A DNA stretch of 36,416 bases from Candidatus Poribacteria bacterium (GTDB lineage Bacteria; Abyssobacteria; SURF-5). The position numbers were made by a program, and so were the translations under genes. Position 1 is the first letter of the stretch. Each line of letters opens with the position of its first letter. Of the stretch, positions 1 to 36,416 are shown in pieces. A model generated the notes under the pieces. It searched no databases and had not been told where the DNA came from. It was given only the letters and a program-made list of their open reading frames with translations. The stretch lies in assembly GCA_016215705.1 (NCBI GenBank), contig JACRIR010000090.1, forward strand, positions 1 to 36,416. Reading direction: 5' to 3'.

Positions 1-45
1 AACAAGTTATCCGACTGTGTTCATGAAGATCACGACAAGATAACT

Positions 46-88
46 ATAGGGGCGGTTCGGGTCCTCGACCTTGGTGAACCGCCCCTAT
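46..88. repeat. 13-bp inverted repeat with GGGGCGGTTC arms
   Basis: Perfect 13-bp arms (46-58 and 76-88, ATAGGGGCGGTTC and its complement) enclose a 17-nt loop that has its own small GGTC/GACC pairing. It lies about 50 bp downstream of the minus-strand tRNA-His gene, so it could form the 3' hairpin of that transcript, but no T-run follows on either strand. It resembles the other GC-rich palindromes scattered between genes here. Confidence 0.6.
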
Positions 89-136
89 GATTTTGAGACG
101 AACACTCGAACAACTACAGTTTCCGCTGAGAGAAAA

Positions 137-214
137 TGGGGTGAGTGACGGGATTTGAACCCGCGGCCCCCAGGGCCACAACCTGGTGCTCTGACCAGCT
201 GAGCTACACCCACC
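137..214 (-). tRNA. tRNA-His (anticodon GTG)
   Basis: Read on the minus strand, the sequence folds as a full cloverleaf. The acceptor stem is GTGGGTG paired with CACTCAC. The anticodon stem CCAGG/CCTGG holds loop TTGTGGC with anticodon GTG, and the T-arm contains GGGTTCAAATCCC. Histidine identity is supported by the encoded extra G at -1 (position 214) facing discriminator C73 (position 140). The CCA end is encoded (139-137), unlike the neighbouring tRNA-Arg. It follows tRNA-Arg in the same direction and is probably cotranscribed from the promoter at 444-473. Confidence 0.96.
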
Positions 215-294
215 GTAGAAGAAAAGCGTCACAAGTGCGAATAAGTTCGCGCCTGCAGAATTAGCGGACAGTCTCCTTCCAGCGCTTTTCTACG

Positions 295-368
295 CGCGCC
301 AGGGGGGAATCGAACCCTCAGCCTACGGCTTAGAAGGCCGTTGCTCTATCCAATTGAGCTACTGGCGC
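295..368 (-). tRNA. tRNA-Arg (anticodon TCT)
   Basis: The minus-strand cloverleaf has acceptor stem GCGCCAG/CTGGCGC, the D-arm AGCTCAATTGGATAGAGC, anticodon stem ACGGC/GCCGT around loop CTTCTAA (anticodon TCT), and T-arm GAGGGTTCGATTCCCCC. The discriminator is G and no CCA is encoded (the next bases read CGT), so the end must be added by tRNA nucleotidyltransferase. It is first of two tRNAs in a unit read leftward. Confidence 0.95.
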
Positions 369-443
369 TTACCGCTGACACTCGGACGGTTCCACACCTG
401 TCGCGAATCAGAAAAAAAGAAATCCCCCTTCATTTACAGAAAA

Positions 444-473
444 ATTATACTGTCCGCTGCGCCCAAAAGTCAA
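444..473 (-). promoter_or_regulatory. sigma70-type promoter for tRNA-Arg/tRNA-His
   Basis: On the minus strand there is a -35 TTGACT (473-468) and a perfect -10 TATAAT (449-444) separated by 18 nt. The predicted start is near 437, about 70 nt before tRNA-Arg. The spacing and match to consensus are good, and no other gene lies between it and the tRNAs. Confidence 0.7.
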
Positions 474-492
474 GCGTATCGGAATAGAGAAT

Positions 493-521
493 TTGAATTC
501 GCCCCTTGCCGGTGTTATAAT
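493..521 (+). promoter_or_regulatory. near-consensus plus-strand promoter, antisense to the small ORF
   Basis: TTGAAT (493-498), 17 nt, TATAAT (516-521) gives a start near 528. Transcription would run rightward through the terminator hairpin and across the 32-codon ORF at 585-683 in antisense. The alternative is that it serves the lipoprotein gene at 1120 with a leader of about 590 nt. It diverges from the tRNA promoter at 444-473. Confidence 0.5.
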
Positions 522-528
522 TCGTGAC

Positions 529-559
529 AAAAGTAGCGGCCCCACCTTTTGGCCGCTAC
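529..559 (-). terminator. intrinsic terminator of the small-ORF transcript
   Basis: On the minus strand, 9-bp arms GTAGCGGCC/GGCCGCTAC (559-551 and 541-533) enclose a 9-nt loop and are followed directly by TTTT (532-529). It sits 25 nt after the stop codon of the 32-codon ORF. The U-tract is short, so efficiency may be moderate. Confidence 0.6.
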
Positions 560-584
560 CCACTTGCAACCGGAGTACTTATGC

Positions 585-683
585 TCAGGTCAGAATCAAA
601 AACCCGATGCTGGTCAGGTATATCCCGAGCAACACGAGCGCAAACATTATCGTGAAATCAAACATTTCGATGAGGAGTTTCAT
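585..683 (-). CDS. putative 32-aa single-span hydrophobic membrane peptide
   Basis: This is an ATG-initiated frame of 32 codons with a good Shine-Dalgarno (AAGGGG, 697-692, 8 nt before ATG). The product begins MKLLIEMFDFT and is then almost entirely hydrophobic to its end (for example FALVLLGIYL), long enough for one membrane helix, with only K2, E6 and D9 charged. It has its own upstream promoter (-10 at 783-788, -35 at 806-811), a leader of about 90 nt and a terminator 25 nt downstream, so it looks like a complete monocistronic unit. The leader can fold so that the Shine-Dalgarno is paired, and a plus-strand promoter at 493-521 points across it. I do not recognise a family. Such peptides include type I toxins and small membrane regulators. 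A frame this short could be chance; the signals around it are the main support. Confidence 0.45.
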   Translation of the reverse strand: MKLLIEMFDFTIMFALVLLGIYLTSIGFLILT

Positions 684-691
684 CGCATCAT

Positions 692-769
692 CCCCTTAAG
701 GGGCAAAATGGCTTTGACCGCACAACCGTGTCTCACTCCAATCTCTGTGGTGTTCTCCAATTGCCCCTT
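692..769 (-). promoter_or_regulatory. leader with two mutually exclusive pairings over the Shine-Dalgarno
   Basis: In the minus-strand RNA, AAGGGGCAA (769-761) is perfectly complementary to TTGCCCCTT (706-698). The latter overlaps CCCCTTAAGGGG (703-692), which can form a 4-bp GC stem with a TTAA loop that buries the Shine-Dalgarno AAGGGG. Long-range pairing would free the Shine-Dalgarno and local pairing would hide it. Confidence 0.4.
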
Positions 770-782
770 GTTTTCTACTAAT

Positions 783-811
783 ATCTTATCATCAGAGCAG
801 GACCTCGTCAA
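783..811 (-). promoter_or_regulatory. promoter of the 32-aa ORF
   Basis: On the minus strand, TTGACG (811-806), a 17-nt spacer and TAAGAT (788-783) give a start near 776. Only the small ORF and the hairpin terminator lie downstream before the tRNA genes, so this is its most likely promoter. Confidence 0.5.
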
Positions 812-910
812 GGGGAGGAGAAGCGATGTCGATAGCATGTAAGTATTTGTGGAAAAATATGTTGCAGAATGACACACGACGTATCCAATGTGTCGATGAA
901 GTGAAGCTTA

Positions 911-1012
911 AATCCCCCCTCGCCTCCCCACAAGGGGGGAAAACGAGGTGGCCCTCTCGCCGGAACGGGAAAAACGACGGCGGCCCTTTTTCAAAAGGGG
1001 GGTTGAGGTGAC
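911..1012. repeat. GC-rich palindromic repeat-like stretch
   Basis: A run of C6/G6 blocks, including the hairpin CCCTTTT-TC-AAAAGGG (984-999) and TCCCC-ACAA-GGGGGA near 926-940. No convincing coding frame or ribosome binding site is seen between about 812 and 1119. It looks like degenerate intergenic repeat DNA upstream of the lipoprotein gene. Confidence 0.4.
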
Positions 1013-1119
1013 CATGCAGATTCAATTTGGGAGCCATGCTGATTGGAAGCCTTACTGATTCAACGGGGAAGGGCATGGGCAGGAGTAACGTTATGGCGCT
1101 GTGGAAAGAAAGGATCAAA

Positions 1120-1767
1120 ATGCCGAGAACAAGAACGCATGTGAAGTTTTTTTTGATTCCGTTGTCACTCACGCTGCTGGCGGCCTGCGCGGGGGGACTG
1201 TCGTTCCGTAAGCAGGCCGATGTGCCCGAGGAGAAGATTGCCCTCCTGGCGGGGCAGATAGAGGAAGTGGTCGTCAATACGCGTCTTGAACAGCCTTCGG
1301 CTCTCGACTACAATGTTGACAAGCGCACGGGAGAAGTTGTCGGTGAGCTCGAGCCGATGAGCGTGATGATCAGCACGGAGGAAATCAAGAGAAAAATGCC
1401 CGCGCTGGCCGACCTCAACGCGGACAACGAAATCATGCTGTCGGCCGTCCGCGCCCGGGTCTTGAGGCAGCCCGCGATAGCGGAACTGAAACAGAAGGGC
1501 TGTGTGGGCGAGAACCGCGAGGCTCTGCTCGAGTGCCTCGGCGCGGAATGGTGCGGCTCGGACCGAGACCTTAAGAACCGGGCCGCTTACATCGTCCTGA
1601 CCGAAAACCGGGACAGGCGAACGATCTTCGATCAACTGATAGAGGCGAACGGACTCGGCAGCCACGCACTTGGGCGGGTCCGCGAAATCTACGCTCAACA
1701 GATATATAAGAAGGCATGGGCGGGTACGCCGCTCCAACTCACGGACGGGACGTGGACAAGAAAATAA
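1120..1767 (+). CDS. DUF1318 (YdbL-like) lipoprotein
   Basis: The protein has about 215 residues. The chosen ATG is preceded by AAAGGA at good spacing and starts directly at a lipoprotein signal: MPRTRTH, a hydrophobic stretch, then lipobox LAAC with the lipidated Cys at about residue 23. In-frame ATGs upstream (from 1027) would only add a non-signal extension. The C-terminal 55 residues (DRRTIFDQLIEANGL through LTDGTWTRK) have the look of the DUF1318/YdbL family, where a helix pair ends in a G-x-W segment. The middle contains CVGENREALLECLGAEWC, with a possible disulfide pair. YdbL-type proteins in enterobacteria sit beside YdbH and YnbE, outer-membrane lipid-trafficking factors. No such partners are present here, so the role is unknown. 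It overlaps the start of thiL and is probably cotranscribed with it. Confidence 0.75.
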   Translation: MPRTRTHVKFFLIPLSLTLLAACAGGLSFRKQADVPEEKIALLAGQIEEVVVNTRLEQPSALDYNVDKRTGEVVGELEPMSVMISTEEIKRKMPALADLNADNEIMLSAVRARVLRQPAIAELKQKGCVGENREALLECLGAEWCGSDRDLKNRAAYIVLTENRDRRTIFDQLIEANGLGSHALGRVREIYAQQIYKKAWAGTPLQLTDGTWTRK

Positions 1768-2798
1768 CATCAAAACAGGTGGCCGACGTAGGCGAGTTTG
1801 GCCTGATCAAACTGCTGACCGAGGGCCTCTCATACGACGCGCAGACGATCGTGGGTGTGGGCGACGACTGCGCGGTATACGAGGTCTCGAAGGGACACTA
1901 TCTGCTGGCGACGTGCGACATGTTGATCGACGGCGTCCATTTCTCCAGGAAGACGGCCTCGCCGTTTCTCATCGGATGTAAGGCGCTCGCGTGCAGTTTG
2001 AGCGATATCGCCGCTATGGGTGGACGCCCGCTGTTCGCACTAATCTCGCTCGGGTTGCCTGAGACGACGGCAGAAGAGTTCGCGCAGGACCTTTATGTCG
2101 GCATACGCTCGATGTGCCGCGACTATCACGTGTCGCTTGTCGGCGGCGACACCGTGCGCTCGCCCGAGAGGGTGGTCATCGACGTCTCGATGATCGGCGA
2201 CTGCCCTAAAGGGAAATACGTCCTCCGTTCGGGCGCAAAGCCCGGCGACGCCATTGTCGTGACGGGCTATCTTGGCAGTTCAGCCGCCGGACTCGAGATC
2301 GTGAGCGGGAAGCAATCCGAGTCGGACGCCGAGCGCCGAAGCGAGCTCATCGAGGCGCATCTCGCGCCCGAGCCGCGCTGTGCGCATGGCGTCTTCCTTG
2401 TCGAGAATTTCGAGATACACTCGATGATGGACGTCAGCGACGGACTTGCAGGAGACCTGGGGCACATTTGCGAGCAGAGCAAGCTGGGCGCCCGCATCCA
2501 CGCTGATAAGATACCGATTTCGGAAACGCTGAAGGCGTTCTGCGACTCAGCGGCGCTCAATCCCCTCAAATATGCGCTTGCGGGCGGTGAGGACTACGAA
2601 CTCCTTTTCACGCTTGCTCCGGCGGAACTCGAGCGTCTCACAAGCCGGTGGCCGGATATGTTTGAGATTCCGCTGACGCACATAGGTGAGATGGACGCCA
2701 ACATCAAGGGGATTCACATCATCTCGGCCGGCCGGCGCGAGCGGCCACTCGATGCGCAGTCTTATGAACATTTCAGAAAAAGCCGCGAACGCGAATAA
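1752..2798 (+). CDS. thiL: thiamine-monophosphate kinase
   Basis: ThiL phosphorylates thiamine monophosphate with ATP to give thiamine diphosphate in the cytoplasm. It belongs to the PurM/AIR-synthetase-like superfamily. Visible hallmarks are the N-terminal GEFGLI segment, the acidic metal-binding GDDCAVYE, the DMLIDGVHF region, GGDTVRSP, the DVSDGLAGDLGHI motif in the C-terminal half, and GGEDYELLFTL. Length (about 348 residues) is normal. The start is uncertain. An ATG at 1716 in the same frame overlaps the preceding lipoprotein gene by 52 bp and has AAGG only one base away. The GTG at 1752 gives a more usual N-terminus and a 16-bp overlap. No thiamine-synthesis genes are adjacent. A tandem repeat begins right after the stop codon. 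Confidence 0.93.
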   Translation: MDKKITSKQVADVGEFGLIKLLTEGLSYDAQTIVGVGDDCAVYEVSKGHYLLATCDMLIDGVHFSRKTASPFLIGCKALACSLSDIAAMGGRPLFALISLGLPETTAEEFAQDLYVGIRSMCRDYHVSLVGGDTVRSPERVVIDVSMIGDCPKGKYVLRSGAKPGDAIVVTGYLGSSAAGLEIVSGKQSESDAERRSELIEAHLAPEPRCAHGVFLVENFEIHSMMDVSDGLAGDLGHICEQSKLGARIHADKIPISETLKAFCDSAALNPLKYALAGGEDYELLFTLAPAELERLTSRWPDMFEIPLTHIGEMDANIKGIHIISAGRRERPLDAQSYEHFRKSRERE

Positions 2799-2986
2799 CA
2801 CGAATCAAAGCGAATGACACGAACAAAGGTCCCATATCCGCAGATTGCGCAGATTCGTCCGGATTGTCATTCTGAGCGGAGCGAAGAATCTCACGAATCA
2901 AAGCGAATGACACGAACAAAGGTCCCATATCCGCAGATTGCGCAGATTCGTCCGGATTGTCATTCTGAGCGGAGCGAAGAATCTCA
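2799..2986. repeat. two tandem copies of a 93-bp repeat
   Basis: A 93-bp unit occurs twice head to tail (2799-2893, 2892-2986), apparently identical. It begins immediately after the thiL stop. Each unit ends with the 27-bp box CATTCTGAGCGGAGCGAAGA (plus flanks) at 2866-2892 and 2959-2985; the same box is present inverted at 4368-4394. The repeat happens to keep open frames, but these show no gene-like features. Confidence 0.85.
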
Positions 2987-3058
2987 ATCCAAAGTCCAAG
3001 ATACGAATATCCGCAAGTGTTTGCGATCAGCCGTCGTCATTATTGAGAAATCATCCGC

Positions 3059-3994
3059 ATGAAAGAACTTCTGCTTAGGCTTTCGGCCTCGATTCGGGAC
3101 GTTGTGCGGCCGTGGGTGCTTGCGGCGCGCGGCGGCGAGGTAGTCGGCCGCGCCCACAGCGGCGACGCGACATTCCGGATCGATGAGATCGCGGAACAAT
3201 GCGTGACGGACTTTCTCCGCGAGGCCAACGAGCCGATCGCCTGCTTCTCGGAGGATAAGGGACTGGTCCTGCCGGGTGGCGCGAGGCCGCGATGGCTGCT
3301 CGTGGTCGATCCCATCGACGGCAGCCGCAACGCGAAGAGCGGGTTCGAGGCATGCATGGTCTCCGTCGCCCTCGCGCGATATACGGAGAAACCCACGGTG
3401 GCCGACATTGAATTCGGCCTGCTGCGCGAGATCGTCGGCGACCGCGTGTTTTATGCGGAGAGAAGCGGCTTTGTCGAGATAGTTTTCGGCGGCAAGACGG
3501 AAAAACCTGCGCTCTCCAGCAACGACGACCTTCAGTTGCTGCGGTGGAGCCTGACGATGCCGGGCAGACCGGCGGCGCTGGTGTTCGGCCTGATGGCCGA
3601 CCTTGTCGACGCATCCTCCGTTCGCGGCGGGTTCTTCTCGTGCAACAGCACGTGCTATTCGATAAGCCGCGTGGCGACCGGTCAACTCGACGCTTATGTC
3701 GACGTCGCCAACCGCATTGTGCGCGATTTGCCGCAGACCGAGCAGGTATTCCGGGAAATCGCCTATGGGCGGCTCACGGGTTTCAGTTCGTATGACATCG
3801 CAGCCGCCTTGCTGATAGCCAAACGAGCAGGCGTGACGATAACCGACGCATACGGGAAACCGCTTGATGATATGTGGCTGCTCGAAAGTTCCCCCGCGAA
3901 CCTGCGCTCATGCGTGGCCGCCTCGAACAAGTCCCTGCATGAGAAGATACTCGACTACATAGAGAGACACATGAAGTCCTTCCGACTTTCTTGA
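3059..3994 (+). CDS. inositol monophosphatase / FBPase-like family phosphatase
   Basis: A 311-residue member of the lithium-sensitive, Mg2+-dependent sugar and inositol phosphatase superfamily. The metal-binding core is present: the acidic segment FSEDKG near residue 65, then VVDPIDGSRN near residue 83 (the DPIDG[ST] motif whose aspartates bind two metal ions), and a C-terminal SSYDIAAALLIAKRAG, which corresponds to the W-D-x-A-A-x-x-x-x-x-x-A-G motif with Tyr for Trp. The substrate cannot be told from sequence; inositol-1-phosphate, fructose-1,6-bisphosphate, PAP or nucleotide-sugar phosphates are all possible. The ribosome binding site is weak. It lies 7 bp before the DUF2905 gene and is likely cotranscribed with it. 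Confidence 0.85.
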   Translation: MKELLLRLSASIRDVVRPWVLAARGGEVVGRAHSGDATFRIDEIAEQCVTDFLREANEPIACFSEDKGLVLPGGARPRWLLVVDPIDGSRNAKSGFEACMVSVALARYTEKPTVADIEFGLLREIVGDRVFYAERSGFVEIVFGGKTEKPALSSNDDLQLLRWSLTMPGRPAALVFGLMADLVDASSVRGGFFSCNSTCYSISRVATGQLDAYVDVANRIVRDLPQTEQVFREIAYGRLTGFSSYDIAAALLIAKRAGVTITDAYGKPLDDMWLLESSPANLRSCVAASNKSLHEKILDYIERHMKSFRLS

Positions 3995-4001
3995 GGACAG
4001 A

Positions 4002-4232
4002 ATGGACGCGCGGACGGAAATAGCCAAATTCCTGATGGTTGTCGGCATAGTCATATTTTTTGTCGGGATCATCGTGTTTCTGGCTCCCAGGATTCCATGG
4101 CTTGGACACCTGCCTGGCGACATCGACGTGCGCGGCAAGAACTTTCGCATCTACTTCCCCATTATTACGTGTATTCTCTTGAGCATACTTCTCACCATCC
4201 TGCTAAATCTGATAAAATTCCTCCGAAGATGA
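4002..4232 (+). CDS. DUF2905 small membrane protein
   Basis: A 76-residue protein with two membrane helices (about residues 7-28 and 51-70) joined by the family-typical loop PRIPWLGHLPGDIDVRGKNF. This loop, with its LPGDI and R-x-x-N-F/Y elements, identifies the DUF2905 family of small inner-membrane proteins of unknown function. A good Shine-Dalgarno (GAGGA, about 5 nt before ATG) supports the start. Confidence 0.88.
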   Translation: MDARTEIAKFLMVVGIVIFFVGIIVFLAPRIPWLGHLPGDIDVRGKNFRIYFPIITCILLSILLTILLNLIKFLRR

Positions 4233-4267
4233 TCAGTGGCAGAGAACCAAGTTCCTATGCTTGCTTA

Positions 4268-4497
4268 AACCGCAAAGGGTCACAGACTCGAGGCGCAAAG
4301 AGCGCAAAGAAAAATAGAGAGGAAGAGGCGGATACGGGCAAAAGAGAAAAAGAGATGGAACACGGATGAGATTCTTCGCTCCGCTCAGAATGACGTCTGA
4401 TTTCCGAACGATTTTTCATTCATGAAATTCGTTCCAGGCGTTTGATCCGTGATCCAAGTCTTCTTCTTTTCTTTGTGCTCTTTGAGCCTTTGCGGTT
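4268..4497. repeat. inverted pair of AACCGCAAAGG-type repeats flanking a CATTCTGAGCGG box
   Basis: The gap 4233-4511 holds no credible gene. At 4268-4313 lies AACCGCAAAGG followed by GGCGCAAAGAGCGCAAAG. At 4467-4497 the same theme occurs in inverse orientation (ending CCTTTGCGGTT). Between them, 4368-4394 is an inverted copy of the 27-bp box seen twice after thiL. The whole resembles repeat debris seen between genes in many environmental bacterial genomes. Confidence 0.6.
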
Positions 4498-4511
4498 AGA
4501 ATCTCTGGTCA

Positions 4512-6803
4512 ATGGCCCCTAATAATGACAGCGTTCTGAACACTTGTCGGTTGATGAATCGCGCGAACGGCTTGGCGCGGGTGATTCTCTTGTGCCTGAC
4601 GCTTGCGCTTGCGCTTTCGTTTTCCATCAACAAAGTCGAAGAGCGTGATTTCGGCTGGCTCTTGAAAACGGGTCAGATCATATACGAAAACCACGCCGTT
4701 CCTCGCGCCGACGCCTACTCATACATTGCCGCGGGCAACAAATACATAGATTCCCATTGGCTGTACCAGGTTCTCCTGTATGCTTCCTATCGATTACTTG
4801 GCATAGCCGGTCCCACGTTGCTGACCGCAGCGCTCGCGCTTGCGACATTCTATTTTGTGTACCGGACAGGACTGGATAAAGATAAATACGCCGTGGCGGC
4901 AGCGTTGACAGCCGCTGCCATCATCATGGCCAGCGAACGTTTCCTCACGCGCCCGCACGTCGTGACACTGTTTTTCCTTGCCGCATTTTTACTGATCCTC
5001 GAGAGGCACAGAGAGCGCGGCACGCGACTCATATTCCTTCTGCCCGTGCTTCAACTCCTATGGGTGAACATGCATGGCCTCTTTGTGTTCGGCCTGATTC
5101 TGCCGGCCGTCTATCTCGCGTTTGCGCTGCTTGAGCGGACACTGAAACTCCCGCGTGAATTGAACCTCTGCAAGCGCCAATTCATTCGCAGGGCATTGTC
5201 TGCTCGTTTTCGCCCGACATGTGCGAATGAGTTGGCGCCCGCAGAGGGGAGGAAGAGCGGTCGAGGGCTTGACGGCAAAGCCCTCGGCGCGTTCTCGCTC
5301 GTCTTTCTTATCATGCTTGGCGAGAGTCTGCTCAACCCATATACGATCGAGCTCGCGCTTTATCCGCTGACCCTTTTTAGGGAAATCCACAGCGGGGCCA
5401 ATGTAGTCGCGACGAGCGTCGGCGAGCTTGCAGCCCCGCTGGCAAGCGGCGACCTGAGCCTGTCCGAGAGAGTCTTCATATGGATGATAGGAATATCCGC
5501 GCTCGGTTTTCTGCTGAATTTGAGGCGACTGAACCTCACGCGTCTGTTCCTCTTTGCGGCTTTTCTGTATCTTGCTCTTACGGCCCGGCGCAATATCGAC
5601 CTGTTTTCGGTGATCGCGGCGCCGATTGCAGCAATGAATTTCAATCAGGTTCTCGACGAAATGTTCGCGCGCTTCGAGCAATTGAACTTGAGGCGCGCGT
5701 TTGCAGTGACGCAGCTCGTGGTGTCGCCTCTTATCATGGCGGGAATGCTGTATCTCATCTTTCAGATTGTGACAAACCGATATTACCTGAGCGACAGAGA
5801 CCTCACAAGGTTTGGATTCGGAATCGCGCGCCACGCTTATCCTGTCAAAGCGGCCAACTTCGTGGATGCCGCGAACCCGGGCGGGCAGATGTTCAATGAG
5901 CCGAGCGACGGCGGCTATCTGATCTGGCGATTCTATCCGCAGCGGAAAGTCTTCTTCGACGGTCGATGGGAGGTGTATGGCGACTCTTTCTTCGAGAATT
6001 TCAAAATGCTATGCAGCGATCCACGCCTCTTCGAGAAATATGCCGCCGCCAAAGGCACCCGATACGTCATCCTGCCCCATTCGATCCCGCACGAAGAGCG
6101 CCTGATCAAATATATGATCGGCTCGCCGCTGTGGGCAGCAGTCTATTTCGATGAGGTTTCGGTCGTCTTTGTCAGAAACATTCCCGAAAATGCGGATGTG
6201 ATCGGCAGGCACAAGATCGATTTCACAACGTTCGAGGCCACGAAAGAGCAATTCGACGCGCGGCTGCCCGCCGGCATCGACGCCCCTCATTTCACGGGTA
6301 TGGACAGCCCGCTTGTGCGTCTCAGCGACAGATTGACTCCGAAGCAGGATCAGGTGTTCGACGAGATTGCGAGAGCCAACTTCCACACAGGCTTCGGCGA
6401 CTACGAAAGCGCAAAGCTGCTGTACCGGAAGGCAATCGAGATTTGTCCCGATTCCGACATTGCGCATGCGCGGCTTGGCGCGGTCTATTTCAACCAGAGG
6501 CAGTACATGGCTGCCCTTATCGAGTTCGAGGCCGCGCAGGAACTGAATCCGCGTTCCGTCGCAAACACCATGAACCTCGCGAACACGAGTCTTATCCTTG
6601 GCGACTTCGAGAAAGCGGAATGTTTTTATGGGAAAGCCAAGAAACTCGACCGCCGGAATGCTGTCGCATCTCTCCAACTCGGCAAGCTTTACGCGCGCAA
6701 AGGGCAGGCCAAAGACGCCGTCCGCGAACTCAAACGCGCCCTCAAGCTCGACCCCAATTCGCGCGAAGCCCGCGATCTCTTGCTCCAAATCCAAAACAGA
6801 TAA
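4512..6803 (+). CDS. polytopic membrane protein with C-terminal TPR domain
   Basis: This 763-residue protein has about ten predicted membrane helices in its first 430 residues, then a soluble, probably periplasmic domain (430-605), and at least four tetratricopeptide repeats from about 610 to 760 (for example YESAKLLYRKAIEICPDSDIAH and AVRELKRALKLDPNS). After the first helix comes EERDFGWLLKTGQ and then DAYSYIAAGNKYIDSHWLYQ. This arrangement (acidic residues after TM1, then an H-W in the first periplasmic loop) recalls GT-C type glycosyltransferases such as ArnT/PMT and related uncharacterised proteins. Transfer of a polyprenyl-linked sugar is therefore possible but unproven. There is no clear Shine-Dalgarno; an ATG 42 nt downstream (4554) is an alternative start. 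It stands alone between two repeat-bearing gaps. Confidence 0.7.
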   Translation: MAPNNDSVLNTCRLMNRANGLARVILLCLTLALALSFSINKVEERDFGWLLKTGQIIYENHAVPRADAYSYIAAGNKYIDSHWLYQVLLYASYRLLGIAGPTLLTAALALATFYFVYRTGLDKDKYAVAAALTAAAIIMASERFLTRPHVVTLFFLAAFLLILERHRERGTRLIFLLPVLQLLWVNMHGLFVFGLILPAVYLAFALLERTLKLPRELNLCKRQFIRRALSARFRPTCANELAPAEGRKSGRGLDGKALGAFSLVFLIMLGESLLNPYTIELALYPLTLFREIHSGANVVATSVGELAAPLASGDLSLSERVFIWMIGISALGFLLNLRRLNLTRLFLFAAFLYLALTARRNIDLFSVIAAPIAAMNFNQVLDEMFARFEQLNLRRAFAVTQLVVSPLIMAGMLYLIFQIVTNRYYLSDRDLTRFGFGIARHAYPVKAANFVDAANPGGQMFNEPSDGGYLIWRFYPQRKVFFDGRWEVYGDSFFENFKMLCSDPRLFEKYAAAKGTRYVILPHSIPHEERLIKYMIGSPLWAAVYFDEVSVVFVRNIPENADVIGRHKIDFTTFEATKEQFDARLPAGIDAPHFTGMDSPLVRLSDRLTPKQDQVFDEIARANFHTGFGDYESAKLLYRKAIEICPDSDIAHARLGAVYFNQRQYMAALIEFEAAQELNPRSVANTMNLANTSLILGDFEKAECFYGKAKKLDRRNAVASLQLGKLYARKGQAKDAVRELKRALKLDPNSREARDLLLQIQNR

Positions 6804-6862
6804 ACAGCCGCGGATGAGCGCCCCGTGCCATTCGTGTTCCCTCTTCTTCTGTCTCTCTTCTG

Positions 6863-6891
6863 TTGACTTTGAAAACCTCCAAAGGTATAAT
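6863..6891 (+). promoter_or_regulatory. strong promoter for uppS-cdsA
   Basis: TTGACT (6863-6868), exactly 17 nt, TATAAT (6886-6891). The predicted start is near 6898, leaving a leader of about 107 nt before uppS that contains two GC-rich palindromes. Confidence 0.75.
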
Positions 6892-6918
6892 CAGCTTGAG
6901 AAGTTAGTCCCTCCAATA

Positions 6919-6972
6919 AGGGCACAAGGGATTGCGCCGACGCGGCTAAGGGCGCAACTAATTGCGCCGCTA
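6919..6972. repeat. two GGCGCAA/TTGCGCC palindromes in the uppS leader
   Basis: A perfect hairpin GGCGCAA-CTAA-TTGCGCC (6951-6968), flanked by GCGGC/GCCGC, is preceded by an imperfect relative at about 6920-6938. The sequence is related to the GTAGGGGCGC repeats at 11454 and 36172-36248. Being within the predicted transcript, it would fold as RNA ahead of uppS. Confidence 0.55.
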
Positions 6973-7004
6973 CGGTCAGATGAATCCGGAATGCTCATTG
7001 AGTT

Positions 7005-7790
7005 ATGGTAAAAATACTAGCCAGGAAGAAGTTTGAGGGCCCCGATAAACCGATAGCGCCGGATGTCAAGGCGCAAGTGAATATGTCGCGGCTGCCGAGG
7101 CACGTGGCTATCATCATGGACGGCAATGGCCGATGGGCGAAGAAGAGGGGGTTGCCCCGGGTGGCCGGTCACCGCGCGGGCGCGAAGGCCGTTCGCGAGG
7201 TGGTCGAGGCTTCGCGCGAGCTTGGCATACGGTATCTGACACTCTATACGTTCTCGAACGAAAACTGGAAACGGCCGGAGGAAGAGGTCAAGGCGCTCAT
7301 GGGCCTGCTGCGGAGGTACATGCGCGACGAACTCAAGGAAATGCTGCATTACGGAGTAGGCATGAGAGTGATGGGCCGTGTTGACATGCTGCCGCCCAAG
7401 CTGCAAGAAGAGATAAGGGAGACGATGGCTAGGACCGCTCACTGCAATAAGATGACCACCATCCTGGCGCTCAGCTACGGCGGGCGCACGGAGATCGTGG
7501 ACGCGGTCCGGAAAATAGCCGCCCGCTGCCAGGCGGGCGAGTTAAAGCCGTCGGATATCGACGAAAAACTTGTCGCCCAAAACCTCTATCTGCCGGATTG
7601 TCCCGAGCCCGATCTCCTGATACGCACAAGCGGCGAATGCAGATTGAGCAACTTCATGCTCTGGCAGCTTTCGTACTCCGAGATATATTTCACTCCTACG
7701 CTCTGGCCCGACTTCAGTAAGGAAGAGTTCTGCCGCGCCATTATTGACTATCAGAAAAGGGACCGCCGTTTCGGAGGGCTCACCGTGTGA
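7005..7790 (+). CDS. uppS: isoprenyl transferase (undecaprenyl diphosphate synthase)
   Basis: A cis-prenyltransferase that condenses isopentenyl diphosphate onto farnesyl diphosphate to make the undecaprenyl carrier for peptidoglycan and O-antigen. The product has 261 residues. Family motifs are complete: HVAIIMDGNGRWA with the catalytic Asp at residue 39, GHRAGAKAV, TLYTFSNENWKRP, and C-terminal RTSGECRLSNFMLWQ and YSEIYFTPTLWPDF. The ATG at 7083 (residue 27, just before the conserved core) is a plausible alternative start. Its stop overlaps the cdsA start (GTGA), pairing the two lipid-precursor genes in one transcript. Confidence 0.96.
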   Translation: MVKILARKKFEGPDKPIAPDVKAQVNMSRLPRHVAIIMDGNGRWAKKRGLPRVAGHRAGAKAVREVVEASRELGIRYLTLYTFSNENWKRPEEEVKALMGLLRRYMRDELKEMLHYGVGMRVMGRVDMLPPKLQEEIRETMARTAHCNKMTTILALSYGGRTEIVDAVRKIAARCQAGELKPSDIDEKLVAQNLYLPDCPEPDLLIRTSGECRLSNFMLWQLSYSEIYFTPTLWPDFSKEEFCRAIIDYQKRDRRFGGLTV

Positions 7791-8656
7791 GCCGTGAGGG
7801 TGGCAGCCGGAAAGCAAGATATATCTCCGCCGCAATCGGTATCCCCCTCGGGGTGGCAATCTGCCTCTTTTCCACCACGCTTTTCAATCTGCTCGTAATT
7901 GTGCTTACAGCAATCGGCGCCACCGAGTTCTACGCCATGACGCGCCACCGAGGGTTCTCGCCTCATAGCGCATTGGGGGTAATGTGCACGATCGCGGTTT
8001 GCATAGCGGCCAGTGTCGGAGACGTGCTCGTCGTCGCCTATGCGCTCGTGGTCTCGATGACAATTATCTGCACGCTCGCGATGGCTCGAGGCGCACGCGA
8101 CGCAATCGCCAATATCGCGGTCACCGTGTTCGGCATACTTTACGTAGGATGGTTCTGCAGCCACCTCATTCTGCTCAGGCTGCTCCCCCTCGAGGCCGGC
8201 GACGAGAAGCTCAACTTCGGGGGCGCCGGATATGTTATAATGTTGTTGATACTCTTGTGGTTGGATGATGGCGGGGCATTCTTCGCCGGCACCGCGTGGG
8301 GACGCCGCAAACTGATTCCAGCGATTAGTCCGAACAAGACCATCGAGGGATCGGTCGGCGGCATTTTCATGACGCTGGTGGGCGCATTGCTGATTAAGGA
8401 CCTGGGCATATTGCTCCGCATCCTCAATGTAGCCTTATTCCCCGATTTCGGTTATACGACTTACTTGCTGATAGGGTTGGGCGTCGGCGTGCTCGGCCAG
8501 GTCGGCGACTTGTGCGAATCGTACCTCAAGAGAGACGCCGGGCTGAAGGATACAGGGAATTTGCTTCCGGGACATGGCGGCTTCCTCGACAGGTTCGATA
8601 GCCTCATGCTGACTGCGCCGCTGTTCTACTACTTGTTGCGATTCATGAATCTTTGA
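7787..8656 (+). CDS. cdsA: phosphatidate cytidylyltransferase
   Basis: CdsA converts phosphatidic acid and CTP to CDP-diacylglycerol, the branch point for membrane phospholipids, in the inner membrane. The 289-residue protein has about eight hydrophobic helices and the complete family signature near the C-terminus (about residues 245-271): SYLKRDAGLKD then LPGHGGFLDRFD. It starts with GTG, overlapping the uppS stop by four bases, so the two are translationally coupled. The uppS-cdsA order is common to many bacteria. Confidence 0.95.
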   Translation: MSREGGSRKARYISAAIGIPLGVAICLFSTTLFNLLVIVLTAIGATEFYAMTRHRGFSPHSALGVMCTIAVCIAASVGDVLVVAYALVVSMTIICTLAMARGARDAIANIAVTVFGILYVGWFCSHLILLRLLPLEAGDEKLNFGGAGYVIMLLILLWLDDGGAFFAGTAWGRRKLIPAISPNKTIEGSVGGIFMTLVGALLIKDLGILLRILNVALFPDFGYTTYLLIGLGVGVLGQVGDLCESYLKRDAGLKDTGNLLPGHGGFLDRFDSLMLTAPLFYYLLRFMNL

Positions 8657-8713
8657 GGGGAAAAGTCGAAGGTCGAAAGCCGGTCGATTGTGGATTCAGG
8701 GTCGAAAAATCGG

Positions 8714-8733
8714 ATTCCCGCCTTCGCGGGAAT
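8714..8733. repeat. ATTCCCGC hairpin repeat
   Basis: Perfect 8-bp arms ATTCCCGC-CTTC-GCGGGAAT just upstream of prfB. A related copy in inverse orientation lies at about 34560-34586, in the gap before the rlmI-like gene. It is a dispersed intergenic repeat. It could also serve as a cdsA 3' hairpin, but no T-run follows. Confidence 0.55.
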
Positions 8734-8756
8734 GATACGAAGGGAGACAAAACACA

Positions 8757-9858
8757 ATGTGCATTGAATGCAAAGAACGGGTGGAATCTATCCGCCAAAA
8801 TATCATTGAAATGAGTGATTGTCTTTGACCCAGCCTCGGTCAGGCAGGAAATAGCGAACCTGGAGAAGAGAATCAGCGCATCGGACTTCTGGAACGACGC
8901 CGAATCGGCGCAGAAGACGCTGAAGAAACTGAGTCTGCTGAAGACCTCGCTCCAGGAAATTGAAACACTCGAAACCCGTCAAAAAGAGCTTGCTGAACTC
9001 ATCGATCTCGCAGAACAAGAAGGCGACCTGTCGCTCGAGTCGGAGGTAAAGGCAAACCTCTCCGAGCTTGAGAAAGAAGTCAACGACTGGGTTCGTCGGA
9101 GCACTCTCAGCGGCGAGACTGACGCGAACAACGCCATCGTCACCATCCATTCCGGCGCGGGCGGCACTGAATCGTGCGACTGGGCTTCGATGCTGCTCAG
9201 GATGTACATGCGCTGGGCGGACAAGCGTGGCTACACTACCGAGGTCATTGACAGCCTCGAGGGCGACGAGGCCGGCATAAAGAGCGCGACCTTCACGGCG
9301 GCGGGGCCATACGCCTATGGCTACCTGAAGGGCGAGGACGGTGTCCACCGGCTTGTGCGTATATCGCCCTTCGACGCAAACAAGCGGCGGCACACGTCGT
9401 TTGCGTCGGTCGAGGTGATAGCGGAGGTCGAAGACGACATTGTCGTCGAGATCAACGACGCCGACGTTCGCGTCGACACGTTCAGGTCCAGCGGCGCCGG
9501 CGGCCAGCATGTGAACAAGACGAGCTCGGCAGTCAGGATGACGCATCTGCCCACCGGCATAGTCGTACAATGTCAGAACGAAAGATCGCAGCACAAGAAT
9601 CGCGCCGTTGCGATGAAGCTCCTGCGCGCGAAGCTGTATGACCACTTCCAGAAGCAACGGGAAGCGGAGCTTGCTTCTCAGAGAGGCGAACAAGAAAAGA
9701 TCGCGTGGGGCAGCCAGATACGCTCGTACGTGTTGCAGCCTTATCAGATGGTGAAGGATCACCGCACCGGGATCGAGACCGGAAACGTGAATGCCGTCCT
9801 CGACGGGGACATAGACCAGTTTATCAGCGGCTATTTGCAGAATAAGGTGGCAAAGTAG
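8757..9858 (+). CDS. prfB: peptide chain release factor 2, with programmed +1 frameshift
   Basis: RF2 ends translation at UGA and UAA. The gene starts at ATG 8757 (AGGGAG 10 nt upstream) and runs 23 codons to an in-frame stop in the classic slippery context CTT-TGA-C (8823-8829). A +1 shift at CTT continues the reading as GAC (8827), giving a 366-residue protein, essentially the E. coli length. The tripeptide anticodon SPF is at about 203-205 (RISPFDANK) and GGQ at about 248-250 (SGAGGQHVNKTSS), placing it as RF2, not RF1. Low RF2 favours the shift, so the gene regulates itself. The usual Shine-Dalgarno-like stimulator just before the shift is weak: GAGTGA rather than AGGGGG. lysS begins two bases after the stop. 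Confidence 0.96.
8823..8829 (+). promoter_or_regulatory. RF2 programmed +1 frameshift site CTTTGAC
   Basis: The conserved heptamer CTT TGA C places a UGA stop after codon 23 of prfB. Peptidyl-tRNA-Leu slips onto TTT and decoding resumes at GAC 8827. This is the standard RF2 autoregulatory site. Confidence 0.95.
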
Positions 9859-9859
9859 C

Positions 9860-11353
9860 ATGGAAGAAAAGCAGGAGCTATACAAACAGCGGACGGAAAA
9901 GCTTGCGCGGATAGGAGAACTCGGTGAGGAGCCTTTCAGGTATTCATATTCTCGCACGCACACGGTCAGACAGGCATATGAAAGATACGAGGAAAACAAG
10001 GCAGGCAGCTCTGACACAAATGTGAAACTCGCGGGCCGTCTGGTCGCTCTGCGCTCGCACGGCAAAAGCACATTCGCCGACCTTAAGGATGACTCAGGCA
10101 AGATACAGATATTCTTCGGGCTGCAGGACCTCGGACAGGAGAAGTACGAATTCCTTGCGAAACTTGTGAACATAGGCGACTTCATCGGCGTCGAGGGAGG
10201 AGTTTTCACCACCCGAACCAACCAGGTGACCGTCAGGGTCCAGAACTTCTCACTCCTCACAAAGTCGCTCCGGCCGTTGCCGGAGAAATGGCACGGCCTC
10301 AAGGATATCGAGACCCGCCTGCGCCAGCGATACCTCGATCTCCTCTCGAACGACGAGGTCCGCGAAATTTTTCGCAAACGCAGCGGCATCATCAAGAGCA
10401 TCCGCGAATTTCTCGACGCGCGCGCCTACATCGAGGTCGAGACCCCGATGCTTCACCCGATCCCCGGCGGCGCGACCGCCCGGCCGTTCGTCACGCATCA
10501 TAACGCGCTCGACAGAGACCTCTATCTCCGCGTGGCGCCCGAGCTCTATCTGAAGCGCCTCATCGTCGGCGGGTTCGAGCAGGTGTACGAGATAAACCGA
10601 AACTTCCGCAACGAGGGCCTCTCGCCGAGGCACAATCCCGAGTTCACGATGCTCGAGCTCTATCATGCGTACGTCGATTATGAATACGTCATGAGCCTGG
10701 TCGAGGAAATGATAAACCACGTGGCGCGCACACTGAACGGGTCCACCACGCTCACGTATCAGGGCAACGCGATAGACGTCAAAGCGCCGTGGCCTCGAAT
10801 GCCGTTCTTTCAGGCGATACGGCAGTTCGCGGGAGTCGATATGGAGCCGATTTCGGACGCGGATGCGGCTCGCGAAGCAGTCTCGAACCTGACACTCGAT
10901 TTGGACCCGAGCGCCGGCTATGGAAAAATCTGCGACGAGCTCTTGAAAACATACGTAAGACCGAACCTGATCTCGCCGACGTTTATTGTCGATTATCCTG
11001 TCGAGCTTTCGCCGCTTGCGAAGAGCAAAAGGGGCAACCCGCGCCTGGTCGAGAGGTTCCAGCCGTTCATCGGGGGACTCGAGATCGGCAATGCCTTCTC
11101 GGAACTCAACGACCCGATCGAGCAGCGGCGCAGATTCGAGAGTCAGATGAAACTCCGTGAACGCGGAGATGAAGAAGCTCAGAGACTCGACGAGGACTTC
11201 GTGACTGCCCTCGAGTACGGCATGCCGCCTGCGGGCGGATTGGGCATAGGAATCGACCGGCTCGTGATGCTCCTAACCGATTCGTCGACAATAAAGGATG
11301 TAGTATTGTTTCCGCAGCTTAGGACGGTAACGGAAACCGTTCCTGAAGAATGA
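9860..11353 (+). CDS. lysS: lysyl-tRNA synthetase, class II
   Basis: This enzyme charges tRNA-Lys using ATP. The 497-residue protein has an N-terminal OB-fold anticodon-binding domain (about 55-150; [21 protein letters not shown]) and a class II catalytic core. Motif 2 reads [18 protein letters not shown] and motif 3 [13 protein letters not shown] near the C-terminus. The short N-terminal helix ([22 protein letters not shown]) is typical. It follows prfB by two bases; the prfB-lysS pairing is widespread in bacteria. Confidence 0.97.
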
Positions 11354-11453
11354 AGTTTTGGGACTATTCTTTTGGATTTTGGATTGGAATCCAGAATTGG
11401 GATTGGATTCATTCCGAAGAAATGCAGGAAGGGCCGAGAGATATTCATTGTTT

Positions 11454-11483
11454 GTAGGGGCGCGATTCATCGCGCCCGATATG
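11454..11483. repeat. GTAGGGGCGCGATTCATCGC repeat, copy 1
   Basis: A 30-bp palindromic element (GGGCGCGATtcATCGCGCCC core) identical over all 30 bp to 36219-36248. Shorter relatives lie at 36172-36195 (inverted), 6951-6968 and perhaps 46-88. It sits in the lysS-lolC gap (11354-11550), where no gene is visible. Confidence 0.8.
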
Positions 11484-11550
11484 TGCCATTTAGCTGTGGC
11501 TGCGTTACGCCGCGAAATCTGCGAAATTTCATGGTTTTGAGGATTGACCG

Positions 11551-12771
11551 ATGCGATTTGAGCTTTTTGTCGGATTCCGATATTTGCGAGGTAAGCGCAA
11601 GAACGCTTTCATCTCGCTTATCACGCTCTTCTCGATTTTCGGCGTCATGATCGGTGTGATGGCGCTCATTGTTGTTCTGGGCGTAATGACCGGCTTCGAC
11701 AAGAAACTGCTGAAGACTGTTCTTGGAACGACTTCGCACGTCGTCGTCAGCCGCGACGGCGGAATAAAGGACTACGAAGCGGTTCTGCACAAGGTGAAGT
11801 CGGTCCCGGGTGTCCTCGAGGCGGCGCCGTTCTTTGCCGGCCAGGTGCTCCTTCGCTCCGATACAAACGTGCTCGGCGCCGCGATACGCGGGATCATACC
11901 GGAAGAGGAGATGAAGGTGTCCGACTTTTCGAGTTTCCTCAAGGGGAAGCTGACCGGCGACGGCATAGTTTTGGGCACAGAACTTGCAAGACAATTGAAC
12001 GTGATGCCGGGTGACACCGTCAGGGTGATCTCACCTTACTTCGTTTCGACGCCTATGGGTGAAATGCCGTACAAGAAAACCCTCGAGGTGACAGGTCTTT
12101 ACACATCCGGCATGTACGAATATGACACTTCATTTTGCTTCGTTGCACTCGAGCAGGCGCAGAGCCTTTTCGGGGTTCCGGGGACGATAGCGGGCATCGA
12201 GGTCAGGATTAGGGACCCGTTCGAGGCGAAGGCCATAGCCAACGCAATTTCGAGGGAAGTGGGAGGCGATTACTGGGCCAGAAGCTGGATGGACTTGAAC
12301 CGGACGTTTTTCGCCGCTCTCAGGCACGAAAAGATAATCATGGCGGTGATTCTCGTGCTGATAATCGTTGTCGCCGCGTTTAACATCGCCAGTACGCTCA
12401 TTATGGTGGTCATGGAGAAGACGCGCGACATCGGCATACTGAAGTCGATAGGAGCTCCTGCGCCCAGCATCCAGAAGATATTTATCATCGACGGACTCAT
12501 GGTCGGCGTGGTTGGGACGACACTCGGGGTCGTCTTCGGTTATGCGCTTGCTAATTCGCTCGATTCAGTGGTAAACTTTATGGGTAGAGTGTTCGGGTTG
12601 GAGTTGTTTCCGAGCACTATTTATTATTTCGACAAGATACCGGTCGATACCAGCATATTCGACACACTGTGGATTGGAGGAAGCGCTCTCATACTGAGTC
12701 TCCTCGCCTCGCTCTATCCGGCCTGGCAGGCGTCACGGCTCAATCCTGTCGAGGCATTGCGCTATGAGTGA
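11551..12771 (+). CDS. LolC/LolE-family lipoprotein-releasing permease
   Basis: Inner-membrane subunit of the Lol ABC transporter, which extracts outer-membrane lipoproteins for transfer to LolA. The 406-residue protein shows the family plan: a first membrane helix after RFELFVGFRYLRGKRKNAFISLIT (the LolC/E N-terminal signature), a large periplasmic domain (about 50-260), and three C-terminal helices (about 265-300, 315-350, 370-395) with the FtsX-type sequence ARDIGILKSIGAP-like TRDIGILKSIGAPAPSIQ. Only one permease gene is present, as in lineages with a single LolC/E hybrid working as a homodimer. It overlaps lolD by eight bases. Confidence 0.92.
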   Translation: MRFELFVGFRYLRGKRKNAFISLITLFSIFGVMIGVMALIVVLGVMTGFDKKLLKTVLGTTSHVVVSRDGGIKDYEAVLHKVKSVPGVLEAAPFFAGQVLLRSDTNVLGAAIRGIIPEEEMKVSDFSSFLKGKLTGDGIVLGTELARQLNVMPGDTVRVISPYFVSTPMGEMPYKKTLEVTGLYTSGMYEYDTSFCFVALEQAQSLFGVPGTIAGIEVRIRDPFEAKAIANAISREVGGDYWARSWMDLNRTFFAALRHEKIIMAVILVLIIVVAAFNIASTLIMVVMEKTRDIGILKSIGAPAPSIQKIFIIDGLMVGVVGTTLGVVFGYALANSLDSVVNFMGRVFGLELFPSTIYYFDKIPVDTSIFDTLWIGGSALILSLLASLYPAWQASRLNPVEALRYE

Positions 12772-13456
12772 GTTGATAAGAGCGGAGGGGTTAACGAAGA
12801 CATACAGGTCCGGCAAAGCAAAGTTAGAGGTGCTCAAAGGGATAGACATCACTATAGAAAAGGGAGAGTTGGCGGCGATACACGGGCCTTCGGGAGTGGG
12901 CAAAAGCACGCTTCTCCACATTCTGGGCACGCTCGACAGACCCACGAGCGGGACTGTTAAGTACGGAAACACCGACCTGAACAGCCTCAACGACAAGACG
13001 CTCGCCCGCTTGCGCAACCAACGGATCGGATTCATATTCCAATTCTATCATCTATTGCCGGAGTTTACGGCATTAGAGAACGTTCTTCTTCCCGCTATGG
13101 TGAACGGTCGCAGGTTGAAAGAGGCGCGAGAAAGGGCGCATCAGCTTGTGGCATCGGTTGGTCTGAGTGAACGCGAGACTCATAAGCCGGACGAGCTTTC
13201 AGGCGGTGAGCAACAAAGAGTTGCGATTGCACGGGCGCTCATGAATAATCCCGAGGTTGTCTTTGGCGACGAGCCTACGGGCAACCTCGACGAAAAAACG
13301 AGCCTCGAGATATATAGACTGATAAGCCGTTTGAACGAGGAATACGGCACGACATTCGTGATTGTTACACACGAGTCTTCACTCGCAAGCGCGGCGAGCC
13401 GTACGATCCGAATGATGGATGGCAGGATAGAGAATGTGTCTCACAATTCTCCTTAG
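12764..13456 (+). CDS. lolD: lipoprotein-releasing ABC transporter ATPase
   Basis: The 230-residue ATPase partner of the preceding permease, on the cytoplasmic face of the inner membrane. Walker A is GPSGVGKST (41-49), the Q-loop is in IGFIFQFYHLLPEFTALENV, the ABC signature is LSGGEQQRVAIARAL, Walker B is VVFGDEPTGNLD and the switch His is in VIVTHE. The FQFYHLLPEFTALENV segment is characteristic of the MacB/LolD/FtsE class. Adjacency and overlap with a LolC/E permease make LolD the best assignment. Confidence 0.94.
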   Translation: MSELIRAEGLTKTYRSGKAKLEVLKGIDITIEKGELAAIHGPSGVGKSTLLHILGTLDRPTSGTVKYGNTDLNSLNDKTLARLRNQRIGFIFQFYHLLPEFTALENVLLPAMVNGRRLKEARERAHQLVASVGLSERETHKPDELSGGEQQRVAIARALMNNPEVVFGDEPTGNLDEKTSLEIYRLISRLNEEYGTTFVIVTHESSLASAASRTIRMMDGRIENVSHNSP

Positions 13457-13539
13457 GAGTATGGTGTGCCGCGCTCCCGGATGCGATATTGCGCCAAGAG
13501 AGGGAATTGAGTCACATTCCGGAAGGATAAACCAAGCAG

Positions 13540-14040
13540 ATGATTTGCAGCATTTGTAAAGATAAGGTCGCTACGATCCGACTCAAAGAGATTATCAACA
13601 ACACGGTGACCGAGGTGCATCTGTGCCAGGCATGCTATGAAATCCACGAGCAAAAGGGTGTGTTCCTGACAAATGAACTTGCTTCACCGAAGGAAGCAAC
13701 CGACTCTGAGGCCGGCAGCGGGAAGCAGAAGTCGAAAAGCAAAGCCAAACCCAAAAAGTGTCTGGCGTGCGGCACCACGGAGGAACAGTTCCGAGCGAAG
13801 GGGAGATTGGGCTGCAGCGACTGCTATGCGGTGTTTGCATCGGCGATGGTTCCTATCCTCAGCACGATTCATGGGGCTACCGAGCATCGCGGCAAAGCGC
13901 CTCATCACGCGGTCAGGACGCTCGACCTCAAAGCCGAGCTCAAGAAGCTGCAGGAAGACTTGCAGAGGGCGATTCTTTCAGAAAACTACGAGCGAGCGGC
14001 AAAGCTCCGAGACAAGATAAGACAGTTCGAGAGCATGTGA
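13540..14040 (+). CDS. mcsA: McsA-like zinc-binding UVR-domain activator of McsB
   Basis: A 166-residue protein with four CxxC pairs (C3/C6, C29/C32, C74/C77, C92/C95) that can bind two zinc ions, a Lys/Ser-rich linker (about 50-73) and a C-terminal UVR motif (about 128-165, LKAELKKLQEDLQRAILSENYERAAKLRDKI). This is the layout of Bacillus McsA, which binds and activates the arginine kinase McsB. The next genes are mcsB and clpC, supporting the assignment. AAGGA lies about 14 nt before the ATG, longer than ideal, but the start is fixed by the N-terminal CxxC. Confidence 0.92.
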   Translation: MICSICKDKVATIRLKEIINNTVTEVHLCQACYEIHEQKGVFLTNELASPKEATDSEAGSGKQKSKSKAKPKKCLACGTTEEQFRAKGRLGCSDCYAVFASAMVPILSTIHGATEHRGKAPHHAVRTLDLKAELKKLQEDLQRAILSENYERAAKLRDKIRQFESM

Positions 14041-14179
14041 GATTCGGCGCGGGTTTTATTGTTTCGGCTCTATCCTTAGAACCGGAAATGTGAGATTATA
14101 AGGAAGAAGAGACGCCTAATGCGGGAGAGTTCTTAGGTATCCGGAGACCCTGAAAGGGGCAGCAGAGGGTAAGGCAAGG

Positions 14180-15235
14180 ATGTTTGAACAAATGGTGTTG
14201 AGCGTCGGGCATTGGTTAAGGGACAAAGGGCCCGAGTCCGACATTGTTTTCAGCAGCCGTATCAGACTTGCGAGGAACCTGAAGGGGTTCCCGTTCTCGA
14301 GCCATTGCACCGAGCAGCAGATGCGCGATATTATCTCGCTCACACGGAGTTGCGCGAGCCGCTCATCCCCGCTGAAGGGGGCCAAGTTCTACAGTTTCAA
14401 AGAGATGAGCATGATCGACCGCCAGTTCCTGATGGAGCGCTTCCTGATAAGCCGTGACCTTGCAAAGAGCGCCGGCGAAAAAGGCGTCATCGTGGACGCC
14501 GCAGAGCGCATAAGCCTCATGATAAATGAAGAAGATCATTTGCGCATGCAGACCCTTCGTTCGGGCCTGCTCCTGTCCGAAGCGTGGGAGGAACTCAATG
14601 CGCTCGATGACGAGTTTGACGGCCACCTCGACTTCGCCTTCGAGGAGCCGTGGGGCTATTTGACCGCTTGCCCCTCGAATGCCGGCACGGGGCTTCGCGC
14701 GTCAGTGATGGTTCATTTGCCCGCGCTCATCATGACGAAGCGCATCGTGAATATTCTGCAGACCGCATCCAAAATGCATATCGCCATCCGGGGGCTTCAC
14801 GGCGAGGGCTCGGAAATGCTTGGTGATTACTTCCAGATATCGAACCAGGCGACCCTCGGGAAGCCTGAGGACGAGATCGTCGAGATGACCGAGACCCTCA
14901 CGCGCCAACTTATTGACCAGGAAAAACGCGCCCGTGAAGACCTGATGAAGAATGACAGGATTGCCGTCGAGGACAAAGTAGGCAGGGCCATCGGGACGCT
15001 CACCGGGGCGCGAATACTGAGCACCCGGGAGGCGATGGAATTGCTCTCAAGCATAAGGTTGGGCATATATTGCGATATGGTTCCGGGCATAAATTCGGAA
15101 ATTCTGGATTCCCTCCTGATAGAGACTCAGCCCGCACATTTACAAAAAAGGTTTCCGGATCACTTGGACCCCCTTGCGCGCGACATCGAACGCGCAAAGA
15201 TCATAAAAGGGGCGCTTAAATACGGAGAGGGGTGA
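14180..15235 (+). CDS. mcsB: protein arginine kinase
   Basis: McsB phosphorylates arginine residues on proteins, marking them for ClpC-ClpP degradation. The 351-residue protein is of usual length and has the phosphagen-kinase nucleotide-binding pattern: SSRIRLARNLKGFPF near residue 25, LTACPSNAGTGLRASVMVHLPAL around 158-180 and RGLHGEGSEMLGDYFQISNQATLG around 196-220. The C-terminal RDIERA (334-339) matches the RDxxRA phosphoarginine-sensing motif of Bacillus McsB, which indicates a regulated kinase. The Shine-Dalgarno is AAGG just before ATG. clpC begins six bases after the stop. Confidence 0.95.
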   Translation: MFEQMVLSVGHWLRDKGPESDIVFSSRIRLARNLKGFPFSSHCTEQQMRDIISLTRSCASRSSPLKGAKFYSFKEMSMIDRQFLMERFLISRDLAKSAGEKGVIVDAAERISLMINEEDHLRMQTLRSGLLLSEAWEELNALDDEFDGHLDFAFEEPWGYLTACPSNAGTGLRASVMVHLPALIMTKRIVNILQTASKMHIAIRGLHGEGSEMLGDYFQISNQATLGKPEDEIVEMTETLTRQLIDQEKRAREDLMKNDRIAVEDKVGRAIGTLTGARILSTREAMELLSSIRLGIYCDMVPGINSEILDSLLIETQPAHLQKRFPDHLDPLARDIERAKIIKGALKYGEG

Positions 15236-15241
15236 TTTCGC

Positions 15242-17719
15242 ATGTTTGACCGGTTTACTGAACGCGTGCGCAAAGTGATCCAGTTGGCCCGCGAGGAGGC
15301 CATGCGGTTCAATCATGACTATATCGGGACCGAGCATCTGCTGCTTGGACTCGTGAAGGAAGGGGAAGGCATCGCCGCGACCGCGCTCGCGAACCTCGGC
15401 GTGGACCTTCGCACACTCAGACTCGAAGTCGAAAAGCTCGTCGAGCAAGGGCCGACCACCGTGTCGGTAGGCGAGATACCGTTCAATCCACAGGCCAAGA
15501 AGGTGCTCGAGCTCGCGGTTGAAGAAGCGCGCAAGTTCGGCCACAATTACATAGGGACAGAACACCTCCTGCTCGGACTCATCAAAGAAGGCGAAGGTAT
15601 CGCCGCGCACGTGCTCGAGAACATGAAAGTTGACGTCGAGAAAGTCCAGCGCGAGATCGTTAAGCTATTGGGCGGTCCATCGAGTAAATTCTCCGGCGCC
15701 GCCGAAGCCAAGAAGACTCAAACACCTGCGCTTGACGCTTTCGGGCGCGATCTTACCGAACTGGCCCGCGAGGACAAGCTCGATCCGGTCATCGGGCGCG
15801 AGGCCGAGATCGAGCGCGTGATTCAGATACTGAGCAGGCGCACAAAAAACAATCCGGTGCTGATAGGAGAGGCCGGAGTCGGCAAAACCGCAATCGTTGA
15901 AGGGCTTGCGCAAGCAATAATTCACAGAAAGAATATTCCTGACTTGCTGGCCAACCGGAGAGTTCTGACACTTGACCTTGCCGGTCTCGTAGCGGGGACC
16001 AAGTATCGCGGCCAGTTCGAGGAGCGGCTCAAGGCGGTCATGAAAGAGATACGGAAGGCCGACAACATCATCATGTTCATCGACGAGCTTCACACGATTG
16101 TTGGAGCGGGAGCGGCGGAGGGCGCAGTGGATGCGTCCAACATGCTCAAGCCTGCTCTAGCCCGGGGAGAACTGCAGTGCATAGGCGCGACAACTCTCGA
16201 TGAATATCGAAAGTATATAGAGAAAGACGCTGCGCTCGCGCGCCGGTTCCAGTCGATTATCGTGGAAGCGCCGTCGGTGGATGACACGATAGGCATAATT
16301 CGCGGCCTCCGCGACAAGTACGAAGCGCACCACCGCGTGAAGATTTCCGACGAGGCCATTGTCGCCGCCTCCAGGCTCTCGAATCAATACATCACGGACC
16401 GGTATCTTCCCGACAAAGCGATCGACGTCATCGACGAGGCGTGCTCGAGGGCGCGCCTGAAGAGCACAACGCGCCCACCCGACCTGAGAGAGATAGAGGG
16501 GCGCATAGAACAGGTCACCAAAGACAAGGAAGAGGCCATAGAGGCGCAGGAATTCGAGAAGGCCGCGTCGCTCCGCGATAAAGAGCGGCAACTCAAGGAA
16601 AGGCTCGAGAGAGAGCAGCGCAACTGGGAAAAAACGCGCGAAAACGTCGCTTACACCGTTTCGGGTGAAGACGTCGCCTACATCGTCTCCCGGTGGACGG
16701 GCGTTCCGGTGACGAAGCTCGAACAGACCGAATCGGAGAAACTGCTCAATATGCGCCAGGAAGTCCACAAACGCATCGTCGGCCAGGATGAATCCATCGA
16801 GGCCCTCACGCGCGCCATACAGCGGTCGCGCGCCGGGCTCAAGAACCCGAGACGGCCCGTGGGCTCTTTCCTGTTCCTTGGACCGACCGGCGTAGGCAAG
16901 ACCGAGATGGCCAAGGCGCTCGCCGAGTTCCTTTTCGGCGATGAGAACGCGCTCGTGCGGATAGATATGTCGGAATACTCGGAGAAGTTCACCGTCTCGC
17001 GTCTGGTGGGAGCCCCGCCGGGCTACGTCGGCTACAACGAAGGCGGCCAGTTGAGCGAAAAAGTCAGGAGACGCCCTTACTCCGTCGTGTTGCTCGATGA
17101 GATCGAAAAAGCGCACCCTGACATTTTTGACACGCTTCTGCAAGTGCTCGAAGATGGCCGTCTCACCGACTCTACGGGCCGCACAGTTGACTTTAGGAAT
17201 ACAGTTGTTATAATGACATCTAATGCCGGCACGCGCGAAATCGCCTCCGGCAAGACTCTCGGGTTCCAACGGACCGAGGGTGGAATCAGCTATCAGGCGA
17301 TGAAAGATAAAGTCATCGCTGAGACCAAGAAGATATTCAATCCGGAATTCCTCAACCGGATTGACGAAATCATCGTGTTCCACTCTCTCACCGAACAAGA
17401 CCTCGAGAGAATAGTCGAGTTGCTTCTAAAGGAATGCGGCAAGAACCTCAAGAGCAAGAATTTGACAATCGAGTTCGGGGAGGAAGCGAAGAAGTTCATC
17501 GTGAGAATGGGCTACGACCCCGCTTATGGCGCGCGCCCGCTCCGCAGGGCGGTGCAGCAGTACGCCGAAGACCCCCTTTCCGAAGAAATCCTGCGCGGGA
17601 ATATTCCCGAGGGCTCGCACGTTTATGTGGAGCCGGATGAAAAAGGCGAGAGGCTCCGTTTCCTTGTAAGGAGCTCTCCGAAGCCCGTCGAAGAACCCGA
17701 GCACCAGTTGAGGAACTAA
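15242..17719 (+). CDS. clpC: ClpC AAA+ unfoldase of the Clp protease
   Basis: An 825-residue HSP100 unfoldase that feeds substrates to ClpP. Two N-terminal repeats (3-70 and 79-145) each carry [11 protein letters not shown]; their glutamates E31 and E107 correspond to the phosphoarginine-binding glutamates described in Bacillus ClpC. D1 has Walker A GEAGVGKT (209-216) and the ELHTIVGAG Walker B region. A middle coiled-coil/UVR segment lies at about 425-455 ([21 protein letters not shown]). D2 has Walker A GPTGVGKT near residue 550, then [11 protein letters not shown]. No ClpP gene is in the window. The gene follows mcsA-mcsB as in Firmicutes, but no ctsR repressor gene is present. Confidence 0.97.
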
Positions 17720-17803
17720 ACCCTGTTCAGTATCGGGGCCCCAATGTAGAGTTGTTTCCGCCGTCTTGTGAGGGGCCTCTGTCGGCTCGAAAGGCTTCGC
17801 TGA

Positions 17804-20092
17804 GTGAAGACATGCAATCTCTCCATAGTGAAACTGTGTCTGGTCTTGTCTTTTGCGGCCGCTCTATTTCCCCCTCGAACCTCGGCCCAAGTGGCGGAAG
17901 AGGGTTTGCCCGTGGCCTCGGTCGAGGTGCAGGGTAACCAGATTGTCAGCGCGCAGCTCATCCGCGCGCAACTCCGGGTGCGCGAAGGAATGCCCTTCGT
18001 CTCCGCCGACGTGCAAAAGGACATTGAACGTCTTTTCGGACTCGGCTACTTCTCGGATATCAAAGCGGACGTTTCCCGGGTGGACGACAAGGTGAGCGTG
18101 ATCTATGTCGTGACGGAGAGAAAAATTGTCCGTGAAGTTCTCCTCCTCGGCAACAAGAAAATAAAGGAGGAGGACCTGAGACAGGTCGTTTCCGTGAGAC
18201 GCGGAGATACGTATCTGCCGAAGGCGATCGATAAAGACATCGCCGCCATTCGCGAGGCCTACCGAAAAAAGGGATATGCCGGAGCCGCTGTCACTGCGAC
18301 CTATCGCGAGATAAGCCCCACCGAGGTCGAGGTGGTCTACGAGATAGTTGAAGGCCCGAAGGCGAGGGTCCGCGAGGTCATAGTGGAGAACAACATCGGC
18401 CTGAGCGACTCAGCCATTCGAAAGAGCATGAAATTGAAGGGGCGATTCCTTTGGTTCGGCAACTTGTTCGACGACGAGGTCTTTAAGCAGGACATCGAGA
18501 CGATAAAAGACGTCTATGCCGACCACGGCTATATCGACGCCCTGATAGCCGACGCCAAAGCAGAGTTCTATGATGAAGGCGCAAAAGTCAGGCTCAAGAT
18601 CACAGTTGATGAGGGCGCCCAATACTTCGTTGACTCGACCGAGGTCGAAGGGAACACTGTTTTCGACGATTCGCGCTTGCTTGCCTTGATGAGGACAACG
18701 CCCGGCTCATATTACAACCGGAGCCAGGTTGAGCGGGACGCTTTCGAGATACAGGATTTCTATGCTGACCAGGGCTACATTCTTGCCAACGCCAAACCCC
18801 GATTAGCCATCGATAAGCAGAAGAAAGAAATCGGCATAACTTATCAGGTGAACGAACGCGAGCTCATGTACGTCGCCAAAGTGGACATCAAAGGAAACGT
18901 CAAGACCAAGGACACCGTAATCAGGCGCGAGTTGACGATAGTCCCGGGCGACCGTTTCGACGGCGGCAAGATCAGGCGAAGCAGGCAAAAGCTTCTTAAC
19001 ACGCAATTTTACAAAGACGTTGGCGTGGGAACCGAAGCAACCGACCAGCCGCAACATCGCGACCTTACGTTTAATGTCGAGGAGCAGAAAACGGGCCAAT
19101 TTAACTTCGGAGTCGGTTACAGCTCGAATGACGCCCTCATTGGCCAGATCCAGATTACTCAGAACAACTTTGACCTCCTTAATTTCCCAACTTTCACGGG
19201 CGCAGGCCAAAAGCTCAGCATTGCCGCAATGCCCGGCACTGTCGTCGATGAGTATTCGATCAGCCTCACCGACCCATACTTCATGGGTTATCCATTTGCC
19301 GCCGGCTTTGACGTATACTTCACCGACCGCGAGTTCGACGAATATGATCAACGCACCGTCGGCGGCGGACTCCGATTGGGCAAGAGGGTCACCGATTACA
19401 GCACGGTCGGTCTTGGCTACACATTCGCCTCTTACGATATTTCGAACGTCGATGATACCGCCCCTCAGACGATAAAAGATGAAGAGGGCTCGCGGACCAA
19501 AAGCAGTATGACCGCGAGCTTTACAAACGACACACGCGACAGCTTCATAGACCCCACCACCGGCCACCGCTATACCGCTTCGCTCGAGCTTGCGGGCGGC
19601 CCCTTCTTCGCCGAGACTGATTTTGTGAAACTGGCCGGCGAAGCGCGATGGTTCAGGCCGGTCGGGGAGAAATTCGTCCTCATGACGCGCCTCGAGGCCG
19701 GGGCCGTGGAGGAATACGGCGACTCTGACATCGTTCCCGTCTTCGAGCGTTTCTTTGCGGGCGGTTCGAATTCGGTTCGTGGATATGATTATCGAGACGT
19801 TGGTCCGCGCGAGAATGACGACCCCATCGGGGGAAAAGCCAAACTCGAAGGAACACTTGAGATTTCCTACCCGGTACTCGATATTATCAAGGCTTACGGC
19901 TTCTTCGACTTCGGGCAGGTTTGGAGAGACCTTGGCGACGTAGGACAGGGCAAGATAAACACAGCCATCGGAGTGGGTGTCGGACTTAGGACTCCGGTCG
20001 GACCGATCAGGTTGGATTTTGGAGTCCCATTGAACCCCGACGAAGACCAGGGGAGCGGACGCGTCCATTTCACCACGGGCATCAGTTTCTGA
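17804..20092 (+). CDS. bamA: outer membrane protein assembly factor BamA
   Basis: The Omp85-family insertase that folds beta-barrels into the outer membrane. The 762-residue protein has a signal peptide (about 1-28, ending near TSAQ), five POTRA domains (about 35-420; for example VASVEVQGNQIVSAQLIRAQL, VREVLLLGNKKIKEEDL, FVDSTEVEGNTVFDDSRL, YVAKVDIKGNVKTKDTVIRREL) and a 16-strand barrel. Near the C-terminus are GGSNSVRGYDYRDVGP, the VRGY lid-lock motif, and the final FTTGISF with a terminal aromatic residue. It starts with GTG; ATGs nearby are out of frame. It precedes two OmpH/Skp genes, a standard arrangement. Confidence 0.97.
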   Translation: MKTCNLSIVKLCLVLSFAAALFPPRTSAQVAEEGLPVASVEVQGNQIVSAQLIRAQLRVREGMPFVSADVQKDIERLFGLGYFSDIKADVSRVDDKVSVIYVVTERKIVREVLLLGNKKIKEEDLRQVVSVRRGDTYLPKAIDKDIAAIREAYRKKGYAGAAVTATYREISPTEVEVVYEIVEGPKARVREVIVENNIGLSDSAIRKSMKLKGRFLWFGNLFDDEVFKQDIETIKDVYADHGYIDALIADAKAEFYDEGAKVRLKITVDEGAQYFVDSTEVEGNTVFDDSRLLALMRTTPGSYYNRSQVERDAFEIQDFYADQGYILANAKPRLAIDKQKKEIGITYQVNERELMYVAKVDIKGNVKTKDTVIRRELTIVPGDRFDGGKIRRSRQKLLNTQFYKDVGVGTEATDQPQHRDLTFNVEEQKTGQFNFGVGYSSNDALIGQIQITQNNFDLLNFPTFTGAGQKLSIAAMPGTVVDEYSISLTDPYFMGYPFAAGFDVYFTDREFDEYDQRTVGGGLRLGKRVTDYSTVGLGYTFASYDISNVDDTAPQTIKDEEGSRTKSSMTASFTNDTRDSFIDPTTGHRYTASLELAGGPFFAETDFVKLAGEARWFRPVGEKFVLMTRLEAGAVEEYGDSDIVPVFERFFAGGSNSVRGYDYRDVGPRENDDPIGGKAKLEGTLEISYPVLDIIKAYGFFDFGQVWRDLGDVGQGKINTAIGVGVGLRTPVGPIRLDFGVPLNPDEDQGSGRVHFTTGISF

Positions 20093-20113
20093 AGCCGGCC
20101 GGAACGATTCTGG

Positions 20114-20155
20114 TTGCAAAGAAGAGGCAACCCTGTTATAATATGTTTGAACATA
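20114..20155 (+). promoter_or_regulatory. promoter with operator-like dyad at the transcription start
   Basis: TTGCAA (20114-20119), 17 nt, TATAAT (20137-20142) lies between bamA and the first ompH gene. A perfect dyad TATGTT-TG-AACATA (20142-20155) covers the predicted start near 20149. An outer 7-bp pair GAGGCAA/TTGCCTC (20124-20130, 20161-20167) brackets the -10 region. This is likely the promoter of the ompH-lpx-polA run; repressor control is inferred. Confidence 0.6.
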
Positions 20156-20228
20156 CAATTTTGCCTCGTATTCCTGCCTATTGTCCGAGCGCATGAACCG
20201 ACAAGAGAGCGCGTAACCCGTTCGACCC

Positions 20229-20789
20229 GTGTATTATCTCGGATCATATCTCAAAGCTTTTTGCATCTGCTTTGCAGGATGCGCGATCTCGCTTTCCATG
20301 CGCGGACGGGCGTCTGCTCAGGAAAGAGAGCCTGCCACCGGGCCCGTTGTAGGGGTTGCGGACGTTGAAAAGGTGCTGCGGAATTACGGGCGTGCTTCTC
20401 GGGTCAAGAACGAGTTGGAACGCGGAAACACGTCGGAAGAGCTCAGGCAGAAACAGGTTGAGCTTGACGATCTCGAGCGCGAAGTCGCCGGCAAGCGTTT
20501 CTCTTTTTTTCGGCGGAAGATTTCGCCTGCCGAAGTGGAGAAGAAGCGAACTGAGGTTCAAGCGCTAAGGGAACAGGAAGCGCGCGCGGCGCGAGAGAAG
20601 GAAAAAAAGGAAATGGAAGCGCTTCTGACCGATGTCCGAGGCGCTGTCGCAGAAGTGGGCCGCGAAAAAAGGCTTGCTCTCGTGTTTGACAGCAATGCGC
20701 CCCAGATACTGTTTTTGAACCCGCGCGCCGGCGGGGTCACGGATGTCAGCGACGCGGCCATCGAGTGGTTGAATTCGGACAGGCGATAA
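20229..20789 (+). CDS. OmpH/Skp-family periplasmic chaperone, first copy
   Basis: A 186-residue protein with an N-terminal signal sequence (about 1-30, ending near ASAQ), then VVGVADVEKVLRNYGRASRVKNEL, which matches the start of the mature OmpH/Skp fold. A long charged coiled coil follows (about 65-140) and a C-terminal strand region (RLALVFDSNAPQILFLNP) that rebuilds the trimer body. Skp binds unfolded outer-membrane proteins in the periplasm. It starts with GTG and its signal peptide is less typical than that of the second copy. Its position after bamA and before lpxD is the classical one. Confidence 0.85.
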   Translation: MYYLGSYLKAFCICFAGCAISLSMRGRASAQEREPATGPVVGVADVEKVLRNYGRASRVKNELERGNTSEELRQKQVELDDLEREVAGKRFSFFRRKISPAEVEKKRTEVQALREQEARAAREKEKKEMEALLTDVRGAVAEVGREKRLALVFDSNAPQILFLNPRAGGVTDVSDAAIEWLNSDRR

Positions 20790-20837
20790 CGGTATGGTGG
20801 TCTTTCACGATTGATTCCCATGGAAAGGGAGGCTAAG

Positions 20838-21389
20838 ATGCTAATGAATCAGAACTGTTTGCGGGGCGGCGCGGCAGCGCTTCTTGCCATTACAGCGGCT
20901 GTGCTCCTCGTCGCAATTCCGGTCAGCAGGGCGACCGGTGAACAGATGAAGATGGGTTATATTGATCTTGACAGACTCGTGGAAGCTGTCGCGAAACAGA
21001 CGCCTGAGTATGACGGACTCAACAAGGAATTGGAAAAGAGAAAGGCCGAAATCGAAAAGCGCCGCGCCGAGATCGATAAACTGGAAGAGGAACTCAAAGC
21101 GAATCGCGCCATCTGGTCGGAAGAGAAAACCAAGGAACAGGAGAAAACGATACGCGACAAGGTTGACGACTTGAAGGTCTATTCCGAAGGCGCGCAACGC
21201 TTCCGCGACGTCGAGGAAAACAAGATTCTGCGCAGGCTCCTGCCGGAAATAGCGAAATCGGTCAAGAAAGTAGGCGAACGCGACGGCTACACCATGATAT
21301 TCGAGAGAAGAATCCTGCTCTATGGCGCTCCCGCCTTGGACCTTACCGACGTCATAATAAAAGAAATGAGCGAAAAGAAATCTGAGTAG
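20838..21389 (+). CDS. OmpH/Skp-family periplasmic chaperone, second copy
   Basis: The chosen ATG has a strong Shine-Dalgarno (GGGAGG, 5 nt away); an in-frame ATG at 20811 lacks one. The protein (183 residues) has a signal peptide (about 1-35, ending near SRATG), then [16 protein letters not shown], the OmpH start, a coiled coil of about 75 residues rich in Lys/Glu ([22 protein letters not shown]), and the C-terminal segment [27 protein letters not shown] typical of the family. Two tandem Skp-like genes suggest specialised or hetero-oligomeric chaperones. Confidence 0.9.
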
Positions 21390-21420
21390 GAACCTCGCGC
21401 GCGACTCGCGGGCGGAATGT

Positions 21421-22464
21421 ATGCGGAAAACCCTTCGTGAAATCGCGGAACTCGTCAACGGCGTCGTCGAGGGCGACGCAAACGTAGTTGTCACCGGTGT
21501 GGCGGGAATCAAGGACGCCCGGCCGGGTGACATAACTTTTGTGGGCAACCCGAAGTATTTGCCGTTACTTCCGACCACGCGGGCCACAGCGGTCATCGTC
21601 GGCTATGACACCCCTGCCTGCGAACGGGATTTGATTCGGACTGAACATCCGTACCTTGCTTTCACGCAAGTGCTCAAGTTATTCGCGGTTCCGCCACCGG
21701 TTCCCAAGGGGATTCACCCTTCATCGATCATAGGCCGTGACGTATTCCTCGGTGAAGACGCCGCCCTGCACGCCGGCGTCGTGCTCGAGGACGGCTGCAA
21801 AATCGGCGCGAAGTCCGTGCTTTATCCCTCGGTTTGCGTAGGCGCGAGCGCCGAGATCGGCGCCGAGTGCATGATATACCCGCGAGTGGTCATCGGGCGC
21901 AACGTCATAATCGGCGACAGGGTCATAATTCACAGCGGGGCGGTCATCGGAAGCCGGCCCTGCCCCGAAGGCATTGACCGCTACCGCAATAGCGAGTCTT
22001 CCGAAGGCAACGTAATCATTGAAGATGACGTTGAGGTGGGCGCCAACGTCACAATAGACAATTCCCGCACGGGCACGACGATAATCGGGCGGGGGACGAA
22101 GATAGATAATCTTGTGCACATTGGCAGCGACGCCGCAGTCGGCTGCAACTGCATAATCGTCTCGCACGTGAGCGTCAGCAGCGGCTGCAAGATCGGGGAC
22201 GGTGTCACGATAGCGGGACAAGCCGGAGTGTTCGACGGAGCGACCGTGGGCGAAGGCGCCATAGTCGCCGCGCGCGCCGGAGTCACGAAAGACATAGGGC
22301 CGGGTGAGGTGGTATCAGGCTTTCCGGCCTTCGGGCACGACAAGTGGCTGCGCATGAACGCGAGCATGAAGCGGCTGCCGACGATGGTTCGCGACATCCG
22401 GGATTTTCAGAAACGCCTGGACAAACTGGAACGTCTGGAAAATGGCAAAACAGAAGACGATTAG
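21421..22464 (+). CDS. lpxD: UDP-3-O-(3-hydroxyacyl)glucosamine N-acyltransferase
   Basis: Third step of lipid A synthesis: transfer of a hydroxyacyl chain from acyl carrier protein to the 2-amino group. The 347-residue protein has the LpxD N-terminal uridine-binding domain ([25 protein letters not shown], residues about 24-48) followed by a left-handed beta helix of hexapeptide repeats (about 97-300), with [17 protein letters not shown] and the catalytic His in that region. A C-terminal helix ([22 protein letters not shown]) completes it. It overlaps the next gene by 23 bp. Confidence 0.96.
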
Positions 22465-23746
22465 GAATCCCGCGTCTTTTTTTGGCGTGGGGCTGCATAC
22501 GGGAAGCGAGACCACGATTACCTTCAAGCCGGCGCCGCCTGACACAGGCGTTGTCTTTGTGCGCATCGACTTGCCCGGGCATCCGCACATCAGGGCGGAT
22601 GTCGCCCATGTCACCGACGTGGCGCGCGGCACCACGATCGGGCTTGACGGTGTGAAGGTTCTGACCATCGAGCACGTTCTGGCCGCTTTTGCCGGTTTGG
22701 GAATAGACAACATATACGCCGAGGTAAACGCCAGCGAAGCGCCAGTGGGGGACGGCAGCGCGGCGCCGTTTGTCAAAGTTCTTACCGAGGCAGGCATCAT
22801 CGAGCAAGACCGCCCGAGGAGGGAGATTCGGATAACCGAGGCCGTCACATACGAGGGCGAAGGAGTTGCGCTGATGGCGCTTCCGTCGGAGCGGCTCAGG
22901 CTCTCGTACACGATCGAGTATGGACATCCCGCGCTCGGGACGCAGTTTAAATCGTTTGTGATCGATCCCGAAGTCTTCGTCAGGGAGATAGCGCCCGCTC
23001 GCACCTTCTGTTTTCTGCGCGATGTGGAGCAACTCAAGGCGCTCGGCCTGATCAAAGGCGGCAGCATCGAGAACGCCGTCGTCATTGGCGACGAGCAGAT
23101 TCTGAACGAAAGCCTCCGTTTCGGCGACGAATTCGTCCGGCACAAACTGCTCGATTTGCTGGGCGACCTCGTGTTGCTCGGCAGTCCGCTGAGGGGGCAC
23201 ATTGTGGCCATGAAGGCCGGCCACGCGGCGCACGTCGAATTCATAAAGCGGCTTCGTTCGGAGATAGGAATCGGGGAGGGCGAGGCGCCTGCGGGTGAGA
23301 CCGGCGCGCAGGAACAGACCGTCGCCCTGAACATAAACCAGATACGCGACATAATCCCGCACCGGTTTCCGATGCTGCTTGTAGACCGGATAACAAAGCT
23401 GACAGCGACATATGCCTGCGGGATCAAAAACGTCACAATAGGAGAACCATATTTCGAAGGGCACATTCCGGGCAACCCCATCATGCCCGGCGTCTTGATT
23501 ATCGAAGCGATGGCCCAGGTGGGCGCAGTCCTTATCCTGACAAGAGTGGGGAAACTGGGGAAACTGCCGTTTCTCATGAGCATAGAGAAGGCAAAGTTCC
23601 GAAAACCCATATTCCCCGGCGACCAGATGGACATACGGGTCGAAGTCATCCATTTGCACAAGAAATATGGGCGGCTTCGCGGAGAAGTGAGGGTAGGCGG
23701 AAGCCTTGCTTCCGAGGCCGAGATAACCTTCGGGACGGCCCAGTAA
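22442..23746 (+). CDS. fused LpxC deacetylase and FabZ dehydratase
   Basis: A 434-residue bifunctional enzyme. Residues 1-275 are LpxC, the zinc deacetylase that commits UDP-3-acyl-GlcNAc to lipid A: LHTG, zinc ligands H78 ([11 protein letters not shown]), H234 and D238 ([11 protein letters not shown]), and catalytic H261 in KAGHAAH. After a linker (about 276-293, [12 protein letters not shown]) residues 296-434 are FabZ, the 3-hydroxyacyl-ACP dehydratase, with catalytic H307 ([11 protein letters not shown]) and E355 ([10 protein letters not shown]). LpxC-FabZ fusions are known in Bacteroidetes and some other phyla. The fusion places the enzyme that consumes hydroxyacyl-ACP for fatty-acid synthesis beside the one that commits it to lipid A. 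It is followed by lpxA. Confidence 0.96.
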
Positions 23747-23753
23747 CGTTATC

Positions 23754-24557
23754 ATGGAAATTCAAGATTCCGACACGGTCGGTGGGACACGGATTCATCC
23801 GACCGCCGTCGTTCATCCAAATGCTCAGCTTAGTAGCGACGTGGTCATCGGACCCTGTTCGGTCGTTGGTCGGAACGTCGCCATCGGAGACGGCTGCCGC
23901 ATCGGAGCCCACGTGGTAATCGACGGGCACACGACAATCGGCCGGAACAACAGTTTCCTTACGGGCGCAGTGATCGGCTCGCAGCCGCAAGACCTCAAGT
24001 ACCACGGAGGCAAGACGCGCCTTGTCATCGGTGACAACAATGTCGTGCGAGAATACACAACAATCAACACCGCAACTTCAGAGGAGAACGTTACCTCTGT
24101 GGGAGATAACAATCTCCTGATGGCTTACACGCACGTGGCCCATGAATGCAGAATCTGTAATGGAGTCATCATGGCGAATGCCGCCACTCTGGCGGGTCAC
24201 GTGACGATCGAGGACAAAGCGGTGCTGGGGGGCCTCGTCGGGGTGCACCAGTTCGTTCACGTGGGAACGATGGCGCTCATCGGCGGCTGCTCGAAGGCCA
24301 TAAAGGACGTTCCTCCCTATTCGATGGTGGACGGAAACCCGACGACCTGGCACGGCGTAAATTTCGTCGGTTTGAAAAGGAATGGGGTGCCCGAGGAAGT
24401 CCGGGCGAACATCAAGAAGGCGTTTAAGATCATCTGTCGGTCCAATTTGAATACAACGCAAGCCCTGGAAAAGCTTCGCGCCGAGTTCGACTCCTGTGCC
24501 GAAATAGATCACCTCATTGAGTTTATCGAGAAGTCCAGCCGAGGCATTTGCAAGTAA
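23754..24557 (+). CDS. lpxA: UDP-N-acetylglucosamine acyltransferase
   Basis: First step of lipid A synthesis: transfer of a hydroxyacyl chain from ACP to the 3-position of UDP-GlcNAc. The 267-residue protein has the beta-helix hexapeptide domain (about 12-190) and the LpxA-specific helical C-terminus (about 195-267). The catalytic His is H130 in THVAHECRI, matching E. coli H125. GGLVGVHQFVHVGTMALIGG and the DVPPYSMVDGNP segment are typical. It begins 7 bp after the lpxC-fabZ stop. Because a Gfo/Idh oxidoreductase follows, acceptance of an amino-substituted sugar (UDP-GlcNAc3N) deserves a check. Confidence 0.95.
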   Translation: MEIQDSDTVGGTRIHPTAVVHPNAQLSSDVVIGPCSVVGRNVAIGDGCRIGAHVVIDGHTTIGRNNSFLTGAVIGSQPQDLKYHGGKTRLVIGDNNVVREYTTINTATSEENVTSVGDNNLLMAYTHVAHECRICNGVIMANAATLAGHVTIEDKAVLGGLVGVHQFVHVGTMALIGGCSKAIKDVPPYSMVDGNPTTWHGVNFVGLKRNGVPEEVRANIKKAFKIICRSNLNTTQALEKLRAEFDSCAEIDHLIEFIEKSSRGICK

Positions 24558-24616
24558 GGGGATTCTGTCCCCGGCTCCATTTCAAATAGACGCTTTCCCT
24601 GGCTTGGAATCTTGCT

Positions 24617-25582
24617 ATGACCAAATTGAGAGCGGGCGTCGTTGGCGTCGGCCATCTTGGCTACCACCACGCTCGAAATTACGCATCATTGCCGACAGTC
24701 GACCTGGTTGGAGTCGTCGACGCGAACGAGGAGCGCGCCCGCGAGGTGGCCGCAGAGCTGAAGACGCTTCCTTTTACGCGCTACGAAGAGCTTGCTCCGA
24801 TTGCCGACGTCATCAGCGTCGCCGTGCCGACCAGCAAACATTTCGAAGTGACCGCTTTCTTTCTCAAGAGAAGGAAACACGTGCTTCTGGAAAAGCCGAT
24901 TGCCACGACCGTGGCCGAAGCCGACGAGCTTATCCGGCTGTGTGAGCAAAACGGAGTAACACTGCAGATCGGACACCTCGAAAGATTCAACGCGGCGGTG
25001 CAGACGCTGCGAGAGAGAATAGACAAACCTGCATTCATCGAGTCGCACCGGCTCGCGCCGTTCACTCCACGCGGCTGTGACGTGGACGTAGTCCTGGATT
25101 TGATGATTCATGACCTCGACATCATCTTGAGCCTGCTCTGCTCGCCGGTCGAGCGGATAATCGACGCCGTGGGCGTTCCGCTCGTGTCTGAGCACGAGGA
25201 CATCGCGAATGCGCGGCTTCGCTTTCAAAACGGATGCGTGGCTAACGTAACGGCCAGTCGCATATCCACGGAACCGATGCGCAAGATACGCATCTTTCAG
25301 CCGTACACGTATTTCTCGGTGGATTACGCGGCCCAGGAGATCAAGTGCTATCACCTGAAGAAAGGGCCTATCGACTGGAGCCATCCCGAAAAGTTGCCCG
25401 AGACATTGGTCGTCGATGAAATCAATGTCGAGAAAGAAGAACCGTTGAAACTTGAGATACGGTCGTTTACCGACAGTGTGCTCAGTGGCCGCCCGCCTGC
25501 CGTGTCCGGCCGCGACGGCCGCGAGGCGCTCGAACTCGCTTCCCGCATCGTGGAAGCTATACGCAGCAAGCGAAACACATGA
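24617..25582 (+). CDS. Gfo/Idh/MocA-family sugar oxidoreductase in the lpx cluster
   Basis: A 321-residue NAD(P)-dependent oxidoreductase. The Rossmann domain opens with RAGVVGVGHLGYHHARNY (GxGxxG), followed by the family motif HVLLEKPIATT (EKP, about residue 96), QIGHLERFNAA, and a C-terminal substrate domain with DLMIHDLDIILSLL (HD pair near the active site). The specific substrate is not evident. Between lpxA and lpxB it could be GnnA, which oxidises UDP-GlcNAc at C3 for diamino lipid A, but no GnnB transaminase is in the window. Homologous genes occupy this slot in several deltaproteobacteria. It overlaps lpxB (ATGA). Confidence 0.88.
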   Translation: MTKLRAGVVGVGHLGYHHARNYASLPTVDLVGVVDANEERAREVAAELKTLPFTRYEELAPIADVISVAVPTSKHFEVTAFFLKRRKHVLLEKPIATTVAEADELIRLCEQNGVTLQIGHLERFNAAVQTLRERIDKPAFIESHRLAPFTPRGCDVDVVLDLMIHDLDIILSLLCSPVERIIDAVGVPLVSEHEDIANARLRFQNGCVANVTASRISTEPMRKIRIFQPYTYFSVDYAAQEIKCYHLKKGPIDWSHPEKLPETLVVDEINVEKEEPLKLEIRSFTDSVLSGRPPAVSGRDGREALELASRIVEAIRSKRNT

Positions 25583-26781
25583 AGGAACGAAGAATATTCA
25601 TAGTCGCCGGCGAGGCCTCCGGCGACAAGCACGCCGCAAACCTTATTCGCGCGATGAAGACGGTCATGCCGGGCGTGCGCCTCGAGGGGTTGGGCGGAGA
25701 AGATATGCAGCAGGCCGGGTGCGACCTGCGCGCCGATCTTGTCTCCGTAGCGGTGATGGGTTTTATTCAGGTTGTCGGAAAGCTGCCTTTCTTCCGAAAA
25801 TTGTTTTCTGAAACCGTAGAGTATCTGAAGCAGACCCGACCGGATGCTCTTGTGCTCGTTGATTATCCCGGCTTCAATCTGAGGCTTGCTGCTGCCGCAA
25901 AGAAACTCGGCGTCACCGTCGCGTACTACATAAGTCCGCAGGTCTGGGCGTGGAGGCCGGGTCGGATTCACAAGATAGCGCGGCTAGTGGATAAAATGAT
26001 CGTCATCTTGCCCTTCGAGGAAGAGCTCTACAAGAAAGTGAACGTGGATGTGACGTATGTAGGCCATCCGCTGCTCGACAGTTTTTCGGAATCCAGGCTC
26101 GATCCGGATTTCCTTGCCGGAATTGACGTTCCCGACCCTTCGGCGCTGATCGGCCTTTTGCCCGGCAGTCGAAGACAGGAAATAGTGGCTGTTTTGCCCG
26201 CGCTCGTCGAGACGGCGAGGATTATCGCGAAACAGACGCCGCAGGCTCGATTCCTCATCCCGTGCAGCAGTCGAGGCAACATGGAGCTTATCGAAAGTAT
26301 TACAGCGAACAGCGGCGTTTCGATGAAGCTTCTTTTGGGAAAAGTGTATGAAGTCGCAAACGCATGCCGTTGCTGCATTGTAGGCTCCGGAACCGCGACG
26401 CTCGAGGTCGCATGGTTCTTGACACCGCTCGTTGTAGTTTACAGAACCGGGTATCTGGCGTGGCTGTTCGGGCGCAAGCTTTTGCGGGTTCCGCACATCT
26501 CGCTGATAAACATCCTGGCCGGGCGTGAGATTGTTCCCGAGATGCTTCAGCGCCGCATGCGGCCGGAATTGCTCGCCGCGAAAGTGGCCGAACTCTCTCG
26601 CGACGGAGAGGAACGGCGCGTGATGATCGAGGGTCTCAAGAGCGTCCGCGACAAGATGGGAACACCTGGCGCATCGCTCAGGGCGGCCGAGGCCGTGCGC
26701 GAACTTATCGAGAGGCAAACGCCAGCGGCGGCGAACGCCGCGCTCCCGGAACAAAGGTTTGTAACAGCCGATGGCCGCTGA
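25579..26781 (+). CDS. lpxB: lipid-A-disaccharide synthase
   Basis: A peripheral inner-membrane GT19 glycosyltransferase joining UDP-2,3-diacylglucosamine and lipid X into the lipid A disaccharide. The 400-residue protein has the N-terminal FIVAGEASGDKHAANLI, SVAVMGFIQVVGKLP, LVLVDYPGFNLRLA, YYISPQVWAWRPGRI, the VGHPLLD and LLPGSRRQEI elements, and CCIVGSGTATLEVAW near 270. It is coupled to the preceding gene by a 4-bp overlap and overlaps polA by 11 bp. Confidence 0.96.
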   Translation: MKERRIFIVAGEASGDKHAANLIRAMKTVMPGVRLEGLGGEDMQQAGCDLRADLVSVAVMGFIQVVGKLPFFRKLFSETVEYLKQTRPDALVLVDYPGFNLRLAAAAKKLGVTVAYYISPQVWAWRPGRIHKIARLVDKMIVILPFEEELYKKVNVDVTYVGHPLLDSFSESRLDPDFLAGIDVPDPSALIGLLPGSRRQEIVAVLPALVETARIIAKQTPQARFLIPCSSRGNMELIESITANSGVSMKLLLGKVYEVANACRCCIVGSGTATLEVAWFLTPLVVVYRTGYLAWLFGRKLLRVPHISLINILAGREIVPEMLQRRMRPELLAAKVAELSRDGEERRVMIEGLKSVRDKMGTPGASLRAAEAVRELIERQTPAAANAALPEQRFVTADGR

Positions 26782-29506
26782 CAAGAAAAGGATATATCTC
26801 ATAGACGGACATTCGTACGCTTACAGGGCGTTCCATGCGCTGCCGCAGCTAACCGATTCGAGCGGCCTTGCGCTCAACGCGGTCTACGGATTCACCCGCA
26901 TGCTTCTCAGGTTCATAAAAGAAGGAAAGCCCGACTACATTGCCGTAGCCTTCGACACGCCGCACGAGACATTCAGGCACAGGATGTATGACCAGTATAA
27001 AGCGAACCGGGCCGAGCAGCCGGAGGAAATGCGTCACCAGATTCCTCTCATCAAGGAGGTCGTCGACGCCTTCAATATTGCTGAGTTCGAGCTCGAGGGC
27101 TATGAGGCCGACGACGTTCTGGCGACGCTCGCCAAGCGAGCGGCCGCAGAGGGCATCGAAGCGGTCATAGTCACTGGCGACAAGGACATGCTCCAACTCG
27201 TAACCGACAGCATAAAGGTGCTCAATCCGCATAGAGAAAACTCGCTTTATGACGCCGGGGCCGTGAAGACTCGCTTCGGAGTCGGCCCTGAAAGAATCGG
27301 CGACATGATGGCCTTGATGGGCGACTCGATAGACAACATTCCCGGCGTTCCCGGCATCGGGCCAAAGACTGCCGCAGAACTGCTGAATCAATACGGCACG
27401 CTCGAGGCCGTATACGAGCATATTGACGAGATCAGGGGCGAGAAGCGCAAGGAGAATTTGCGCGACAACAAGGAGACGGCTTTTCTGAGCAGACGACTGG
27501 CGGCCATCGAATCCGATGTTCCTCTGGAAGTCGACATCGAGGCTTGCAGACTCAGGGGATTCGACTCCGCGAAAATCGTTGAGTTGTTCAAGCGATTGGA
27601 GTTCCGCTCGCTCATTAACGAGATAGTCGAGGCCGAAGAGAGAACAGACGCCAACTATGAAATCCTGAACGAGAAACGTGAGCTTGTTCGTCTGGCTGAA
27701 CGCCTGAAGCAAGCGGGTCGGTTCACCTTTGATTTCGAAACCACAAGTGAAGACCCGATGCAAGCGAACCTCGTCGGTATTGCGATATCAGTCGAGCCGA
27801 AGGCTGCATGCTATATTCCGGTTGGCCACGGTCCGGAAGCGCTTGTAGCAGAAGGCGCGGCCCCGCCTGAAGGCGAGCTCTTCGCAGAGGACTTGACTCC
27901 GCAGCTTGGTTGCGGTTTTGTCCTCAAGACGCTGAAGCCGCTGTTCGAGGATGCGTCGATAAAAAAGACCGGCCAGAACATAAAATATGAAATGGTTGTC
28001 CTTGCCCGGAACGGCATCGACCTTAGGGGCGTCGAGTTTGACACGATGGTGGCGTCATATTTGCTCAATCCATCGAAGCTCAGCCATGGACTCGATCAGC
28101 TTGCGCTTGATTTCCTGAGCTATCGCAAAATACCCATTGAGAGCCTCATCGGAAAGGGCTCGAAACAGACAACGATGGATAGGGTGGACGTGAGAAGAGC
28201 GGCGGATTATTCGTGCGAAGACGCGGACATCACGCTCCGCCTGAAGGACATTCTGAAACCCATGCTGGAGGAAAAAGGGCTCTACGAGCTTTTCGATCGC
28301 GTTGAGCTGCCTCTTATAGGCGTACTTGCCAGGATGGAGCTGTCCGGCGTGTGCGTCGACGTGGACGTGTTCCGTGACTTGTCGGCAAGGATCGAGAAAC
28401 AACTTGCCATGCTCGAAAGGGAAGTCTACCAACTGGCCGGACAAGAGTTCAACATCAATTCGACTCAGCAACTGGGCAAAATACTATTCGAAGAAAAGAA
28501 GCTGCCTTCCGGCAGGAAAACCAAGACGGGTTACTCGACCGACGTGGCCGTCCTCGAAAAACTCTCCGTCGAGCATGAACTGCCGAGAAGAGTGCTGGAA
28601 TACCGGACTCTGAGCAAATTGAAGTCCACTTACATAGAGGCTCTTCCGGGCCTGATCAACAAGGAGACAGGGAGAATACACACGTCGTTCAATCAGGCCG
28701 TCACCGCGACCGGCCGCCTCAGCAGCAGCGAGCCCAATCTGCAAAATATCCCGATTCGGTCGGAAATCGGACGCGAGATCAGGCGCGCGTTTGTGCCGCC
28801 CGATGTGAACAGCGTAATCATGTCGGCCGACTATTCGCAGATCGAACTCAGGATACTCGCGCATCTGAGCGGAGATGAAGTGCTTACACGCGCGTTCAGG
28901 GAGGACCTCGACATCCACGGCCAGACCGCCGCGAAAATATTCGGTGTCCCGGCGGAAGGCATAACTTCCGAGATGCGACGCAAGGCGAAAGTGGCAAACT
29001 ACGGAATCCTTTACGGCATATCAGCCCCCAAACTGGCTGCGGACATCGGGATCAAACTGGATGACGCCAAAGAGTTCATCGACAACTATTTCAAGATATT
29101 CCCGCGCGTGAAGGGCTACATCGATTCCATTGTGGAGGATGCGCGCCGCAACGGGTACGTGACCACGATCATGAACCGGCGCCGCTATATTCCGGATATC
29201 AATAGCGAGAACTTCGGCGTCAAGCGTTTCGCAGAACGCGCCGCCATCAATACACCGATCCAGGGGTCCGCCGCCGACCTGATCAAGATGGCGATGATAC
29301 AAATAGACGGTAGGATCGAGAGTCTGCGGCTGAAATCGAGAATGACCCTTCAGGTTCACGACGAACTCGTGTTCGAAGTTCCGCTTGACGAAGTCGATGC
29401 CGTAAGAAGGATGACAAAAGAGATAATGGAAACGGCCTACCCACTGAGCGTGCCGATAGTCGTCGACATACGGACTGGCCGCAACTGGCTGGAGGCTCAT
29501 GACTAG
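26771..29506 (+). CDS. polA: DNA polymerase I
   Basis: A 911-residue three-domain enzyme for Okazaki fragment processing and repair. The 5' nuclease domain (1-290) has LIDGHSYAYRAF, GYEADDVLAT and VTGDKDMLQLV. The 3'-5' exonuclease domain (about 310-500) has D321/E323 (FDFETTS), E407 (NIKYE) where most relatives carry Asp (E. coli D424), and Y480/D484. The polymerase domain has motif A ADYSQIELR (D687), motif B RRKAKVANYGILYG, and motif C QVHDELVFE (D864). Y744 in motif B replaces the Phe found in E. coli (F762) and Taq (F667). It is the last gene of the lpx run and overlaps lpxB. A palindrome follows 30 bp after the stop. Confidence 0.97.
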   Translation: MAADKKRIYLIDGHSYAYRAFHALPQLTDSSGLALNAVYGFTRMLLRFIKEGKPDYIAVAFDTPHETFRHRMYDQYKANRAEQPEEMRHQIPLIKEVVDAFNIAEFELEGYEADDVLATLAKRAAAEGIEAVIVTGDKDMLQLVTDSIKVLNPHRENSLYDAGAVKTRFGVGPERIGDMMALMGDSIDNIPGVPGIGPKTAAELLNQYGTLEAVYEHIDEIRGEKRKENLRDNKETAFLSRRLAAIESDVPLEVDIEACRLRGFDSAKIVELFKRLEFRSLINEIVEAEERTDANYEILNEKRELVRLAERLKQAGRFTFDFETTSEDPMQANLVGIAISVEPKAACYIPVGHGPEALVAEGAAPPEGELFAEDLTPQLGCGFVLKTLKPLFEDASIKKTGQNIKYEMVVLARNGIDLRGVEFDTMVASYLLNPSKLSHGLDQLALDFLSYRKIPIESLIGKGSKQTTMDRVDVRRAADYSCEDADITLRLKDILKPMLEEKGLYELFDRVELPLIGVLARMELSGVCVDVDVFRDLSARIEKQLAMLEREVYQLAGQEFNINSTQQLGKILFEEKKLPSGRKTKTGYSTDVAVLEKLSVEHELPRRVLEYRTLSKLKSTYIEALPGLINKETGRIHTSFNQAVTATGRLSSSEPNLQNIPIRSEIGREIRRAFVPPDVNSVIMSADYSQIELRILAHLSGDEVLTRAFREDLDIHGQTAAKIFGVPAEGITSEMRRKAKVANYGILYGISAPKLAADIGIKLDDAKEFIDNYFKIFPRVKGYIDSIVEDARRNGYVTTIMNRRRYIPDINSENFGVKRFAERAAINTPIQGSAADLIKMAMIQIDGRIESLRLKSRMTLQVHDELVFEVPLDEVDAVRRMTKEIMETAYPLSVPIVVDIRTGRNWLEAHD

Positions 29507-29536
29507 TGCTTTATACGGGGATACGATGCGGCTGAC

Positions 29537-29579
29537 GCTTATACGGGGACACCATGCCGCATGGTGTCCCCGCATAAGC
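29537..29579. repeat. GGGGACACCATG palindrome, copy A
   Basis: 21-bp arms (29537-29557 and 29559-29579) with one mismatch around a single central base; core GGGGACACCATGC, outer part GCTTAT/ATAAGC. It lies 30 bp after polA. A decayed half-copy (TTATACGGGGATACGATGCG) sits just before it at about 29511-29530. No T-run follows. Confidence 0.85.
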
Positions 29580-29709
29580 TCCAATATCGCAAAGGAGGAC
29601 TGAGAATCGGAGAATAGAGAGAGGATGTAGCCCTCATATCGCAGTCAGGGAATACGCTGAAAGACAAAAACACAAGAACGAATCTTATGAAAGAGAGGAT
29701 GATGACTCA

Positions 29710-30960
29710 ATGAATCTTGCTGATTTGAAGGAAATGACGATACCCGAACTCACGAAGACGGCCAAGGAACTCAATATCAACGGCTATAGCAGCCTGAAGA
29801 AACAGGAGTTGATATTCAAGATTCTGCAGGCCAAAATCGAATCCGAGGGCTCCATCTATGGGGAGGGCGTGCTTGAGATACTGCCCGACGGCTTTGGCTT
29901 CCTGCGCTCACCTAACTACAACTATCTGCCCGGACCCGATGATATCTACATCTCGCCCTCACAGATAAGAAGGTTCGGCCTGAGAACGGGTGACACCATC
30001 TCCGGCCAGATCAGGCCGCCGAAGGAGGGCGAACGTTACTTCGCGCTTCTCAGGGTTGAGGCAGTCAACTTCGAGGACCCCGAGGTCGCAAAGGACAAGA
30101 TAATCTTCGACAACCTTACGCCGCTGTATCCGCTGGAAAGGATACACCTCGAAACGAAATCCGATGAGATTTCGATGCGGATCATGGACCTCTTGACGCC
30201 GATCGGCAAAGGGCAGCGTGGGCTCATCGTGGCCGCGCCGAGAACCGGCAAAACGATGTTGCTCCAGAAGCTTGCTAACGGCGTCGCTGTCAATCATCCG
30301 GACATTGTGCTCATCGTATTGCTCATCGACGAGCGCCCCGAGGAAGTGACCGATATGGAGCGTTCCGTGAAGGGCGAAGTGATAAGCTCGACGTTCGATG
30401 AGCCGGCGGAGCGGCACGTCCAGGTCGCCGAGATGGTCATCGAAAAAGCCAAGCGACTGGTGGAACACCAAAAAGACGTCGTGATCCTGCTCGACAGCAT
30501 CACGCGGCTTGCCCGGGCCTATAACACGATTATCCCGCCGAGCGGCAAGGTGCTTTCCGGCGGTATCGACTCGAACGCGCTCCAGAGACCGAAGCGGTTC
30601 TTCGGCGCTGCCCGCAACATCGAGGGTGGCGGCAGCCTCACGATACTCGCTACCGCGCTGATCGACACGGGCAGCCGGATGGACGATGTAATCTTTGAAG
30701 AGTTCAAGGGTACGGGCAACATGGAAGTGCATCTCGACAGGCGTCTGGTTGACAAGCGTATCTTCCCGTCGATTGACATCAACAAATCAGGCACGCGCAA
30801 GGAAGAGCTGCTGCTGTCGCCCGAGGAGTTGAACAAGGTATGGATTCTGAGGAAAGTCTTGAATCCGCTCGGCACTGTGGAATCGCTCGAGCTGCTGCAA
30901 GAGAAAATGCTCAAGACCAAAAGCAATAAGGACTTCCTGGACTCGATGCAGAAGATGTAG
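29710..30960 (+). CDS. rho: transcription termination factor Rho
   Basis: Hexameric RNA-dependent ATPase that ends transcription. The 416-residue protein has the Rho_N helical domain (1-45, [21 protein letters not shown]), the cold-shock-like RNA-binding domain (about 48-120, [28 protein letters not shown]), Walker A AAPRTGKT (175-182, K181), Walker B region [17 protein letters not shown]-loop [20 protein letters not shown] and R-loop region [11 protein letters not shown]. There is no insertion domain. The leader after polA is about 200 nt and starts with the copy A palindrome. Shine-Dalgarno GAGAGGA lies upstream of the ATG. Confidence 0.97.
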
Positions 30961-31001
30961 GAATCCCTGCCGCGTCACTCCTGCGCGCGGGCCGCGCATC
31001 G

Positions 31002-32093
31002 TCAGGTTCGCGCGCGCAACGTGAGTCCTGCGCCGATCCCGAGAAACAGCGCGTTGGCCATCCATGCGGCGATTGCCGCCGGAAGAAAGCCTCCCTTCCC
31101 GAGGGCAAGACCTATCTGGAATGAGCCGTAGTAAAACAGAGCCGCCATCAGGCTAAGGGCGAATCCGATGACAAGCCCTCCCTTTCGGCACTCGAGCGCG
31201 AAGGGAAGCCCGAGGAAGACAACAATCAGGTTGGCGACAGGGAGAGCAAACCTGGTGTGGTACTCCACCTTTGGCCGATGCGCGTCATATCCGCTCCTTT
31301 CCATCGTCCTGATCTTCTGCTTGAGTTGACGGAAATCGAGCTGGGCCGTGTCAGCCGACTGTGCCCCGAGCGCTTTTGGCGGGTCCTTGAAAGGGGCTTC
31401 CATGCTTGAGAACGGCGTGTCCTTGAGGAGCATCCCGCGCGAATCGAATTCCTTGACGACTCCGTTTTCCATGCGCCACCTGCGCGCACTCTCATCCCAG
31501 ATAGCTTTCTCCGCATCGATCCGATCGATGATCCGCCCGCCTTTTTTCGTGTGGACGTGCACGCCGGTGAGTTCGCCGCGCTCAACGTCCACAACGTCAA
31601 AAAAATAGAAGCGATTGCTGCGACCGACCTGTGCAATATCGAAAAGGGGGTGCGCCTGCGGCTCCTTGATGAAGTCGGTTTCTCTTATCTCTCTCGCAAG
31701 GGGTATGGTTTTGGGCGCCACAAACTCCTGTACGCAAAACACGCCGGTTCCGGCGAGCGCGCTGATGAAGAGCACAGGAAGGGCGATTCTGTAAATGCTT
31801 ATGCCGCCGGCGAGCGCGGCGGTGAACTCGTTGTGCCTGGCGAGGCCGCCCAATACAAAGAGCATGGCCACGAGAAAACCCAGCCACGACATCTCGGTGA
31901 ATATCCTCGGCGTCAGGCACGCATAGTATAATCCGATAAGCCTCAGCGAGGCATGGTGTTTCACTATGCGGTCGATGTGCTCCATGAAATCCACGAAAAC
32001 GAAGAACACTACGATCATCGCGACCAGGCTGAAGTAGTAGAAGAGGATGCGGCGACAAATGTATCGGGTGAGAATGCTCACGGTCGCACTCAT
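31002..32093 (-). CDS. lptG: LPS export permease LptG
   Basis: One of the two YjgP/YjgQ-family membrane subunits of the LptB2FG complex, which extracts LPS from the inner membrane. The 363-residue protein has three N-terminal helices (about 10-35, 55-80, 95-120), a periplasmic beta-jellyroll domain (about 130-265) and three C-terminal helices (about 270-290, 300-325, 335-360). N-terminal SILTRYICRRILFYYF and FVDFMEHIDRIVKHH are family-typical, as is GLARHNEFTAALAGGISIYR. It is the second gene of a pair with a 4-bp overlap after lptF; the lower similarity to LptF-type LDCEIIAMKSAG makes LptG the better name. LptA/B/C are not in the window. Confidence 0.9.
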   Translation of the reverse strand: MSATVSILTRYICRRILFYYFSLVAMIVVFFVFVDFMEHIDRIVKHHASLRLIGLYYACLTPRIFTEMSWLGFLVAMLFVLGGLARHNEFTAALAGGISIYRIALPVLFISALAGTGVFCVQEFVAPKTIPLAREIRETDFIKEPQAHPLFDIAQVGRSNRFYFFDVVDVERGELTGVHVHTKKGGRIIDRIDAEKAIWDESARRWRMENGVVKEFDSRGMLLKDTPFSSMEAPFKDPPKALGAQSADTAQLDFRQLKQKIRTMERSGYDAHRPKVEYHTRFALPVANLIVVFLGLPFALECRKGGLVIGFALSLMAALFYYGSFQIGLALGKGGFLPAAIAAWMANALFLGIGAGLTLRART

Positions 32094-33208
32094 TGCCTTT
32101 CAGCGCGGATCATGAAGGCCGCTCCCGTCGCTCCCAGGAACACATTGGGAATCCACATCGCCAAAAGCGGATTCACGAGGCCCTTTTTCGCAAGCGCTTC
32201 GCCTGCCACGAGCAGCGCGTAGTACACAATAAGAAGACAGGCGCAGACTGCCAGGCCGTATGAGCGGCGCGCTTTGTAGGGGATTATCCCGAGCGGCGCT
32301 CCTATGAGCACAAAGGTCAGCGGCATGAACGCAAGAGCCGTCCGTTCGCCAAGATGTTTGAGAAGGCCGACTTTTTCTTTGTGTGAGATAGACGGATCGG
32401 AAAGCTTCTCACGCAGTTGGCCGTATGACATCTCCCTTTTGTCGAGATAGTCAAGCGCATGATACCTCTTCACGTAGCGGTCGATCGCCCCGATGCTTGC
32501 GGGAATCGTCAGGCTGCTGAACGTTGTGGTCGAGTAGCGGCCCGGATCCTTCTTGTCGTACTCGTGGACGGAACCGTCCTTCAGTTCAAGGAGAATCTTT
32601 GTCCGGTCCTCGCTCACATATATCTTTCCTGATTGAGACACGATTGTCCGATACGGCTTGTTCTTGTCGCTGATCACAATATTGATGTCCTTCAGCAACA
32701 TTTGCTTGTCGTCGATGTCGCCAACGAAGATACGCATATCGCTGACTTTATCCGTCCAGCTTTGCTCATTCAAGACAAGTGTGGGCTTCTTCAGGACGAG
32801 TTCAATGATGAACGCTTTCAGCCTGCGGTGCGCCCACGGGGAGACCTCCGCCCGCAGCGCCAGCAGCAGCATCGCCGCCACGAGGCCGATAAGAACGGCC
32901 GGAGCGAAGGCTTTCCGAACAGGGATGCCCGCTGATTTCATTGCGATTATCTCGCAGTCCTGCGAAAGCTGGATGAAGGCGACGAGCGTTCCAAAGAGCA
33001 GCGCGATCGGGATGGTGTAGGTTGCCAGCGGCGGCAAGACGTACAGCATCATCATGCCGATATCGGCGAGGGCCAGCCCCTTGCTCAGAAATCTGTCCGC
33101 AAGCTCATGGAGCACTTCGCCCATCAGCATAAGAAACGTCATCACTATAAACGTGATGAAGGAAGGAATAAGCACTTCCTTCGCCACATGTTTTCGCAGA
33201 ATACTCAT
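32090..33208 (-). CDS. lptF: LPS export permease LptF
   Basis: Partner of LptG in the LPS-extracting ABC transporter. The 372-residue protein has the same 3 TM, jellyroll, 3 TM layout. The N-terminal SILRKHVAKEVLIPSFITFI and the cytoplasmic coupling segment QDCEIIAMKSAGIPVRKAF are characteristic of LptF. The periplasmic domain spans about 125-275, followed by LTFVLIGAPLGI at the start of the fifth helix. It starts at ATG 33208; its stop overlaps the lptG start (ATGA), indicating translational coupling. The convergent neighbour is rho. Confidence 0.92.
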   Translation of the reverse strand: MSILRKHVAKEVLIPSFITFIVMTFLMLMGEVLHELADRFLSKGLALADIGMMMLYVLPPLATYTIPIALLFGTLVAFIQLSQDCEIIAMKSAGIPVRKAFAPAVLIGLVAAMLLLALRAEVSPWAHRRLKAFIIELVLKKPTLVLNEQSWTDKVSDMRIFVGDIDDKQMLLKDINIVISDKNKPYRTIVSQSGKIYVSEDRTKILLELKDGSVHEYDKKDPGRYSTTTFSSLTIPASIGAIDRYVKRYHALDYLDKREMSYGQLREKLSDPSISHKEKVGLLKHLGERTALAFMPLTFVLIGAPLGIIPYKARRSYGLAVCACLLIVYYALLVAGEALAKKGLVNPLLAMWIPNVFLGATGAAFMIRAERQ

Positions 33209-33276
33209 TCAAGGTTCTCTCGAAGACCCAAAACGCCACCACGGGAAGCAATCGACGCTACTCCCGCGCATACGAA

Positions 33277-33321
33277 CGCCTATTCGGGGACACCATGCGG
33301 CATGGTGTCCCCGAATAGGCG
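33277..33321. repeat. GGGGACACCATG palindrome, copy B
   Basis: Perfect 22-bp arms (33277-33298 and 33300-33321) around one base; core GGGGACACCATGC, outer part CGCCTATTC/GAATAGGCG. It lies about 50 bp past the end of the minus-strand rRNA methyltransferase gene and ahead of lptF. No T-run follows. Confidence 0.9.
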
Positions 33322-33370
33322 CCCCGGACACAATGCCGAACCCGCTTTGAGCCTCATTATAGCACGCTGG

Positions 33371-34546
33371 CTACAAGATTCGTATGATTGCGCACTTCAA
33401 GTAGGCGGTTTCGGGCATGGAGAGGAGGGTTGGATGGTCGCGGGCCTGGCCTCTCCACTCGATCACGACCGGGCTTCTTCGGGCTTTTCGGGCGGCGGCG
33501 GAAAGAATCTGTGCGAAATTCTCCCGGGAAATGTGGTATGAACACGAGCAGCTCATCAACAATCCGCCGGGTTGGATCAGTTTCATCGCGAGATGATTGA
33601 TCTTTTCGTATGCGGCCTCGCCCTGTTTCAGGAGTCGCTTGTTCTTGACGAGCGCCGGAGGGTCGAGGATTACGCAGTCAAACTTCTCTTCTTTTTGTAC
33701 GAGTTCATCCAGCCTTTCGAAAACATCGGCGGTCTGGAAGCTGCAAACCGATTCGAGTGAGTTAAGAGCCGTATTTCGGCCCGCCATCTCGATTGCGCCG
33801 GCGGAAGAGTCAATCCCAATGACTTGTCTTGCCCCTGCCCTGGCTGCATAAACCGACCATGCGCCGGTATAGCAGAAGCAGTCGAGAACTCTCATTCCCG
33901 CAAGCAATCCACAGGCGGAGCGGCGGTTGTCTCTCTGGTCGAGGTAGAATCCGGTCTTTTGGCCCTGCATCACATCCACAAGGAAAGACAAGCCGTCTTG
34001 CTCGATTTTGACCGGAGAGTCGAGTTCGCCGTCGAGCAGCCTGTTCTCTCCCGAGAATCCCTCGAGTTCGGACATGGGCGTGTCCGCCCTCAGGACCACT
34101 GTCCGCGCTGTGAGTCCGGCTCGAGGCAGAGCGGCAAGTATTTCGGCGAGGCGAGTGTGCATACCGAGAGTGGACACCTGGAGGACGAGCGTGTCTGCAT
34201 ATTTGTCAATCACCAAGCCGGGCAGGCCGTCGGCCTCTCCGAAAACCACGCGATATGTTTCTTCTCCCGGGAATATGCGTTGTCGCAGCAAGAGGGCCTG
34301 CCGGATTCTTTTCGCATAAAAGTCGACGTCAATCTGTTCTTTGTCGCGGGTGAGAAGGCGGACGGAAATCAGCGAGTGCGGATTAATGTAGCCGCGGCCG
34401 ACGTAAGCGTCACCATGTGTGATGATGTCAACCGTCTCTCCCGGTGCGAAATCCTGTTCGAGGTTGGCGATCTCGTTGCTGAAAATCCAGAGATGGCCCG
34501 CCCGTATCCTGCGATCTTCGTTTTTCTTCAGCTTTATTGTGCGCAT
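33371..34546 (-). CDS. class I SAM-dependent rRNA methyltransferase, RlmI-like
   Basis: A 391-residue protein of the RlmI/YccW family, whose E. coli member makes m5C1962 in 23S rRNA. The N-terminal PUA domain (1-75) includes RRIRAGHLWIFSNEI. The central EEHB domain has GEADGLPGLVIDKYADTLVLQ and GQKTGFYLDQRDNRR. The Rossmann methyltransferase domain has VLDCFCYTGAWSVYAARAGA (motif I), FDCVILDPPALVKNK (motif IV, DPPA), and LLMSCSCSYHIS, whose Cys is the likely nucleophile. The exact target base is inferred only. The gene is flanked by palindromes B and C. Confidence 0.9.
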   Translation of the reverse strand: MRTIKLKKNEDRRIRAGHLWIFSNEIANLEQDFAPGETVDIITHGDAYVGRGYINPHSLISVRLLTRDKEQIDVDFYAKRIRQALLLRQRIFPGEETYRVVFGEADGLPGLVIDKYADTLVLQVSTLGMHTRLAEILAALPRAGLTARTVVLRADTPMSELEGFSGENRLLDGELDSPVKIEQDGLSFLVDVMQGQKTGFYLDQRDNRRSACGLLAGMRVLDCFCYTGAWSVYAARAGARQVIGIDSSAGAIEMAGRNTALNSLESVCSFQTADVFERLDELVQKEEKFDCVILDPPALVKNKRLLKQGEAAYEKINHLAMKLIQPGGLLMSCSCSYHISRENFAQILSAAARKARRSPVVIEWRGQARDHPTLLSMPETAYLKCAIIRIL

Positions 34547-34559
34547 GTCCGTGGTCTTT

Positions 34560-34586
34560 TGTCATTCCTGCGAAGGCGGAAATCCG
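34560..34586. repeat. inverse copy of the ATTCCCGC-type repeat
   Basis: CATTCCTGCGAAGGCGGAAA and flanks are the reverse-complement relative of the hairpin repeat at 8709-8737, with two or so changes. It lies in the gap between the redox protein gene and the rRNA methyltransferase. Confidence 0.5.
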
Positions 34587-34615
34587 GAGGTCTCCAGGAA
34601 ACTGGTGACGGTTTG

Positions 34616-34660
34616 CCTTAATTCGGGGACACCATGCGACATGGTGTCCCCGAATTAAGG
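34616..34660. repeat. GGGGACACCATG palindrome, copy C
   Basis: Perfect 21-bp arms (34616-34636 and 34640-34660) with a CGA loop; core GGGGACACCATG, outer part CCTTAATTC/GAATTAAGG. It begins 15 bp after the stop codon of the minus-strand C-GCAxxG-C-C gene, so it would form a hairpin at that message's 3' end. Confidence 0.9.
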
Positions 34661-34674
34661 GTTTGCAGGTCTCG

Positions 34675-35655
34675 CTATCTCGCCAGTTCCGCCGCTTTAG
34701 TCGCCGTTTCCTTCGCCACCGAGATGCACTTCGAAATAACCTTCCGATCGAAAAACTCCTGCGAGCGGCGCTTGTCATGAAAATCAATCTTGATAATGTC
34801 GCGGCAGGCGCGCGAGCCGAATTTCTTCTCAAACCATTTCGATAGCTCGGCGCAGCGCAAGAGAGCGTCATTCGCCGGCGAAAGATCGAGTCGATTGAAT
34901 GCCTTTTTTCCCTGTATCAGCGTCAGAAGGATACGAGCCAACACGCGAAAGGCGCCTGTCTGGCTGGTATCGCCTCCCTGTGCGGTCCCGATGGCCATGC
35001 ATCCGCCTATTAGCGCCGCGCACGTCAGTCCGGAGTAACCGATGCCGCCGTTGAGCGGCATCAGCATGTTGAGCGACAGCGTGGGCGGCATGCCGAGTTC
35101 TTCCGATACAAGCGTAGAGACTGAGTGCGCGCAATTGAAGTTATTGTCGGCGAATGCCCTGTTGAGAGTCAGATAGAATTCGTCGACCTCATGGTGCGGC
35201 TGCTCGATGATGTCGCACATGATGGCAGTCGCCTTTGAGGCAAGCTTTACACACGCGCGCGACTTCGAGATGATATACCTGCGCAGTTGGGCGTCATCGT
35301 CGAAATTCGTGCCGGTGATCTCCTTGCAGAGAGCGCCGCACGATTCCTTCTTGAACCTGCGAACATATTCGTCCGCGCGCATGCAGCCACGAGCGATTAT
35401 CGTCGCTTGATCCTCTTCGGCTCGCGCGCTTGCAAGACCGAGCGACAGCGCCCCGCTGACGAGTATGCCGCATGCTGCTCCCTGATGCCCGATGCCTCCC
35501 GCAAGTCCGGCGACCGACAGCAACTTCTTTGTATCTCCCAGACCTAGGAGATCCTGCATATTGAGCAGGGTTGCCTGCGCTCAATGGCCCATCTGCAGCA
35601 TGCGCGATGCCGCTTTCTTGGCCGCTATATTCTTGTCGATGTAACCTCTAACCAT
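34675..35655 (-). CDS. two-domain C-GCAxxG-C-C redox protein, probable selenoprotein (Sec at codon 25)
   Basis: A 326-residue frame if the TGA at 35583-35581 is read as selenocysteine. ATG 35655 has GGGGGG 5 nt upstream; codons 1-24 form a Lys/Ala-rich helix ending QMGH, then U25, then AQATLLNMQDLLGLGD and AGGIGHQGAACGILVSGALSLG. The protein is two homologous domains. Domain 2 has FNCAHS with C175 followed 37 residues later by C212; domain 1 has U25 followed 37 residues later by C62, so the TGA stands where the repeat has Cys. Later Cys pairs (C110/C135 and C284/C310) also correspond. A SECIS-like hairpin follows the TGA. A start at ATG 35559, which avoids the TGA, has no Shine-Dalgarno and cuts off the first conserved residue. 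The family is thought to be redox-active with an unknown substrate, and Sec-containing members are known. The alternative is a nonsense mutation. Confidence 0.8.
35533..35552 (-). promoter_or_regulatory. bacterial SECIS-like stem-loop after the in-frame TGA
   Basis: In the minus-strand mRNA, AUCUCC (35552-35547) pairs perfectly with GGAGAU (35538-35533). A further U-G pair gives a seven-pair stem and a six-base apical loop AGGUCU with G as its second base. That G is 37 nt after the UGA, at the outer limit of the usual 16-37 nt window for bacterial SECIS elements recognised by SelB. A second small hairpin (GCAGG-CAAC-CCUGC) follows the UGA directly. Confidence 0.6.
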
Positions 35656-35723
35656 GTTCCCCCCATGCCTTTCACCCCTGAAATCATCGTGAGCTCCCGT
35701 GTTTACAATGGAAGTCCTGTGCT

Positions 35724-35752
35724 ATTGTATGCTTCACCTGACAAATGTTCAA
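35724..35752 (-). promoter_or_regulatory. promoter of the C-GCAxxG-C-C gene
   Basis: On the minus strand, TTGAAC (35752-35747), 17 nt, TACAAT (35729-35724), with a start near 35717. This gives a leader of about 60 nt before ATG 35655 and fits the longer, Sec-containing reading of the gene. Confidence 0.55.
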
Positions 35753-35906
35753 GCCAGAATCAGTTCCAAAGTGAGAACACGAATATAACGAATCCGCGAA
35801 GCGTCGGACGAATCATACGAATTTATGGAAAGACTCCAAAAGACAATTCTTGCCACAGAGAGCCCAGAGGTCTCTGAGAGAGTCGTCCGCCTGTATTACG
35901 TGTTAA

Positions 35907-35978
35907 GTGGTTCATGGTTCATGGTTCATAGTTTATAGTTTATGGTTGATGGTTCACGGTCTACGGTTTACGGTCAAT
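35907..35978. repeat. degenerate GGTTCAT tandem repeat
   Basis: About ten imperfect copies of a 7-nt unit (GGTTCAT, AGTTTAT, GGTTGAT, GGTTCAC, GGTTTAC). No coding frame or ribosome site is visible in the whole of 35753-36416; this is repeat-rich intergenic DNA. Confidence 0.7.
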
Positions 35979-36020
35979 AGGTTGGTTGCTTTACTCACTT
36001 TTGCGTTTAGATTTAGGTCA

Positions 36021-36074
36021 GGTCATACACATTTGACATAACATTATTTGACTTACTGTTAAGAGTGTATGACC
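36021..36074. repeat. 10-bp inverted repeat around an AT-rich promoter-like core
   Basis: GGTCATACAC (36021-36030) and its complement GTGTATGACC (36065-36074) enclose 34 AT-rich bases containing TTGACA and, 18 nt later, TGTTAA. It could be a stem-loop or a bracketed promoter; no gene is seen downstream within the window. Confidence 0.45.
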
Positions 36075-36171
36075 CTTACTTGCTTCCTTCTTTCTCTCCT
36101 CTCGAATCCGTGCTAATCACATTCGAAATCTTGCCTGTCGCGATTCTCATGACACACCGTATGAAACTCAC

Positions 36172-36248
36172 ACGGGCGCAATGAATTGCGCCCCTACAGG
36201 AGTATACGAGGGATTTCTGTAGGGGCGCGATTCATCGCGCCCGATATG
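36172..36248. repeat. inverted pair of GTAGGGGCGC repeats
   Basis: An inverse copy (36172-36195, CGGGCGCAATGAATTGCGCC core) and a direct copy (36219-36248, identical over 30 bp to 11454-11483) face each other across a short spacer, with matching CTAC/GTAG ends. Together they form a composite palindrome of about 75 bp. Confidence 0.75.
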
Positions 36249-36416
36249 GCGATTTGGTTGCGGCTATGCTGCGCCGTGCTAATCCGCGTCAATCCGTGGA
36301 TAAGTTGACTCTTCTTCTTTTTCTGCCGCCTCATCCATTTGGGGACCGTGGTTTGACAGCGCACTAGCCGCAGATTAGAATGATGATGATAACACATGCT
36401 TTCGAGTTCACACTGA

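Follow-up and report, generated by a model that had tools for sequence, protein, structure and literature searches.

An in-frame UGA codon very probably encodes selenocysteine in a tandem C-GCAxxG-C-C protein of Candidatus Abyssobacteria

In the window analysed here (the whole 36,416-nucleotide stretch of DNA, from a 5.47 Mb Ca. Abyssobacteria genome), the UGA at codon 25 of a minus-strand gene for a two-domain C-GCAxxG-C-C protein very probably encodes selenocysteine (Sec). The original prediction of a hidden selenoprotein, with an in-frame TGA as its first active-site residue, is borne out at the level of sequence by the Sec decoding machinery of the genome, the conservation of the TGA, the alternation of Cys and Sec in its alignment column and a downstream SECIS hairpin; we infer selenium incorporation, a redox role, a relay between the domains and a partner. 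The frame of 326 codons runs from ATG 35655 to the stop TAG at 34675-34677, and its sole interruption is the TGA at 35583-35581. Standard ORF calling starts instead at ATG 35559 and yields 294 amino acids without the first active-site residue, and because the protein is truncated and its Sec removed in this way, ordinary annotation misses the selenoprotein. The features of the locus are as follows.

34675..35655, minus strand: predicted gene for the two-domain selenoprotein, 326 aa including Sec25 (read-through translation, two PF09719 matches, orthologues that retain the TGA, purifying selection to either side of it)
35581..35583, minus strand: in-frame TGA, predicted Sec25 (TGA in the same column of G001 and G002; a Cys codon in Cys homologues)
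35557..35559, minus strand: ATG chosen by standard gene calling (truncated 294-aa frame), directly 5' of the SECIS stem
35533..35552, minus strand: putative SECIS hairpin of 8 bp and -8.8 kcal/mol, with its apical loop 36 nt 3' of the UGA
35724..35752, minus strand: promoter-like TTGAAC-17-TACAAT from a consensus scan only (9/12 matches, about 70 nt 5' of the start codon)
35200..35586, minus strand: domain 1, residues 24-152, with Sec25, Cys62, Cys110 and Cys135 (TIGR01909/NF045669 stretch 24-152; conserved columns)
34687..35139, minus strand: domain 2, residues 173-323, with Cys175, Cys212, Cys284 and Cys310 (PF09719 stretch; genome match 34687-35139)

The comparison set comprised three Abyssobacteria genomes (the source genome, G001 and G002), and searches at the order, class and phylum levels gave the same three. 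A related-locus search returned no relative with the single protein as query and G001 only with the alignment as query. Syntenic orthologues are present in G001 and G002 (60% and 54% identity, respectively), both with TGA in the same column and with all eight other checked Cys columns kept. Since this TGA has been retained in three genera at 54-60% protein identity, its in-frame position is not due to chance. Among the three orthologues, pN/pS is 0.37-0.59 upstream of the TGA and 0.39-0.48 downstream of the hairpin, so that both sides of the TGA are coding and constrained. In a family alignment of 28 rows (27 relatives), the Sec column contains Cys or TGA and no other codon, and the invariant Cys columns are this one, C62 and C110. 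Random sense codons or other stops at this position had been named beforehand as the mark of a pseudogene, and the alignment thus failed to refute the original reading. A one-domain C_GCAxxG_C_C paralogue likewise has a TGA at the corresponding site in each of the three genomes:

L012, 1486-1938: predicted one-domain paralogue selenoprotein, with TGA
L013, 1471-1923: the same, with TGA
L014, 1468-1920: the same, with TGA

Among the three genomes, G001 alone has an additional PF09719 gene, which is devoid of an internal TGA (L118, G001:C1:70628-70894).

These comparisons bear on two ways in which the TGA could be something other than a Sec codon. It could reflect a pseudogene or a sequencing error in which a Cys codon was turned into a nonsense codon, and TGA is indeed one base from both TGC and TGT; however, the same TGA in three genera, a frame that is intact and constrained on both sides of it and the equivalent TGA of the paralogue in 3/3 genomes make this explanation extremely improbable. 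An altered genetic code, with TGA read as another amino acid, is hardly credible at all: it has the in-frame TGA in its favor and nothing beyond, whereas TGA serves as the stop codon of the G001 and G002 orthologues, a tRNA-Sec with the anticodon TCA is present and the column is Cys elsewhere.

The machinery for Sec decoding is present in the source genome, where a search for selA, selB, selC and selD, proposed as a check on the original prediction, found all four. The matches were 580 bits for selA, 371.5 bits for selB and 391 bits for selD, while the tRNA-Sec gene (selC) scored 68 bits, over the cut-off, and was called tRNA-SeC with anticodon tca by ARAGORN. A second tRNA-Sec match (C42) was rejected, as ARAGORN identified it as tRNA-Leu. 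In all three Abyssobacteria genomes, selD (L026, L027 and L028) itself has TGA at the active-site Cys (SGG-U-ACK) and is predicted to be an independent selenoprotein. Within the window, a weak selD-profile match (1842-2555; 104 bits, below the cut-off) lies inside a 360-aa ORF (1716-2798), which probably encodes a related ATP-binding enzyme.

A further alternative is that the gene starts at ATG 35559 and that the TGA merely ends an unrelated upstream frame. Standard ORF calling gives exactly this start, and the corresponding Met33 is conserved in 3/3 orthologues. Such a start is nevertheless very unlikely, considering that residues 1-24 show conservation as well as purifying selection across three genera, that the shorter frame drops the first Cys/Sec, which is kept in all relatives, and that inspection of the sequence ahead of ATG 35559 found no ribosome-binding site, in agreement with what had been claimed for this frame. 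The accompanying claim that the longer frame has a Shine-Dalgarno sequence and a promoter was upheld in part: the promoter-like site is present, but the Shine-Dalgarno sequence is weak in the source genome, where the site before ATG 35655 is only a G-rich stretch (GGGGGAAC). In the G001 orthologue, the ribosome-binding site is clearer (GGGAGGAAGAAGAATG). The gene adjoins those for PolA, Rho, LptG, LptF and an RlmI-like methyltransferase and its genomic position is conserved across the three Abyssobacteria genomes; these neighbors are housekeeping genes, which offer no functional hint and indicate no cofactor or partner. An Rfam scan of the window returned two tRNAs and nothing else. The palindrome TTCGGGGACACCAT-N5-ATGGTGTCCCCGAA occurs at window positions 29542-29574, 33283-33315 and 34622-34654, all intergenic, with the 14-base arm exact at two of the three places and none expected by chance, and looks like a REP-type dispersed repeat.

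Downstream of the TGA, the hairpin AUCUCCUA-GGUC-UGGGAGAU, with its 4-nt loop GGUC, falls within the published bSECIS limits, which are a loop of 3-9 nt, a stem of 4-16 bp, G in the first two loop positions, a distance of 16-37 nt from the UGA and an energy of at most -7.5 kcal/mol (PMC13188914). The energy limit is reached by chance at 4.9% of TGA sites in the window, and the hairpin of the 326-codon gene alone is therefore weak evidence. The bare hairpins of the orthologues, at -6.1 (G001) and -7.0 kcal/mol (G002), both miss the -7.5 limit, and they keep the loop core GGUCU and most of the pairs in the same place. In the orthologue comparisons, dS over the 17 codons after the TGA was 0.56, 0.61 and 1.17, versus 1.79, 2.26 and 3.10 elsewhere, and identical codons made up 6/12 of the hairpin stretch versus 26/124 elsewhere (Fisher p = 0.034). 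The retention of the loop and pairs and the low synonymous divergence thus lend the predicted SECIS of this gene modest support. Folding of 91 nt around the TGA gave no signal at such a scale (z = -1.1), the informative unit being the local hairpin rather than the 91-nt fold. The hairpin of the one-domain paralogue, CUC[C/U]U-GGC-A[G/A]GAG, differs between genomes by a compensatory replacement of a C-G pair with U-A.

The original prediction held that reading through the TGA restores a complete two-domain C-GCAxxG-C-C protein, and PF09719 (C_GCAxxG_C_C) indeed matches the read-through protein in two stretches (E 3.9e-30, 104.8 bits versus a cut-off of 27). The claimed symmetry of the two halves proved exact in the translation: U25 and C62, like C175 and C212, are 37 residues apart, and U25 and C175 are followed by A-Q and A-H, respectively. 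Each domain has four Cys, of which the first may be Sec, and all eight positions (U25, C62, C110 and C135; C175, C212, C284 and C310) are kept in 3/3 orthologues. The existence of Sec-containing family members, on which the original prediction drew, is documented both by TIGR01909, named "C-GCAxxG-C-C family (seleno)protein", and by reviews that list such members as forms 1 and 2 (PMC9312934; PMC13188914), with one Sec per protein in both forms (PMC13188914). As Sec-containing C-GCAxxG-C-C proteins are already catalogued, the locus is a further, well-supported member of a known selenoprotein family. Literature searches (open-licence papers) found no description of the tandem Sec/Cys form.

Relatives of the same two-domain form were found in a second phylum, that of G298, in which 132 genomes were searched, first using the orthologue profile and next using a match that it had yielded. 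These searches identified 15 two-domain genes holding both active sites (L084-L097 and L105, with L097 cut at a contig end) and, in addition, a fragment (L106) with the domain-1 site. Domain 1 has TGA in ten genes (L084, L088-L094, L105 and L106) and Cys in six (L085, L086, L087, L095, L096 and L097). Every one of the 15 genes that extend into domain 2 has Cys there, as does L058 from another phylum; this was read from the motif SC[AST] (TC in L058), the column being shifted in the MAFFT alignment. The hairpin GUYRAG-AGUU-CUYRAC, or a G-U variant of it, is present in eight Sec genes of this phylum, with 48/48 cells paired and two pairs changed on both sides, i.e., compensatory. Across the ten Sec genes the best hairpin ranged from -5.6 to -8.3 kcal/mol, compared with 0 to -3.0 for the six Cys genes (Mann-Whitney p = 0.0006, which is only a guide because the genes are related). 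In this phylum the predicted SECIS hairpin is thus confined to Sec genes and absent from Cys genes. A tree requires four switches between Sec and Cys, and well-supported branches force two of these. A Sec relative (L084) and a Cys relative (L087) are 64% identical. Counted from the second Met, the Sec protein L088 starts with MNRRRFLMLSAAGAAS (within the first 35 residues of the oriented frame), and because this start resembles a Tat export signal, its product may work outside the cytoplasm.

These relatives also bear on the proposal that Sec in domain 1 and Cys in domain 2 form an internal natural comparison. The arrangement itself holds; the two domains, however, are diverged paralogues and do not provide a clean isogenic comparison, and the better natural comparison is that between second-phylum relatives that differ in Sec or Cys at the domain-1 site.

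The AlphaFold2 model of the 326-aa protein is all-helical (pLDDT 92.5, pTM 0.92), with U25, C110, C175 and C284 starting helices and C62 and C212 placed directly before one. Structure comparison gave a single clear match, over domain 1, to the split-Soret cytochrome c PDB 1h21 (Z 10.2, next match 2.8; residues 2-156, 142 residues aligned, rmsd 3.5). Querying solved structures by sequence with the three orthologues produced no useful match. A Z of about 10 is not decisive by itself for a helical model, but the sequence agrees with it, as GGISDWGTICGA of 1h21 aligns with the C62 motif and GGI..G..CGA (GGI-x6-CGA) is common to both proteins. It is domain 1 only that has the split-Soret fold in common, and the 326-aa translation contains no CxxCH motif for a c-type haem part, which places the protein outside the split-Soret cytochromes proper.

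Because of this fold, the four Cys/Sec residues of each domain could either form a thiol/selenol relay or bind an iron centre. Sec most often acts as a reactive selenol and is less common as a metal ligand. For this reason we prefer a selenol/thiol pair, and selenol-relay chemistry has a somewhat better than even chance; a cytoplasmic thiol/selenol redox protein is the most likely product. The main alternative for the chemistry, in which Sec25 of the selenoprotein coordinates an iron or iron-sulfur centre rather than acting as a catalytic selenol, is possible but on the whole doubtful. In its favor, the 1h21 entry carries the title "A novel iron centre...", its GGISDWGTICGA aligns with the C62 motif, and a set of four Cys/Sec in each domain would be appropriate for metal binding; against it, 1h21 also has haems, which the Abyssobacteria protein is without.

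In the reading that we favor, SelB and tRNA-Sec very probably decode UGA 25 as Sec under the direction of the hairpin, the apical loop of which is 36 nt downstream, to give a 326-residue tandem C_GCAxxG_C_C protein with two all-helical domains and four Cys/Sec in each, mostly at or near helix N-termini. In the selenol relay, Sec25 of domain 1 would be the reactive residue and would be resolved by Cys62, and the all-Cys domain 2 could pass electrons to or from Sec25, or keep only the fold. Tandem C_GCAxxG_C_C proteins could represent a distinct redox architecture, with selenium in domain 1 only and swappable for Cys over evolution, domain 2 staying Cys and the halves having different jobs, e.g., catalysis and electron relay; this is a tentative proposal, a little short of an even chance.

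In summary, the locus contributes a predicted selenoprotein, with its Sec encoded by UGA, to a candidate phylum of the deep subsurface, and the paper describing the Abyssobacteria lineage makes no mention of selenium proteins. The tandem family offers natural Sec/Cys pairs at one site beside an all-Cys sister domain and, with SECIS elements predicted in Sec genes only, could be useful for asking why an uncharacterised redox family keeps selenium.

Among known systems, the closest is the C-GCAxxG-C-C (seleno)protein of TIGR01909/PF09719, which has the same domain and Cys pattern, with Sec for Cys in some members; the read-through protein passes TIGR01909 with 51.8 bits (cut-off 47.4), but that NCBIfam model is one-domain, whereas the Abyssobacteria protein has tandem domains with Sec in the first only. 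NCBIfam holds no model for the tandem form, and the 326-aa protein and its relatives pass TIGR01909 alone. The highest NCBIfam score of the protein is to the related single domain of the DVU_1555 family (NF045669), at 63.6 bits against a cut-off of 103. It also has a related domain in common with the HUGP/GUXX-star fusion selenoprotein (NF045501), a 236-position fusion with another part, whose cut-off of 325 bits is far above the 59.9 bits obtained. The split-Soret cytochrome c 1h21 resembles domain 1 in fold and motif but is a haem protein, while the Abyssobacteria protein is a tandem of the domain, with Sec. The second-phylum relatives resemble it in having two domains in tandem, the first with Sec or Cys at its active site and the second with Cys; they differ in that only a very long branch (3.1 plus 1.9 changes per column) joins the two groups, and the tandem arrangement may therefore have arisen twice, separately in Abyssobacteria and in the second phylum.
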